DNA from: Psychrobacter sp. 4Dc
Lineage (GTDB): Bacteria; Pseudomonadota; Gammaproteobacteria; Pseudomonadales; Moraxellaceae
Length of the DNA stretch: 64,000 bases
Reading direction: 5' to 3'
Assembly (NCBI RefSeq): GCF_002836715.1
Contig: NZ_PJAT01000123.1
Span: 1 to 64,000, forward strand
Below, piece by piece: positions 1 to 64,000 of the stretch; the stretch's first letter is position 1, and every line of letters starts with the position of its first letter. The position numbers were made by a program, and so were the translations under genes. The notes under the pieces were generated by a model. The model did not search any database. It was not told the origin of the DNA and saw nothing but the letters and a program-made list of their open reading frames with translations.

Positions 1-84
1 TATCGCTGTAATTGATTGAATAATTATATAAATGTTATTTTCACTAAAGGGATTTACATGAAAAAATAATCTTTAGTCGCAACG

Positions 85-1593
85 ATGCTATTACTCAGCA
101 CGACTCTTGCGCAAGCAGCAGAACAATCAGGTTTAGCAGCATTTGGAGCAGGTCTCGATGGCTTTATGGCCAACATATTTGGCTGGTTCGTCGACCTTAT
201 TTTCTTTTCAGTACCTCTTGGAGACGTCAGCTTCCCGCTCATTGTGGGTTGGTTGTTAGTTGCCGCACTCGTATTCACTTTTTACTTTGGATTTATTCAG
301 TTTCGCCAAATAGGCTTGTCTTTAGATATTGTTAGAGGCAAATATACCGATCCCAATCCCGCCAACAAAGAAGAAGGCGAGGTCAGCCATTTTCAAGCCT
401 TAGCTACTGCATTATCAGGTACTGTTGGTCTTGGTAATATTGCAGGTGTTGGTGCGGCACTTGCTATTGGTGGACCTGGCGCTACCTTTTGGATGATTAT
501 GGTCGGCCTATTCGGTATGGCGACTAAGTTTGTAGAATGTACGTTAGGTGTCAAATACCGTACGGTACTACCATCTGGCGTCGTATCAGGTGGCCCTATG
601 TACTACCTAAGCCGCGGTATGGCTGAACGTGGTATGGGCGGATTAGGTAAGTTTCTGGCTGTTGGTTTTGCCCTTATGTGTATATTGGCGACCTTTGGTG
701 CCGGTAACATGTTCCAGGGTAACCAAGCCTTTGCAGTGATGAGCTCTACTTTTAGCATTCCAACGGACTATAGTGTATTCTTTGGTATTGGCTTAGCGTT
801 TTTAGTCGGTATGGTTATCATTGGCGGTATGCCGCGCATCGCAACCGTTACCGAAAAAGTCGTACCTTTTATGGCCTTGTTGTACATTACTATGGCGGTA
901 ATCGTACTGATTGCTAACTTTAATCATATCGGCACTGCATTTGGCGAGATTTTCTCGGGTGCCTTCACTGGTGCTGGCGTAGCTGGTGGCTTTATTGGCG
1001 CGTTGATTCAAGGTTTGAAACGTGCAACTTTCTCTAACGAAGCGGGTGTTGGTTCAGCTGCTATTGCTCACTCAGCGGTAAAAACCAAAGAGCCTGCTAC
1101 TGAAGGTCTAGTAGCGCTGTTAGAGCCTTTCATTGATACGGTTGTTATCTGTACGATGACGGCGCTTGTTATTACTATCTCTGGGGTGAACACTGCCGCA
1201 AACTTGCAAACCCAAGCGCTTACTGGTGTGGATCTAACCCGTGCGGCCTTCATGGAAACGGCGCCTATCTTCCAGTATTTCCTAGCTGTTGCGGTATTGT
1301 TGTTTGCTTTCTCAACGATGATTTCATGGTCATATTATGGTCTAAAAGCTTGGACTTACCTCTTTGGTGAAGGCAAAGGCGGTGAGATGATATACAAACT
1401 TATCTTCTTAATCTTCGTTGTTATCGGTACCATCGTACAGTTTAGCTTCGTTATCGACTTCTCAGATGCGGCTCTGTTCGCTATGGCTATCTTTAACATC
1501 ATCGGTCTGTACTTCTTGATGCCAATTGTGAAAAGAGAGGTTAATTCTTTCATAGCTCGTGTGAAAAGTGGTGAAATTAAGAAGTATAAATAA
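85..1593 (+). CDS. AGCS-family alanine/glycine:cation symporter, signal peptide interrupted by a stop
   Basis: This is a sodium-coupled small amino-acid importer of the inner membrane. The family motifs SGTVGLGNIAGVG (about residues 111-123 from the ATG at 85) and GGPMYYLSRG (about 169-178) are present, with many hydrophobic segments and the conserved SNEAGVGSAA region. The natural start looks like the ATG at 58, which has an AAGGG Shine-Dalgarno 7 nt upstream, but codon 4 in that frame is TAA (67-69). The frame then reads on through a signal-peptide-like stretch ending AQA/AEQ. The open frame therefore begins at ATG 85, with no good ribosome site of its own, and the signal peptide loses its basic N-terminus. 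The rest of the protein is full length. It may be poorly expressed, or the stop may be a sequencing error. The family call is firm; the substrate (alanine or glycine) is inferred. Confidence 0.88.
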   Translation: MLLLSTTLAQAAEQSGLAAFGAGLDGFMANIFGWFVDLIFFSVPLGDVSFPLIVGWLLVAALVFTFYFGFIQFRQIGLSLDIVRGKYTDPNPANKEEGEVSHFQALATALSGTVGLGNIAGVGAALAIGGPGATFWMIMVGLFGMATKFVECTLGVKYRTVLPSGVVSGGPMYYLSRGMAERGMGGLGKFLAVGFALMCILATFGAGNMFQGNQAFAVMSSTFSIPTDYSVFFGIGLAFLVGMVIIGGMPRIATVTEKVVPFMALLYITMAVIVLIANFNHIGTAFGEIFSGAFTGAGVAGGFIGALIQGLKRATFSNEAGVGSAAIAHSAVKTKEPATEGLVALLEPFIDTVVICTMTALVITISGVNTAANLQTQALTGVDLTRAAFMETAPIFQYFLAVAVLLFAFSTMISWSYYGLKAWTYLFGEGKGGEMIYKLIFLIFVVIGTIVQFSFVIDFSDAALFAMAIFNIIGLYFLMPIVKREVNSFIARVKSGEIKKYK

Positions 1594-1632
1594 TAGGTTC
1601 GATTGAACACTCTATTATAACCTGATAATTAA

Positions 1633-1666
1633 AAAAGCCCGCCAAGATGATTCTTGGCGGGCTTTT
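1633..1666. terminator. Bidirectional Rho-independent terminator
   Basis: A 15-bp perfect stem (A-run, GCCCGCCAAGA / TCTTGGCGGGC, T-run) with a 4-nt loop lies between the convergent symporter and gltS genes. It carries T tracts on both strands. Confidence 0.92.
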
Positions 1667-1721
1667 CGATGGCTGGTATTTTCTAGATAGCTATTAATTT
1701 CTGATCTGTGACAGCATCAGC

Positions 1722-2996
1722 CTACATAAACGGCAATTTGGTAAATATCTGCAATATCGTGGCATTGACGATATCAACAAAGAACGCACCTACCATCGGT
1801 ACGATTAGGAATGCTTTAGGTGAAGGCAAATAGCGATCAGTGACTGCCTGCATATTTGCAATTGCAGTCGGTGTCGCACCCATACCAAAACCACAATGAC
1901 CCGCTGATAATACAGCTGCGTCATAGTCTTTACCCATAATCTTAAAGGTAATCAGGTAAACGTAGATAATCATAATGATGGTCTGTACGACCAATATAAT
2001 TAGTACAGGACCCGCCAAATCGGTCAACTGCCAAAGTTTTAGAGACAATAATGCCATCGCTAGAAATAGGCTTAAAGACGCATTACCAAGTACATCAATT
2101 GAGCGGTCAAACATATCAAAATTGAAGACCATCGTTAGCACATTGCGAATGATAACACCACCTGCCAATGCCCATACGAAAGTAGGCAGCTCAAACCAGG
2201 TACCTTCAGCAACGATGGCCATCACATCGGCAAAAGCCAAAGCACCTGCGAATAGTGCCAAGGTTTCGATAGTAGAAGAAGCGGTGATAAAGCGCATGCT
2301 ATCAGGCCTTTCAAAGATATCTTTATTACTACCTGCAGACTCCTCATCGTGTTTGGTACTATATAACGACTGTGCACCAGCAACTTTTTCGATATCGCTA
2401 GGATCAGGGTTGGCTGGCGTTGGTTTTAGTCCAAGTCGGTTAATCAAGCGACGGGCAACAGGACCACCAACGATACCACCCGCGACCAAACCATAAGTAG
2501 CAACCGCGATACCAAGCGTCGTCGCACCGACCACACCATAGTCTTGTTCTAACGTAATGCCCCAAGCGCCTGCTGTACCATGACCACCTGTTAGAGCGAT
2601 AGACCCTGTCACCAGACCGAGCAAAGGATCAAGTCCCAATGCACTTGCCATGGCCACACCCACGACATCCTGCAATACAATAAACACTGATACAACGATA
2701 GTAAAAATCAATAATGGTGTGCCGCCTGCTTTTAGCCTACTAAAATCAGCGCTCAGACCGATGGAGGCAAAGAACATCAACATGGTGGCGGTCTGCAGCC
2801 CTTGATGAAAGTTAAAACTATATCCCCAAACCATATTGAGAGCATAGACAACAATCGCCGCGACCAAACCACCAGCAACCGGTTCTGGAATATTAAAGTC
2901 TTCTAAAAACTTGACTCTCCGCACCAAAAACCGCCCAAGCAGCAGCACTAAGGTGGCCAATATCAGGGTGTAATAACCGTTTAAGGTAATCTCCAT
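1722..2996 (-). CDS. gltS: Sodium/glutamate symporter GltS
   Basis: At 424 aa it matches GltS, a secondary Na+/glutamate importer of the inner membrane. The N-terminus (MEITLNGYYTLILATLVLLLGR) and the FNIPEPVAGGL and GLVTGSIALTGGHGTA segments are typical. The latter is the first of two glycine-rich re-entrant loops; the second appears as LSAGHCGFGMGATPTA near the C-terminus. About ten hydrophobic helices are separated by a polar central loop (about residues 195-230). An AGGA site lies 8 nt before the ATG at 2996. It is monocistronic, since the upstream gene on the same strand is separated by a long inverted repeat. Confidence 0.95.
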   Translation of the reverse strand: MEITLNGYYTLILATLVLLLGRFLVRRVKFLEDFNIPEPVAGGLVAAIVVYALNMVWGYSFNFHQGLQTATMLMFFASIGLSADFSRLKAGGTPLLIFTIVVSVFIVLQDVVGVAMASALGLDPLLGLVTGSIALTGGHGTAGAWGITLEQDYGVVGATTLGIAVATYGLVAGGIVGGPVARRLINRLGLKPTPANPDPSDIEKVAGAQSLYSTKHDEESAGSNKDIFERPDSMRFITASSTIETLALFAGALAFADVMAIVAEGTWFELPTFVWALAGGVIIRNVLTMVFNFDMFDRSIDVLGNASLSLFLAMALLSLKLWQLTDLAGPVLIILVVQTIIMIIYVYLITFKIMGKDYDAAVLSAGHCGFGMGATPTAIANMQAVTDRYLPSPKAFLIVPMVGAFFVDIVNATILQIFTKLPFM

Positions 2997-3023
2997 AGGT
3001 TAATCCTTTCTATAAAATAAATT

Positions 3024-3067
3024 AACCTGAATTCGGGATAAATATGGCTTTATCTCGAATTCAGGTT
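3024..3067. repeat. 19-bp inverted repeat, possible terminator or repeat element
   Basis: Arms 3024-3042 and 3049-3067 are complementary at 18 of 19 positions around a 6-nt loop. It lies between the barstar-family gene and gltS. On the minus strand a T-rich but broken tract follows, so it may end barstar-gene transcription. Confidence 0.6.
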
Positions 3068-3132
3068 TCTATGATGACGAATAATTATCGGTGACTATCG
3101 GCGGTCGGGCTTGCAATATAGGCTTTCAACGA

Positions 3133-3552
3133 CTAACTTTCTAACGTATAAGCTTCATCCTCAGATGGCACGATGATCCACAATTGTGGTTTGCCAAATT
3201 CTCTAAAGGCATCCTCAATGATGCTTTTAAAGACATTGAAGTCCTCAGTATTTATCCTTTTGACGTCTGTCAAATTCAGCTTTAAATGAATTGCCTCACT
3301 GTCTGTTAGACAATCCCATGCACTGTCCCAGTTGTGTGAAAAATAACTGGGGAAGTCACAGGCCTTGGCCAAACTCGTCAATAACTCAGTTTTCTCGAGC
3401 GTGTCACCTACGGCTATAGTAACAGCCTGCGCAGGAATGCTAGTACCCAGTGCTGTACCGTTTTGGTTAATGTGGTTTTGATTAATATGGCTTTGATTAA
3501 CGTAGTGGATTGCTTGGTTTATACTGTCTCGATTCATATCAGCTTTTTTCAT
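3133..3552 (-). CDS. Barstar-family ribonuclease inhibitor
   Basis: The C-terminal ~90 residues match barstar, the intracellular inhibitor of barnase-type RNases: ELLTSLAKACDFPSYFSHNW, then DSAWDCLTD, then a beta strand of hydrophobic residues (LHLKL-type) and a final LWIIVPS strand. The start chosen is ATG 3552 (MKKADMN), 1 nt after the stop of the upstream RNase gene. It has an AGGTG site inside the end of that gene and would give 139 aa. A longer frame opens at 3585 but overlaps the RNase gene. About 40 residues precede the barstar fold and include a short NQxHI repeat. Tight coupling to an RNase Sa-like gene suggests a toxin/inhibitor pair. The inhibitor role is inferred from family and context. 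Confidence 0.85.
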   Translation of the reverse strand: MKKADMNRDSINQAIHYVNQSHINQNHINQNGTALGTSIPAQAVTIAVGDTLEKTELLTSLAKACDFPSYFSHNWDSAWDCLTDSEAIHLKLNLTDVKRINTEDFNVFKSIIEDAFREFGKPQLWIIVPSEDEAYTLES

Positions 3553-3553
3553 A

Positions 3554-4300
3554 TTAAGGCACCTGTAGTCTTTGGAAGCTATCATAATGGTCGACAGTCA
3601 AGTAATAGACGGTAGGCGGATTACCACCTGTGACGATACGCCGTGCGCCGCGATGAGAGACACCAGGGGTGGGTACGGTATATTCGCGGTAGTAGCCTTG
3701 TGACTGAGCGGGTAGTCTGCCTTCACGGTTATAAAACGTCGTACCATCTTTATTTGGATACGGAAAAGGGCCGCCTTGCTGAATAAGCGCAATCGTGTTA
3801 TCGACCTGTGCATCACCTGTTATACCAGCAGTAGTGGTTTGGCTCGTATTATTAGTGACGTCCTGCGATACCGTTGTCGACTCGATGCTATCAGCAAACA
3901 ATGTCGAATTTAAATCGCCAAAGAAATAGAAAGCGACGGCGATGATAGCGATAAGGCTAAATAGCGTAGAGCCTAAGCTTCTTTTATTTGATCTGCTGTT
4001 TTGATTGCTACGATTTGAGTTACGAGTGCTGTGATGGCTATTTCTATTAGCAGGGGTATAGCTTGGAACATCTGATGCAGTATCTTGATCAAGGCTAAAC
4101 GAAGACGAGGTCACTTCAGTGGCTCTCAATTGATTTTTGTCGTTACGGGCACTGTTAAAGTAGACACTTTGACCAACTGTTATAGGCTTCGCCAGTCTTG
4201 CTTTGCTAATATGAAAGAACACATCTTCATTTTGATTATCTACATCGATAAAGCCATAGCCTTTATCTTCGTTCCAGTGCTTAATCTTGCCACTTTGCAT
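3554..4300 (-). CDS. Cold-shock domain / transmembrane / RNase Sa-like ribonuclease fusion
   Basis: Three parts are visible in 248 aa. Residues 1-65 are a cold-shock domain with RNP1 (KGYGFI, 13-18) and RNP2 (DVFFHIS, 26-32). Residues ~66-107 form a Ser/Asn/Arg-rich linker. A hydrophobic helix spans ~111-128 after a basic RSNKR, predicting N-terminus in the cytoplasm and C-terminus in the periplasm. Residues ~165-248 match guanyl-specific RNase Sa/T1-type enzymes (GGPFPYPNKDGTTFYNREG; REYTVPTPG; GARRIVTGG; DHYDSF). The RNase Sa catalytic triad Glu54/Arg69/His85 aligns with Glu206, Arg221 and His238. No RNase Sa disulfide cysteines are seen. A barstar-family gene follows at once. Activity and topology are predictions; the architecture is read directly. 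Confidence 0.85.
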   Translation of the reverse strand: MQSGKIKHWNEDKGYGFIDVDNQNEDVFFHISKARLAKPITVGQSVYFNSARNDKNQLRATEVTSSSFSLDQDTASDVPSYTPANRNSHHSTRNSNRSNQNSRSNKRSLGSTLFSLIAIIAVAFYFFGDLNSTLFADSIESTTVSQDVTNNTSQTTTAGITGDAQVDNTIALIQQGGPFPYPNKDGTTFYNREGRLPAQSQGYYREYTVPTPGVSHRGARRIVTGGNPPTVYYLTVDHYDSFQRLQVP

Positions 4301-4358
4301 GGTCGTACCGCTCCCTATAATTTAAATGCCTTAACTAAAATACTTATGATTCAAACGA

Positions 4359-4388
4359 AGAAACGCCAGCATAATTGCTGACGTTTCT
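4359..4388. terminator. Hairpin terminator downstream of proA
   Basis: Arms AGAAACGCCAGCA and TGCTGACGTTTCT pair with one mismatch around TAAT. On the minus strand the stem is followed by a T-rich tract (TTTCTTCGTTT). It separates proA from the RNase gene on the same strand. Confidence 0.65.
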
Positions 4389-4421
4389 GATTACTCGTTT
4401 TGATAGTCGATGCTAGTATGA

Positions 4422-5723
4422 TTAAGCACGGGTTTCGCCATGACCATAAACGATCCATTTTTGCGACGTCAGACCTTCGAGACCGACAGGGCCACGGGCA
4501 TGGATTTTGTCCGTTGAGATACCAATTTCAGCACCGAGACCGTATTCGAAACCATCAGCAAAACGGCTAGAAGCGTTAATCATAACGCTGGCCGAGTCAA
4601 CTTCACGGATGAAGCGTTGCGATTTGGTATAGTTGTCAGTGATGATAACATCGGTATGATGGCTGCCGTGCGTATTGATATGCTCAATCGCCTCGTCAAT
4701 ACCTGCGACCACTTTTACCGCTAGGATAGGAGCTAAATATTCAGTATCCCAATCCTCAGCCGTGGCAGCGGATAAATGACCTTCAAGCTTAGCGTTTTCA
4801 TTTAGGATAGCTTGTGATTTGTCATCAAGGCGTAGTTGCATTGCGTCATCAGCAGCGACGATGGCTTCTGCTATTTTAGGTAATAGCTCATTAGCGACTG
4901 CTTCATCAACCAGTAGCGTCTCCATCGTGTTACAAGTGCCGTAGCGATGCGTTTTGGCATTGACGCTGACTTTAATCGCAATCTCAGGATCTGCATCACT
5001 ATCAATAAAGGTATGGCAGTTGCCGTCTAAATGCTTGATCACAGGGACTTTTGCATCGTTACTGATACGAGCAATCAGACCTTTACCGCCACGTGGCACG
5101 ATGACATCGACGTATTCAGTCATGGTAATCAGCTCACCAACAGCGGCGCGATCGGTCGTCTGTAGCACTTGTACGCTATGTTCTGATAGATCAGTATGGC
5201 TAAGTCCTTTAATGATACATTTGGCAATTGCTTGGTTAGATTCAAATGCTTCAGAACCACCACGCAAGATAATAGCATTGCCTGATTTGAGTGCCAGTGA
5301 GGCAGCCTCTAAAGTCACATTAGGGCGCGACTCATAAATCATACCGACTACGCCAAGTGGCACCCGCATTTTGCCCAAATGAATCCCTGATGGCTGATAG
5401 GTCATGTCAGTGACTTCACCGATTGGATCAGGAAGACCAGCGACATCTTTAAGACCTTGTAGCATACCGTTAAATCGTGCTTCGTTTAGCTCTAAGCGAT
5501 CGAGGAGTGCGCTATCAAGATTGTTTTTTTGGCCGTTGTCCATATCGATTTTATTGGCTGCCAAGATGTCTTGTTTGGCATTGACCAGCTCATCATGAAT
5601 GGCCAAGAGTGCTGAGTTTTTATCGCCAGTGTTGGCGGCAGCCAGCGCGCGAGAAGCAGCTCTTGCTTGCTTGCCGACAGACTGCATATAGGTCGTAATA
5701 TCCGTAGTATTCGATTGACTCAT
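4422..5723 (-). CDS. proA: Gamma-glutamyl phosphate reductase ProA
   Basis: This cytoplasmic enzyme makes glutamate-5-semialdehyde from gamma-glutamyl phosphate with NADPH, the second step of proline synthesis. Its 433 aa is close to family length. The [15 protein letters not shown] stretch (about 127-141), the catalytic cysteine in [12 protein letters not shown] (Cys264) and the C-terminal [22 protein letters not shown] region are all conserved. The ATG at 5723 is preceded by an AAGGAAAA-type site. proB is not adjacent, which is common in this group. Confidence 0.97.
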
Positions 5724-6153
5724 AAATTATTTTCCTTATGTGATACAGGTTTTTTATAACTAAAAGCGCCCAATTTATATAGGTAAAAGTACCTAAAAAG
5801 GCGAAAAATGTCGCAAAAAAAGAAGTTTTGAATGCCTACTTAGATAGCGGTAGGTCATTATGCTATTTAACATAGAGCAGATTGAGACGATAGTAAAGAT
5901 GATTTTGTGAACAGAATCCGCTTTGCAGCGCTCTTGTAGGGGCTTATTCAAAGTAATATTGTTCATGCTAAGTGGTGTTTATTTAAGATAAGCGCGTTAT
6001 CAGTACTACACTATATCTTTACGTGTTTTTAACAGAATTGCGCTGTAAATACTAAGGTAGCTGCGAGATATCCTCAGTATAGTAAGCATTAAAACAGCAA
6101 GGCTATCAGTAGATAGTACTTAATCTTATTATGATAAGTGATGGAGAACGAAC
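5724..6153. other. Intergenic region, no gene seen
   Basis: This 430-bp divergent spacer lies between proA (minus) and the small lipoprotein gene (plus). No convincing open frame, RNA or repeat was found. It should hold both promoters. A GGAG site precedes the ATG at 6154. Confidence 0.6.
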
Positions 6154-6459
6154 ATGGCTACGAAAAATACGACTTATAAAAATTGGTTAACGGTTGGCTT
6201 GGTAGCAGGTGCTCTAGCATTAGGCGCTTGTAGCAAAAAAGATGATACACCGATGGAAACTGAAGCTGATACTACTGTAGACGCTCAAACCTCTGTAGAA
6301 GAAAGTGCAACAGCGAGCGATTCTGATGATGTGGCCGTTGCTAGTGCTGATGATGAAGGTATGGACGTTACCAATAACGATGATGTGGCAGTGGCGACAG
6401 CAGAAGATGCGGATATGATGGACGGCACTGAAGACTCAGAGCATGTATCGACGTACTAA
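6154..6459 (+). CDS. Small acidic lipoprotein of unknown function
   Basis: This is a 101-aa predicted lipoprotein. A type II signal peptide ends in LALGAC with the lipidated cysteine at residue 26. The mature part is very rich in Asp, Glu, Ala and Thr. It contains a repeated DDVAVA(S/T)A unit (about 66-73 and 85-92) and looks disordered. A GGAG ribosome site lies 7-9 nt upstream. No family was recognised. It is expressed alone, with a strong terminator downstream. Confidence 0.75.
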   Translation: MATKNTTYKNWLTVGLVAGALALGACSKKDDTPMETEADTTVDAQTSVEESATASDSDDVAVASADDEGMDVTNNDDVAVATAEDADMMDGTEDSEHVSTY

Positions 6460-6565
6460 TCGCATATTATAGAATGCACTAGCTACATATTAGATGTACT
6501 AAGCATATACTATAAATAGGCAGTTATCAGATAACACAACGTCTCGTATTCTAAAGTGATAAAAT

Positions 6566-6601
6566 AAAGCCCAGAGCGATAAATGCAGTCTGGGCTTTTT
6601 T
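6566..6601 (+). terminator. Rho-independent terminator
   Basis: An AAAGCCCAGA / TCTGGGCTTT stem with a ~13-nt loop is followed by T6. It ends the small lipoprotein gene. The remaining ~205 bp up to the ABC ATPase gene are AT-rich and presumably hold its promoter; nothing else was seen in this gap. Confidence 0.85.
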
Positions 6602-6806
6602 GTACTCCGGTTTGTTAGAAGCTGATTAACCCGTTGGTTAAATACAATATTTGCCTTTTTACTGCGTAATAAGAGACAATATGGCATTTTTCTCCTTGCC
6701 TCATCAGGCATATTACGATAATGCATCTAGATGCTTGTACTATATATAGATATAGCTCTTATTTTATTCGTGTTTTCACTCATATTTATTGGAAGTCTGC
6801 TAAACC

Positions 6807-7604
6807 ATGCTTGATACTGCAAAAAACCCGACTCGGCCTATCGCCCTAGACTTACAAGACATCCATAAAAGCTACGGCTCATTAGAGGTACTAAAAGGGG
6901 TATCCTTGACTGCCTATGATGGCGATGTTATCTCTATTTTGGGCTCATCTGGCTCAGGTAAGTCGACGTTGCTGCGTTGTATTAATCTTCTAGAAAACCC
7001 CAATCATGGTCGTATCTTGATCGGTAATGAAGAGCTGATGCTAAAACCTGCCAAATCAGGTGAGTTACAAGCGGCAGACGTAAAGCAGCTAGAAAGCTTG
7101 CGCGCTCGCGTCGGGTTTGTCTTTCAGAACTTTAATCTATGGCCGCACAAGACCATTTTGCAAAACATCATCGAAGGGCCAACGCAGGTCTTAAAGATTA
7201 AAAAAGACCAAGCGATTAGCGATGCAGAAAAGTTGCTCGATAAAGTCGGCCTGCTCGACAAAAAAGATGCTTATCCTGCCAACTTATCTGGTGGTCAGCG
7301 TCAGCGTGTCGCAATTGCCCGTGCGCTTGCTATGCAGCCACAAGTTCTATTATTTGATGAACCAACCTCTGCACTAGATCCTGAACTGGTCAACGAAGTG
7401 CTTGCGGTAATGCGCGAGCTAGCAGAAGAGGGGCGTACAATGCTTATCGTTACTCACGAAATGCGCTTTGCCCGTGAAGTATCAAGTAAAGTCGTCTTTT
7501 TACATCAAGGTGTGGTTGAAGAAATTGGCACACCTGAGCAAGTCTTTGATAACCCTACCTCTGAGCGCGTCAAAGACTTTATGGCATCGCATCGTCCTAC
7601 TTAG
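6807..7604 (+). CDS. Polar amino-acid ABC transporter ATP-binding protein
   Basis: This is the nucleotide-binding subunit of a HisP/ArtP/GlnQ-type importer, 265 aa. Walker A is GSSGSGKST (46-54), followed by the Q-loop ([11 protein letters not shown]), the signature LSGGQRQR (160-167), Walker [14 protein letters not shown] and the switch histidine in VTHEMRFA. It heads a locus with three binding lipoproteins and two permeases, so it probably energises all of them. Basic amino acids (Lys/Arg/His/ornithine) are the likely substrates, judging from the binding proteins. That is inference. Confidence 0.93.
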
Positions 7605-7933
7605 TTATTAGTTTTTTACCTAGTATCATGTCCAATACAGATGGTGGCAACATTCTTGCCGCCATTTGCCCTGCAAACGTAAAATCACTGTAACGTAACC
7701 ATTGTTGACTGTTTATTGCCCAATGATAACTATGAGTATGCAAAACGTTTGTTTTTGATATTTTACTCAGGTATTATCAAAAGGTTTATAGGCCGTCACG
7801 TCTCGTGGCTGTCTGTTATTCTGCTATCTATATTGCTTGTCTGGCAGGGACGTCAGAGAACAAAATATCAGAACCCTAAGTCAGAAAATCCTGTCAAAAA
7901 CTTATGTAAAACCCATCAGAATTTAAGGAACGT
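7605..7933. other. Intergenic region with a GC-rich hairpin
   Basis: This 329-bp spacer lies between the ATPase gene and the first binding-protein gene. It holds a 10-bp hairpin (7641-7665, ATGGTGGCAA / TTGCCGCCAT, one G-U) with no T tract, which might attenuate or stabilise the mRNA. A 73-codon frame here looks non-coding. Confidence 0.45.
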
Positions 7934-8734
7934 ATGATGTCGAATTCTCGCCTATTGTGGTCATCGATGACCGTTACTGCTGCATTGATGTTGAGCGCTT
8001 GTAGCCAACCTGCCGATGAAACTACCGATACCAACGCTAACGCCCCTGCAGCAGAAACCACTGGTAAAACCATTCGTATCGCTACCGAAGGCGCTTACCC
8101 TCCATTCAACTACACCAACGCCGACGGCAGCTTGGCAGGTTTCGATATCGATGTTGCCAACGCATTGTGTGATCAAATGCAAGCCAAGTGTGAAATCGTT
8201 GCACAGGACTGGGACGGTATCATCCCTGGTCTATTGGCGCAGAAATATGATGCGGTGATTGCAGGTATGTCTATTACTGCTGAGCGTCAAGAGAAAGTTG
8301 ATTTCAGCGAGCCGTACTTTGCTAATACGATGGTATGGTTGACCAATACGGATGGTGGTTTTGATCCTATGGCGATTAAAGATGCAACGCTTGGTGGTCA
8401 ACGTTCTACTACGCCAGGTGCTTATCTACAGGATAACTACGAAGGCAAAGAAGGCAACACAGTTCAGTTATATGACAACTATGACAATGCCTATCTAGAT
8501 CTAAAATCTGGTCGTAGCGATGCCGTATTGGCTGAAAAAGTGTCTGCCAAATCATGGTTAGCAGAAAACGCAGCGGGCTTCGGTATCGTTGGTGATGAAA
8601 TTGATAACGATGACAATATTGCCATTGCTGTACGTAAAGGTGACTCACTCAAAGCTGACTTTGACAAAGCATTGAGCGAAATCCGTAGTAACGGTGAGCT
8701 TGCACGTCTTGAGCAGATGAACTTTGGTCAATAA
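7934..8734 (+). CDS. Amino-acid ABC transporter substrate-binding lipoprotein (paralogue 1)
   Basis: This is a 266-aa member of the HisJ/ArtJ binding-protein family. The lipobox LSAC places the lipid on Cys23. The mature domain opens with IRIATEGAYPPFNYT and carries the ligand-site features GFDIDVANAL, AQDWDGIIPGL, AGMSITAERQEKVDFS and YDNAYLDLKSGRSDAV. An AAGGA site precedes two adjacent ATGs (7934 and 7937); the second has the better spacing. It is the first of three tandem paralogues, and probably captures a basic amino acid in the periplasm for the ATPase and permeases nearby. Confidence 0.92.
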   Translation: MMSNSRLLWSSMTVTAALMLSACSQPADETTDTNANAPAAETTGKTIRIATEGAYPPFNYTNADGSLAGFDIDVANALCDQMQAKCEIVAQDWDGIIPGLLAQKYDAVIAGMSITAERQEKVDFSEPYFANTMVWLTNTDGGFDPMAIKDATLGGQRSTTPGAYLQDNYEGKEGNTVQLYDNYDNAYLDLKSGRSDAVLAEKVSAKSWLAENAAGFGIVGDEIDNDDNIAIAVRKGDSLKADFDKALSEIRSNGELARLEQMNFGQ

Positions 8735-8886
8735 TGACTCACTGAAGATTTATGCTTAGAACAAGTAACGTTTGATACAAGTAATGCTTAAAACGAAGTA
8801 TGTTTCAAATAAACGGTGTTTATAAGTATAAATCAGCAAGCAGTGATTGACGATACAGCTGGTAAATATATTAAGGAATAAAACTT

Positions 8887-9783
8887 ATGACAATTTCAAT
8901 GACATCATCAATGAGCAAAAAAGCATTGTGGCTAGCACCGCTTAGCGCAGCAATGCTAATGCTGGCAGGTTGTAACAATAGCTCAGCACCAGCAGAAAAT
9001 GCTGAAGCTGACACCGCTACTGAAGCGCCTTTAAATATCAAAATTGCGACAGAATCAAGCTATAAGCCTTTTAGTTATACCGATGCAGATGGCAAGCTGA
9101 TTGGTTATGAGATTGAGCTGGTTGACGCATTATGTGCGCAAATGAAAGCTGAGTGTGAAGTCATCTCTCAAGATTGGGATGGTTTGATTCCAGGGCTTAA
9201 CGCACAGAAATTTGATGCAGCTATCGCAGGTATGTCTATCACGCCTGAGCGTAAAGAAGTGGTTGATTTCAGTGACCCTTACTTCCATAGCGGTATCATC
9301 TTGATCGGCAAAAAAGGTGATGACTTAAGCGTTGAGTCGCTAACAGGTCTACCAATTGCCTCACAGCGCTCAACTGTTGCCTCGCAATACCTACAAGACG
9401 AGCATGCAGATGCTGATATCAAGTTATATGATACGCAAGACAATGCTTATCTAGATCTAACCTCAGGTCGCGTGCGCGGTATGATGTCTGACAAAGTCAC
9501 AGGTATTGACTGGTTAAAAACAGACGCAGGCAAAGGCTACGAAGTCAAAGGTGAAGAAATCAGCACCAATGATGATGCGATGGGTATTGCCTTCCGTAAA
9601 GGCGATCCGTTAGTTGCTAAGTTCAATGCAGCATTAGCTGAACTAAAAGACAATGGCACCTATGATCAAATCACGGGTAGCTACTTTGGTACTAGCTCAA
9701 CGGCTGCTGCGCAAAAAGCTGTGGCAACAACTGATAGTGTCGAAGAAGTAATGGTCGCTGAAGAAGAAGCGCCAGCTAACTAA
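8887..9783 (+). CDS. Amino-acid ABC transporter substrate-binding lipoprotein (paralogue 2)
   Basis: This 298-aa paralogue of the preceding gene has lipobox LAGC (Cys29). The IKIATESSYKPFSYTDADG start, SQDWDGLIPGL, AGMSITPERKEVVDFSDPY and YLDLTSGRVRGMMSDKV motifs of the HisJ family are present. It differs by an acidic, Ala-rich C-terminal tail of about 30 residues after the solute-binding fold (ending EEEAPAN). An AAGGA site lies about 10 nt upstream. The changed pocket residues relative to its neighbours suggest a different preferred ligand, which is unproven. Confidence 0.92.
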   Translation: MTISMTSSMSKKALWLAPLSAAMLMLAGCNNSSAPAENAEADTATEAPLNIKIATESSYKPFSYTDADGKLIGYEIELVDALCAQMKAECEVISQDWDGLIPGLNAQKFDAAIAGMSITPERKEVVDFSDPYFHSGIILIGKKGDDLSVESLTGLPIASQRSTVASQYLQDEHADADIKLYDTQDNAYLDLTSGRVRGMMSDKVTGIDWLKTDAGKGYEVKGEEISTNDDAMGIAFRKGDPLVAKFNAALAELKDNGTYDQITGSYFGTSSTAAAQKAVATTDSVEEVMVAEEEAPAN

Positions 9784-9855
9784 TACGATATCTAGCAGTT
9801 CGACTGCTGTTGTTTGAAGACGTGTTGTTTACTCAAGAAAAAACCAAGGATGATC

Positions 9856-10803
9856 ATGAGCAACCATTGTGCCCCAATCTGTACCACGACTGGCAAATCT
9901 AACATTACTGTAGCCAGTCGTTTGTCTATGTCACTGCTTGCGCTAGCGACGGCCTTTACCGTTGCTGGCTGTAGCAATAGCCAAGAGAGTGCGGCTGATA
10001 CCAATCCAGAGGCTACCGAAACAACGGCAGCCTCTACAGGTGATGTATTACGCATCGGTACAGAAGGGGCCTATGCGCCTTTTAACTATACCAATGCCGA
10101 TGGGACACTGGGTGGTTTTGATGTTGAGATAGCAAATGCACTCTGTGCTGATATGCAGGTGACCTGTGAGATTGTGGCGCAGGACTGGGACGGTATTATC
10201 CCTGGTCTAAAAGCAGGTAAGTATGATGCAATCGTGGCCGCGATGTCCGTTACTCCAGAGCGTTCGCAGCAGGTGAGCTTTACCGATCCGTACTTTAGCA
10301 ATGCCTTGGTCTTTTTGGCCAAAAAAGACAGCAGCTTTGACCCTAGTAACAACAGCGATATCGACTCGCATTCTATTGCTGCACAGCGTTCAACCATTTC
10401 ATCGCAGTGGCTAGAAGACACGTATCCAAAAGCCGATATGAAGCTTTATGATACGTTGAGCAATGCGTTTTTGGATCTCGGTTCAAACCGTGTCGATGCG
10501 ATGATTTCTGATAAGCTGCCTGCCATAGAATGGCTGAGCTCAAATGCTGGTAGCAAATATGCGCTTAAAGGTGATGAGATCGATATCAATGATAACTTTG
10601 CCATAGCAGTACGCCCAGGCGATCCGCTACAAGCAAAGATCAATCAGTCTCTTGCTAATATAAAAGCTAATGGTACTTACGATAAAATCAATCAAAAGTA
10701 CTTTGCGGTGCCAGCGTCTGCAACGAGCACAGTTGATGAAGACGCAAATACAGGCACAGATACAAATACTGCCGACCAACCAGCGACAGAAAACGTTAGT
10801 TAA
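9856..10803 (+). CDS. Amino-acid ABC transporter substrate-binding lipoprotein (paralogue 3)
   Basis: This third HisJ-like paralogue is 315 aa from the chosen ATG at 9856, which sits 5 nt after AAGGA. A longer frame opens at 9814 without a ribosome site. The N-region is long and unusual (two cysteines before the hydrophobic core), and the lipobox is VAGC (Cys39). The mature fold has LRIGTEGAYAPFNYTNADG, AQDWDGIIPGL, AMSVTPERSQQVSFTDPY and AFLDLGSNRVDAMISDKL. It ends in a ~30-residue Thr/Asp/Asn-rich tail. A terminator follows, so the permease genes downstream are probably transcribed separately or by read-through. Confidence 0.9.
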   Translation: MSNHCAPICTTTGKSNITVASRLSMSLLALATAFTVAGCSNSQESAADTNPEATETTAASTGDVLRIGTEGAYAPFNYTNADGTLGGFDVEIANALCADMQVTCEIVAQDWDGIIPGLKAGKYDAIVAAMSVTPERSQQVSFTDPYFSNALVFLAKKDSSFDPSNNSDIDSHSIAAQRSTISSQWLEDTYPKADMKLYDTLSNAFLDLGSNRVDAMISDKLPAIEWLSSNAGSKYALKGDEIDINDNFAIAVRPGDPLQAKINQSLANIKANGTYDKINQKYFAVPASATSTVDEDANTGTDTNTADQPATENVS

Positions 10804-10853
10804 TAGCTAACAGTAGTCAAAGATAGCAGTCAAGAAATATTGTTTTGATTAAT

Positions 10854-10888
10854 AAAAGGATATCACCATCATGGTGATGTCCTTTTTT
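10854..10888 (+). terminator. Rho-independent terminator after the binding-protein genes
   Basis: An AAAAGGA-TATCACCAT / ATGGTGATGTCC-TTTTTT stem has a minimal loop and T6. It splits the transporter locus into two transcription units. Confidence 0.85.
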
Positions 10889-11239
10889 ATTTGTCGTTAT
10901 ATCAAAGAATATACATAATAGCCGCCTATCAATTTTGCTCAAATTTAGTCGGCTTATTGTATGTCTCTAGAGGCAAGTGTCTGTTTAAGTACGGTTTAGG
11001 CGCAGCTTTTACGCGTCAGTATTAACATCACGGCGAGTGAATATGATAAAATCAGCGCTCATTTCTACTGTGTCAATTATCGCAGCATTAATCGTATTCT
11101 TCTGACGTCATTTTTTGACGCCGACCATCCCTATTGATTTGGTATAAAATACGGTGTTTCGCCGCGTTCAGCTATTGATGCTGATTCTTTTAACTCATAT
11201 TTTGCAAATTGCTAATATAAAGAGACTGAGTGGATAATC
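10889..11239. other. Intergenic region before the permease genes
   Basis: About 350 bp lie between the terminator and the first permease gene. The region is AT-rich and presumably carries a promoter for the permease pair. No gene, RNA or clear operator was recognised. Confidence 0.5.
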
Positions 11240-11974
11240 GTGTTTGACTTACAAGGATTTGGCGCGCTTTTATTAAGCGGCGCTACCGTCACTATACAGC
11301 TAGCTGTGACCAGTTTGATCATTGGTCTGGCTTTAGGCTTGCTCGGCGCAACCGCAAAGATGTCCAATATCTGGTTGCTGCGTAAACTTGCGACTGTCTA
11401 TACTGCGACGATGCGCGGTATTCCTGAGCTGCTATTGGTGCTCTTTATCTATTATGGCGGCTCTATCTTATTGATGAGCATCCTCAAAAAGTTCGGCTAT
11501 AACGACTATGTCGAAATTAGCGCTTTTTGGGGTGGTGTCATGGCACTGTCTATTGCTTTTGGTGCGTATGCGACTGAGATTTTTCGCATGTCCATTCAAG
11601 AGATTCCAGTAGGGCAGCGAGAGGCTGCGCAAGCGATTGGTATGCGTCCTTTTCAGACTTTTTATCGCATCACTTTGCCGCAAGTGTGGCAGATTGCTTT
11701 ACCAGGTTTGGGAAATTTATTTCTGGTACTACTCAAAGATACCGCATTGGTATCGGTCGTGGGTCTCAAGGACATCATGTATCAGTCATCGCGTGCGGCA
11801 CAGTCTACACAGCAGCCGTTTACCTTTTATATGGCAGCAGCGATTATTTATTTGGGTCTGACCATGTTGATTACTGGCTTTATGATGTGGCTTGAGTGGC
11901 GCGCCAATCCTGCGGCACGCTATGCTAAAAAGATAAGCCGCCAATCCACTCACAGTCAATCGACCATAGGGTAG
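11240..11974 (+). CDS. Amino-acid ABC transporter permease (HisQ/ArtQ type)
   Basis: This 244-aa inner-membrane permease starts at GTG 11240, with a GAGTGG site 6 nt upstream. It has about five hydrophobic helices and the EAA loop contacting the ATPase (REAAQAIGMRPFQTFYRITLPQ). The MRGIPELLLVLFIYYG stretch is typical of the HisQ/GlnP branch. The partner permease follows after 12 nt, and the two form the heterodimeric channel for the binding proteins upstream. Confidence 0.92.
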   Translation: MFDLQGFGALLLSGATVTIQLAVTSLIIGLALGLLGATAKMSNIWLLRKLATVYTATMRGIPELLLVLFIYYGGSILLMSILKKFGYNDYVEISAFWGGVMALSIAFGAYATEIFRMSIQEIPVGQREAAQAIGMRPFQTFYRITLPQVWQIALPGLGNLFLVLLKDTALVSVVGLKDIMYQSSRAAQSTQQPFTFYMAAAIIYLGLTMLITGFMMWLEWRANPAARYAKKISRQSTHSQSTIG

Positions 11975-11986
11975 AGGAGAGATACT

Positions 11987-12712
11987 ATGGATTGGAATTG
12001 GCAGGTCATTTTTGACCATATCCCTGATTTACTAGGCGGCGCGGTATTGACCGTACAGCTGGTCTTGTTTTCAGGTGTGATTGGATTGCTGTTTGGTTTG
12101 GTTTTAGCGTTGCTACGACTGTCTAAGAATTGGGTGGTACAGATACTACCGTTTCTGTATATCTTCTTTTTCCGTGGTACGCCGCTATTGGTACAGATAT
12201 TCCTGATTTATTACGGTTTGGGTCAGTTCGAGGCCGTACGCGAGTCGTTCTTGTGGGAGCCGGTACTTAGCCAAGCATATTGGTGTGCCATCATCGCCTT
12301 TACCCTCAATACCAGTGCTTATCTGGCAGAGATTATACGCGGTGCGATTCAGACGATTCCTATTGGAGAGCTTGAGGCCGCTGATGCACTTGGTATGTCT
12401 AAATGGCAAAAGCTAACACGGGTTACGCTGCCGCGCGCATTTGGTATTGTGATTCCAGCATACAGTAACGAAGTTATCTTTATGCTAAAAGGTAGTGCGC
12501 TAGCGTCGACTATTGCATTGATGGATATCACAGGTGTTGCTCGTACGATTAGTGCGCGTACCTATACCTTGATGGAGCTATTCTTTGCCGCTGGTATCGT
12601 CTATCTATTGCTGTCATGGGTTATCTTGTTTAGCTTTAGAATGTTTGAAAAGCGTATGAACCGTCATGCCAGTTATGTACCACCAGATGTTGTGACCAAT
12701 ACGATTCCATAG
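11987..12712 (+). CDS. Amino-acid ABC transporter permease (HisM/ArtM type)
   Basis: This second permease, 241 aa, has RGTPLLVQIFLIYYGLGQ near the N-terminus and the EAA loop LEAADALGMSKWQKLTRVTLPRA. A GGAGAG site precedes the ATG. It completes the importer of one ATPase, two permeases and three binding lipoproteins. Its stop codon runs directly into a heptamer repeat. Confidence 0.92.
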   Translation: MDWNWQVIFDHIPDLLGGAVLTVQLVLFSGVIGLLFGLVLALLRLSKNWVVQILPFLYIFFFRGTPLLVQIFLIYYGLGQFEAVRESFLWEPVLSQAYWCAIIAFTLNTSAYLAEIIRGAIQTIPIGELEAADALGMSKWQKLTRVTLPRAFGIVIPAYSNEVIFMLKGSALASTIALMDITGVARTISARTYTLMELFFAAGIVYLLLSWVILFSFRMFEKRMNRHASYVPPDVVTNTIP

Positions 12713-12752
12713 TTAGCAGTTAGCAGTTAGCAGTTAGCAGTTAGCAGTTAGC
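12711..12752. repeat. Six perfect copies of the heptamer AGTTAGC
   Basis: This 42-bp tandem array begins within the TAG stop of the permease gene (last two bases shared). All six units are identical. A 7-bp unit is prone to slippage and is a natural VNTR candidate. It lies in the 3' untranslated region. Confidence 0.97.
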
Positions 12753-12834
12753 AACTAAAAATCGTCAAAGTCACTGTAGACAACATAGTATGGACTGCTG
12801 ATAAAATAGCCGTCATTTACAGGGAGAGTTTAGT

Positions 12835-13551
12835 ATGAGCCAATCGCCACATGAATCATTAGCGAACGCCATTGCAGCTGGTGTCAATGCCGAGCAGGGC
12901 GCTATCAATCATAATGAAAGATTGCGTGCTTCTATTGGTAAAGTTGTCTGTGTTGGTCGCAACTATGCGGCACATGCTGCAGAATTGGGTAATGAAGTAC
13001 CAACCACGCCGATACTGTTTATGAAGCCTGCGTCTTCAGTAGTCTCTATCCGTAGTGATGTGGTTCGCCCAAGTCCAGAGTTATTTGGGGAGACTCACTA
13101 CGAGGCCGAACTATGTATTCAGCTATCAGCTGATTTATCTATGGCGACGATTGAGCAAGCTCAGCAAGCGATTGGTGGCGTGACATTGGGACTGGATTTG
13201 ACCTTGCGTGATTTGCAAAGCACCCTCAAAGAAAAAGGTCATCCGTGGGAGCGTGCTAAGTGTTTTGACGGAGCCTGCGTGCTTGCTGATTGGCTTGACC
13301 CGCAAGCGTTTGGCAATCTGCAGAGTGTACAGTATCAGCTGTCTATCAATGATGAGCTGGCGCAAGATGGCGATAGTGCCTTAATGCTATTTCCTGTCTA
13401 TGAATTGCTGGTCAATATCAGTCACGCCTTTAGCTTGCAAGCAGGTGATGTGATTATGACTGGTACGCCAAGCGGCGTTGGTGTGTTGCAAGCAGGCGAT
13501 CAGCTTAAGCTAAAACTGGGTGCTCATGAGTGGGTATCACAAGTGCAGTAA
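12835..13551 (+). CDS. Fumarylacetoacetate hydrolase (FAH) family protein
   Basis: At 238 aa it matches the short YcgM/FAHD1-type FAH fold. VVCVGRNYAAHAAELGNE and PILFMKPASSVV open the domain. The metal-binding acidic cluster is in HYEAELCIQL plus the later LTLRDLQ. GDVIMTGTPSGVG closes the active site. Such enzymes hydrolyse or decarboxylate beta-diketo-acid substrates (acylpyruvates, oxaloacetate) with Mg2+. The exact substrate cannot be told here. A GGGAGAG ribosome site lies upstream. It is a single-gene unit with its own terminator. Confidence 0.88.
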   Translation: MSQSPHESLANAIAAGVNAEQGAINHNERLRASIGKVVCVGRNYAAHAAELGNEVPTTPILFMKPASSVVSIRSDVVRPSPELFGETHYEAELCIQLSADLSMATIEQAQQAIGGVTLGLDLTLRDLQSTLKEKGHPWERAKCFDGACVLADWLDPQAFGNLQSVQYQLSINDELAQDGDSALMLFPVYELLVNISHAFSLQAGDVIMTGTPSGVGVLQAGDQLKLKLGAHEWVSQVQ

Positions 13552-13578
13552 GCTTGATTGCAATAACAAACACATATT

Positions 13579-13608
13579 AAAAACCCCGAGCAATTGCTTG
13601 GGGTTTTT
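13579..13608. terminator. Rho-independent terminator
   Basis: AAAAACCCC / GGGGTTTTT closes over a short palindromic top (AGCAATTGCT). It has A and T tracts on either side. Confidence 0.9.
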
Positions 13609-13706
13609 GCTTTTAAGCCTTTATATTTATTTTTTAAATTTGCTAACTGCAAAACAATTCTAACTATCTAATCATTCTATTTTTCAATAACCATCAGTAC
13701 AGTCGA

Positions 13707-13746
13707 TTGTCATCAGTTTGTCACCTATTGTTCAGCGTGCTGTCAT
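13707..13746 (+). promoter_or_regulatory. Pho box array upstream of phoX
   Basis: TTGTCAT (13707-13713), 4 nt, TTGTCAC (13718-13724) is the canonical 7-4-7 PhoB site layout. A further CTGTCAT at 13740-13746 sits exactly 33 bp (three 11-bp steps) downstream. A poor half-site (TTGTTCA) lies at 13728. This predicts phosphate-starvation control of the PhoX gene. Confidence 0.8.
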
Positions 13747-13848
13747 AAAGGTTGAGTAGACTTAAGCGGAATTCGTATTTTTGTGGTCGTAATTATAAAG
13801 CCGCGATCAACTCTCTGCCAATCTAGCCTAATAGCAAGGTGACTGATA

Positions 13849-16065
13849 ATGACATTATTGAACAATGAGCGAACGCTTGCCCACGAAGTGGTTGAAGACT
13901 CAAATCCTACTAATAATACTGACTTTCAGACGATTATCAATCGTCGATTGAACCGCCGTAGTATCCTAAAAGGTGGCACAGGGTTGACGGCTGCTGCGTT
14001 TTTTGGCGCATTACCTTTGGTCGGTTGTAGTGAGGACGACGATAGCAGTATTGTTGGTAATGACGATAATGCCGCTATCCCTGCACAAGGTGATCTAAAG
14101 CGTCCTGATACCCTAAAGTTTGAAGCAGTCGCGCATTCAACAGCTGATACGATGACTGTAGCAGCGGGCTACAAGGCAGAGATGATATTACCACTTGGTA
14201 CACCGCTGAACTCTGGTATCGAAGACTGGAAAGACAATCGTGAGCAATCAGCAGAGTCATTTGAATGGCGTATGGGTGACAACCATGATGGGATGTGGTT
14301 CTTTGGCAAAAACGGTAACGCTTACGATGCCAAAGCGTCAGAAAACAGCCTGCTAGTCATGAACCATGAATACGTTAATAGCAGTGAGCTTAGCCCATTT
14401 GGCTATTACGTCACTCAAGATAACGATGCTGCGCCTATCTTTCAAAACCGCCGTCTCGCAAGCGACGTCCGTCGTGAAGTCAACTGTCATGGGGTTTCGG
14501 TGGTTGAATTAACTCGCCGTGCAGATGGTATGGGTTATGAGATGGTACCTGACTCTAAATACAATCGCCGTATTACCAGTAGTACAACAGCACAATTGGC
14601 TGGCCCTGTGGCAGGCTCTGCTCTGGTCAAGACCAAGTTTGATCCGACAGGCTATCAGACTCGCGGTATCAATAACAATTGCGGCGCAGGTCTGTCACCG
14701 TGGGGTACTTATCTGACGACCGAAGAGAACTTCTTGGGTGTGTTTGCCCGTGGACAAGATGCCAGTCAATTGAGCGCTGGTGATAACTATGCACGCGAGC
14801 GCTACGGTGCGGTGGAGAACTTCCCAGGTTGGGAGTATCTATGGCATACCCCAGAGGCAAGGGATGCCAAAATAGCAGACGAGTTCTCACGCTGGGATAT
14901 GACCGCTGTCGGTGCGAGTGCTGCTGAAGATTATCGCTACGGCTTCAACACTTTTGGTTATATTACTGAGATTGACCCATTTGACCAAAACTCTATACCG
15001 CAAAAACGTACCGCACTGGGCCGATTTGCTCATGAAAACTGTGCGTATGCTCCTGTTGAGCAAGGTAAGCCAGTGGTGTTCTACATGGGTGATGACGCCC
15101 GAGGTGAGTACATTTATAAGTTTGTCTCCAAAGCGATGTGGTCAAACTCGGACATCGGCGGCGGACTAAAAGCAGGTGACAAATATCTGAATGACGGCAC
15201 GCTATACGTGGCGGTATTTAACGAAGATGGTAGCGGCGAGTGGAAAGCACTCGTCCATGGTCAAAATGGACTGGATGCTTTTAATAGTGTACTGCCATTC
15301 AATGGACAGGATGAAGTATTGGTCTTTGCTCGTGCAGCTGCCGATGCTGCTGGTGCTACCAAAATGGATCGACCAGAATGGGTATCGGTCAGTCCTATGA
15401 CAGGCGATGTCTATGTGACATTGACCAATAATAAATATCGCGGCGTACGTGACGACCAACCTGTCTCAGCCTCCAATCCGCGTAGCTATCAATCAAGCGG
15501 AAAAGCGCTTGGTAATGACAATGGCCATATCATTCGCTGGGCAGAAGCGGGCGGCGACCATGCTGCAACGAGCTTTGAGTGGGATATTTATCTGTTTGGT
15601 GCGCCAAGTGACTTATCAGCAGAAAACCTATCTCAGCTAAATGACAATAATGACTTTTCTTCACCTGATGGGCTGTATTTTGACCCGCGCGGTGTCTTGT
15701 GGATTCAGACAGACGACGGCGCTTACACCGATACCAGTAGCTGTATGTTGCTTGCGGCTCTGCCGGGTAAGGTCAGTGATGGCTCGATGACGACCACATC
15801 GGCAGGGCAGTCAACCCGAGTCGGCACATCTGCTAGCAATGACAATATCAAACGATTCTTTGTTGGTCCTGAAGGATGCGAAGTAACAGGTATCACCATG
15901 GCGCCAGATTTTAAAACGCTGTTTATCAACATCCAGCATCCGGGCAACACATGGGGCGCTGTCGCTGGCGGTAGTATTCCTCGCTCAGCGACTGTGATGA
16001 TTACTCGCGAAGATGGTGATGTCATACTGGCAGAATCATTTGATACGGCTGATAGCACGACATAG
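13849..16065 (+). CDS. phoX: PhoX-family alkaline phosphatase, Tat-exported lipoprotein
   Basis: This 738-aa protein of the PhoX/DUF839 family releases phosphate from organic esters and uses Ca2+/Fe cofactors. The N-terminus has a twin-arginine motif (RRSILK, Arg36-Arg37) followed by a hydrophobic stretch ending LPLVGC, so it may be exported folded by Tat and lipidated on Cys60. Family landmarks include SLLVMNHEYVN, VNCHGVSVVE, NNCGAGLSPWGTYLTTEEN, HENCAYAP and a C-terminal FVGPEGCEVTGI. A Pho box sits about 100-140 bp upstream. There is a single gene between two terminators. Confidence 0.92.
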   Translation: MTLLNNERTLAHEVVEDSNPTNNTDFQTIINRRLNRRSILKGGTGLTAAAFFGALPLVGCSEDDDSSIVGNDDNAAIPAQGDLKRPDTLKFEAVAHSTADTMTVAAGYKAEMILPLGTPLNSGIEDWKDNREQSAESFEWRMGDNHDGMWFFGKNGNAYDAKASENSLLVMNHEYVNSSELSPFGYYVTQDNDAAPIFQNRRLASDVRREVNCHGVSVVELTRRADGMGYEMVPDSKYNRRITSSTTAQLAGPVAGSALVKTKFDPTGYQTRGINNNCGAGLSPWGTYLTTEENFLGVFARGQDASQLSAGDNYARERYGAVENFPGWEYLWHTPEARDAKIADEFSRWDMTAVGASAAEDYRYGFNTFGYITEIDPFDQNSIPQKRTALGRFAHENCAYAPVEQGKPVVFYMGDDARGEYIYKFVSKAMWSNSDIGGGLKAGDKYLNDGTLYVAVFNEDGSGEWKALVHGQNGLDAFNSVLPFNGQDEVLVFARAAADAAGATKMDRPEWVSVSPMTGDVYVTLTNNKYRGVRDDQPVSASNPRSYQSSGKALGNDNGHIIRWAEAGGDHAATSFEWDIYLFGAPSDLSAENLSQLNDNNDFSSPDGLYFDPRGVLWIQTDDGAYTDTSSCMLLAALPGKVSDGSMTTTSAGQSTRVGTSASNDNIKRFFVGPEGCEVTGITMAPDFKTLFINIQHPGNTWGAVAGGSIPRSATVMITREDGDVILAESFDTADSTT

Positions 16066-16116
16066 ATAGATAAGCTGTAGGCGTATATTAGGCACAACCA
16101 AAATGCTCACAACCAT

Positions 16117-16147
16117 AAAAATCCCAAGTTAAGGCTTGGGATTTTTT
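16117..16147. terminator. Rho-independent terminator after phoX
   Basis: AAAAATCCCAAG / CTTGGGATTTTTT forms the stem with a 6-nt loop. Confidence 0.9.
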
Positions 16148-16301
16148 ATTATCATATTGATTTGATGGTTAAATAGACCGTCTATCACCTATCTAGCTCT
16201 GCTAATCGTCATCCCGCTCTAAAGTCAAACCATTCACTTCTCTTTGCTGCCGTTACAGGATAATATAGACCATTACTTTTCTCGCTGAATGTGCAAATAT
16301 T

Positions 16302-17795
16302 ATGAGCAGTCCAAAGGTGTTTTATAACGACAGTGTTAGTGACAGCGACGCTCAAAATGATAGCAGCTATACTCGTACTCATCATGAGCTCGACGCGCAT
16401 TTTGTCCCAGATGCGAGTGTGCCGCTACATAGTCATCTATATGAGCAAATCGACCAACTCGAAGCCATCGATATGGATGAGCTGGTCAAGCTACTAGCAG
16501 ATGCGGATGACAGTGATGAAATCAACAAAACACCTGTGTCTTTGGCTGATTTTTTTGAAGGATTGGCGCAGCTTGCTACCGTGGGTGTGGTTGAGGTTAC
16601 AGAAATCGTAGAAGCCATCCACCGTGAAGTTATCTTGCGTCCGCTAGGCCGCTTCAATGACAAACATTTAAATAAATGGTCGCGCGGATTTACTGGACGT
16701 ATCTATGGCACGATACGTCATGTCATGCAAATGGTCGGTAATAACCTAGCGTCTGTACTACGCATATACAAAAACCTGATTCTCCAAAAGTCAGTGCAGC
16801 CACTACCAGATTCACTAAAAAAACTGGTCAATGTGCTCAATGGTGTTATGGGTGATCATCTTGTCAACAATCAAAATGCGCTCGCCATTCCGATGATGCT
16901 ATACACTCAAGATGGCAAGCCGCAAAGTGAGAGCCTATCAGGTCGCATTGCTATTTTGTGCCATGGTCTATGTATGAGTCATTTAAGCTGGCAAGCCCAA
17001 GCGGATAATGATTTAGGCGAGGCCATTCATGTCAGCCAGCCTGATACCACGGTGCTGTATTTGGATTACAATACGGGTCGACGTATCTCACGTAGCGGCC
17101 GTAAGTTCTCTCAATTACTACAAACGCTGGTCGATGATAACCCAAATATCAGTCAGATAGATCTGGTCGGACATAGTATGGGCGGCTTGGTCTCTCGCAG
17201 TGCACTATTTTATGGCGAGCAAGATCGCCTAGACTGGATCAAGCGCGTGGGAAACCTTATCACGCTAGGTTCGCCGCATCATGGGGCAGTCCTTGAGCGT
17301 ATCGGTAATTATGTACAAGACATTATTGCCAAATTACCGTTTGCAGGCTCACTGGCCAAGCTCGGTGATATGCGCAGTGCTGGTATTATTGATCTACGTC
17401 ATGGCAGTATTCGTGATGCGGATTGGAAAGCATTAGAAGGACGTAGCGTGTTGCCACAAGATTTCCGCCATCCTGCACGGCTGCCAAGTGGTATCAAAAC
17501 TTATTTTGTCGCTAGTGCCTTGCTTGAGACGCATTATGATTCTAAGGTAACGGATCTGCTAGGAGACAGTTTGGTATCGGTGGCTTCAGCGTTGGGCGAG
17601 GATGATGCCGAGCATGCTTTGTTTGTGCCAGATGGTCATAAAGCCATATTTTATGGTGTTAATCATATGAACTTAATTCATAGTAGACGAGTACGCGAAC
17701 AAGTGGTTGAATGGCTACTTGATAATGGTCGAAGTGACTATGCCGGACGTCCGCGCATACACTCTTATCCTAGAAGTTTAGATGTAGCGGTGTAG
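16302..17795 (+). CDS. Alpha/beta hydrolase (PGAP1/lipase-like)
   Basis: This 497-aa protein has an N-terminal ~190 residues that are acidic and partly helical with no recognised domain, then an alpha/beta-hydrolase core starting at IAILCHGLCMSHLSWQ. The nucleophile elbow GHSMGG puts the serine at residue 292, followed by ITLGSPHHGA, which is typical of PGAP1-like esterases and triacylglycerol lipases. A histidine near the C-terminus (FYGVNHMNLI) could complete the triad. There is no signal peptide, so it is probably cytoplasmic. The ribosome site is weak. The substrate is unknown; an ester or lipid is likely. Confidence 0.82.
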   Translation: MSSPKVFYNDSVSDSDAQNDSSYTRTHHELDAHFVPDASVPLHSHLYEQIDQLEAIDMDELVKLLADADDSDEINKTPVSLADFFEGLAQLATVGVVEVTEIVEAIHREVILRPLGRFNDKHLNKWSRGFTGRIYGTIRHVMQMVGNNLASVLRIYKNLILQKSVQPLPDSLKKLVNVLNGVMGDHLVNNQNALAIPMMLYTQDGKPQSESLSGRIAILCHGLCMSHLSWQAQADNDLGEAIHVSQPDTTVLYLDYNTGRRISRSGRKFSQLLQTLVDDNPNISQIDLVGHSMGGLVSRSALFYGEQDRLDWIKRVGNLITLGSPHHGAVLERIGNYVQDIIAKLPFAGSLAKLGDMRSAGIIDLRHGSIRDADWKALEGRSVLPQDFRHPARLPSGIKTYFVASALLETHYDSKVTDLLGDSLVSVASALGEDDAEHALFVPDGHKAIFYGVNHMNLIHSRRVREQVVEWLLDNGRSDYAGRPRIHSYPRSLDVAV

Positions 17796-17813
17796 TGATT
17801 TAATGATAAAAAC

Positions 17814-17848
17814 AAAAACCCTCAGGCATGACGCTTGAGGGTTTTTTT
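17814..17848. terminator. Bidirectional Rho-independent terminator
   Basis: AAAAACCCTCA and TGAGGGTTTTTTT pair between the convergent hydrolase and hslO genes. Confidence 0.9.
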
Positions 17849-17879
17849 ATAAACAATAATTTATAGGAAGTAAGAAAAC

Positions 17880-18860
17880 TTACTCAGCAAATATCGCTGC
17901 TACATCATCTTTATTGAACTTATAGACTTCACCGCAGAAACCGCAATCCATCTCAAATGTACCGCCTTGCTCTTCGACGATATCTAACGCTTCTGCTTCA
18001 CCGATTTGCTCGATTGCCATTTCACACTTCTCGCGTGAGCAAGTGCAACCAAATGATAGAGGCGCAGGCTCAGGGGCAACGATGTTTTCTTCGTGATACA
18101 AGCGATAAAGGATTTCGTTAGCATCCAGTGTCGTTAGTTCTTCTGCTTTTACCGTGCGCGTCAATACAGACAAGCGTGTCCATAAATCATCATCGATACC
18201 CGCATCTTGGTTTTGCTCAACTTCAGACGTTTCTTCAGCAGTGCGCGGCAGCATTTGCACCAAGATACCACCAGCTTGCAGACCATCAGATGCCAAGTTA
18301 ACCAACGTTGGAATCTGTGCTGATTGCTTTTGATAATGCGCTAAGCAGTCCGCTAGATTGTCGTGGCTACGCTCAACGATACCTTGGTATGGCTCACCGC
18401 CATCAGGCTGAATATTGATAAACAATACGCCTTGTCCCATCGCACCAAGTTCAGCAAACGCTTCTTTGGCATGGGTCATATTGTCCCACGCTTGTACTTG
18501 CTCATCCGTCTCGCCTTTCCAGCTAGCAAGCGCACGAATGATACCGTCTTGATCGCATTCTGCCATCGCCCAGTTTAGTAAGCTGTCACCGTCTGATGAT
18601 TGCAACTGAATAGATAGGCGACCATTGATTTTGACCGTACTGATTAGCAGACTTGCTGCGGTTAGCATCTCACCCAACAAGCGTTTGATGGCTTCAGGGT
18701 AGGGCTTTTGCGCAATCGTGCTCGCATAGCTGCGTGATAGGCGTACCACATCACCGCGCACTGGAGAGTCTTCAACAAAGAAACGTTGGCGAATGTCGTT
18801 GCTGCCATGGTTGCCAGTAGTTTGGCTGTCCGTATTTGGGACTTGGATATCTTGAGTCAT
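17880..18860 (-). CDS. hslO: Redox-regulated chaperone Hsp33 (HslO)
   Basis: This 326-aa cytoplasmic holdase is activated by oxidation. The C-terminal zinc switch is intact: CxC at Cys272/Cys274 and CxxC at Cys306/Cys309, separated by 31 residues as in Hsp33. The N-terminal substrate-binding domain begins IRQRFFVEDSPVRGDVVRLS. About 20 residues before this are Ser/Thr/Asn-rich and extra. The gene is alone on its strand. Confidence 0.96.
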   Translation of the reverse strand: MTQDIQVPNTDSQTTGNHGSNDIRQRFFVEDSPVRGDVVRLSRSYASTIAQKPYPEAIKRLLGEMLTAASLLISTVKINGRLSIQLQSSDGDSLLNWAMAECDQDGIIRALASWKGETDEQVQAWDNMTHAKEAFAELGAMGQGVLFINIQPDGGEPYQGIVERSHDNLADCLAHYQKQSAQIPTLVNLASDGLQAGGILVQMLPRTAEETSEVEQNQDAGIDDDLWTRLSVLTRTVKAEELTTLDANEILYRLYHEENIVAPEPAPLSFGCTCSREKCEMAIEQIGEAEALDIVEEQGGTFEMDCGFCGEVYKFNKDDVAAIFAE

Positions 18861-19236
18861 AAGTCATTTGTAGTATAGAGAAGTTGTTTGCTTTATGGGG
18901 ATTACTGCCGATTTATCAATCTCACTTAGCAGACTGTTTTGATGATTATGAGTAGTAATTGTCAATAATTAACTTAAATAACCAAGCAGCTGTTTGTACA
19001 AAGTTCTGAGTAGATAGCCGCTATAAGCCAACATTTTATAGTTAGGATATAAATATATTCATAAATATGTACTCTCTCAAAAAAAATTCACCCTCTACTG
19101 CAAATTTGTTGTACAGTAACATTAAGTTGCATTGTGATAAACAACAGCAACAACCGTACGGATGCGGGGCAGTCTGGTCAATCAGACCTATGTCGTCCAA
19201 GCACTCACTCAATCTTGCGATAAAAGGATGTATTTC
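18861..19236. other. Divergent intergenic region, hslO / gltI
   Basis: 376 bp, AT-rich. It must carry the hslO promoter and the promoter of the gltIJKL operon. TTGTAC with a downstream TGTGAT-type hexamer near 19110-19140 is a weak candidate. No gene was seen. Confidence 0.45.
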
Positions 19237-20211
19237 ATGACATACTCATTTTCCAAACCGTTGACTTTAGCTGCTGTTATGGCATTAGGCTTAGCGGGAT
19301 GTAATAACAGCAGCCAAACCAGCACTGATGCGCCAGCAGATGATGCAACGACGACAGAAACCACGACCAACGGTACGCTACAGAAAATCAAAGACTCTGG
19401 TACTATTGTCGTCGGTCACCGTGATTCCTCTATTCCTTTCTCTTATATCGCTGATGATCCTAACCAACCAATTGGCTATGCTCACGACTTGGAAATGAAA
19501 GTGGTTGAAGCAGTTAAGCAGAAGCTAAACATGCCAGACCTTAACGTTCGCTATAACCTAATCACTTCGCAGACTCGTATCCCATTGGTACAAAACGGCA
19601 CGGTAGATTTTGAGTGCGGCTCAACCACCAACAACGAAGAGCGCCAAAAACAGGTTGCCTTCTCTAATGGTTTCTTTGAAATCGGTACGCGTCTATTGAC
19701 CAAAAAAGACTCTGGTATTCAGGACTTTGAAGACCTAAAAGGCAAAACTTTGGTAACGACAGCAGGCACGACTTCGGAGCGTTATATCCGTCAGTACAAC
19801 GATGATAATAAAATGGATACCAATATCATCTCAGCAAAAGATCATGGCGAAGGCTTCCTAATGCTAGAGAATGGTCGCGCTGATGCCTTTATGATGGATG
19901 ATGTATTGCTCGCAGGCGAAAAAGCCAAAGCAAAAAATCCTGATGAGTGGGTCATCGTCGGTACGCCGCAATCGTTTGAAATCTATGGTTGTATGATGCG
20001 TAAAGATGATCCTGAATTCAAAGCTGTGGTCGATGAAGCACTTGCTAATGTCTTTAGCTCAGGCGAAATCAATAGCATTTATGACAAGTGGTTCTTGAAC
20101 CCAATCCCACCAAAGAACGTCAATCTAAACTTTGAGATGTCAGACAACTTAAAGGCCTTGATTGCCAATCCGCATGACAGCGCTCAGCCTAAAGAAGCAG
20201 CAGCGCAGTAA
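19237..20211 (+). CDS. gltI: Glutamate/aspartate ABC transporter binding lipoprotein (GltI-like)
   Basis: This is a family-3 solute-binding protein, 324 aa from the chosen ATG at 19237, with AAAAGG 9 nt upstream. Longer frames from 19162 and 19228 lack a good site. Lipobox LAGC gives lipidated Cys22, whereas E. coli GltI is a soluble periplasmic protein. GltI-type features are GTIVVGHRDSSIPFSYI, NGTVDFECGSTTNN, VTTAGTTSERYIR and FSSGEINSIYDKWFLNPIPP. It heads a gltIJKL operon, and acidic amino acids are the expected ligands. Confidence 0.92.
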   Translation: MTYSFSKPLTLAAVMALGLAGCNNSSQTSTDAPADDATTTETTTNGTLQKIKDSGTIVVGHRDSSIPFSYIADDPNQPIGYAHDLEMKVVEAVKQKLNMPDLNVRYNLITSQTRIPLVQNGTVDFECGSTTNNEERQKQVAFSNGFFEIGTRLLTKKDSGIQDFEDLKGKTLVTTAGTTSERYIRQYNDDNKMDTNIISAKDHGEGFLMLENGRADAFMMDDVLLAGEKAKAKNPDEWVIVGTPQSFEIYGCMMRKDDPEFKAVVDEALANVFSSGEINSIYDKWFLNPIPPKNVNLNFEMSDNLKALIANPHDSAQPKEAAAQ

Positions 20212-20308
20212 CGCTCATTGTCCCTCAACATAGCTTGCCTATACGTTCAGATAGCCAGTAATTTTATTTGACGTATAGGCTTATCAATCGTTGCTCGGAG
20301 AGACAACC

Positions 20309-21055
20309 ATGAATTATAGCTGGAACTGGGGTGTGCTCTTTGAGCAGACTGGTATTGGCAACGAGCTCTATATCCATTGGATGATCACTGGTCTTGGCTG
20401 GCTGCTATTGATTGGCAGTATCGCATGGGCCATCGCGATGGTCGTCGGTACTATTTTCGGTATCATGCGTACTTTGCCCAACAAGACTGCTCGTGCAATC
20501 GGTACGGCTTATGTGACATTTTTTCGTAATATTCCACTGCTTGTTCAACTGTTCTTTTGGTTTTATATCGCCCCTGGCTGGCTCACGCCGACGATACAAG
20601 AATGGTGGTATAAGGATTTGTCTCCGAATACCTCAGCCATGTTATCAGCCAGTATTGGTTTGGGCTTATTTACTGCTGCTCGTATCGTGGAACAGGTACG
20701 GACGGGTATAGAGTCATTACCTGATGGACAGATTAACGCAGCCTACGCGTTAGGGTTTAGTATTCCACAAGTCTATAAAGAAGTGCTGCTACCGCAAGCA
20801 TTTCGTATTATCTTGCCACCGCTCAGCTCTGAGCTGACTAACTGCTTTAAAAACGCCTCTGTGGCCTCGCTAGTGGGGGTAATGGAGCTGATTAGCCAAA
20901 CCAAAACCATCAGCGAATACACTCAAAATAGTATCGAGATATATACTTACGCGACGATTATTTATTTGGTTTTCAATTTATCCTTAATCGCTATTATGGG
21001 ATTGATTGAACGTAAATTGCGTGTGCCTGGGCTTATTGCGGGAGGTCAGAAATGA
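20309..21055 (+). CDS. gltJ: Glutamate/aspartate ABC transporter permease (GltJ-like)
   Basis: This is a 248-aa inner-membrane permease. The start chosen is ATG 20309 with GGAG 8 nt upstream; a TTG at 20291 is less likely. The N-terminus MNYSWNWGVLFEQ and FFRNIPLLVQLFFWFY are typical of GltJ. The EAA loop reads GQINAAYALGFSIPQVYKEVLLPQA. Its TGA overlaps the next gene by 4 bp, so the two are translationally coupled. Confidence 0.93.
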   Translation: MNYSWNWGVLFEQTGIGNELYIHWMITGLGWLLLIGSIAWAIAMVVGTIFGIMRTLPNKTARAIGTAYVTFFRNIPLLVQLFFWFYIAPGWLTPTIQEWWYKDLSPNTSAMLSASIGLGLFTAARIVEQVRTGIESLPDGQINAAYALGFSIPQVYKEVLLPQAFRIILPPLSSELTNCFKNASVASLVGVMELISQTKTISEYTQNSIEIYTYATIIYLVFNLSLIAIMGLIERKLRVPGLIAGGQK

Positions 21056-21720
21056 ATATGACCGAATTGGCAACAGCCTATCCTGGTTTGATGGGTGGCA
21101 TGCTTACCACCTTAAAAGTATTGTTTTTGGCTATTTTGGGCGGTATCAGTTTAGGTACCATATTGGCATTGATGCGTTTGTCAGGTATCAAAGCGCTTGA
21201 GATTCCAGCCAAACTATACGTCAATTACTTCCGCTCCGTGCCACTGCTATTGGTACTGCTATGGTTCTATTTTGCTGTACCGATGATTTATCTTTGGGTA
21301 GCGGGTAAGTACCTGCAACTCGATGCTGCGTTTGCCTCTTGTGTGGTCGCCTTTATGATGTTTGAGGCCGCTTATTTCTCAGAAGTGGTGCGTGCTGGTA
21401 TTCAATCGATTGGTAGCGGGCAGGTCAATGCGGCAAAAGCGCTCGGCATGACTTATGGGCAGACCATGCGTCTGGTCATCTTGCCACAAGCCTTTCGTAA
21501 GATGCTGCCATTGATTTTGCAACAATGTATTATTTTATTCCAAGATACGACACTGGTATTTGCCATTGGTTTGACCGACTTTTTCCGCGCAGCCTACGTG
21601 CGCGGTGAGCTAATGGGACTACTCACGCCGTATATTCTAGGTGCTGGCGCTGTCTACTTTGTGATTAGCTTAAGTGCTTCTATTGGTGTGCAACAATTAC
21701 AGAAGCGTTTGCGGTTTTAA
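21052..21720 (+). CDS. gltK: Glutamate/aspartate ABC transporter permease (GltK-like)
   Basis: This 222-aa partner permease has YFRSVPLLLVLLWFYFAVP and the EAA loop GQVNAAKALGMTYGQTMRLVILPQA. It starts at ATG 21052 within the gltJ stop; ATG 21058 is an alternative with a GGAGG site (21043-21047) at about 10 nt. It forms the channel with GltJ. Confidence 0.93.
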   Translation: MNMTELATAYPGLMGGMLTTLKVLFLAILGGISLGTILALMRLSGIKALEIPAKLYVNYFRSVPLLLVLLWFYFAVPMIYLWVAGKYLQLDAAFASCVVAFMMFEAAYFSEVVRAGIQSIGSGQVNAAKALGMTYGQTMRLVILPQAFRKMLPLILQQCIILFQDTTLVFAIGLTDFFRAAYVRGELMGLLTPYILGAGAVYFVISLSASIGVQQLQKRLRF

Positions 21721-21833
21721 TATAGCTATTTTGATATGCCTATCGCTTGCGCTTTTGAATGTTGAAAGTTTGAGCGTTTGATTTACCTTTTTTAAATAAT
21801 GACTATCGAAAATAATGTGGTTAGGAGCCAGTG

Positions 21834-22637
21834 ATGAGCAATGCTGATACGTACGTAAATGCCTTTGGCGGGCTGGTTACCAATAGTGGTCATGCTAGTG
21901 ATGAGATGGTCATTGAGATATCTAATGTCAGTAAATGGTATGGAGATTTTCAAGTACTGACTGACTGTACAGCGCATGTACATAAAGGTGATGTCGTTGT
22001 TGTTTGTGGTCCATCGGGCAGTGGTAAATCCACTTTGATTAAGACAGTGAATGGACTTGAGCCTTTTCAAAAGGGTGGCATCATGGTCAATGGCATCTCT
22101 GTCGGTGACCCAAAGACTAATTTACCTAAGTTACGTAGCCGTGTCGGCATGGTGTTTCAGCATTTTGAGTTGTTTCCACATTTGACTATTATTGATAATT
22201 TGACCGTGGCGCAAATCAAAGTGTTGGGCCGTAAAGAGTATGAGGCAAAACAAAAAGCGATGGCCTATCTAGACCGTGTTGGTCTGACGGTACAAGCGGC
22301 GAAATATCCAGCGGAGCTCTCTGGTGGTCAGCAGCAGCGTGTTGCGATTGCACGAGCGTTGGCCATGGATCCAGTCGCAATGCTATTTGATGAACCAACC
22401 TCCGCGCTTGATCCTGAGATGATTCAAGAGGTGCTAGATGTGATGGTTGAGCTGACTCGTGATGGTATGACCATGATGTGCGTGACGCATGAAATGGGCT
22501 TTGCCAGTCAGGTGGCCAATCGTATTATCTTTATGGATGAAGGGCATATCGTAGAAAACTGTAGTAAAGATGAGTTTTTTGAAGGCGCGAAAAGTGACCG
22601 TGCGCAGATGTTCTTATCGAAGATTTTAAATCATTAA
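21834..22637 (+). CDS. gltL: Glutamate/aspartate ABC transporter ATP-binding protein (GltL-like)
   Basis: This is the ATPase subunit, 267 aa from ATG 21834 (AGGAG 6 nt upstream). A GTG at 21831 is in frame and less well spaced. Walker A is GPSGSGKST (59-67), then LSGGQQQR, Walker [14 protein letters not shown] and VTHEMGFA. About 23 residues before the ABC domain are extra compared with E. coli GltL. It completes the four-gene gltIJKL operon in E. coli order, after a 110-bp gap. Confidence 0.93.
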   Translation: MSNADTYVNAFGGLVTNSGHASDEMVIEISNVSKWYGDFQVLTDCTAHVHKGDVVVVCGPSGSGKSTLIKTVNGLEPFQKGGIMVNGISVGDPKTNLPKLRSRVGMVFQHFELFPHLTIIDNLTVAQIKVLGRKEYEAKQKAMAYLDRVGLTVQAAKYPAELSGGQQQRVAIARALAMDPVAMLFDEPTSALDPEMIQEVLDVMVELTRDGMTMMCVTHEMGFASQVANRIIFMDEGHIVENCSKDEFFEGAKSDRAQMFLSKILNH

Positions 22638-22724
22638 ATACACTCTGATTTACGATTTTTATAGCAGTATTTCTAATATTAAGACGTGTTCTAAAGCTTA
22701 CTTTTCTTTCCACTGCTAATGATT

Positions 22725-22781
22725 ATACAAAGCGCCCTATTAAAGACAGTTCAACGCTATCTTTAATAGGGCGCTTTGTAT
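22725..22781. repeat. 22-bp perfect inverted repeat with 13-nt loop
   Basis: Arms 22725-22746 and 22760-22781 are fully complementary and include GCGCCC. No T tract follows directly on either strand, although T7 lies about 8 nt beyond the right arm. It could end or stabilise the gltL mRNA. Confidence 0.85.
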
Positions 22782-23040
22782 TGAGCCTTTTTTTGTATAG
22801 CTATTTGAAAAACGACTTGGAGCCTATGATGTTTACATACAAGGAGTTTAAATAAGATAGCTTTGAGACTATAAAGCCGCTGAAAATAGAGCGGGAATAG
22901 TCGTAGGATTAGAGAGATTGCAAACGGCAAAGGCAGATGAAGTGGCTCATCTTATTAATCAAGCAAGTTTGAAGAGATAGTAGTCATAATATAGATAAGT
23001 TTAATTTTATTTAATGCGATCAACTGAATTAGGATTGAAT
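22782..23040. other. Intergenic region, possibly decayed coding DNA
   Basis: About 260 bp. A 37-codon frame without a start (22867-22980), ending AKADEVAHLINQASLKR, looks protein-like and faintly resembles the start of a GNAT acetyltransferase. It is too short to call. An AGGA site at its right end serves the next gene. Confidence 0.3.
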
Positions 23041-23649
23041 ATGACGCTAAAACGAACCGTCGGCATACTACTGTTCAATGAAGTAGAAGTATTAGATTTT
23101 GCAGGACCTTTTGAGGTGTTTTCGTTGGCTGAAAATGCTGCCTCTGCTAGTGATGATAAGCACTTTGACGTTATCACTATTGCTGAGTATCAAGCAACGA
23201 TATCCGCTAGGAACGGTCTACAAGTCATTCCTGACTATAGCTTTGCAAATCATCCAGACATTGATGTCTTAATCGTCCCTGGTGGTTACGGTGCCGAAAA
23301 AACAGAAATATATAATAAGGTGGTAATTGATTAGATTATCACTCAAGCAAGTTTGGCAGAGCTGACGCTTTCAGTGTGTACGGGAGCATTGCTATTGGCT
23401 AAGGCAGGTTTATTAACTGGTAAGTCAGCAACTACGCACTGGATGGATTTGGATAATTTAGCATCCTATCCTGATATCGATGTGATCTCGCATACGCGTT
23501 TTGTAGATGCTAGTGATGATACTGGTAATATCGTTACATCAGCGGGAATAAGTGCAGGCATCCATGCAAGTCTATACTGTATAGAAAAATTAATAGATAG
23601 TGAAACCATGCGTGCAACAGCACATCGCATGGAGTTCGATATTGATTAA
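23041..23649 (+). pseudogene. DJ-1/PfpI-family protein (isonitrile hydratase-like), split by an in-frame TAG
   Basis: From ATG 23041 (AGGA 6 nt upstream) the frame encodes a DJ-1/PfpI domain: VGILLFNEVEVLDFAGPFEV, then DVLIVPGGYG. It is broken by TAG at 23332-23334. The same frame continues without a shift through LTLSVCTGALLLAKAGLL, with the nucleophile cysteine in VCTGA, to TAA at 23647-23649. In this family a Trp is common at the interrupted place (IDWI-type), so TGG to TAG is the simplest explanation. No good restart site follows the stop. Both halves are otherwise clean, so the lesion looks recent or is a read error. Confidence 0.85.
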
Positions 23650-23748
23650 GTGAATTGCTAGATAGGTGAGTGAATGGATGTTTACTGATACAATAGCGGT
23701 CAATATTTTTGATAATTAAAATAATTCATAAACCATATTGGAGTTTAT

Positions 23749-24999
23749 ATGAACGTAGAAAACCTATCTGTAGCGTCGAGCACAGCAGAAAAAAAAGGTG
23801 TGGTTATTATTGGTGCAGGACTGGCAGGCTGGCATGTCATCGATGCCATTCGTGCTAAAGACACAGAGATTCCAATTACCCTAATCACAGCTGATAGTGG
23901 CGACCGTTATCATAAGCCGATGTTGACGATGGCAATCAGCCAAAACAAACGAGCATCAGATTTGGTACGAGCATCTGGTAGCGAAGCGGCGAACACAGCA
24001 GAAGTGACGTTGTTAGCCAATACGCAAGTGATAGATATCGATCCAGTGAGCCAAACCGTACAGGTGCGCTCTACTACGCAGTCAGATGACACGCTGACGA
24101 CTATCGGCTATGAGAAAATGGTACTGGCGATGGGCGCGCACCCTATCTTTCCTAAAAGTCTGCCGCAAGATTTGGTCTGGCATGTCAATCATATCGAGCG
24201 TTTTAGTCAGCTACAAGAAAAGCTAGCAACAGGTAGCCAGCATGTTGCGATCGTTGGTGCTGGTATGGTGGGTACAGAAATCGCAGAAGACCTGCTTAAA
24301 GCTGGTCATAAAGTAACGCTTATTGACTTAAACGATGCACCGCTTTCACAGATGCTACCAGCCACAGCGACCGCACGTATCGCCAAAGCGATCGAGTCGC
24401 AGGGCATTCAATTCTTAGGTGGTTATCAAGTATCAGCTGTCACTCGTGTTAATGACGATGACAATGACAGCGAAGATGGCGAGAAACTACAAGTAGACTA
24501 TGCCCCATTATCATCGGATGCAGATAGTACTGATACTCAGCCGCTCGAACCATTGATTGTAGATCATGTGATTGCCAGTACAGGTCTGACAGTCGATGAG
24601 CAATTACCTGCGGCGGCTGGTGTGGAATTCGATCGCCGTACGGGTATAGTGGTAGATGCAGCGACGTTGCGTACCAATGCAGCGAATATCTATGCCATCG
24701 GCGACTGTATGTCTATCAACGGGGTTGCTTGTCGTTATGTTGCGCCATTACGCGCGCAGGCTGCGACTATCGCTGATGATATCTTAGGTCATGAGCATAG
24801 TGGCTATGATCATAAGCCACCGATGATTCGCCTAAAAAATAAAGCCATCTCTGTGATGGTGACGGGTGTACCGCAAGCAGCAGGTAATTGGCAAGTGAAG
24901 ACTGAGAGTGATGATGAGCTAATCATGGATTTGCTTGATGATAATGAAGTGGTTAGCGCAACGGTAACGATTAAAGCGCCTGCAGTTCCTAAGGCATAA
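23749..24999 (+). CDS. FAD-dependent oxidoreductase, rubredoxin-NAD(+) reductase-like
   Basis: This is a 416-aa two-dinucleotide-fold flavoprotein. The FAD site is VVIIGAGLAGWHVIDAIR (from about residue 18), the central NAD site is VAIVGAGMVGTEIAEDLLKAG, and the second FAD contact is NIYAIGDC. The RYHKPMLTMAISQNK region resembles RubB/AlkT rubredoxin reductases of alkane hydroxylase systems. No rubredoxin gene lies beside it. The extra acidic stretch in the middle (about 240-265) is lineage-specific. The partner electron carrier is unknown. Confidence 0.85.
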   Translation: MNVENLSVASSTAEKKGVVIIGAGLAGWHVIDAIRAKDTEIPITLITADSGDRYHKPMLTMAISQNKRASDLVRASGSEAANTAEVTLLANTQVIDIDPVSQTVQVRSTTQSDDTLTTIGYEKMVLAMGAHPIFPKSLPQDLVWHVNHIERFSQLQEKLATGSQHVAIVGAGMVGTEIAEDLLKAGHKVTLIDLNDAPLSQMLPATATARIAKAIESQGIQFLGGYQVSAVTRVNDDDNDSEDGEKLQVDYAPLSSDADSTDTQPLEPLIVDHVIASTGLTVDEQLPAAAGVEFDRRTGIVVDAATLRTNAANIYAIGDCMSINGVACRYVAPLRAQAATIADDILGHEHSGYDHKPPMIRLKNKAISVMVTGVPQAAGNWQVKTESDDELIMDLLDDNEVVSATVTIKAPAVPKA

Positions 25000-25108
25000 T
25001 GATTGAAATACCGTCTTTTGAAAAACTAATAAAAGCACATCATTTATAAGTGATGTCCTTTATTAGATGCTTTCCAGAGGACTTAGTTAAAAGACAATAT
25101 TGATGATC

Positions 25109-25145
25109 GAGCCAGCCCATTCCTTATGATGTGGCTGGCTTTTTT
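25109..25145 (+). terminator. Rho-independent terminator
   Basis: AGCCAGCC / GGCTGGCT with a ~15-nt loop is followed by T6. It ends the reductase gene. A weaker hairpin lies just before it (about 25035-25065). Confidence 0.8.
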
Positions 25146-25235
25146 GTGTCAAATATTTGCCATGATTCTATGCTACCTTTTACTAAGTATAAATGCAGAC
25201 TGTCTAATTAAATGATACATACTGTATTGATATTG

Positions 25236-25265
25236 TTGACAGGCTTTCATTGATGGCGTTATAGT
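25236..25265 (+). promoter_or_regulatory. Sigma-70 promoter candidate for the acyl-CoA synthetase/liu cluster
   Basis: TTGACA (25236-25241), 18-nt spacer, TATAGT (25260-25265). The leader to ATG 25370 is about 100 nt and contains a CCTGC...GCAGG hairpin. Confidence 0.6.
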
Positions 25266-25369
25266 AGCTGAATGCTATGTAAGACCTGCCCAAGGAAGAA
25301 GGTTTGCACGCAGGCTATTAATAAGTGCTATTTATAAATAATATAAAAAGTAAAACGAAAGGACTCGTT

Positions 25370-27145
25370 ATGACTCAAACTCCTGATTTCGATTCGACTC
25401 GCGTTGACTTCGATGCTATTTTAAACAACATTCCTAGTATCAATATGGGCGCACGCTCAGCCAATGCACCACTTACTCAAAGCTATGACAAAGGTCCTGA
25501 TGTACCGCTGATTGAAGCGACAATCGGTGACTTTTTTGATGCTATTGTTTCTAAATATCCTGAGCGCGAAGCATTGGTCGTCCGCCATCAAAATATCCGC
25601 TGGACATATCGTGAGCTACAGCAGCAAGTGAATCAGCTAGCCAGTAGCATGATTGAAGTGGGACTAGAGATTGGCGATCGTATTGGTATCTGGTCATACA
25701 ACAATGCTGAATGGTTACTCATGCAGTTAGCCACGGCAAAAGTCGGCGTTATCCTCGTTAATATTAATCCTGCCTACCGTACTTTTGAGTTGCAATATGC
25801 TTTAAATAAATTGGGCTGCTCAGCGCTGGTACTTATGCGCCATTTCAAAACCAGTGACTATGCCAGTTTAATTCGTGAGCTATGTCCTGAGATTTACCAT
25901 AAAGATTACACTCAGCTTGATTTGGTCGAGATTCCGACGATTGAACGTATCATTTGGATTGATGAGCCAGAGTCGGATGAGACCTTCGGTTTTATGCAGA
26001 AATTCTCTGCGTGGATGAGCGAGGGCGATGCCAACGATCCCCGTGTTGCCGAGCGCCAAGCTCAGCTTAAAAACACCGATGCTATCAATGTACAGTTCAC
26101 CAGTGGCACGACAGGTACGCCAAAAGGTGCAACCTTAAGCCATCGTAATATCCTTAACAATGGCTATTTCATTGGTGAGGCTATGAACCTCACTGAAGAG
26201 GACAGACTATGTATTCCAGTACCTCTGTATCACTGTTTTGGCATGGTGCTTGGTAATCTAGCGATTCTCACGCATGGTGGCTGTATCGTATATCCAAACG
26301 ACGGCTTTGAGCCATTGACCGTATTGCAGGCAGTCGAAGAAGAAAAGTGTACAGGTCTGCACGGCGTGCCAACGATGTTTATCGCTGAGCTTGACCATCC
26401 TGAATTTGAAAACTTTGATCTGTCTACCTTACGTACTGGCATCATGGCTGGCTCTAGCTGTCCGATTGAAGTCATGCGCCGTGTCATCGATAAGATGCAT
26501 ATGAGCGAAGTCACCATTGCCTATGGCATGACAGAGACAAGTCCTGTATCTTGCCAGACCAATGAGCATACGCCACTTGATAAGCAAGTCTCGACGGTAG
26601 GACTGGTACAGCCTGCGCTTGAGGTGAAAGTCGTCGATACAGAAACAGGTGAAATTGTACCGCTAGGCGAGACAGGTGAGTTGCTCACACGAGGCTATTC
26701 CGTGATGAAAGGCTATTGGGGCAGCCGCTTTAAAACGCGTGAGGCCATCCAAGATGGTTGGATGCATACGGGTGACTTGGCTACGATGGATGAAGATGGC
26801 TACGTAAAAATCGTCGGCCGTAGTAAAGACATGGTGATTCGTGGCGGCGAAAATATCTATCCGGTAGAAATTGAAAATTATCTCTATCGTCATCCAAAGA
26901 TTCGTGATGTACAAATCGTGGGTATACCAGATGAGCGTTATGGTGAAGTACTCGCGGCATGGATTATTCCAAAAGAACCTGGCTGCTTGACTGAACAAGA
27001 AGTACGCGAGTTCTGTAGTGAGCATATCGCTCACTATAAAGTGCCGACTTACTATCGCTTTGTGACTGAATATCCAATGACCATCACTGGCAAAATTCAA
27101 AAATATAAAATCATTGAGCAAATGAAAGAAGAGTTGGGTTTGTAG
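25370..27145 (+). CDS. AMP-dependent acyl-CoA synthetase
   Basis: This 591-aa enzyme activates a carboxylic acid to its CoA thioester through an acyl-adenylate. The start is ATG 25370, 7 nt after AAAGGA; a frame from 25325 is longer but lacks a site. The P-loop-like [15 protein letters not shown] lies at about residue 243. [33 protein letters not shown] and the catalytic lysine region [10 protein letters not shown] follow. It is placed just before the liu genes, so the substrate may be a branched or medium-chain acid. That is inference; a long-chain acid is not excluded. Confidence 0.9.
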
Positions 27146-27200
27146 TAAGCTTACTTATCTGCTCTAAAAAATAAAAGACTAACCATATTCATTTCGCTAT

Positions 27201-27291
27201 AAAAGTATTACAGCGTTAACCTCGCTTGAAGTATCACACATACCTCTGCACTCGGTTGCCTTGTACTACTTTTAAATTGAATCGACTATAT
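27201..27291. repeat. Dispersed ~91-bp repeat, copy 1
   Basis: It is co-linear with 48261-48351, with about 77 of 91 positions identical by eye and no gaps. Shared blocks include GCGTTAACCTCGCTTG and CTACTTTTAAATTGAATC. It lies between the acyl-CoA synthetase gene and liuB. Confidence 0.85.
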
Positions 27292-27385
27292 GTGAGCAAT
27301 GCTTAAAAATAGCAGTTAGTATCATTTATATAAAAAGCTACTCACATCTACGTATCTATCTATGTATAAGAAAAAAAGGGATATC

Positions 27386-28996
27386 ATGAGCGCTATCATA
27401 ACCAGTAAACTGAGTCCAAACTCAAGCGATTTTCAGCAAAACAGTGCCGCGATGCAAGAGATAGTCGACGACCTGTATGTACACTTGCGTAAAGTTGCCC
27501 AAGGTGGCTCAGAGCGCGCACGAGCCAAGCATCTAGCGCGTGGTAAGCTGTTACCACGTGAGCGCGTCGAGCGTTTATTGGATGTAGGCACGCCGTTCCT
27601 AGAAGTGGCACCGATGGCTGCACATGATATGTATGGCGAAGAGATTCCGGCGGCTGGCGTGATTGCGGGTATCGGCCTTATCAATGGCATCGAGTGTATG
27701 ATTGTCTGTAATGATGCCACGGTAAAAGGCGGCACGTACTACCCAATGACGGTCAAAAAGCACCTGCGAGCACAAGAAATTGCGCAAGAAAATCATCTGC
27801 CGTGCGTTTATCTGGTTGATTCAGGTGGGGCTAATTTACCGAACCAAGATGATGTGTTCCCTGATAAAGAACATTTCGGCCGTATCTTCTTTAATCAAGC
27901 CAATCTCAGTGCGGCAGGTATTCCACAGATTGCTGTGGTTATGGGCAGCTGTACGGCTGGCGGTGCCTATGTGCCTGCCATGAGCGATGAGTCTATTATC
28001 GTCAAAGAGCAAGGTACGATATTTTTGGGTGGTCCACCACTAGTCAAAGCAGCGACTGGTGAAGAGGTCACGGCAGAGGATTTGGGTGGCGGCGATGTAC
28101 ATACTCGTCTATCAGGCGTGGTTGATCATCTAGCGCAAAACGATACTCACGCGTTATCGATTGCGCGTAATATCGTCAGTCACCTAAATCGCCCTGCGAA
28201 AAATATTCCTAATCAAGTCACACCGCGTCCGCCGCGTTATGACGCTAAAGAACTCTATGGTGTCATTCCAACGGACAAGCGCAAGCCATTTGATATCAGA
28301 GAAATCATTGCACGTATCGTTGATGATAGTGCCTTTGATGAGTTTAAAGCACGCTTTGGTACGACGTTGGTCTGCGGGTTTGCTCATATCGAAGGGATGC
28401 CTGTTGGTATCATTGCCAATAACGGCATTCTGTTCAGTGAGTCAGCGCAAAAAGGCACGCACTTCATTGAGCTGTGCTGTAAGCGCAAAATCCCATTAGT
28501 ATTCCTGCAGAACATTACTGGCTTTATGGTTGGGCGTAAATACGAGAATGAAGGTATCGCTCGTCATGGCGCCAAGATGGTAATGGCAGTGGCTAATGCA
28601 AAAGTGCCAAAATTCACCGTTATCGTCGGTGGCTCGTTCGGCGCTGGTAACTACGGTATGTGTGGCCGTGCTTATAGCCCGCGTTTCTTATGGATGTGGC
28701 CAAATGCGCGTATCTCTGTCATGGGCGGTGAGCAAGCAGCATCAGTACTGGCAACGGTCAAGCGTGATAATTTTGATCGTAAGGGTGAAGCGTGGAGTGA
28801 TAAGGACGAAGCAGCATTTAAAGCGCCAATACGTGAGATGTATGAAGAGCAAGGTCATCCGTATTATGCCACCGCACGTATGTGGGATGACGGCGTGATT
28901 GACCCTGCTGATACTCGTCATGTGCTGGCATTGGGGCTGAGCGCCGCTTATAACGCTCCGATTGAAGAGACGACTTTTGGTGTCTTTAGAATGTAA
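27386..28996 (+). CDS. liuB: Methylcrotonoyl-CoA carboxylase beta subunit
   Basis: This is the carboxyltransferase subunit, 536 aa from ATG 27386 (AAGGG 6 nt upstream; a frame from 27362 is less likely). It transfers CO2 from biotin on LiuD to 3-methylcrotonyl-CoA in leucine breakdown. Features include [84 protein letters not shown] and [14 protein letters not shown], all characteristic of MCC-beta. It is first of the run liuB-C-D-E-A. Confidence 0.95.
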
Positions 28997-29074
28997 CCAG
29001 TTTTTAATATTTAACGATACTCAATAAATATCATTAGTAAAGATAGTAGATAGTGACTAAAAAAAGAGAAGACA

Positions 29075-29881
29075 ATGCAACAAAATATAAATAACTATAA
29101 AAGCCTACTGGTTAACGTCGAGCAGCACGTGGCGACAGTGACGTTGAATCGTCCTGAGATACGTAATGCCTTTAACGACGAAATGATTGCTGAGCTAACC
29201 GATGTGTTCAGTACGCTTGGTGCTGATGATGAGGTACGTGTCATTGTGCTAGCAGCTGCTGGCAAAGCGTTCTGTGCAGGTGCTGATTTGAATTGGATGC
29301 GTGCCATGGCAGATTATAGCTATGAAGAGAATCTAGCGGATGCTGATAAATTGGCGCAAATGCTTAAGACTATTTATGAATGTCCTAAGCCAACAGTCGC
29401 GGCTATTCAAGGCGATGTTTATGCAGGTGGCATGGGTTTAGTTGCTGTTTGTGATGTGGCTATCGCCGTTAAGATTGCTAATTTCTGCCTCAGTGAAGTG
29501 CGTTTGGGCTTGGCCCCTGCCACTATCAGTCCTTATGTTATCCGAGCGCTAGGTGCTAGAGCATCGCAGCGTTATTTCTTAAGTGCTGAAGTATTTGATG
29601 CCAAAAAGGCACGTCAGCTTGGTTTTATCCATGAGCGTGTTAGCGAAGAAGGGCTGGCCGATGAAGTGGCTGCATTCTGTAATAAGGTCGTCAAAAACAG
29701 CCCTGACGCGGTAAAAACCTGTAAGCAACTATTACACAATATCGCTGGTGCACCTATTACTGATGAGCTGATCGCTGACACGGTCAAAGGTATCGCTGAT
29801 ATCCGCTCATCAACACAAGGTAAAGAGGGTGTGCAAGCGTTTTTGCAAAAGCGTAAACCTGATTGGCTAATGGCAGACTAA
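29075..29881 (+). CDS. liuC: Methylglutaconyl-CoA hydratase (enoyl-CoA hydratase family)
   Basis: This 268-aa crotonase-fold enzyme hydrates 3-methylglutaconyl-CoA to HMG-CoA. The oxyanion-hole segments are KAFCAGADLNWM and GDVYAGGMGLVAVCDVAIA, and the catalytic-region Glu is in CLSEVRLGLAPATISPYV. The CAGADLNWM signature and position between liuB and liuD identify it as LiuC rather than a fatty-acid hydratase. A GAGAAG site precedes the ATG. Confidence 0.93.
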   Translation: MQQNINNYKSLLVNVEQHVATVTLNRPEIRNAFNDEMIAELTDVFSTLGADDEVRVIVLAAAGKAFCAGADLNWMRAMADYSYEENLADADKLAQMLKTIYECPKPTVAAIQGDVYAGGMGLVAVCDVAIAVKIANFCLSEVRLGLAPATISPYVIRALGARASQRYFLSAEVFDAKKARQLGFIHERVSEEGLADEVAAFCNKVVKNSPDAVKTCKQLLHNIAGAPITDELIADTVKGIADIRSSTQGKEGVQAFLQKRKPDWLMAD

Positions 29882-29958
29882 CTAGTAGTAGAACAATGAT
29901 AGGCAAATGGGCAAATAGACAAGACGTCAAATAATAACGACAAGACACAGGGATAGTT

Positions 29959-32055
29959 ATGTTTTCTAAAATTCTAATCGCCAACCGTGGTGAAATTGCT
30001 TGCCGAGTGGCCGCGACTGCTAAGCGTCTTGGCGTCAGTACCGTTGCTGTTTATTCTGATGCGGATCGTGAGGCCAAGCATGTGGCCGTCTGTGATGAAG
30101 CTATCTATTTGGGTGGTTCGGCACCAAAAGACAGTTATCTCAAAGGCGATGCTATTATTGCGATAGCGCTTGAAACGGGCGCTCAAGCGATTCATCCGGG
30201 GTATGGGTTTTTGAGTGAAAATGCAGACTTTGCGCAGGCTTGCCAAGATGCTGGCTTGGTATTTATTGGCCCATCGGCAGATGCTATCCGTGCTATGGGT
30301 GGCAAGTCTGAGTCCAAGCGCTTGATGGAGTCAGCTGGTGTGCCGCTGATACCGGGCTATCATGGTGACAATCAAGACGCACAGTTTTTGCAGCAGCAGG
30401 CCGATAGTATTGACTATCCTGTCTTGATTAAAGCGAGTGCAGGTGGTGGCGGTAAAGGTATGCGTATCGTTGAAAAAAGCAGCGATTTTATTGACCTGTT
30501 AGATTCATGTCGCCGTGAAGCGATTACCAGTTTTGGCAATGATCAAGTGTTGGTCGAAAAATACGCGCTAAAACCACGTCATATCGAAATCCAAGTATTC
30601 GGTGATACGCATGGTAATTATGTGCATCTGTTTGAGCGTGATTGCTCAGTACAGCGTCGCCATCAAAAAGTACTAGAAGAAGCACCCGCACCGGGTGTTG
30701 ATACTGCCATGCGTGAAGCAATGGGCACAGCGGCAATCGAAGCAGCACGTGCGGTCGATTACGTTGGTGCAGGTACGGTTGAATTCATCGTTGAGCAGCG
30801 TGAAGACGCTATGAATTTTTATTTCATGGAAATGAATACGCGCTTGCAGGTTGAGCATCCCGTTAGTGAAGCCATTACAGGTGTCGATTTGGTCGAGTGG
30901 CAGCTGTTGGTTGCTGCAGGTCAGCCATTGCCAATGGCGCAAGACGATCTGGCTATCAACGGTCATGCAATTGAGGCGCGTATCTGTGCTGAAAACCCTG
31001 ACAACAATTTCTTGCCAGCGACAGGTACGTTGTTTACTTATCAAAAGCCTGGGCATAGTACCTTTAACATTACTGATGTGCGTATCGATGATGGCGTACG
31101 TGAGGGTGATGTGATCAGTCCTTTTTACGACTCTATGATTGCTAAGCTTATCGTCCATGCTCCTACGCGTGAGCAAGCGTTGGCGAGACTTGATCGTGCA
31201 TTAGCACAGACACGTATCGTTGGTCTGCCAAATAACGTGGCATTTTTGCGTTATATTTTAAATACAGATTCATTTAGCAAAGCCAATCTTGATACCGCAT
31301 TGATAGAGCGTGAGCAGGATAAGCTTTTTGATCAGCATCCTCTTGAATTATCGACGCTTGTGGTGACTGCTATTGCCCAGCAGCTTGCGAGTGAAGCGAC
31401 CACGCAGGGCTCAGATCCGTTTAGTAAGCCAACGGGTTTCCGTGCTTATAGCGATTATACTCGTTCATTTAGCTTGGTTTATGATGAACAGGCTTATAGC
31501 GCTCGCATCAGTAATTGGCATAATGCGAGTTGTACTGATAGCAAAAAGGGCGGCGATAATCTCAGTAGTTTTACGCTCGTCATTGGTAAAGAAATCGCGA
31601 ATACGCAGGATGATAGCAATATCAATGTGGCTGCTCAGACCAAAACGGTTTATGAAGGTCAGATCAGCTACGATAGCAGTGACGCGCACAATCATACTTT
31701 ATGGTTAGATGGTGCACGTATCAGTGCCCAAAGCTGGGTAAATAACGAGACGGTCTACGTATTCACAGATAGCGGACGTGATGAAATTACGCTTATTGAT
31801 ATCATGGCACATGTGGGCGAAGACACAGCAGCGGTCGGCAGTTTGAAGTCGCCAATGCCAGGACAAGTGGTTGCATTCAAAGTAGCTGTTGGCGATACTG
31901 TGAAAAAAGGCGAGCCACTTGCCGTCATCGAAGCCATGAAAATTGAACACACGATTACCGCACCGACAGATGGTGTGGTAGCAGAGCTATTATTTGCAGC
32001 AGGTGATTTGGTCGCTGATGGTGATGAGCTATTGCGCATTGATGCTGAAGGTTAA
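29959..32055 (+). CDS. liuD: Methylcrotonoyl-CoA carboxylase alpha subunit (biotin carboxylase/biotin carrier)
   Basis: This 698-aa subunit carries out ATP-dependent carboxylation of biotin. The biotin carboxylase domain occupies about 1-450: ILIANRGEIACRVAATAKRL, the glycine-rich ATP loop KASAGGGGKGMRIV, and FMEMNTRLQVEHPVSEAITG. A middle region of ~150 residues is typical of acyl-CoA carboxylases. The C-terminal carrier domain has the biotinyl motif EAMKIEHT, with the lysine at 661. The local BirA is the expected ligase. The gene follows liuC by 77 bp. Confidence 0.95.
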   Translation: MFSKILIANRGEIACRVAATAKRLGVSTVAVYSDADREAKHVAVCDEAIYLGGSAPKDSYLKGDAIIAIALETGAQAIHPGYGFLSENADFAQACQDAGLVFIGPSADAIRAMGGKSESKRLMESAGVPLIPGYHGDNQDAQFLQQQADSIDYPVLIKASAGGGGKGMRIVEKSSDFIDLLDSCRREAITSFGNDQVLVEKYALKPRHIEIQVFGDTHGNYVHLFERDCSVQRRHQKVLEEAPAPGVDTAMREAMGTAAIEAARAVDYVGAGTVEFIVEQREDAMNFYFMEMNTRLQVEHPVSEAITGVDLVEWQLLVAAGQPLPMAQDDLAINGHAIEARICAENPDNNFLPATGTLFTYQKPGHSTFNITDVRIDDGVREGDVISPFYDSMIAKLIVHAPTREQALARLDRALAQTRIVGLPNNVAFLRYILNTDSFSKANLDTALIEREQDKLFDQHPLELSTLVVTAIAQQLASEATTQGSDPFSKPTGFRAYSDYTRSFSLVYDEQAYSARISNWHNASCTDSKKGGDNLSSFTLVIGKEIANTQDDSNINVAAQTKTVYEGQISYDSSDAHNHTLWLDGARISAQSWVNNETVYVFTDSGRDEITLIDIMAHVGEDTAAVGSLKSPMPGQVVAFKVAVGDTVKKGEPLAVIEAMKIEHTITAPTDGVVAELLFAAGDLVADGDELLRIDAEG

Positions 32056-32100
32056 TAAAGGCTGACAATTAGCAGCCGAGTAATAAGAAGGATGACAAGT

Positions 32101-33021
32101 ATGAGCCATTCGTATCCAAGCCATGTCACCATCGTTGATGTCAGTCCACGTGATGGCTTGCAAAACGAGTCAACGACGGTACCGACTGAGGTTAAGCAAA
32201 CGCTTATCAATGACTTGATTGCGGCGGGTATCAAAAAATTGGAAGCGACCAGTTTTGTCTCACCAAAGTGGGTGCCACAAATGGGCGATAATAGCGTGTT
32301 GCTTGACGCGCTAGCGCCTATGCGGCAGAAGGACGTTTGCTACTCCGTACTGGTACCCAATATGCGCGGCTTTGAAAATGCTATCTTGCATCGTCCTGAT
32401 GAAATCGTTATCTTTGGCTCAGCCAGTGAAACCTTTAGCCAAAAAAACATCAATTGTAGTATCGATGAGAGTATTGAACGTTTTGCACCAGTGGCTGCTG
32501 CAGCAAAAGCACAAGGCATCAAAGTACGCGGCGTGATCTCTTGTACGGTTGGTTGTCCCTATGAAGGCGAGATTGACCCTAGCCAAGTAGCTTATGTCAC
32601 CAAGCGATTGATTGAGATCGGTGCAGAGCAGATTGGTATTGCCGATACGATCGGTGTGGGTACACCGCTCAAAGTACAGCGAGCGTTGCAAGCTGCACTC
32701 GAGTATGCTGATATCTCTATGCTATCGGGTCATTTTCATGATACTTATGGTCAAGCACTGAGCAATACTCTGGCTGCATTACAAATGGGTGTTAGTGAGT
32801 TTGATACCTCCGTCGCTGGCCTAGGTGGTTGTCCTTATGCCAAAGGCGCAACGGGTAATGTCGCGACTGAAGATGTGGTGTATATGCTGCATGGCATGGG
32901 TATTAGCACAGGTATCGATTTGGGAAAATTGGTCGTGGCAGGCGAACGTATCAGTGAGTTCTTAAAGCGACCAAATGGCTCAAACGTGGCACGTGCCTTA
33001 ATCAATAAACGTCAGTCTTAA
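32101..33021 (+). CDS. liuE: Hydroxymethylglutaryl-CoA lyase
   Basis: This 306-aa enzyme cleaves HMG-CoA to acetyl-CoA and acetoacetate, the last step of leucine catabolism. The start is ATG 32101, 8 nt after AAGGA; ATG 32092 overlaps that site. VDVSPRDGLQNE at the N-terminus, SVLVPNMRGFENA, GHFHDTYGQALSN and the signature SVAGLGGCPYAKGATGNVATED, with its active-site cysteine, are all present. Confidence 0.95.
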   Translation: MSHSYPSHVTIVDVSPRDGLQNESTTVPTEVKQTLINDLIAAGIKKLEATSFVSPKWVPQMGDNSVLLDALAPMRQKDVCYSVLVPNMRGFENAILHRPDEIVIFGSASETFSQKNINCSIDESIERFAPVAAAAKAQGIKVRGVISCTVGCPYEGEIDPSQVAYVTKRLIEIGAEQIGIADTIGVGTPLKVQRALQAALEYADISMLSGHFHDTYGQALSNTLAALQMGVSEFDTSVAGLGGCPYAKGATGNVATEDVVYMLHGMGISTGIDLGKLVVAGERISEFLKRPNGSNVARALINKRQS

Positions 33022-33064
33022 ATAATTACTGTAAAAATTAAATATTAAAATACAAGGAATGGTT

Positions 33065-34252
33065 ATGAGTTTACCTGGATTGAATTTTCAGCTTGGCGAA
33101 GATATTGATGCATTACGCGATATGGTACAGCAGTTTGCAGCCAATGAAATCGCTCCACGTGCTGCCGAGATTGATAGCAGCGATGAGTTCCCTATGGATC
33201 TGTGGCAAAAGATGGGCGACCTCGGTCTACATGGCATTACCGTTCCTGAAGAGTACGGCGGCTCTAATATGGGTTATGTCGCACACATGGTCGCGATGGA
33301 AGAGATTAGCCGAGCCTCAGCATCGGTAGCGCTTAGCTATGGCGCACACTCTAATCTATGTATTAACCAAATCAAACGTAATGGTTCTGAAGAACAAAAG
33401 CAGAAATATCTGCCAAAACTAATCAGTGGCGAGTTCATCGGTGCATTGGCAATGAGTGAGACAGGCGCTGGCTCAGACGTCGTTAGTATGAAGCTAAAAG
33501 CTGAAGAAAAAGACGGCAGCTATGTGTTGAACGGTAGCAAAATGTGGATTACCAATGGTCCTGATGCTGACGTGATGGTGGTCTATGCCAAGACCAATCC
33601 TGAATTGGGTGCAAAAGGCATGACGGCCTTTATCGTTGAAAAAGGTATGGAAGGTTTTGGTACCGCGCAAAAGCTAGACAAGCTCGGCATGCGTGGTAGC
33701 CATACTGGTGAGATGACTTTTAATAATGTAAAAGTACCAAGCGAAAATATCTTGGGTGGTCTTAATGAAGGCGTTAAGGTATTGATGAGTGGCCTAGATT
33801 ACGAGCGTGCCGTATTGGCCGCAGGTCCTATCGGTATCATGCAAGCGGTGATGGACAATGTCGTGCCTTATATCCATGACCGTAAACAGTTTGGTCAAGC
33901 GATCGGTGAGTTTCAGCTTATCCAAGGTAAAGTTGCGGACATGTATACCATACTACAAGCCGGTCGTAGTTTCTTATATACCGTTGGCAAGAATTTGGAC
34001 ATGTTGGACGCGCGCGGTGCGGGTCATAGTCGAGAAGTGCGTAAAGATTGCGCCAGTGTGATTCTATGGTGTGCCGAAAAAGCCACATGGATGGCAGGTG
34101 AAGGTATTCAAATATTTGGCGGTAATGGCTATACCAATGAGTATCCACTCGGTCGCTACTGGCGCGATGCCAAGCTGTATGAGATTGGCGCAGGTACCAG
34201 TGAAATTCGCCGTATGCTAGTCGGTCGTGAGCTGTTTAACGAGACCAAATAA
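33065..34252 (+). CDS. liuA: Isovaleryl-CoA dehydrogenase
   Basis: This 395-aa FAD acyl-CoA dehydrogenase oxidises isovaleryl-CoA to 3-methylcrotonyl-CoA. The start is ATG 33065 (AAGGA 6 nt upstream). [16 protein letters not shown] and [12 protein letters not shown] are the FAD/substrate motifs. The catalytic glutamate is in [20 protein letters not shown], the position used by isovaleryl-CoA and related dehydrogenases. The C-terminus is [19 protein letters not shown]. In many proteobacteria liuA is first in the cluster; here it is last. Confidence 0.94.
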
Positions 34253-34306
34253 GAAAGTATTGTGGCAATAACTAGAAACACGTTAGCTATTTTCTAATAG
34301 TAAAAT

Positions 34307-34342
34307 AAAAAAGCAGCACGTTCAAAACGTGCTGCTTTTTTT
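34307..34342. terminator. Bidirectional Rho-independent terminator at the end of the liu cluster
   Basis: A long stem AAAAAAGCAGCACGTT / AACGTGCTGCTTTTTT lies between the convergent liuA and coaX. Confidence 0.93.
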
Positions 34343-34375
34343 GTGTCAACGTTAAACCGAATTATCTATAAGCGG

Positions 34376-35104
34376 TTAAGACTTATTGCGATAATCAAAG
34401 TATCTTGCCAAACCATTTAGTAATAAATCATCACGTAAGCGCACTGGACGATTAACATGCTGGGATATAATGGCTGCATCACCGCCTGTCATAATCAATT
34501 CAAAATTAGGGTGACGATGGCTAATCTCATTGATCGCGCCGACGATAGAGAGCAAGATACCGCGATGTACCGCGTCTTGAGTGGTTAAGCCTTGGTTGAC
34601 GCTATCAAAAGTACCGTTCGAGATAGTGATTTGCTTAGTACCAGAGAACAGTGATTCACGTTGCAGGTAGATGCTAGGGAAAATATAACCGCCCAAATGC
34701 TCAGCATGATCAATCAAATCAATGGTCACCGCTGTACCGCAACCAATCACACACTGGCGTTTTTTCTTATCGACCGCACCGAGCATCTGTAGCCAGCGAT
34801 CACAGCCGAGCTGCTGATCATTGTAAGCACTTTTCATCAGCGCGTGTGCTGCATCGACATGGACAAACTCAAACGGAATATTCAAACGACTGAGCGTCTC
34901 TGATACTTTGGCATTGAGATTGTCACCCAATACCGATGAGATACCAATAAAGTCAGGCGCGTAACGCTCAAAGCGATCCGTCAGACCCATAAGTAATTCG
35001 GCAGGCGCTTGCAAATGCTGCTTGGCATCATGCGCGACTATTTGTCCGATATCATCGGTTAGCCAGTATTTTAGGCGGGTATTTCCAAGATCAAGCCAGA
35101 GCAT
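34376..35104 (-). CDS. coaX: Type III pantothenate kinase CoaX
   Basis: This 242-aa ASKHA-fold kinase phosphorylates pantothenate in the first step of CoA synthesis and is active as a dimer with a monovalent cation. The phosphate-binding DLGNT motif (residues 5-9), GCDRWLQMLGA and the second phosphate motif CVIGCGTAVTIDLI are intact. It follows birA on the same strand with a 59-bp gap, an arrangement shared with many Gammaproteobacteria. Confidence 0.94.
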   Translation of the reverse strand: MLWLDLGNTRLKYWLTDDIGQIVAHDAKQHLQAPAELLMGLTDRFERYAPDFIGISSVLGDNLNAKVSETLSRLNIPFEFVHVDAAHALMKSAYNDQQLGCDRWLQMLGAVDKKKRQCVIGCGTAVTIDLIDHAEHLGGYIFPSIYLQRESLFSGTKQITISNGTFDSVNQGLTTQDAVHRGILLSIVGAINEISHRHPNFELIMTGGDAAIISQHVNRPVRLRDDLLLNGLARYFDYRNKS

Positions 35105-35163
35105 AAAAGTCCCTTTATATAGTGCTCGTTAATGATGGGGTTCATCAATATAGTTGTCTAAGC

Positions 35164-36153
35164 CTAATAAATAACGTCGATGCGTCCAGTAAAAAGCGTA
35201 GAAATCTTACCGCTATCTTGGCGCAATTGCAAACAGCCATGTGTGTCGACACCGCAAGCGATTCCCGTTATGACTTTTTCTTCGTTATTATAGTCTTGCG
35301 TGACGCGTAAGCACAGACCTGATAGCGCATCCATCGTCGCAAACTGCTCCAAAAAACTATTCAAATAATAAGTATGACCCGTTGGCTGTTCTATGCCCAA
35401 ATGCTCAAAGCGTATCATTGCCGCTATCAATGCTTTGCTCATCTGCTGATAGAGCACTGGTAAGTCCGGTAGGCTCGCAGGTTGTGTTTCTAAAGACAGC
35501 ATCTCATTAATGTCTTGTAAGCTAATCGCTTGGTAACTCATGCCCTCAGACGTTTGTGTGGTGAGCTTTGGTGCTGCCTGTACGTTTAGGCCAATGCCTA
35601 GCACCACACCGACCAGCCTGCCAGCTTTCGTCACTGGCTCTATCAAAATCCCAGACAGTTTATTAAAGGGTAGGGTACGCTGATTTGCTACATCACTATT
35701 CAATGCTGAACCCAATACCGAGCTGTCCGTTATAGATTGTTCTTTAGGTAGCTCTTTACATTGGCTCTGAGCTTGCTGATAAAAACCCAAGTCATTTGCC
35801 CATTTCACACCAATTGGCGTCAGTCCTTGTGCTTGTAGTTGCTCGTTCAGCGTTTGAATGACGGGCATTTTTGCCAGTTCAAGACCAATGATGAGCGATA
35901 GTAAGCCACTAATTGGCATATGCACGGGATGATATAGCGACAGATAGACATTGCCGCGCGGTGATTGCCACGAGCGCCCGTGCTGACCACGACCTGCGCT
36001 TTGGGTTTCCGCGGTCAAAACGTGTACGGTGGCGACATCTAACGACCCGTTTTGCAAGGCTTCTATCAGCTCGCTATTGGTCGAGGCGCTACTAGCCACA
36101 TGACGATGATTGAGCTCAGATAAATAGGGAGAAAAACTGGTGAGTGGCGGCAT
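35164..36153 (-). CDS. birA: Biotin-[acetyl-CoA-carboxylase] ligase BirA, no DNA-binding domain
   Basis: This 329-aa biotin protein ligase has the adenylate motif GRGQHGR (54-60) and NVYLSLYHP, then VKWANDLGF and a C-terminal SH3-like part (GCLQLRQDSG). It begins directly with the catalytic domain, so it lacks the helix-turn-helix of E. coli BirA and cannot be a biotin-operon repressor. A poorly conserved insertion of about 30 residues follows WANDLGF. Its targets should be acetyl-CoA carboxylase and LiuD nearby. Confidence 0.93.
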   Translation of the reverse strand: MPPLTSFSPYLSELNHRHVASSASTNSELIEALQNGSLDVATVHVLTAETQSAGRGQHGRSWQSPRGNVYLSLYHPVHMPISGLLSLIIGLELAKMPVIQTLNEQLQAQGLTPIGVKWANDLGFYQQAQSQCKELPKEQSITDSSVLGSALNSDVANQRTLPFNKLSGILIEPVTKAGRLVGVVLGIGLNVQAAPKLTTQTSEGMSYQAISLQDINEMLSLETQPASLPDLPVLYQQMSKALIAAMIRFEHLGIEQPTGHTYYLNSFLEQFATMDALSGLCLRVTQDYNNEEKVITGIACGVDTHGCLQLRQDSGKISTLFTGRIDVIY

Positions 36154-36325
36154 AAGTTTAGTCGATGTGGTTAAAGGAAACTTTGATATACTGAGCGATT
36201 GTTGCGGTCAGACAGTACCGAGTAAACAGCATAAAGGTCGCGTTGAGATTTGGCAAATACAATTAAGCATGCCTAAGCGCTAGTGAGTACTATAGCGCCA
36301 GTCAGTATTATAAAAGGTTCGTTCT

Positions 36326-37132
36326 ATGATGTTATATGTGTGGTTTGTGATTGCAGGCGCGTTTGCGGGTGTCAGCGCGGGCTTGTTTGGCGTCGGCGGT
36401 GGCATGATTATCGTGCCTGCATTGGTCTGGATTTTTACCGCTTATGACTTTTCGCCAGAAGTAATCACCCATTTGGCCATTGGTACGTCATTAGCGACCA
36501 TCGTTGTAACTTCAATCAGCTCACTGACGGCACACAACAAGCGTGGCGGCGTGCGCTGGGAAGTATGGCGCAAGATGGCGCTTGGGTTGGTCATCGGTAG
36601 TTTGGTTGGCGCTGGTATCGCGGATATGATTGATGGGCAAGCACTACAGGCTATCATTGGTTTCGGTGCGCTATTGGTCGCTCTAAAAATGCTGTTCTTT
36701 TCGAATAAAGAGCAGGTGGGCAAACCGTTACCATCGGCCGGCATCCAGTTTGGTGCAGGTACTGGCATTGGTATGGCGTCCTCTATTTTTGGCATTGGCG
36801 GCGGCAGCTTGACCGTACCTTTCTTAAATTGGGCAGGGCTGCCGATGAAACAATCGGTCGGTACATCAGCGGCATGCGGTCTACCAATTGCCTTGGCTGG
36901 AGCAGCGGGCTTTGCTTGGTTCGGTCAAGACGTGGTCAATCTACCTGAGGGTACGATAGGATTTGTCCATGTCACAGGATTCTTGTTTATTTCAGTCGCC
37001 AGTTTTGCAATGGCAAAAGTCGGTGCCAAGCTTGCCCATATCTTACCTGCGCTGATGCTTAAGCGCGCGTTTGGCGTGTTGTTAATATTTGCTGGAGGGC
37101 AGTTGTTGTTGAGTGGGTTGGGTGTTTTATAG
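36326..37132 (+). CDS. TauE/SafE-family membrane permease (sulfite/organosulfonate exporter-like)
   Basis: This 268-aa inner-membrane protein has about eight helices and the twofold TauE/SafE repeat: GVSAGLFGVGGGMIIVPAL near the N-terminus and GMASSIFGIGGGSLTVPFL in the middle. The family moves sulfur-containing or other small anions, and the substrate here is unknown. ATG 36326 is followed at once by ATG 36329. It has no sulfur genes beside it. Confidence 0.9.
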   Translation: MMLYVWFVIAGAFAGVSAGLFGVGGGMIIVPALVWIFTAYDFSPEVITHLAIGTSLATIVVTSISSLTAHNKRGGVRWEVWRKMALGLVIGSLVGAGIADMIDGQALQAIIGFGALLVALKMLFFSNKEQVGKPLPSAGIQFGAGTGIGMASSIFGIGGGSLTVPFLNWAGLPMKQSVGTSAACGLPIALAGAAGFAWFGQDVVNLPEGTIGFVHVTGFLFISVASFAMAKVGAKLAHILPALMLKRAFGVLLIFAGGQLLLSGLGVL

Positions 37133-37183
37133 CAATAATGAGTTTTTATAAAATTAGTATGCAAACCGTGAGACATTATTAGT

Positions 37184-38125
37184 ATGAAAGCTGCAGAAAA
37201 ATACCGCCGTGTTTTCGGCTCAATGAATCATCTAAAAGACCAGTTATCATGGACGACAGGTCTCTCTAATATGGTAGAGTTTTTGGCATGGGAGCCGCAG
37301 CGTATTTTAGGTATTACTAAAAAGCAATATGTACGCCAAATCATTGAGTGGGCGGCCCACCCAGAGTTAAAAGACAAGAATATAGAAGAGATTGAGCAAT
37401 CAGTCATCAAAAAGCTCAATACAAAAATGAATGAAACTGAGCAGCTAGAGACGTATTCAACGCAAACGATGGGTATCTGTAATGCGAGAGAAGCCGTGCG
37501 CCGCGTAACGTTCTTTTCTGAGGATTACCTAAATAAAGAGTTCGATATCTTTTTGAGTTTGTGCAGTGATGTTTATCTGAACTTATTTTATCAGCAGTTT
37601 ATCAACTTTGAGCCAAGCGGGGCATGGTCGACACATGGTAATAGCGACATGTTTGAAAACAGTACAGAGCTAAAAGCAATGTATATGGACAACCTAGCCT
37701 ACAACCATCAGGCGAATGTATTGATAGCGAATGAGTTAAAACTCGCTGGTCGGAAAACCCCAGACCCAATCCTAAAATACTGCTTGATGTATGAGCACTT
37801 ATTAGAAAAAGGTTTTATTGAAAAAGGGGCAAAGTTTTTGCTGTTATTTATCGGTGGTGACGCGCTAAAGCAAAACAAGCAAACGCTCGTAGATCGGGAG
37901 CTGGCTCTATGTCATAAACGGCCAAGAAAGTATCAGCATTTGCTAAGACCAGAGCTGTTAGAGATAGTCGATCATTTAGAGGTGGCAAGTATCTCTTGGG
38001 CAGCCTTTATCGAGTTTAATAATCACTACTTAGCAGAAAATAGCGTCTGCCAAGTGGAGCAAAAACTGTTACGAGGGTTCCATCAAAGCCTTGAATCAAA
38101 ATCGTTTATGCACTTAGCAGTTTAA
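37184..38125 (+). CDS. Conserved-looking protein of unknown function
   Basis: This 313-aa soluble protein is predicted largely helical, with no signal peptide or membrane helix. I do not recognise a family. Aromatic and charged helical segments run through it (FFSEDYLNKEFDIFLSLCSD; LAYNHQANVLIANELKLAG). Codon use looks like its neighbours, so it is probably a genuine resident gene. It starts 51 bp after the TauE/SafE permease stop and ends 66 bp before smc. No clear ribosome site was seen. Confidence 0.7.
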   Translation: MKAAEKYRRVFGSMNHLKDQLSWTTGLSNMVEFLAWEPQRILGITKKQYVRQIIEWAAHPELKDKNIEEIEQSVIKKLNTKMNETEQLETYSTQTMGICNAREAVRRVTFFSEDYLNKEFDIFLSLCSDVYLNLFYQQFINFEPSGAWSTHGNSDMFENSTELKAMYMDNLAYNHQANVLIANELKLAGRKTPDPILKYCLMYEHLLEKGFIEKGAKFLLLFIGGDALKQNKQTLVDRELALCHKRPRKYQHLLRPELLEIVDHLEVASISWAAFIEFNNHYLAENSVCQVEQKLLRGFHQSLESKSFMHLAV

Positions 38126-38191
38126 CCCTAAAAACCCACTACAATTTCAGGTAGAATAGCCGCCTGTTTTTGCTAAGTTTATTGACTCTTC

Positions 38192-41100
38192 ATGCGTTTA
38201 AAATCTCTAAAGCTGGCAGGCTTCAAATCCTTTGCCAATCCAACAACCTTTACTTTTCGTCATGGTATCACCGCCATCGTCGGGCCGAACGGCTGTGGCA
38301 AATCCAATGTGATTGATGCTATCCGCTGGGTGCTAGGCGAAACCTCTGCCAAGCAGTTACGCGGCGGGGCGATGAGCGATGTTATCTTTGCTGGTACGCA
38401 GGATAAGACAGCCAAAAGCGTCGCCAGTGTCGAGCTGACGTTTGAGCATACCCAAGATGAGCAGACTGGCATTCGCCACGAGTTTAACTTGTACCAAGAG
38501 CTATCGGTTCGTCGTCAGGTAAATAAAGATGGCCGCTCAGATTATTTTATCAATGGCACGCGTTGCCGTCGCCGTGATGTGGTTGATGTGTTTTTAGGTA
38601 CAGGGCTGGGTGCACGTAGCTATGCGGTGATTGAGCAAGGCATGATCGGGCGCATTGTTGAGTCTAGTCCCGTGCAGCTGCGTGAGTTTATCGAAGAGGC
38701 GGCAGGTGTCTCACGCTATCAGGCTCGCCGTGAAGAAACGCAAAAAAAGTTAGAGAGAACGAAAGACAATCTAGCGCGTCTGCACGATATGCAAAGCGAA
38801 TTACTACGTCAACAAAAGACACTGTCTAAACAGGTGGCTAGTGCGCAGCGTTACGAAGAGTTGGCTTTAACACTAGCTGATATCGAGCAGCAGCTTGCTA
38901 TTCAGCAGCTTTATCAAGCCAAGCAAACACATCAACAGCAGAAAGTAGCGCATGAACGCAGTGCTACGGAGGTGTCGACACTACAAGCTGACTACGACAC
39001 GCTCAAAGCTCAGCAAGACAAGCTCACTGCGCGTATTAACCAAGAGCAGTGGCTCAAAGACGATGCCCAGAGCGCTCACTATCAGCAGCAGCTCGGCTAT
39101 CAACAAGCGGAACATAAGCTAAGTGATGCCAAGGCACAGCTGACTACTATCGAGCAGCAACTGTCTGACTTGGCTCAGCAACGTGCACAATCACTCGCTG
39201 ATATCGAACGCCTCAACGCTGAACAAGCTGAGCAGAATCAAGCGCTAGAAGCCTTGCGTCCGCAGCTGACTGAGCTAACAGATAAACGTGATAACTATAA
39301 GCGCAATGAGCAGCCACTACAACGCGCGTGGCATGAAGCGCAAAACAATCTGTCACGCTTACAAGATAAGGCCCGTTCGCTTGAGCAGCAGCAAGCTATC
39401 AACACTCAAGCACAAAAACGCCATCAGCAAAGCTATGATAAATGGCAACGCCGCGAGCAAAACTGGCAAAACCTGTGGCAGCAATTACAGCAGTCTATAG
39501 CGCCATCTAGTCGTACTAATGTGAGTAAGACGGATGATGCGCAAGATCTAAGTCAGGTGCTAGAACAGCAAATCACTGAGCTAAGTATGCAGTTGCAGCA
39601 GGTTAAGCGTCAATACGAAGCCGTCGATGAACGATTATCCGAGATACAACCGCAAGCACATAGCTTGCAGCAGAGACTAAACGCACAACAGAGTGAGCTG
39701 AGCGATAATGAAAAGCGTCATGCGCTACTGGCAGGCGAATACGATACCCTGCATCAAATACTGCATCCGAAACCTACACAACAGCAATCAGCAAAGACCC
39801 AAACTACTGCGAAAGATAAGACGGATAACAATGGCATACATCATCAGCCGTTAGCCATTGCAACGCTACGTGAGCAAATTGAGCTAAGTGCGAAGGGGCA
39901 GGAGTATGCGCCGCTACTCGATAGTATCCTAGCATTGTGGCTAGATAGCCATGTGCTGGTTGCTAATCAACAAGCTAATCAAATCAAGCAATCAGACGTT
40001 AACAACGCTAATAGCATTTCTCAGAAAACTGATAGCCTCTGGCAAGTGCTTGAGCATGACATTGCAGATTTACGGACTTATCAGACGGCACAAAATACGC
40101 CTGCCAGTGCAAAAGATAAAACTCTAATAGAGACAGGTCATAGCTTATGGTTGCCAACTGCGAAAAGTGATATTAGTGACCAAGAATTTGTCAGCGAATT
40201 GCCAGACAATTTGATTGATAAAGTGTTGCCATTATCGCAGTTGATTACTCAGCCGCTACTCTCGCTATGGCAGCAGTGCTATATATATACGGCGCAGTTT
40301 GAGACCAGTCAACAGAATGAGATTGACACACTTACTGATGTACTAAAATTATTACCATCGTCCGCTATCCTACTTACCGCAGATGGTTGGCTCATCAGTC
40401 GTCATGGAACGATTAATTTAAGCAAATTCGCTGGTGCGCAAGATAATCAAAGTGATAGCAGCAGTCAATTTCTCACGCAGCGTTTGCAGCAGCGCACTCG
40501 TTTGCAAGCGTTAGAAGACTTGCTTGATGAGTTTGAAAGCAAAATACAAGAGCAGCAAAAATCTATTGCAAAAGACCAGCGCGATTATGATGCGTTGATG
40601 GTTAGCTTGGAAGAAACGCGCGCGCAAGCTGAGCAGTTAACCCGTGATAAGCATCAATACCAGCAGCAACTGACGACCGAGCGAGCCAATGCTGAGCGGT
40701 TGCAAGCGGATAGCCAGCGTTTGAACGCTGATAAAGCAACGCTTGAGCAAGAAAAGCAAGAACTGGTACAAGAGCAACAAACCCTTGAGCAAGAACAACA
40801 GCACATTGAAAGTGAGATCGCCACACTCACTCCGCAAATAGCAGAGGCACGAGCGACAACTCAGCAACTGCAAGCTGAGCGCAGCGATCTAAACCGCGCG
40901 CGTCAAGTCGATGATGACGCGTGGCAAGCACTGCAGCTGCGTATTCAGCAATACGAGATGCGTTTAGAACATAGTGTTAGCAGTCTGGATCGTGCGACTG
41001 AGCAACACGACAAGTCGTTAGAGAATGAGCAAAGTCTACAGATGCATCACGATCAGCAGCAGGCCAAGTTGCCAGAGCTACAAGCAACGCTACAGTCTGC

Positions 41101-42130
41101 CCAGACAGCGCGCGATGAGCAGCAAGTGCTATTGAACGAGCGTGATACTGCGCTAACAGCACTAAAACAAACGTACGCTGAGCAGCAGACAGCATTTGAT
41201 ACATTGCAAAATACATTGCAAACGCAGCAAAGCGAGCTTGCCCGTCATGCTACTGAGCTGGCACTGAGTGCTGCACGGTTAGAGGATGCTAGCGCACACA
41301 CGCAGAGCGCTTTAGATGCTTATTATCGTGTGAGTCATAAATATAAAGCGCAAGCTGAGCAACCTCGACAAAGCATGAGCGTCTCAAACTTGCTAGCAGA
41401 TTTTATCGCTCATGATCGGCGCGTCCGTCCAGACAAAATCGCTGAGCTTGAATCTGAGCGCGCCAAGTTGACCCAGCAGTTGAGCAAGATTGGGCCAGTT
41501 AATTTAGCAGCGGTCGCAGAGTTGGCCGAGGTGAACGAACGCCTAGATCCACTCGCACAGCAGACGGCAGATATTGCGGCCAGTATGCAGACATTGACTG
41601 AAGCGATAGCCTCTATTGATGAGACGACTAAAACGCTGTTTATGCAGACGCTTGATGCGGTCAATAAGGAGCTGGCCAATTTATTTGCCAAAGTCTTTGG
41701 CGGTGGACAAGCCAGCCTGACGTTGAACACCGACGAGATGCCAGCCAATACGCCAAAGTCAGAACAGTGGCGCGCAGGGCTTACCTTAATGGCGCAGCCA
41801 AAGGGCAAACGCAACAGTCGCTTAGCGGTATTATCGGGTGGTGAAAAAACCCTTACTGCATTGAGTTTGATTTTTGCGATATTTAAGCAGCATCCTGCAC
41901 CGTTCTGTGTGCTTGATGAGGTCGATGCACCGCTTGATGATGCAAACGTTGCGCGCTTTACCAGCCTCATCCATGAGCTAGCAGATGATTTACAGTTTAT
42001 ATTTATCAGTCATAATAAATTGACGATGCAAATTGCTGATGAGCTAAAAGGTATTACCATGCCAAGTGCAGGCATTTCTACACTAGTCAGTGTGTCGCTC
42101 GATGAAGCCGCGCGTTACGTAGAGAGCTAA
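38192..42130 (+). CDS. smc: Chromosome segregation protein SMC
   Basis: This 1312-aa ATPase folds and segregates the chromosome. The N-terminal head begins MRLKSLKLAGFKSFANPTTF with Walker A GPNGCGKSN (about 32-40). Two very Gln-rich coiled coils (about 170-510 and 775-1110) flank a hinge region. The C-terminal head has the signature LSGGEKTLTALSL and Walker B FCVLDEVDAPLDDAN. Most SMCs are nearer 1150-1200 aa. The excess is in an expanded, low-complexity hinge (about 520-760). It is first of smc-zipA-ligA. scpA/scpB are not in this window. Confidence 0.96.
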   Translation: MRLKSLKLAGFKSFANPTTFTFRHGITAIVGPNGCGKSNVIDAIRWVLGETSAKQLRGGAMSDVIFAGTQDKTAKSVASVELTFEHTQDEQTGIRHEFNLYQELSVRRQVNKDGRSDYFINGTRCRRRDVVDVFLGTGLGARSYAVIEQGMIGRIVESSPVQLREFIEEAAGVSRYQARREETQKKLERTKDNLARLHDMQSELLRQQKTLSKQVASAQRYEELALTLADIEQQLAIQQLYQAKQTHQQQKVAHERSATEVSTLQADYDTLKAQQDKLTARINQEQWLKDDAQSAHYQQQLGYQQAEHKLSDAKAQLTTIEQQLSDLAQQRAQSLADIERLNAEQAEQNQALEALRPQLTELTDKRDNYKRNEQPLQRAWHEAQNNLSRLQDKARSLEQQQAINTQAQKRHQQSYDKWQRREQNWQNLWQQLQQSIAPSSRTNVSKTDDAQDLSQVLEQQITELSMQLQQVKRQYEAVDERLSEIQPQAHSLQQRLNAQQSELSDNEKRHALLAGEYDTLHQILHPKPTQQQSAKTQTTAKDKTDNNGIHHQPLAIATLREQIELSAKGQEYAPLLDSILALWLDSHVLVANQQANQIKQSDVNNANSISQKTDSLWQVLEHDIADLRTYQTAQNTPASAKDKTLIETGHSLWLPTAKSDISDQEFVSELPDNLIDKVLPLSQLITQPLLSLWQQCYIYTAQFETSQQNEIDTLTDVLKLLPSSAILLTADGWLISRHGTINLSKFAGAQDNQSDSSSQFLTQRLQQRTRLQALEDLLDEFESKIQEQQKSIAKDQRDYDALMVSLEETRAQAEQLTRDKHQYQQQLTTERANAERLQADSQRLNADKATLEQEKQELVQEQQTLEQEQQHIESEIATLTPQIAEARATTQQLQAERSDLNRARQVDDDAWQALQLRIQQYEMRLEHSVSSLDRATEQHDKSLENEQSLQMHHDQQQAKLPELQATLQSAQTARDEQQVLLNERDTALTALKQTYAEQQTAFDTLQNTLQTQQSELARHATELALSAARLEDASAHTQSALDAYYRVSHKYKAQAEQPRQSMSVSNLLADFIAHDRRVRPDKIAELESERAKLTQQLSKIGPVNLAAVAELAEVNERLDPLAQQTADIAASMQTLTEAIASIDETTKTLFMQTLDAVNKELANLFAKVFGGGQASLTLNTDEMPANTPKSEQWRAGLTLMAQPKGKRNSRLAVLSGGEKTLTALSLIFAIFKQHPAPFCVLDEVDAPLDDANVARFTSLIHELADDLQFIFISHNKLTMQIADELKGITMPSAGISTLVSVSLDEAARYVES

Positions 42131-42345
42131 GCGTGAAATAGTCGACATTAAAAGTGCTATGAGAATCAGTGCGATGCAAATATAATCAATCAATTGGCAT
42201 AAATGCAAATAAGATTGACCTCAGTCCAGCATACTGGTTATAAAGTACACAATGTGGTGACGATATAGGTTAGCCATGCTAGAATATTGCCATTTATGCT
42301 CGTTTGTGTATTCCCTTTTGTTATATATACTAGGATGTATTTATC

Positions 42346-43362
42346 ATGACCGTTATTCAGTTTATATTGATTGCCATTGCCGCGTTTATCGTGCTCGCAG
42401 GGCTGTTTATGGTCATTCGTAGCTTTAAGCGCCGCGGTGCTACCGAAGCTGCTGCGGTCAATTATGATAAAAATGGTATTCCGATCATACCGCGTCACGA
42501 GCGCAATATCGTCGATCAGCCCGACCTTGATGATACAGTCGCAGGCGAGACGAGCATCGGTCCAGATCGTAGTTACTTAGATGCTGTGGTTGAAGAAGAG
42601 CCATTGACGCAAGCGCATACCAACGTTGACGCTCAACTAACGGCTGAGCGTGACCACGTAGCAACTGATGAACATGACGTCATCGATGAAGCGGACTACG
42701 CGCGCTGGCAAGAAGAGCAGCGCCGTGCCGACAGTGCGGAGTTTGTAGAAGTCGCCGATCAGATGCATATCGAGCAAGAGCCTGATGCGTTCTCTAGCCT
42801 AATGTCAGCTACTGATAGCCTGATGCCAACCATTGATACGGCAGAAGAGCCAAGCTTCGATGACAACAGTCCGATACTGGATCAGCATCTATCAGAGTCA
42901 GGTGATGACGCCCAAAATGGTCCTTTAATTAATGCTAAAGACAATATCAATATCACCATCTTGCCGCACCAATATCGTGACCGTCCAGCGGCGATTATCC
43001 GTGGTCGTGATCTGTTAGCGTTGATTGATAAATACGGCCTACGCTATGGCGCGATGAATATGTTCCATCGCTATGAGCAGAAAGACGGCACTGGTATGCT
43101 GTGGTTTAGCATGATGGGTATCACCGATAGCGGTATCGCGCCATTTGATCCGCATAGTGTCGCGACCAACACTTATAACGGTGTCGTCGTATTCTTGTCA
43201 TTGCCACATCCACAGGCCGTGCGCAGTTTTGATAGTATGATGAGCATTGCTTATATGATGGCAAGCGACCTTGACGCGATTATGCTTGATGAAGAGAATG
43301 AACCAATCACGCCTGAATACAAGCAGCAACTACGTAACCAAGTTCGTGATTATGAGGGCTAG
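42346..43362 (+). CDS. zipA: Cell division protein ZipA
   Basis: This 338-aa protein anchors FtsZ at the division site. One N-terminal helix (about residues 3-24) is followed by basic RSFKRRG, so the rest is cytoplasmic. An acidic linker (about 45-200) leads to the ZipA FtsZ-binding domain (NINITILPHQYRDRPAAI to the end, with GMLWFSMMGITDSGIAPFD). The linker is acidic rather than the Pro/Gln-rich one of E. coli. It lies between smc and ligA, the usual position. Confidence 0.93.
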   Translation: MTVIQFILIAIAAFIVLAGLFMVIRSFKRRGATEAAAVNYDKNGIPIIPRHERNIVDQPDLDDTVAGETSIGPDRSYLDAVVEEEPLTQAHTNVDAQLTAERDHVATDEHDVIDEADYARWQEEQRRADSAEFVEVADQMHIEQEPDAFSSLMSATDSLMPTIDTAEEPSFDDNSPILDQHLSESGDDAQNGPLINAKDNINITILPHQYRDRPAAIIRGRDLLALIDKYGLRYGAMNMFHRYEQKDGTGMLWFSMMGITDSGIAPFDPHSVATNTYNGVVVFLSLPHPQAVRSFDSMMSIAYMMASDLDAIMLDEENEPITPEYKQQLRNQVRDYEG

Positions 43363-43430
43363 GTGCTTGAGGATTAGAAGCTCGAAGGATAAGCGCTGAA
43401 AGATAAAAGCTGATTAGTATCAGAAATCAT

Positions 43431-43468
43431 AAAAAGGCAAATAGCGATTAACGTTATTTGCCTTTTTT
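43431..43468 (+). terminator. Rho-independent terminator after zipA
   Basis: AAAAAGGCAAATA / TATTTGCCTTTTTT with an inner CG...CG pair. It separates smc-zipA from ligA. Just before it (43366-43420) are three imperfect copies of a GCTYGAAGGATAA-like unit. Confidence 0.85.
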
Positions 43469-43593
43469 AATGAGCTATAGTTTCTGCAAAATGCTAATCA
43501 TAGTAGACTGACCGAGCCTGACATGGTATTTGATTTATATAGGATTGACTATACCGAGCTTCCTACAAACTTGTTATCATATCGACATCTTGA

Positions 43594-45747
<2,154 letters not shown>

Positions 45748-45779
45748 AAAATTGCACTGCAATTTTTAGGTTCGCAAGT

Positions 45780-45803
45780 GAAAATCCCTTAAAGGGGATT
45801 TTC
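45780..45803 (+). terminator. Hairpin terminator after ligA
   Basis: GAAAATCCC / GGGATTTTC with a short loop. A second AT-rich hairpin (45747-45767, AAAAATTGC / GCAATTTTT) overlaps the ligA stop codon. Confidence 0.6.
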
Positions 45804-46045
45804 TGATTAGGTCATACTTTAATAACACGCTCGTCCCTAGCGCAAGAGCAAAAGATAAAGATTTAAAAGCATGGCCTCAGCATCGCTTACTTTAATAGTG
45901 GGCAAATATGCGGGTCATGAGCCGTCTTTCTTTAATGGTTTACTCGGCGCTCGTCCCTCGCGTACAATTTTCGTCTTTTGCTTTAGTAGAGAGTTACGGT
46001 TGCTTTACTCATTCGCGCAAGAATAAGCATTTTGAACATTTTTGA

Positions 46046-46115
46046 GTAGGGTGCGCCCAGCGCACCTTTAAGAAATTTTTTTATATTTAAGCGTTAGTTT
46101 TTGGGCGCATCCTAC
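46046..46115. repeat. Small palindromic element with GTAGGRTGCGCCC ends
   Basis: GTAGGGTGCGCCC (46046-46058) and its near-perfect inverse GGGCGCATCCTAC (46103-46115, 12 of 13 matched) bound a 70-bp AT-rich core. The left end itself folds as GGTGCGC/GCGCACC. A related palindrome recurs at 47572-47590. Confidence 0.65.
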
Positions 46116-46121
46116 CACTAC

Positions 46122-46315
46122 TGATGCAGGAGTGGTTTGTTCGATATATTGTTTATGCCACGCCACGATCGTAGAGCTTCAGGCGTACAGCCAGTCTTAG
46201 TTTCAATGGCTTGGATAGCTGACCAGTTGGATGGATAGTCGCTCGCTGCTTTAATTAGCATGCGAACGGCGCATTCTTTAATTTCAGGAGTATAAGTTTG
46301 TCTTTTAATTGTCGT
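46122..46315 (-). pseudogene. IS3-family transposase orfA relic
   Basis: Read on the minus strand, this gives a start-less frame (ACG at 46315 where ATG is expected) encoding TIKRQTYTPEIKECAVRMLI, then YPSNWSAIQAIETKTGCTPE and LRSW. These are the N-terminal part of an IS3-family OrfA with its helix-turn-helix. A 5-bp tandem duplication (CGTGGCGTGG) then shifts the frame, which resumes as WHKQYIEQTTPAS and stops matching near the palindromic element. No orfB or intact terminal repeats were found. It is dead. Confidence 0.8.
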
Positions 46316-46370
46316 ATTCTGTCAGAATGTTGAGTCTCCAACCATCCTATGATGGTTCACTATATGATAC

Positions 46371-46399
46371 AAAAAAACCTACCATTTTAGGTAGGTTTT
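46371..46399 (-). terminator. Rho-independent terminator of the small two-gene unit
   Basis: AACCTACC / GGTAGGTT stem with a 6-nt loop, followed by T7 on the minus strand. It ends the 58-aa gene. Confidence 0.85.
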
Positions 46400-46421
46400 C
46401 TTTAATACATTTAGTAGTATT

Positions 46422-46598
46422 TTAAGCTGCAACGCTGATAGAGAAGTCTGTCTTAGAAATATCAGTAGCTAGAATCTGTCGTGGGTCAAAACCTTCTTCT
46501 ACTTTACTATTTAAGGCATTAACGTAAGATTGGCGTAGCGCACTATCCAAAGTTTCAAACATCCTTGAATCTACATTAACTTCTTGAAGATTTTTCAT
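46422..46598 (-). CDS. 58-aa small protein, second gene of an AT-rich pair
   Basis: ATG 46598 has a strong AAGGAG site 7 nt upstream, and the frame ends at TAA 46422. The sequence (MKNLQEVNVDSRMFETLDSA... ending SKTDFSISVAA) has no cysteine, signal or membrane helix and is predicted mostly helical. The C-terminal -VAA resembles the ssrA-type LAA degron recognised by ClpXP, a speculation. It lies 33 nt after the stop of the 178-aa gene and before a terminator, so it is almost certainly translated as part of that operon. Function unknown; a peptide partner, modulator or precursor is possible. Confidence 0.75.
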   Translation of the reverse strand: MKNLQEVNVDSRMFETLDSALRQSYVNALNSKVEEGFDPRQILATDISKTDFSISVAA

Positions 46599-46631
46599 AA
46601 CCTTGCTCCTTTAGCAAATTTATATACAGGA

Positions 46632-47168
46632 TTAAATTTTTTCAAACTCAAGCCAACGATAGCCTGATGTTTTCATTTTAAACCCTGTTGTTTCTAAAAC
46701 ATTTTTGTCTGTATGTGTGTGGATTTGTTTAATTGTATCTCGAGCGGCATCATCTCTCGCATAAATCTTAGTAATGCCATGATTAGTTGATTTATTGATC
46801 TCCAACATATGCGCTAGAATAGAAAGCAATATATCGAAACTTTTATTTATATACGCTTCATCTTCTAAATTACTTATTTTTGGTGCATGAGATATGTCCA
46901 TAATTTTACATATAGATTTAGCACCTTGGCGAGCGTATATAATTTCAGTTATAGCAACCACTTCTTGATTATTTGGATCAACTACCGAAAGATAAGTTAT
47001 TTGATTAGACCTTTGCAGCAGATCTCCAAAGTAATTACCGCTCATAAGGTAATCAAAGAAAGAGTCTGTAAGTTCGAGACCACTATCATCACCTTTTTCG
47101 ACTTGTTCTATCCAGTTTGCACGAATAGAGTTGGTGGCTTGCACATCAAGATTTAACAATTTATACAT
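46632..47168 (-). CDS. 178-aa protein of unknown function, possibly GNAT-like
   Basis: This soluble protein with no signal is distinctly more AT-rich than ligA or ygiQ. The pattern of a central beta-rich part (ITYLSVVDPNNQEVVAITEI), a long helix (about 105-125) and a C-terminal strand-helix-strand ending GFKMKTSGYRWLEFEK faintly recalls an acyltransferase of the GNAT fold, but the acetyl-CoA loop is not clear. The ribosome site is weak. It forms an operon with the 58-aa gene. An operator-like palindrome lies upstream, and it is flanked by an IS relic and inverted palindromes, so lateral acquisition is likely. Confidence 0.65.
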   Translation of the reverse strand: MYKLLNLDVQATNSIRANWIEQVEKGDDSGLELTDSFFDYLMSGNYFGDLLQRSNQITYLSVVDPNNQEVVAITEIIYARQGAKSICKIMDISHAPKISNLEDEAYINKSFDILLSILAHMLEINKSTNHGITKIYARDDAARDTIKQIHTHTDKNVLETTGFKMKTSGYRWLEFEKI

Positions 47169-47222
47169 TAATAAGTACCGTATATTTTTCTTATATGATT
47201 ATAATTTGACACACTTTCAGCT

Positions 47223-47240
47223 GTTGACAAGGCTGTCAAC
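47223..47240 (-). promoter_or_regulatory. Operator-like palindrome upstream of the two-gene unit
   Basis: GTTGACA - 4 nt - TGTCAAC is a perfect 7-4-7 inverted repeat. On the minus strand a TATAAT-like -10 lies about 20 bp downstream (near 47200), placing the palindrome over the -35 region, a typical repressor site. Confidence 0.45.
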
Positions 47241-47571
47241 ATATTATAGTGCTAACTATACAATATACTATTGTAAATTACTATATCTTTAATGCATCTC
47301 GATAGCTACTAATCGAATTGTCAATGATATATATAAGTTAGAGTAATTTATCTAAAAACACTCTGAAAAGTCAAAATTGAATCATTACCCCAGTCCTCTG
47401 CATAAGAACCTTGTCTTACATAACGATGAAAGCTTGAATATGGTCAATGTACTACTATTTTGACTAGTCTCGGTTGTATGACTTCAAAGTAAAAAAATAG
47501 GTAGCACCTTTCGTGTATGAACGAATGTATTGTGACATTGGTATTTGCCGTATGAATTTCAATGTTTTGTC

Positions 47572-47590
47572 GGTGCGTAGGGCGCACCCT
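47572..47590. repeat. GTGCGC palindrome, second copy (inverted)
   Basis: GGTGCGTAGGGCGCACCCT is the inverse of the palindrome at 46048-46066 (two differences). The two bracket about 1.5 kb containing the IS relic and the two small genes. The rest of 47169-47600 is AT-rich without a gene. Confidence 0.65.
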
Positions 47591-47600
47591 GTAAATTAAA

Positions 47601-48137
47601 TTACTCCGCCATCTCACCATGCGCTTTCACATCACCTTTCTTACCATCTGGCTGAATCACGATAGGTAGTACCAGCCCTTTGGCAAAGTCATCAGACAGC
47701 ACATAATCATAGCGACTGGCAGCGACATCAGGCGTGGTATGAATGATAAGCGTCATCTCATTGCCATCGGTTAGCTCATGTGAGACATAGGTTTCGCTGA
47801 GTTGATCTAAGGCTTTCGATAGTGCTTCGTTGCTTGCCATGCTTACCGTCAGATTATGCTGAGCGGTCGCAGCGTCCACTTTGAAGTAATCTGCATAGTC
47901 TCGGACGTTTTGACTATCGATTGCAAATGGATACTTATAGTTGGTAGGGTCAGCAGGCTTTGTACCACTGTCTACCAGTGACCAGTCGATGGTGTCGGCT
48001 GCCGATGCAGTTGGATCTGCTGCTGTCTCCGCAGTTTGCTCAGTGGCATCGACAGAATCGGTAGCGTTATCGCAGCCTGTTAGCGCCCACATGCTTGCCG
48101 TTGCAATTACCATCATACTTATCAGACGCTTTGCCAT
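47601..48137 (-). CDS. Predicted lipoprotein of unknown function
   Basis: It is 178 aa from ATG 48137 (AAGGG 7 nt upstream); a frame from 48164 lacks a site. The signal peptide ends ALTGC, with lipidated Cys22. The mature part begins with an Asp/Thr/Ala-rich disordered stretch (~30 residues) and then a compact domain (SQNVRDYADYFKVDAATAQHNLTVSMAS) I do not recognise. The C-terminus is MAE after a KKGDVKAHG. Likely an envelope protein. Confidence 0.7.
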   Translation of the reverse strand: MAKRLISMMVIATASMWALTGCDNATDSVDATEQTAETAADPTASAADTIDWSLVDSGTKPADPTNYKYPFAIDSQNVRDYADYFKVDAATAQHNLTVSMASNEALSKALDQLSETYVSHELTDGNEMTLIIHTTPDVAASRYDYVLSDDFAKGLVLPIVIQPDGKKGDVKAHGEMAE

Positions 48138-48260
48138 CGAGTTACCCTTTTGGTTATTGGTCATGATTGATTTGCTCTACCTGCTATTTTGCCAGCTTTC
48201 TTGGTGCTTCTCTAGTGAAATGCATCAGATGGTAAGTTTTGATATAGTCCAATTCTCTCC

Positions 48261-48351
48261 AAAAGAATGATAGCGTTAACCTCGCTTGCAGTGTCACAGT
48301 TACAACTGCGCTCGGCTGCCTTATGCTACTTTTAAATTGAATCAACTATAT
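48261..48351. repeat. Dispersed ~91-bp repeat, copy 2
   Basis: It is co-linear with 27201-27291. Here the ends (about 48242 ATATAGTCCAATT and 48346 CAACTATAT) are imperfectly inverted, suggesting a miniature element with terminal repeats. Confidence 0.85.
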
Positions 48352-48379
48352 AGTCAAGTCTATATAAATCCGCTACATC

Positions 48380-48458
48380 GTCATCCTCGCTAAGCATAAT
48401 AATGTATAACTTGCACTCGGTTTCCTTGTATCAAAATTATATTGAACTGACTGTACAA
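48380..48458. repeat. Degenerate third copy of the dispersed repeat
   Basis: The blocks CCTCGCT, TGCACTCGGTTTCCTTGTAT and ATTGAACTGACTGTAC occur in the same order as in the other two copies, with more drift. It sits directly after copy 2. Confidence 0.55.
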
Positions 48459-48518
48459 CCGTCTACTTGGAACTGTTTCTTATAGCCGTCTTTATACACG
48501 TATCAAACGAACACGCAT

Positions 48519-48552
48519 AAAAAAGCAGCCACTATATAATGACTGCTTTTTT
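48519..48552. terminator. Rho-independent terminator
   Basis: AAAAAAGCAG / CTGCTTTTTT with a 14-nt loop. It lies downstream of the minus-strand gene ending at 48600. Confidence 0.8.
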
Positions 48553-48599
48553 CTGTTGTGACTATTTGTCTATTACGATACGAGCGTATCTTTAGCTGA

Positions 48600-49010
48600 T
48601 TAGATTTGGCAATTTACTTGGTATTCTTTACCATTAGCCCATTTCATCGCAAAGATACCTTTGTCACCTTTCATGTGCCATGCATAGACGACTTCTGGGT
48701 TTGAGTCGTTTACATAGCTTGCAACTTCGCCTTTCATTTTACCGTTTAGGACGATCGGCTGCTCTGCCCATTTTACTTTTGGCAAGGTAGCGTTGAGCAT
48801 CACTTGTTCTTTGTTAATAGATTGCTTTGCCATGATTTTGCTGTCATCGGTACAGGTGTACGGTGCTGGTGCCATACGATCATAGGCAGCGGTTACTTTT
48901 TCTGGAACTGGCGTATCATTTGCATCTGGGGTAGTTGGTGCGGTAGTCGCACAAGCGCTCAATATGGCAAGGACTGGTAGGGTAGTCGCAATTTTGGTTG
49001 TCATTTTCAT
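48600..49010 (-). CDS. Small lipoprotein, possibly MliC-like lysozyme inhibitor
   Basis: It is 136 aa from ATG 49010 (GGAG 8 nt upstream); a longer frame starts at 49022. The lipobox LSAC gives Cys20. A Thr/Pro/Asp linker leads to a ~90-residue beta-rich domain that starts YTCTDDSKI and ends EYQVNC. The paired cysteines and the GDKGIFAMKW near the end recall MliC/PliC lysozyme inhibitors. The key SGxxY loop is not obvious, so the assignment is tentative. Confidence 0.65.
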   Translation of the reverse strand: MKMTTKIATTLPVLAILSACATTAPTTPDANDTPVPEKVTAAYDRMAPAPYTCTDDSKIMAKQSINKEQVMLNATLPKVKWAEQPIVLNGKMKGEVASYVNDSNPEVVYAWHMKGDKGIFAMKWANGKEYQVNCQI

Positions 49011-49339
49011 AGTGCTCTCCAAAGTTTTTCACTGGTGTCATTTACTTGTTCTTAATTATGCGTTTAGCATATGAGGGTTATAGTAGCGAAAACGAACCAT
49101 TTCAATGTTAGAAATTGTTCGTTACCTGTTAGCTTCGTTACCCAACCGCTGTCTAATGTAACTTGTAATCTGCGACATGCTGAAAAGTAAGTCGTATTAA
49201 TTATGAGATGCGCGACTATAAAATTAGCGCATAAAAAATCGCCTATCAACGAGTGGCTGATAGGCGGTTTTTTGTTTTACTTAAAATGCTCTAGATTGAG
49301 CATGCATTTCTATACTATGAACATTACTTGCTATGAATA
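49011..49339. other. Intergenic region with a strong terminator
   Basis: 329 bp between ygiQ and the small lipoprotein gene. The stem 49233-49248 / 49258-49273 (AAAAAATCGCCTATCA / TGATAGGCGGTTTTTT) ends ygiQ on the minus strand. Nothing else was seen. Confidence 0.7.
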
Positions 49340-51793
49340 CTACTTGGTTTTACGCGGTGGCAGACCAGTATGCTGCGTTTGGAAATTGCCTTTGCTAACT
49401 TTCTTCTTACCCGCCATGCCTTTGCCTGCTGCGCCTTTAGCTGACGCATTGCTGTTTGACGAGCCATTACTGCGCTTCACTGAGTCATTGCCAACACGGC
49501 TATTCTTTTTGCGCGCTGACTGGTAAGTATCTTGCGCGGCATCACGCCCTTCTAAACTGGCGTTAAATGGTGGAATCAAGCAACCACGGTTTTTACCAAT
49601 TAAGTCACTACGACCCATGTCTTGTAAGGCTTTACGTAGTAATACCCAGTTTTTTGGATCATGATAGCGTAAGAATGCTTTATGCAGTTTGCGCTGCTTG
49701 CCAGACTTGACGATATCCATGTCACCTTCATCACGGCTGACCTTATGTAGTGGGTCTTTATGCGTGTGGTACATGGTAGTCGCGGTCGCCATTGGGCTTG
49801 GATAAAACGCCTGTACTTGGTCAGCACGATAGCCATTACTTTTGAGCCAAAGCGCAAGGTTCATCATATCTTCATCTTTGGTACCCGGATGGGCAGCGAT
49901 GAAGTAAGGAATCAGATATTGCTCTTTGCCAGCTTCCTGACTGAACTGTTCAAACATGGCTTTGAATTGATCATAACTGCCCATGCCCGGCTTCATCATC
50001 TTCGATAGCACGCCTTCTTCAGAGTGCTCAGGCGCAATCTTGAGGTAACCACCGACGTGATGACTGACCAATTCTTTCACATATTCAGGATCTTTCACTG
50101 CCAAGTCATAACGTAAGCCTGAAGCAATCAGGATCTTTTTCACGCCTTTGATATCACGGGCTTTGCGATATAGCTTGGTCAAATTACTATGATCAGTAAT
50201 CAGGTTTTCGCAGACATCAGGATAGACACAAGATGGCTTACGGCAGTTCTTCTCAATTGTCTCGTCTTTACAGCTGAGGCGATACATGTTGGCAGTCGGG
50301 CCACCAAGATCAGATATCACACCAGTAAAGTTCGGTGCGGTATCTCGAATCGCTTCTACTTCGCGCAAGATTGAATCTTCTGAACGGCTCTGGATAATAC
50401 GGCCTTCGTGCTCAGTGATCGAGCAGAAGGTACAACCACCAAAACAGCCGCGCATGATATTGACCGAAAACTTAATCATGTCATAAGCAGGGATGCGCGC
50501 ATCGCCATAGCTTGGATGCGGCAGGCGTGCATACGGCAGGTCAAACACATAATCCATCTCTTCAGTTGAGAGTGGCACTGGTGGTGGATTAAGCCAAACG
50601 TCGATAGAGGTATGTGAGTTACCAGCACCGCTACTATGACGCTGTACAAGCGCACGGGCGTTACCTGGATTGGTTTCTAAATGCAGGATACGACTTGCAT
50701 GAGCATAAAGCACAGGGTCAGATTTGACATGCTCGTAGTCAGGCAGACGAATAACGGTTTTTTCACGTGGTGGCATTTTTAGCTTATGCTTACGTGCGGT
50801 CATTGGCTTATCAAAGCCGCGCATTTGCACCACTTGCGTCTCTTCATCGACTTGTTCAGCGTTGATGACTTTATTGGCAACTGGCTCAGCGACAAAACCC
50901 TGATATTGTGACGACATAGATGAAGGCATGGCTTGGCCAACAGGCGAGTCCGATGGTTTGCTCTGCTCAATTGAACAGCTATCAACGTCTTCGGTCATCA
51001 CATAAGGGTTGATGATTGGATCGACACGGCCGACGGTATCGACATCATTACTCGCAACCTCAGTCATATCTTCTTGCCAGTGACGACGAGTCGGGGTCAA
51101 TAAGTAAGCAGTACCCCGCAGTTTGCTCATTTGCTCAAAGCTATAGCCTTTAGACAGACCATGTACCACATCGACGATCGCACGTTCAGCATTACCATAC
51201 AGTAAGACATCAGCACGCGCATCCAGCAATATACTACGGCGCACTTTGTCTGACCAATAATCGTAATGAGCGATACGACGCAAGCTACCTTCAATACCGC
51301 CCAAGATAATTGGTACATCAGGATAGGCTTCACGGCAGCGCTGGCTATAGACGATAGCCGCGCGGTCAGGGCGTTTGTTTGCCACGTTGCCAGGAGAGTA
51401 AGCATCATCGCTACGGATTTTGCGATCGGCGGTATAGCGGTTGATCATGCTGTCCATGTTGCCCGCGGTTACGCCGTACGCATAAACAGGTTTGCCCAAT
51501 TCCATAAAGGCGTCTTTACTCTTCCAATCTGGCTGAGCAATGATACCAACACGGAAACCTTGCGACTCAAGCAAGCGACCGATAATCGCCATACCAAAGC
51601 TTGGATGATCGACATAGGCATCACCTGAGATGATGATGACGTCACAAGCATCCCAGCCCAAATCGTCCATCTCTTTGCGGCTCATCGGCAGATAAGGCGC
51701 CGGCTCGTAGCAGCTCGCCCAGTGTTTGTCATAATCATAAAGTGGCTTGGTGCCTTGTTTAAAGGCAGTGCGGGCGATGGTATCGGCAGACAT
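49340..51793 (-). CDS. YgiQ-family radical SAM protein
   Basis: This 817-aa UPF0313/YgiQ protein has the radical SAM cluster motif [17 protein letters not shown] at about residues 447-463, within a B12-binding-like N-terminal domain plus radical SAM core arrangement. [18 protein letters not shown] and [10 protein letters not shown] are family hallmarks. The reaction is not established. Compared with typical members (~740 aa) there is a poorly conserved acidic insertion (about 255-320) and a basic Ser/Gly/Lys-rich C-terminal tail. It is transcribed alone. Confidence 0.93.
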
Positions 51794-52187
51794 GGGCGGA
51801 CCTGTTAATTAGAAAAATGGCACTAAAAATACAGCCCTTATTACCCAATGATAATAAAGGCGAATTTAAAAGCGCTCATTTTAACATGAATCGCCTTCAC
51901 TATGCGACCTATTCTATAAGGGGCGATTGCCGATAAGTTATTGATAGCGTGAGATAAACTGCTCATGCAAAGTAAGCTATCCGCACAGAAAAATAATGGC
52001 AAAAACAGTCTAGGCAGAACAGTCGCATTATTAGCTCTATAAAACTTATTTCTAACAACCACTCTCTATTCTAGTTCAATTTTTAGCTACATCCTCGCAA
52101 ACGTAATAGTCAAAATACTGATTTATCTGATACTGGTCATTTGTTTTCTTACATTTAAGACTTACTTCAATTTCTAATGATAGGTTT
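51794..52187. other. Divergent intergenic region, ygiQ / amtB
   Basis: About 390 bp upstream of the sigma-54 site. It contains the ygiQ promoter and possibly NtrC sites for amtB, none of which could be pinned down. A 73-codon minus-strand frame here looks spurious. Confidence 0.45.
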
Positions 52188-52203
52188 TGGCACAGGTTTT
52201 GCT
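52188..52203 (+). promoter_or_regulatory. Sigma-54 (RpoN) promoter of amtB
   Basis: TGGCACAGGTTTTGCT matches the -24/-12 consensus TGGCACR-N4-TTGCW at every fixed position. Transcription should start near 52215, giving a leader of about 80 nt before ATG 52295. Nitrogen control through NtrC is implied. Confidence 0.85.
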
Positions 52204-52294
52204 CCACCCTTATTAGGGCTTATTTGTGTGCATTAATGAGTAAAAATAGTGCACCGATAAAATTTGAACGGCTAGATAAGTGTTTGGAGATAAA

Positions 52295-53683
52295 ATGAGA
52301 ACATCATCTGTTGGACTGGACACGATAAAGACATTACCAAAACTATTAAAATCATCACTAAGTAGTAGGCTGATGCTAAGTATATTATCGTTTGCAATGA
52401 TAAGTAGTGCCCAAGCTGCTGCGACTGACACATTGACCGTGGCACAGCTGCTCGAATATCAAAACATCGCTTGGATTATCTGGGGCGGGGTATTGGTGTT
52501 CTTTATGCAGGCAGGTTTTGCTCTACTTGAAAGCGGATCGGTACGTGCGAAAAATGCGGTAAACGTGATGATGAAAAACTATACCGATATGTGTATCGGC
52601 GGTCTGGCGTTCTACTTGGTTGGTTTTGGGCTGATGATGGGTACCAATCACTCCGGATTTGTCGGTACGGATCATTTTATGCCAATTGAGTTGTCCAATA
52701 TGGACTGGGCATTGATATTTTTTCAGATGATGTTTGCAGCGACAGCGGTGACGATTGCTAGTGGTGCAATGGCAGAGCGAGTTTCCTTTATCGGCTATGC
52801 AGTGGCGGCATGTTTGATTTGTTTGTTCATTTACCCTGTATTTGCCAGTTGGGTATGGGGTGGTTACTTCGGCGGTACGGGCTGGCTAGCCGAGCTTGGT
52901 TTTATTGATTTTGCTGGATCTACTGTCGTGCATTCTATCGGTGGCTGGTTGGCCTTGGCAGGTATCTTGGTCATTGGCCCAAGATTAGGCCGCTTTGCAC
53001 CTGATGGTACGCCAAGACTTATCGCAGGGCATAACATGACGTTACTGGCGCTTGGCGGATTTATCTTATGGTTTGGTTGGTTCGGGTTCAACGCTGGGTC
53101 GACATTATCTATCACCGGCAATATTGGTTTAATCGCAGTCAATACTTTTGTCGCTGCAGTCAGTGCGGTGGTGAGTTACATGCTGATCTCCCGATCGCTT
53201 AACAAAGCTATTTTACTGAGCGATAGTGTCAATGCCAGCTTGATTGGTCTGGTATCGATTACCGCAGGTTGTGCTACCACTACGCCTGTATTTGCCATTA
53301 TCATCGGTGCGGTTGCTTCCGTGGTTTATATCTTATCGTCGCAAGCATTATTAAAATTCAAAGTAGACGATGTGGTCTCGGCAGTGGCAGTACATGGTTT
53401 TGGCGGTGCGTGGGGTACGATTGCTGCAGGATTATTCTATACAGGAGATTTATTTAACTTATCACGGCTTGGCGTACAAGCGCTGGGCGTCGGTGTAGCG
53501 TTAGGCTGGGGACTGGGATTGGGGCTAGTGATGTATAAGCTGATCGATCTAAGCTTTGGGTTAAAAGCAAGCCGCTTACATGAGCAGCGCGGCCTTGATT
53601 ATACCGAGCATGCAGAGCTTGGTTACCCTGAGTTTCAGAAGCAGATGTTTGATTCCAAGAGTTTAACCGAGCGGCATTTATAG
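52295..53683 (+). CDS. amtB: Ammonium transporter AmtB
   Basis: This 462-aa ammonium channel starts at ATG 52295 (TTTGGAG 6 nt upstream); ATG 52280 is in frame but has no site. A long N-region and signal-like helix end SSAQAA, then eleven helices. Conserved parts include MQAGFALLESGSVRAKN, the GGTGWLAELGFIDFAGSTVVHSIGGW stretch (pore His), LGGFILWFGWFGFNAGS and VAVHGFGGAWG (second pore His). It is preceded by a sigma-54 promoter. No glnK follows; an unknown gene does. Confidence 0.95.
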   Translation: MRTSSVGLDTIKTLPKLLKSSLSSRLMLSILSFAMISSAQAAATDTLTVAQLLEYQNIAWIIWGGVLVFFMQAGFALLESGSVRAKNAVNVMMKNYTDMCIGGLAFYLVGFGLMMGTNHSGFVGTDHFMPIELSNMDWALIFFQMMFAATAVTIASGAMAERVSFIGYAVAACLICLFIYPVFASWVWGGYFGGTGWLAELGFIDFAGSTVVHSIGGWLALAGILVIGPRLGRFAPDGTPRLIAGHNMTLLALGGFILWFGWFGFNAGSTLSITGNIGLIAVNTFVAAVSAVVSYMLISRSLNKAILLSDSVNASLIGLVSITAGCATTTPVFAIIIGAVASVVYILSSQALLKFKVDDVVSAVAVHGFGGAWGTIAAGLFYTGDLFNLSRLGVQALGVGVALGWGLGLGLVMYKLIDLSFGLKASRLHEQRGLDYTEHAELGYPEFQKQMFDSKSLTERHL

Positions 53684-53693
53684 GAGCGAGCTG

Positions 53694-54335
53694 ATGAATA
53701 TTGATACTCAGTCCGTAGACCAAGCTGTGACTGCGATGGCAGAAGTACTTGCCGATTATCTACATCCTGAAGAGGTGCGGCTGCTTAAATCACAGTGGCA
53801 GAGATACTCAACGGTCTCTGTGAAAATGATGCAACAGTGCGTCTTGGATGCGACAAGGCGCTATCCTGAGCTGCAAGCTTATAAGTCTGATATTAGGAAA
53901 GGCTTTTGGGCTACGTTGCAAGCGGACAGTCAGCAGACTGTCGAATCTGATAGTCACAATCGCCATAATAGTCATAATGAAGCAATCAAAGCGCCAGTAC
54001 CTGTCTCTGAATTGGTTCTTGCATTTTATACCGTCGTAGAGGCGCTGCGCAGTCAGTTATCAGAAACAGAAAGTCGCAACCTATTTCTAACCATGCACCA
54101 AACTGTTTCGCAAGAGCGCACCTTCAAAGGGCATAGTTTTAACATCAGTCAATTTTTAGAAGGCAATCGCCCGTCTGTACCTGATAATGAGCACCTGTTA
54201 AATAATTTGATGCAGCTGGCTTATGTATGCTTATGCGATGTTGCAGGCCCTGTCGAAGCAGATGAGATGATGTTTCGAGCGGCAGAGAAGGCAAAACAAA
54301 ATTACCCGAAAACATTGGTCGAAAAGTTATTCTAA
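53694..54335 (+). CDS. Protein of unknown function cotranscribed with amtB
   Basis: This 213-aa soluble, helix-rich protein has an ATG only 10 bp after the amtB stop and an AGGAG site 7 nt upstream, so it belongs to the same nitrogen-controlled transcript. It has a His/Asn/Ser-rich linker (about residues 85-100) between two helical halves. It shows no resemblance to PII (GlnK): the T-loop and nucleotide site are absent. I do not recognise a family. A role in ammonium metabolism is guessed from position alone. Confidence 0.75.
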   Translation: MNIDTQSVDQAVTAMAEVLADYLHPEEVRLLKSQWQRYSTVSVKMMQQCVLDATRRYPELQAYKSDIRKGFWATLQADSQQTVESDSHNRHNSHNEAIKAPVPVSELVLAFYTVVEALRSQLSETESRNLFLTMHQTVSQERTFKGHSFNISQFLEGNRPSVPDNEHLLNNLMQLAYVCLCDVAGPVEADEMMFRAAEKAKQNYPKTLVEKLF

Positions 54336-54489
54336 GATATTAAGCAGGCACGTTACGGTCGGGTACGGAATACCTTTCGATAGCGTGCCTTATATAACGT
54401 AGTTTTCATGAGATAGCTTTCACAATGTAGCCTTCATGGCGTACCTTGAAACTTGATACTAGACGATGAGTAGTCTAATAGTTAGCTAT

Positions 54490-55248
54490 TTAATCTAATA
54501 ACTGAAGCGGGAAAGTAACCACGTCAAAGGCGAGGGCAAAGGGTAGCAATACTAGCTTTTGTGCGCCATTTGGACCGCTATGAGTGACGACATCTTGCTG
54601 AGTTTGTGTATAGAAGCTCACCGTATAGGGCCTGGTCAATGCACGATAGTTTGACTGAATTAATCCTAAGTTACTAACTTGCGGATAGATAGCGCCTTTG
54701 ACAGGAACGCTAAAACAAAAGCGCTGAGCATTGATACGTTGATCGCTCGCTGAGGTGCACTCTTTACCATTATTTTGCAAAAAGAACTGATAGTCTGAGC
54801 GCCCAAACTCATCTTTTAATTTGGCATAAGACAGTTTCATCTCACCTTGAAAGTACCCATCATTATTGGGTACATGAAAGCTCATGTCGTTATCCACTTG
54901 AATGTTTTCTTGCGTGAGATTACTCAGTAAATTCACCATCTCTGTCCCACCTTGGGTAAGGACGTAGCTATTTTTTTCTCCTACGATAACCATCGTCGCG
55001 TTTGGCATTTTTGGTAACGCCTGCGCAGGACGACCAAAGGCAACAATTTGATCTTCAGACAGTATCTGCTTCGTTGTGTTCGTAGTGACATGCCCGCTAT
55101 TGTCTAACAATGAGCTAGTCGCACAGCCTGAGCTGGCTAGTACCGTAGCAAACAGAGCGCCTGCTATTATCTTTTTTAAATTTAATGGGTTTAACGGTTT
55201 TAGTGACGCTTGCATATTCTTCTGAGTAGCATTTGTGTGGTCAGTCAT
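54490..55248 (-). CDS. Predicted lipoprotein of unknown function
   Basis: This 252-aa protein carries a type II signal after a long N-region. The lipobox ASSGC gives Cys42 (AGGAAG site about 8 nt upstream of ATG 55248; ATG at codon 12 is an alternative). The mature part is beta-rich with a CTSASDQRINAQRFCFSVP stretch holding two cysteines. The hydrophobic C-terminus LLPFALAFDVVTFPLQLLD resembles the end of YceK-type lipoproteins. Outer-membrane or periplasmic face location is likely. Confidence 0.75.
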   Translation of the reverse strand: MTDHTNATQKNMQASLKPLNPLNLKKIIAGALFATVLASSGCATSSLLDNSGHVTTNTTKQILSEDQIVAFGRPAQALPKMPNATMVIVGEKNSYVLTQGGTEMVNLLSNLTQENIQVDNDMSFHVPNNDGYFQGEMKLSYAKLKDEFGRSDYQFFLQNNGKECTSASDQRINAQRFCFSVPVKGAIYPQVSNLGLIQSNYRALTRPYTVSFYTQTQQDVVTHSGPNGAQKLVLLPFALAFDVVTFPLQLLD

Positions 55249-55412
55249 GATTAGGCTTCCTTGTCTAACAAATGGGCTTACGAAATTAACTATCGAGTTT
55301 TTATTTCTTCTCGGATGTCTGGTGAATATCGTACAGAGTTTAGAGGTAACTTAGCTACTTATCATCCATTGTCATATGATAGGCAACTTCAGCTGAGACG
55401 TATTAATTATAA

Positions 55413-55880
55413 TTAATCTAGGGTAATTTTTGTCCCACTCTTAGTAAAGTTCATCACAAACTGGCTTTTGAAATTGCGCACATTATTTTCGTAAGTCAGT
55501 AAGCTGCGAGTGAACTGATGATAGTCGCTCATATTCTTTGCATTGACCATCAACATAAAATCAAAATCGCCCGATACTTCATAGCAGCTCATGATTCGCG
55601 ATTGTGCATCCATCAGGCGCTCAAACCGATGCTGCATTGAGGTATTAGAGCGCTCCATTTCTATCATCACTACGGCTGTCAGGCCATAGCCCACTTTGTC
55701 AGGATTGACGATGGCGACTTGTTTGGTAATCACGTCACTATCTATGAGCGCCTGTATACGCCGCTGTGCCGTTGCAATAGATACATGCACTCGTTCTGCG
55801 ACAGTTTTAAGCGGTAATGTCGCATCATCTTGTAGCAAGTTCAAAATGGCTTTATCAATATTATCTAAAGTATGGCTCAT
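55413..55880 (-). CDS. Lrp/AsnC-family transcriptional regulator
   Basis: This 155-aa protein has the N-terminal helix-turn-helix (LPLKTVAERVHVSIATAQRRIQ, about 22-43) and C-terminal RAM ligand domain (VMIEMERSN ... CYEVSGDFDFMLMVNAKNM) of feast/famine regulators. It is divergent from the EamA transporter gene 200 bp away, which is its most likely target. An amino acid would be the usual effector; this is inference. Confidence 0.93.
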   Translation of the reverse strand: MSHTLDNIDKAILNLLQDDATLPLKTVAERVHVSIATAQRRIQALIDSDVITKQVAIVNPDKVGYGLTAVVMIEMERSNTSMQHRFERLMDAQSRIMSCYEVSGDFDFMLMVNAKNMSDYHQFTRSLLTYENNVRNFKSQFVMNFTKSGTKITLD

Positions 55881-56123
55881 ATCAGGACATCCTTAATAGC
55901 AGAGTTTTCTATCTATTTTTATAAATATTATCACTAAAAATACTAATATAAGAAAATAATGATTTATATGATACATATTTGATATTTTTATTCATTAATA
56001 CATCTATATAGAGATAATATATTAAAGCACCCTAGTAAAATAGACTGTACCAATCAGAGCTGCTTTAAAAAAAAGAGCTAGCAATTGGTTTTTTATAATC
56101 TATTAATAGCTACGGTGCTTATC
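55881..56123. promoter_or_regulatory. Divergent control region, Lrp-like gene / EamA transporter
   Basis: It is very AT-rich, with several ATATTT/AAATAT runs between 55920 and 56030, as expected for a curved Lrp-type binding region. No exact operator was resolved. Confidence 0.4.
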
Positions 56124-57146
56124 ATGTCTATCTCAATGCTCTCCAATGTATTCGCTAATACGCTAGCAACGACTGCTGCACGTTTGCCACTACCTGCGAT
56201 TTGGACGACAGGTAGCGCACAACAACGCACTGTGATACTAGGAGTGTCTTTTGCCATATTGTCCAATGTGCTATTTGGCGTCCTCTATGCGTATAGCAGC
56301 TTTTTATCGCCATTATCAGGGACGCAAGTTTTTATCTGGCGCATGCTCGCGATGTGGGCAGCGTTGGTCGGATACCTGATGGTAAGTGGACGTCTGGGAT
56401 TGCACATCGATAAATTGAAAGTGATAAGAGGCGCTAAGCAATGGGCTTGGCTGCTACTACCTACACCGATATTCCTTAGCCAATTTTGGTTATTTATGTG
56501 GGCGCCAGTTAATGGGCAAGGTGTGCAAACCGCGATGGGGTATTTCTTATTCCCGTTAATGATGGTGGTGTTTGGTTGTGTCCTCTTTGGCGAAAAACTA
56601 AGCCGTTTGCAATGGTTGGCAGTGGCCTTTGCTGCACTGGGCGTAGGTAGCGAAGTTATTCGTACCCAAAGTGTCTCTTGGGCGACGCTATGGGTATGCG
56701 GTACGTATCCCGTTTACTACATTTTACGCCGACTGCAGGGAGTCGGTGCCGTGACTGGATTATTGATTGATTTAACGATATTTGCGCCCTTTGCGCTGGC
56801 TTACTTGTTCTTCTTTGCCCCAAGCAGTTTAGTATTGGTTAGCGGCTCTGGGTTCTTTATCATGATGCTAGTAGGTTTAGGTGTGCTCAGTGTCTTGGCG
56901 ATGAAGACCAATATTGATGCCAGTCAAATGCTACCAGTCAACGTCTATGGCATGATGAGCTATCTAGAGCCTGCGTTGCTATTTATCTTGGCAGTGACCG
57001 TACTAGGTAACCCATTTGAGTCAGCGATGATCTATAGCTATGGTCTGATTTGGTTAGGTATTGGTTGTCTGATTGCTCATGGTGTTAGGCAATTGCGTCA
57101 GGCTAGTAGAAAGACAGCATTGTCTCTAGAAGAGAAAATGGCATAA
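56124..57146 (+). CDS. EamA/DMT-family transporter, RarD-like
   Basis: This inner-membrane permease with about ten helices is 340 aa from ATG 56124. A TTG at 56085 and an ATG at 56136 are alternative starts and none has a strong site. VILGVSFAILSNVLFGVLYAYSSFLSPLSGTQVFIWRML is split between the first two helices as in RarD, and EPALLFILAVTVLGNPFE is near the end. The family exports metabolites or drugs. The divergent Lrp-like regulator suggests amino-acid efflux, which is inferred. Confidence 0.85.
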   Translation: MSISMLSNVFANTLATTAARLPLPAIWTTGSAQQRTVILGVSFAILSNVLFGVLYAYSSFLSPLSGTQVFIWRMLAMWAALVGYLMVSGRLGLHIDKLKVIRGAKQWAWLLLPTPIFLSQFWLFMWAPVNGQGVQTAMGYFLFPLMMVVFGCVLFGEKLSRLQWLAVAFAALGVGSEVIRTQSVSWATLWVCGTYPVYYILRRLQGVGAVTGLLIDLTIFAPFALAYLFFFAPSSLVLVSGSGFFIMMLVGLGVLSVLAMKTNIDASQMLPVNVYGMMSYLEPALLFILAVTVLGNPFESAMIYSYGLIWLGIGCLIAHGVRQLRQASRKTALSLEEKMA

Positions 57147-57259
57147 AAGGTCGCTGGCTAGATGTTATAAAGGTTTCTATTTTATAAAACTACTACTTTA
57201 CAAGTCTATTTTTACCAACTAGCGTTTAAAATGGTTTTTGATAAAATATTATAAACAGC

Positions 57260-57299
57260 AAAAAAGGACGGCTCAGTAAATATTGAGTCGTCCTTTTTT
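57260..57299. terminator. Bidirectional Rho-independent terminator
   Basis: AAAAAAGGACG-CTCA / TGAG-CGTCCTTTTTT between the convergent EamA transporter and smpB genes. Confidence 0.92.
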
Positions 57300-57317
57300 A
57301 TATAGATTAAATAACGC

Positions 57318-57794
57318 TTAATCTAAATGCTGTTTGAAACCGCGTTGCTTATCACGTTCCCAGTCACGATCTTTTAGCGTTTTACGTTTGTCATGCTGCT
57401 TTTTACCCAATGCTAGGCCAATTTGGCATTTCACCAATGAGTTTTTCCAGTAGCAAGACAGCGGTACACAAGCGTAGCCTTTCTGGTTGATTGCCCCAGA
57501 TAGTTTTTCGATCTCACGACGGTTTAGCAGCAGTTTACGGGTACGAATACTGTCTGGACTAACGTGCGTTGAGCTCGATAGTAATGGCTGAATGTGCGCA
57601 CCAAATAAGAAAGCTTCGTTATTGCGGAATATGACATACGCTTCGGTAATAGTCATTTTTCCTGCACGAATGGCTTTGACTTCCCAGCCTTGTAATGCCA
57701 GTCCTGCCTCAAAGGTTTCTTCGATAAAATACTCATGACGCGCCTTTTTATTGGCGCAAATCTGATTATCTGGCTTTTTTGATTTTTTTGACAT
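57318..57794 (-). CDS. smpB: SsrA-binding protein SmpB
   Basis: This 158-aa tmRNA partner is for ribosome rescue. [36 protein letters not shown] and the C-terminal basic tail [16 protein letters not shown] match the family. The tmRNA gene (ssrA) was not seen in this window. A GGAG site lies just upstream of ATG 57794. Confidence 0.97.
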
Positions 57795-57994
57795 AATTTC
57801 TCCATAAGGATGACCTAAAATATAGGCTCCTTATTTAATCAGTCCCACTAATTCCTCATCCTAATCCAATAACTAGTCTTGTTTTTTATTTCGATTATGA
57901 GATGGATGAGTCGAACTGCCTATTGTATCAAAGCCTCTGATGAAAAGGTAAATCAGCTGTTAGGACAAATGTAGCAGATAAGTATTAAGTTTGA

Positions 57995-58564
<570 letters not shown>

Positions 58565-58629
58565 AAGGTACTGCATCAAAGATATGCTGCTAGCACTTGC
58601 TAAAATAGTAAGGAGCAGCCATATAGGAA

Positions 58630-58804
58630 TAGGGCATGTCCCTATTTTAAAAATAGTGATAAAAATTAGATAAATCGCAGGCAAACAAGAAAAATAGTGC
58701 AGACAATATCGAGATATTGACCAGTTATTTGACGCCGTTTGTCAAAGATTTAGCCATTTTTAGCCCATTTAGTGATAAACGTTTGAATTAGGGACAAGCC
58801 CTAA
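58630..58804. repeat. MITE-like element with TAGGGACAWGCCCTA ends
   Basis: TAGGGCATGTCCCTA (58630-58644) and TTAGGGACAAGCCCTAA (58788-58804) are inverted copies with one difference, each itself palindromic. They bound a ~175-bp AT-rich non-coding segment between coaD and the ferredoxin gene. Confidence 0.6.
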
Positions 58805-59080
<276 letters not shown>

Positions 59081-59135
59081 AGTACTTATAAGCGATTGAT
59101 GACGTTTGGGTTTACAACGTTTTAGGGACAATATA

Positions 59136-60461
59136 ATGACCACAAAAACAATGACAACCAAATCTATGCAAGTAGCCAGTGAGTTCGATCAGCAACATCT
59201 TTGGCATCCATATGCCAGCCTGCCACCAACCTATTCCAATATCGTTATCGATCACGCTGAAGGTATCTACATCATTACTGAAGATGGCACGCGCCTGATC
59301 GATGGTATGTCGTCATGGTGGGCGAGCGTTCATGGTTATAACCATCCAAAACTGAATGAAGCACTGACTAAGCAGTTGGGTAAAATGGCGCATGTCATGT
59401 TTGGTGGATTGACTCATCAGCCGGCGATAGATTTAGGTAAAAAACTGCTCGACATTGTACCTGCTGGACTTGATGCGATTTTTTATGCGGACAGTGGCAG
59501 TATCGCGGTAGAAGTGGCGCTAAAAATGGCGCTGCAATATCAAGTAGCTGCCAAGCGTCCAACCAAGCAACAATTTGCATCAACCCATTCAGGGTATTAC
59601 GGAGACACGTGGCATGCCATGAGTGTCTGTGACCCTGTTAATGGTATGCACAGCCTATATGGAAAGCAATTACCGATGCAGCATTTCGTCCCTGCACCGC
59701 CCATTGGCTTTGAGCGCTCATTGACAGTAGATGAGCGTGAATCATTAGCTCAGTTTTTTGTAGAGTATGGTGAGCAGCTGGCAGGTTTTATCATTGAGCC
59801 AATTATTCAGGGCGCAGGCGGGATGCGTTTTTATAGTCCTGAATATTTACAATTGCTGCGTCAACTGTGCGATGAGCATGATGTACTATTGATTGCGGAT
59901 GAAATCGCCACTGGGTTTGGTCGTAGTGGTAAATTATTTGCGTGTGAACATGCGGCTATTAGCCCTGATATCATGACCATTGGTAAGGCGCTGACGGGTG
60001 GCTATATGACTTTTGCTGCAACGTTATGTACCCGAAAAATTGCCGATACCATTCATAATAGTGACTATCCAGCCCTTATGCATGGCCCAACCTTTATGGG
60101 CAACCCACTGGCCTGTGCAGTTGCGTGCGCATCGATTGATTTGATTATGTCTTATGATATTGAAGCGCGTACCGCAAACATGCAGACTATCATGGAACAG
60201 CAGTTAGCGCCTGCTGCGTTATTAGACGGTGTTGCCGAGGTACGTTGTTTGGGTGCAGTCGCCGTCATTGAGTTGCATGAAGCGGTCGATATGCCTACAT
60301 TTCAGTCTTTATTGATTGATAACGGTATCTGGGTCAGACCATTTGGTAAGCTGGTGTATATCATGCCACCCTACGTGATTACTGATGATGAACTGACTAC
60401 CTTATGCCAAGCGCTGCTAAAAGTAGTGCATACGTATTTAGAAAACCGAGGTCAACCATGA
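59136..60461 (+). CDS. bioA: Adenosylmethionine-8-amino-7-oxononanoate aminotransferase BioA
   Basis: This 441-aa PLP enzyme of biotin synthesis makes 7,8-diaminopelargonate from KAPA using SAM. The start is ATG 59136 (AGGGAC 7 nt upstream). LWHPYASLPP and DGMSSWWASVHGYNHP are BioA hallmarks. The PLP lysine is in TIGKALTGGY (Lys284), with DEIATGFGRSG before it. Its stop overlaps bioD by 4 bp. Other bio genes are elsewhere. Confidence 0.96.
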   Translation: MTTKTMTTKSMQVASEFDQQHLWHPYASLPPTYSNIVIDHAEGIYIITEDGTRLIDGMSSWWASVHGYNHPKLNEALTKQLGKMAHVMFGGLTHQPAIDLGKKLLDIVPAGLDAIFYADSGSIAVEVALKMALQYQVAAKRPTKQQFASTHSGYYGDTWHAMSVCDPVNGMHSLYGKQLPMQHFVPAPPIGFERSLTVDERESLAQFFVEYGEQLAGFIIEPIIQGAGGMRFYSPEYLQLLRQLCDEHDVLLIADEIATGFGRSGKLFACEHAAISPDIMTIGKALTGGYMTFAATLCTRKIADTIHNSDYPALMHGPTFMGNPLACAVACASIDLIMSYDIEARTANMQTIMEQQLAPAALLDGVAEVRCLGAVAVIELHEAVDMPTFQSLLIDNGIWVRPFGKLVYIMPPYVITDDELTTLCQALLKVVHTYLENRGQP

Positions 60462-61174
60462 GTGTTCTATTTGTTTCTGGTATCGATACCGATATTGGTA
60501 AAACCTATGCTACTGGACTGCTTGCCAAAGCGCTTATGCAGCAAGGCTTAAATGTCATCACTCAAAAGTTAGTGCAAACGGGCGTATCGATTAATCCAAA
60601 TAATGGTGAGATGAATATTGCTGATGATATCATTACGCATCGTCAACTTATGGACATTTCTTTACAGCAATGTGACCTCGATTTTACGACTTGTGCTCAT
60701 CGTTATAAGAAGCCAGCGTCTCCTCATCTGGCTACTAAATTATCAGGGGAAACACTTGATCCTGATATGATTACCAATGCTACTAAGCGCCTGCAATCTG
60801 AGTATGAGCTGGTACTACTAGAAGGTGCAGGTGGTTTGCTTGTGCCCATTACAGAGAATCTACTCACGTTAGACTATATTGCCGAGCAAGGCTATCCTAT
60901 TGTCTTGGTCACCTCTGGTCGATTGGGCAGCATCAATCACACTTTGCTGAGTTTAGAAGCCATAAAGTCGCGAGGATTAATAGTACATAGCGTAATTTAT
61001 AATCATATCCATGATGATGCTGAGCAAACGGATACGGAGATCGCAAATAGCACTATTGAATTTCTACGAAAATATTTAGACAATCATTATCTCGCAGCGC
61101 ATTGGCTACAAATACCGTATCTAAAAGATAATCTGGTCGGTAATATTGACACACTACCAGCAAATTTTGTTTAG
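60458..61174 (+). CDS. bioD: Dethiobiotin synthetase BioD
   Basis: This 238-aa ATP-dependent carboxylase forms dethiobiotin. The P-loop is GIDTDIGKT (about 8-16). The KLVQTG and LLEGAGGLLVPI motifs are present. The start is ATG 60458 within the bioA stop (ATGA), with GAGG 6 nt upstream, so translation is coupled; a frame from 60404 would overlap bioA further. The biotin made here is the cofactor BirA attaches to LiuD. Confidence 0.95.
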   Translation: MSVLFVSGIDTDIGKTYATGLLAKALMQQGLNVITQKLVQTGVSINPNNGEMNIADDIITHRQLMDISLQQCDLDFTTCAHRYKKPASPHLATKLSGETLDPDMITNATKRLQSEYELVLLEGAGGLLVPITENLLTLDYIAEQGYPIVLVTSGRLGSINHTLLSLEAIKSRGLIVHSVIYNHIHDDAEQTDTEIANSTIEFLRKYLDNHYLAAHWLQIPYLKDNLVGNIDTLPANFV

Positions 61175-61212
61175 CCTATTTATGTTGTCCACAAAAATAA
61201 ATCCAAAAGACA

Positions 61213-61241
61213 TTCGCAGGCAGTCATAAGTTTGCTATACT
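61213..61241 (+). promoter_or_regulatory. Promoter candidate of rnpB
   Basis: TTCGCA (61213-61218), 17-nt spacer, TATACT (61236-61241), about 8 bp before the predicted RNA start. Confidence 0.6.
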
Positions 61242-61248
61242 AGCGCGC

Positions 61249-61614
<366 letters not shown>

Positions 61615-61693
61615 TTTTTTATTGTTTGTTATAGTAATAGTTGCAATTAATCTGAATTAAATTCATTTTTTTGCAAAAAATGCTTATTAGGGG

Positions 61694-61722
61694 TTGACGG
61701 CAGTCAACAGCTTGGGCATAAT
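61694..61722 (+). promoter_or_regulatory. Promoter of tRNA-Met
   Basis: TTGACG (61694-61699), 17-nt spacer, CATAAT (61717-61722), 14 bp before the tRNA. Confidence 0.7.
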
Positions 61723-61736
61723 GTGCAGCCTAAAAC

Positions 61737-61813
61737 GGCGATGTAGCTCAGCTGGTTAGAGCGCATGACTCATAATCGTGAGGTCAAGAGTTCAAGTCTC
61801 TTCATCGCCACCA
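61737..61813 (+). tRNA. tRNA-Met (anticodon CAT), elongator type
   Basis: This 77-nt cloverleaf has acceptor GGCGATG / CATCGCC, D arm GCTC...GAGC, anticodon stem CATGA / TCGTG with loop CTCATAA, T arm AAGAG / CTCTT with TTCAAGT, and an encoded CCA. The overall match to elongator Met tRNA is close. A CAT anticodon could also be tRNA-Ile2 (lysidine), which seems less likely. An A/T-flanked terminator follows. Confidence 0.93.
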
Positions 61814-61827
61814 TATATAGCAGTACG

Positions 61828-61860
61828 AAAAAAACCAATCTATCGAGATTGGTTTTTTTT
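61828..61860 (+). terminator. Rho-independent terminator of the tRNA
   Basis: AAAAACCAATCT / AGATTGGTTTTTTTT with a 4-nt loop. Confidence 0.92.
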
Positions 61861-62193
61861 TGCCTAGAATAAATGATCTTCTCAAGATTTTCTATCAGTT
61901 CTTAATATACTAGACATTCTCTATAAGTATTAAGTTTTTTTCATTTCATCTGCAAGTCACATCTCTTCTAACAAAATCGCCTTACTTTGCAGTGGAAAAC
62001 TGCTAGAATACTCTTTTATGTCTGCGCATAAGAGTTAATGTGCTTGGCTATGGATTTTAGACGGTAGTATTAGCCGAATTGGCTTGTTATAACGGTTGAC
62101 CTTCAAAGAAGTACAAGCAACTTATCAATTGCATCTGACAATATTTATTTTTTAGTTTTATTATTCTATCACCCTTAATTTAGTAGGCGCTTT
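61861..62193. other. Intergenic region before lepA
   Basis: 333 bp, AT-rich. It should contain the lepA promoter. No gene or RNA was recognised. Confidence 0.5.
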
Positions 62194-63993
62194 GTGACTG
62201 CATTAGCCAATATTCGTAACTTTTCAATCATTGCCCACATTGATCATGGTAAGTCGACCCTTGCCGATCGTTTTATTCAAATGTGCGGTGCCTTGCAAGA
62301 TCGCGAGATGCAGGCGCAGGTGCTCGACTCAATGGATATTGAGCGTGAGCGCGGTATCACTATCAAAGCACAGTCAGTAACACTGTTTTATGATCATCCA
62401 AATGGTGAGCGCTATCAGCTTAACTTTATTGATACCCCTGGTCACGTCGATTTTTCATATGAAGTTTCGCGTTCATTAGCAGCTTGTGAAGGTGCGCTAT
62501 TGGTTGTTGATGCCGCTCAAGGCGTAGAAGCGCAGTCAGTGGCTAATTGCTATACAGCCGTTGATCAAGGCTTAGAGGTCATGGCGGTGTTAAATAAGAT
62601 TGATCTGCCGCAAGTTGAGCCTGAGCGCGTCATTCAAGAAATTGAAGATATTATCGGTATCGATGCCGTTGACGCACCGCGAGTGTCAGCCAAATCTGGT
62701 CTTGGTGTTGATAAGCTGCTAGAAGCGCTAGTAGAGTTTATTCCGGCACCAACTGGTGATCGTGAAGCACCACTGCAAGCACTAATTATTGACTCTTGGT
62801 TCGATAATTATTTGGGCGTAGTTTCATTGGTACGGGTACGTGAAGGTACTATACGTAAAGGTGACAAATTATATATCAAATCGACTCAAGAGGCACATCT
62901 GGTTGGCTCGATTGGTGTCTTTACCCCTAAGCCTGTAGATACGGGTGTTTTAGAAGCAGGGGAAGTCGGCTTTGTTATTGCGGGTATTAAGGATATTGCC
63001 GGAGCGCCAGTAGGCGATACTATCACTCATGCTAAGACCCCTGATGTGGATCGTATCCCAGGTTTTAAACAAGTCACGCCACAAGTCTATTCTGGTATGT
63101 TCCCAGTAGATTCGAGTGATTTTGAAAAATTCCGTGAAGCCTTACAAAAACTGCAAATTAACGATGCGTCACTGTTTTTTGAGCCAGATACGTCGGATGC
63201 GCTTGGCTTTGGTTTCCGTTGTGGCTTCTTGGGTATGTTGCACATGGAGATTATCCAAGAGCGTCTAGAGCGTGAATATGATCTAGATTTGATTACTACA
63301 GCGCCCTCAGTTATTTACGAAATTGAGAAAAAGAACGGTGATGTAATCTATGTAGATAATCCATCACATCTACCTGAGCCAAACAACATTGAAGAATTCC
63401 GTGAGCCAATTGCTCGCTGTCAGATTTTAGTACCGCAAGAATTCTTAGGCAATGTAATGACGCTATGTATTGAGCGTCGTGGCGTTCAGGTTGATATGCG
63501 TTTTATGGGTCGACAAGTACAGCTGATATTTGATATTCCAATGGGCGAAGTTGTCATGGATTTCTTTGATCGCCTAAAGTCGGTTTCACGTGGTTTTGCA
63601 TCGCTAGACTATAACTTCGAGCGCTATCAAGCTGATAAGTTGGTGAGAGTTGATGTGCTAATCAATGGCGATAAAGTCGATGCCTTAGCGATGATCGTGC
63701 ACGAAACCCAATCACGTTATCGTGGTAATGCTCTAGTTACGAAGATGAAAGAGCTGATTCCACGTCAAATGTTTGATGTCGCCATTCAAGCAGCTATCGG
63801 TAGCCAGATCATTGGTCGTAGTACGGTAAAAGCCATGCGTAAAGACGTATTAGCAAAATGCTATGGTGGCGATGTGTCACGTAAGAAAAAGCTATTGTCT
63901 AAGCAAAAAGCTGGTAAAAAACGTATGAAACAAGTAGGTAATGTGGAAATCCCGCAGGAAGCCTTCTTAGCTGTGTTGCAAGTTGATAGCTAA
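62194..63993 (+). CDS. lepA: Elongation factor 4 (LepA), back-translocating GTPase
   Basis: This 599-aa ribosomal GTPase starts at GTG 62194, with an AGG 7-8 nt upstream. The G1 motif is AHIDHGKS, G2 [12 protein letters not shown]3 DTPGHVDF and G4 NKIDLP. Domains II, III and V are followed by the LepA-specific C-terminal domain with [21 protein letters not shown] and a basic [17 protein letters not shown] segment. It is complete, ending 7 bases before the window edge. Confidence 0.97.
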
Positions 63994-64000
63994 TTGCTAA

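What the first reader, a model, noticed from the sequence alone, without database searches (positions are those of the whole stretch)
3133..4300. Membrane-anchored RNase Sa-like enzyme fused to a cold-shock domain, coupled to a barstar inhibitor
The sequence shows a cytoplasmic nucleic-acid-binding domain (RNP1 KGYGFI, RNP2 DVFFHIS), one membrane helix and an RNase Sa-type domain with the full catalytic set (Glu206, Arg221, His238). A barstar-family gene starts 1 nt after its stop. RNase Sa and T1 enzymes are normally secreted and single-domain, and barstar protects the cytoplasm from them. A cold-shock domain on the other side of the membrane is hard to explain by simple RNA scavenging. It could sense or hold RNA, be a released toxin, or act on imported or foreign RNA.
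Basis: partly seen in the sequence, partly recalled or inferred. Interest (0 to 1): 0.75.

Follow-up and report, generated by a model that had tools for sequence, protein, structure and literature searches.

The report
Membrane-tethered RNase with cold-shock domain, barstar
A cold-loving bacterium carries an RNA-cutting enzyme that appears to sit outside the inner membrane on a tether whose inner end is an RNA-binding cold-shock domain, with the gene of the enzyme's inhibitor directly behind it; the parts are known, the combination is unusual, and what the cold-shock domain does is still a guess.

Summary
The host is Psychrobacter. 82 of 105 genomes of the genus carry the locus; CSD and RNase share a frame in 78 of 82, with Glu/Arg/His invariant in those 78. 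None of the 22 genomes without PF00545 has an intact barstar. The CSD is under purifying selection nearly as strong as the RNase's (dN/dS 0.09, 0.07); the linkers are not (0.5-0.6). The fusion also occurs in five Pseudomonas/Stutzerimonas genomes and one other family. Unfused RNase-barstar pairs are commoner (48 of 55 loci examined), and P. celer has lost just the CSD.
Best reading: a tethered periplasmic guanyl RNase, barstar guarding the cytoplasm, on a CSD-helix module shared with DUF1294 and Excalibur proteins. The CSD's role is inferred. New variant of a known kind; little supports a delivered toxin.

The parts
3554..4300 (-). CSD-TM-RNase Sa fusion gene (248 aa, stop 3554-3556)
   Evidence: Pfam CSD + Ribonuclease; model and fold match
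4103..4300 (-). cold-shock domain, residues 1-66 (KGYGFI, DVFFHIS)
3977..4102 (-). basic, low-complexity linker, residues 67-108, predicted cytoplasmic
   Evidence: variable across 76 homologues, dN/dS about 0.6 for 67-107; positive net charge before the helix
3920..3976 (-). single transmembrane helix, residues about 109-127
   Evidence: the one segment with mean hydropathy over 1.6 in 76 of 76 homologues; N side more positive in 76 of 76
3827..3919 (-). variable linker, residues 128-158, predicted periplasmic
   Evidence: dN/dS 0.48 for 129-158; pLDDT under 50
3557..3826 (-). RNase Sa-type (N1/T1) catalytic domain, residues 159-248
3683..3685 (-). catalytic Glu206 codon
   Evidence: invariant 78 of 78
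3638..3640 (-). catalytic Arg221 codon
   Evidence: invariant 78 of 78
3587..3589 (-). catalytic His238 codon
   Evidence: invariant 78 of 78
3560..3564 (-). AGGTG, Shine-Dalgarno-like, inside the RNase's last codons, before barstar ATG
   Evidence: AGG, GGA or GAG within 14 nt before the stop in 80 of 82 loci, a loose pattern without a chance control
3133..3552 (-). barstar-family inhibitor gene (139 aa)
   Evidence: PF01337 E 9e-12; D76, W79, D80 align with Asp35, Trp38, Asp39 of barstar (numbering of 1ay7_B)
4360..4387 (-). conserved hairpin between proA and the RNase gene, terminator-like; suggests that the pair has its own promoter
   Evidence: stem conserved in the upstream alignment of 76 loci; the strict terminator scan found none in the window
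4422..5723 (-). proA, conserved upstream neighbour (not part of the system)
   Evidence: before the RNase gene on the same strand in 63 of 66 named Psychrobacter loci
1722..2996 (-). gltS, usual downstream neighbour (not part of the system)
   Evidence: after the pair in 56 of 66 named loci (52 by the script, 4 more by its printed coordinates)

Best explanation
A periplasmic, guanyl-specific endoribonuclease is tethered to the inner membrane by an N-in/C-out signal anchor whose cytoplasmic end is a cold-shock domain. Barstar, encoded directly behind it, stays in the cytoplasm and blocks any RNase that has not yet crossed the membrane. The active enzyme cuts RNA in the periplasm (own leaked or foreign RNA), filling the place that RNase I has in E. 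coli. The CSD, on its flexible basic linker, most likely binds single-stranded RNA at the inner face (for example the translating mRNA of this protein or nearby mRNAs), which would help translation and membrane insertion in the cold. Shown: domains, folds, intact catalytic residues, gene order and co-occurrence with barstar, selection on the CSD, charge bias. Inferred: topology, activity, inhibition, periplasmic RNA turnover. Guess: what the CSD binds and why (about 0.3 on its own).
For: Domains and folds. Catalytic residues 78 of 78. Topology: one hydrophobic segment and a more positive N side in 76 of 76 (mean +5.5 against -3.0). The 83 genus genomes with a PF00545 match are the 83 with a barstar match, 22 have neither. 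Start codon 1 nt after the stop in 78 of 82. Unfused relatives with barstar adjacent: 54 of 55 non-Psychrobacter loci examined have barstar. RNase T2 (RNase I family) in 1 of 105 Psychrobacter genomes, a partial match. CSD dN/dS 0.093 beside linkers at 0.5-0.6. Fused CSDs group with CSD-DUF1294 and Excalibur CSDs, apart from free Csps (100/99). A solved complex of RNase Sa and barstar exists (1ay7, chains A and B).
Against: No activity, localisation or RNA-binding data. Psychrobacter celer keeps helix, RNase and barstar without the CSD, and 48 of 55 other loci are RNase-barstar pairs without it, so the CSD is not needed for such a pair. All 22 genus genomes without this RNase have no RNase T2 either (the one T2 match is in G262, a carrier), so these two families are dispensable together. 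dS is near saturation (medians over 1), so dN/dS values are rough. The helix is modelled at low confidence. Two aromatic positions of the Csp nucleic-acid face (roles recalled) are H8 and I31 here.
Confidence: 0.6

Rival explanations
1. Toxin-immunity or suicide system: the RNase is let loose in the cytoplasm on a trigger (phage, cold, envelope damage) when barstar is lost, or is delivered to competitors; the CSD is the sensor.
For: RNase-first, inhibitor-second gene order and shared presence and absence. Barnase-like domains with Imm-barstar are known in polymorphic toxins (PMC3482391, passages), and one Psychrobacter genome has an RNase of this family at the end of a CDI-like protein. Defence-linked CSD models hit this CSD: PADLOC CSD_V (E 1e-8) and NCBIfam retron Se72 effector (E 1e-6, far below its cut-off).
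Against: Charge pattern predicts export of the RNase domain. Syntenic beside proA in 63 of 66, RNase dN/dS 0.066 without diversification, no delivery domain found, no relative found in viral contigs; the defence hits cover only the CSD, as ordinary CSD similarity would.
Confidence: 0.15
2. The CSD is only a handy N-terminal folding and anchoring unit gained by fusion (from a CSD-DUF1294-type gene); no RNA binding matters and the system is an ordinary RNA scavenger.
For: P. celer lost the CSD cleanly, keeping MQSGK and then linker, helix, RNase and barstar. Unfused pairs are common (48 of 55 loci examined).
Against: CSD kept over the genus at dN/dS 0.093, with Y15, F17, F28, F29, H30 in 75-77 of 78 rows, while the flanking linkers drift. 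The same arrangement is found in Pseudomonas and in family f151, perhaps by a separate fusion.
Confidence: 0.2
3. Membrane RNA-handling post for taken-up or extracellular nucleic acid: the RNase trims RNA in the periplasm and the CSD receives fragments or incoming strands on the inner side.
For: Domain order places an RNA cutter and an RNA binder on opposite sides; a CSD also sits on Excalibur and DUF1294 membrane proteins.
Against: The usual neighbours are proA and gltS, not competence or transport-of-nucleic-acid genes; no RNA importer is known to me.
Confidence: 0.05

Closest known systems
RNase Sa / Sa2 / Sa3 (guanyl-specific N1/T1 RNases, Pfam PF00545)
   Same: Catalytic domain, active-site residues, fold.
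   Different: The solved proteins are single domains of 96-99 residues; here the domain stands behind a CSD and a helix.
Simple barnase-barstar gene pairs (PMC3482391) and the balifase operon (PMC5021464)
   Same: RNase gene followed directly by its barstar gene; in balifase one operon (passages seen).
   Different: The unfused pairs seen here begin with signal-peptide-like, anchor-like or lipobox-like N-termini instead of CSD + linker + helix (read by eye).
CSD-DUF1294 and CSD-Excalibur membrane proteins
   Same: N-terminal CSD of the same clade, basic linker and hydrophobic segment, Pfam domains; one CSD-DUF1294 lies in this genome (L005).
   Different: C-terminal part is DUF1294 or Excalibur, not an RNase.
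Free cold-shock proteins (CspA, CspB, CspC)
   Same: Fold and RNP motifs.
   Different: Free 66-70 aa proteins; a separate clade from the fused CSDs (100/99).
CDI/polymorphic toxins with barnase-like C-terminus
   Same: PF00545 domain followed by a barstar-like gene (below Pfam's cut-off), as in G083.
   Different: Large exoproteins; this locus has none of that.

Membership tests
RNase N1/T1, Sa branch (PF00545) | match over curated cut-off across the domain | tested here: met
   78 bits against cut-off 24, profile 10-97 of 98
RNase N1/T1, Sa branch (PF00545) | catalytic Glu, Arg, His | tested here: met
   E206, R221, H238 in 78 of 78; roles recalled
RNase N1/T1, Sa branch (PF00545) | RNase Sa fold | tested here: met
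RNase N1/T1, Sa branch (PF00545) | guanyl-specific RNA cleavage | not testable with these tools
   needs an assay
Cold-shock domain (PF00313) | match over cut-off with RNP1 and RNP2 and OB fold | tested here: met
Cold-shock domain (PF00313) | binds single-stranded RNA or DNA | not testable with these tools
   motif residues conserved, binding unmeasured
Barstar (PF01337) | match over cut-off | tested here: met
   45 bits against 23.4
Barstar (PF01337) | acidic inhibitory residues (Asp35, Asp39 of barstar; roles recalled) | tested here: met
   D76 and D80 align and stand in 79 of 82 Psychrobacter rows
Barstar (PF01337) | inhibits the neighbouring RNase | not testable with these tools
Polymorphic/CDI toxin | large delivery protein with C-terminal toxin | tested here: not met
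   248 aa with CSD, helix and RNase domain only
Known anti-phage defence system (PADLOC) | RNase part or inhibitor matches a PADLOC model at E 0.01 | tested here: not met
   only the CSD part hits a model, CSD_V; the barstar hits none

The most novel reading that the evidence does not exclude
The CSD-linker-helix is a portable transmembrane RNA-sensing module: RNA bound on the cytoplasmic face sets the insertion, stability or clustering of the extracytoplasmic domain (RNase Sa, Excalibur, DUF1294), so that cold-induced changes in cytoplasmic RNA control a periplasmic enzyme. The fusion to RNase Sa would have arisen more than once.
Probability: 0.12. Interest if true: 0.78.

Novelty: new variant of a known kind. 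Interest (0 to 1): 0.5.

Why it matters
It joins an RNA binder and an RNA cutter, predicted to lie on opposite sides of one membrane, in a single conserved protein with the inhibitor's gene behind it. If the CSD has a regulatory role, this would be a way for RNA inside the cell to act on an enzyme outside it. It also points to membrane-tethered cold-shock domains (on DUF1294, Excalibur and RNase proteins) as a little-studied class: searches of the held PMC library for CSD with DUF1294, Excalibur or barstar gave no paper, and the 15 papers with barstar and 'cold shock' are unrelated by their listing. P. celer, which lost only the CSD, offers a natural comparison.

Tried and rejected
Inverted topology (CSD outside) was set aside on charge (76 of 76), without experiment. 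Mobile element or phage origin: the viral scan matched 21 stretches by pattern and none encodes a relative; in plasmids 16 records match, none over 80% of the protein. A strict swap with RNase I: not supported, since RNase T2 is missing also in the 22 genomes without this RNase. Single origin of the fusion: in the RNase tree the Pseudomonas fusions lie beside unfused Halomonas copies (93/88), away from Psychrobacter, but one clade of the fused rows is not rejected (AU p 0.105; there the L032 row was a wrong ORF picked by my script, and L102, L089, L103 and L101 are long branches). In the CSD tree one clade is not rejected either (p 0.42; 67 columns only). One or two origins stay open. Conserved operator upstream: beyond the hairpin the 76-row alignment shows no strong block. 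Phage families: a generic CSD hit and a hit of part of barstar (E 7e-7) to a phage family of unknown function.

Limits: the genome draws overlap. One search kept the best 80 of 118 matches. Five matches had no locus and were not examined; one of the 55 loci (L103) begins inside the frame at a contig end, so its N-terminus is unseen; the barstar profile was widened on the same loci. In one search two DUF1294 loci (L245, L246) gave no CSD row and are not in the tree, and the DUF1294 label of L199 is by eye. Nine Psychrobacter genomes have a second barstar match elsewhere, not studied. Signal peptides, anchors and lipoboxes of unfused relatives were judged by eye. Rfam found nothing at the locus.

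Full report

TOPOLOGY. In 76 full-length Psychrobacter proteins there is exactly one segment with mean hydropathy over 1.6, and the 25 residues before it are more positive than the 25 after it in 76 of 76 (means +5.5 and -3.0). By the positive-inside rule the CSD is cytoplasmic and the RNase periplasmic. This is a prediction.

DISTRIBUTION IN THE GENUS. Named relatives (66 of the 80 loci kept, of 118 matches, are Psychrobacter, best 96% identical) show that the window is Psychrobacter. PF00545 is found in 83 of 105 genomes of the genus; one of these (G083) has it only in a CDI-like protein in a frame of 1469 aa, so 82 carry this locus. In 78 of the 82 the CSD is in the same frame; two of those 78 frames begin within the CSD (L031, L045). 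Of the other 4, one has a stop between CSD and RNase (L030), one is cut by the contig end (L034), one is fragmented (L088), and one, P. celer (L074 = L171), has lost the CSD cleanly: its protein starts MQSGK and runs on into linker, helix and RNase, and the other frames show no CSD. A barstar match lies downstream on the same strand in 82 of 82. PF01337 is matched in 83 of 105 genomes, the same 83 (in G083 below the cut-off); none of the 22 without RNase has a match. Nine genomes have a second barstar match elsewhere.

GAIN AND LOSS. proA lies before the RNase gene on the same strand in 63 of 66 named loci. gltS follows the pair in 56 of 66: 52 by the script's rule, and 4 more (L142, L147, L160, L167) by the printed coordinates, which the rule missed because those loci are short; in L154 and L157 gltS lies between proA and the RNase gene, and the divergent strains of L166 and L168 show neither gene. 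All 22 genomes without the pair have proA. Between proA and gltS, degraded pieces of barstar remain in 3 of 22 (L217, L221, L223), with an RNase piece in L217. On a proA tree of 84 rows (62 carriers, 22 non-carriers; quick method), 15 of the 22 lie in outer lineages and 7, including those three, lie in two places within the carriers; the fewest changes are 3, and the count cannot tell gain from loss. The remnants do show loss, of the RNase and barstar together in L217, as expected if barstar is only needed with the RNase.

COUPLING. An ATG/GTG sits 1 nt after the RNase stop in 78 of 82 loci and directly at it in 2 (position only); AGG, GGA or GAG lies within 14 nt before the stop in 80 of 82, a loose pattern without a chance control. 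A hairpin conserved between proA and the RNase gene looks like the proA terminator, although the strict scan called no terminator; the pair may have its own promoter.

SELECTION. Nei-Gojobori dN/dS medians over pairs of 76 sequences: CSD 0.093 (603 of 2850 pairs usable), cytoplasmic linker 0.60 (702), helix 0.15 (1187), periplasmic linker 0.48 (782), RNase 0.066 (1380). dS is near saturation, so I trust the order more than the values. The CSD is thus kept almost as strictly as the enzyme. Y15, F17, F28, F29 and H30 stand in 75 to 77 of 78 rows.

OUTSIDE THE GENUS. Family draw: 84 of 299 genomes have PF00545; outside the genus only G029, with a short unfused RNase and barstar. Class draw: 15 of 369 including the window; 1 of the other 14 (G446, family f151) has CSD-helix-RNase-barstar. 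Order draw: 14 of 390, of which 3 outside the genus, none fused. Phylum draw: 32 of 388. Named genomes give five more fusions: Pseudomonas oryzagri, P. sp. A-1, P. sagittaria, P. linyingensis and Stutzerimonas stutzeri K1 (Pfam run on two of the five). Of 55 non-Psychrobacter loci examined, not a random sample, 54 have barstar next door (L104 does not) and 6 have the CSD. By eye, unfused ones start with signal-peptide-like or anchor-like segments, in at least two cases with a lipobox-like motif (L183, L274). So an exported or tethered RNase Sa with barstar is the common Gram-negative kind here, and the CSD is the variant. A review already noted widely distributed simple barnase-barstar pairs as a possible incipient toxin-immunity order (PMC3482391, passages seen); balifase of Bacillus licheniformis is in one operon with its inhibitor and is induced by phosphate starvation (PMC5021464, passages seen).

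WHERE THE CSD COMES FROM. With a profile of fused CSDs, the three best other CSDs in 185 genomes are those of membrane proteins: two CSD-DUF1294 (one in this genome, L005) and one CSD-Excalibur (L190); free Csps follow. In a tree of 36 CSDs the 12 free Csps are split from the 24 fused, DUF1294 and Excalibur CSDs with support 100/99. Most simply, the RNase received its CSD from that membrane-tethered class. Whether the fusion happened once or twice is open.

FUNCTION. Psychrobacter mostly lacks the RNase I family (RNase T2 in 1 of 105, a partial match; the control search rings in E. coli), so this enzyme may be its broad periplasmic RNase. It is dispensable over evolution: 22 of 105 have neither. 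I consider RNA turnover in the periplasm with barstar as cytoplasmic guard the most likely function, and the CSD as an RNA-binding tether at the inner face that is kept in Psychrobacter but can be lost. A delivered toxin or defence role finds little support.

IN PRINT. Full-text searches of the held PMC library gave 0 papers for 'cold shock domain' + ribonuclease + barstar, Psychrobacter + barstar, 'cold shock domain' + DUF1294, 'cold shock domain' + transmembrane + excalibur, and membrane + 'cold shock domain' + Psychrobacter + ribonuclease. 'barstar' + 'cold shock' gave 15 papers, unrelated by listing; the 8 papers hold no DUF1294. Subscription papers are mostly not covered, and protein databases may list the architecture.

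VERDICT. Confirmed observation, partly supported interpretation, new variant of a known kind; interest 0.5.

Noticed in passing
L171 (Psychrobacter celer), 4001-4495 +: Clean natural loss of the CSD: MQSGK is followed directly by linker, helix, RNase and then barstar.
   Followed up: yes
L089 (G083), 7056-11429 - and 6646-7056 -: CDI-like exoprotein ending in an RNase Sa-type domain, followed by a barstar-like gene (below Pfam's cut-off) and a further exoprotein-like ORF; this genome lacks the tethered RNase.
   Followed up: partly
L186 (E. coli IncC plasmid), 5001-5650: RNase Sa-like stretch without annotation in the PLSDB table (which is incomplete), directly before an annotated barstar gene, in a region with IS elements and mer genes.
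   Followed up: no
L172-L176 (Pseudomonas, Stutzerimonas), about 5150-5500 -: A free cold-shock gene lies convergent just downstream of barstar in all five loci; by tree it is not the source of the fused CSD.
   Followed up: partly
L190 (G329), 1153-1722 -: CSD + basic linker + helix + Excalibur domain, another use of the same N-terminal module.
   Followed up: partly
window 61249-61615 + and 61737-61813 +: RNase P RNA followed by tRNA-Met; ordinary.
   Followed up: no
window 7934-8734 + and 8887-9783 +: Two similar ORFs that look like amino-acid binding proteins in tandem after an ABC ATPase-like ORF; named by eye, not searched.
   Followed up: no
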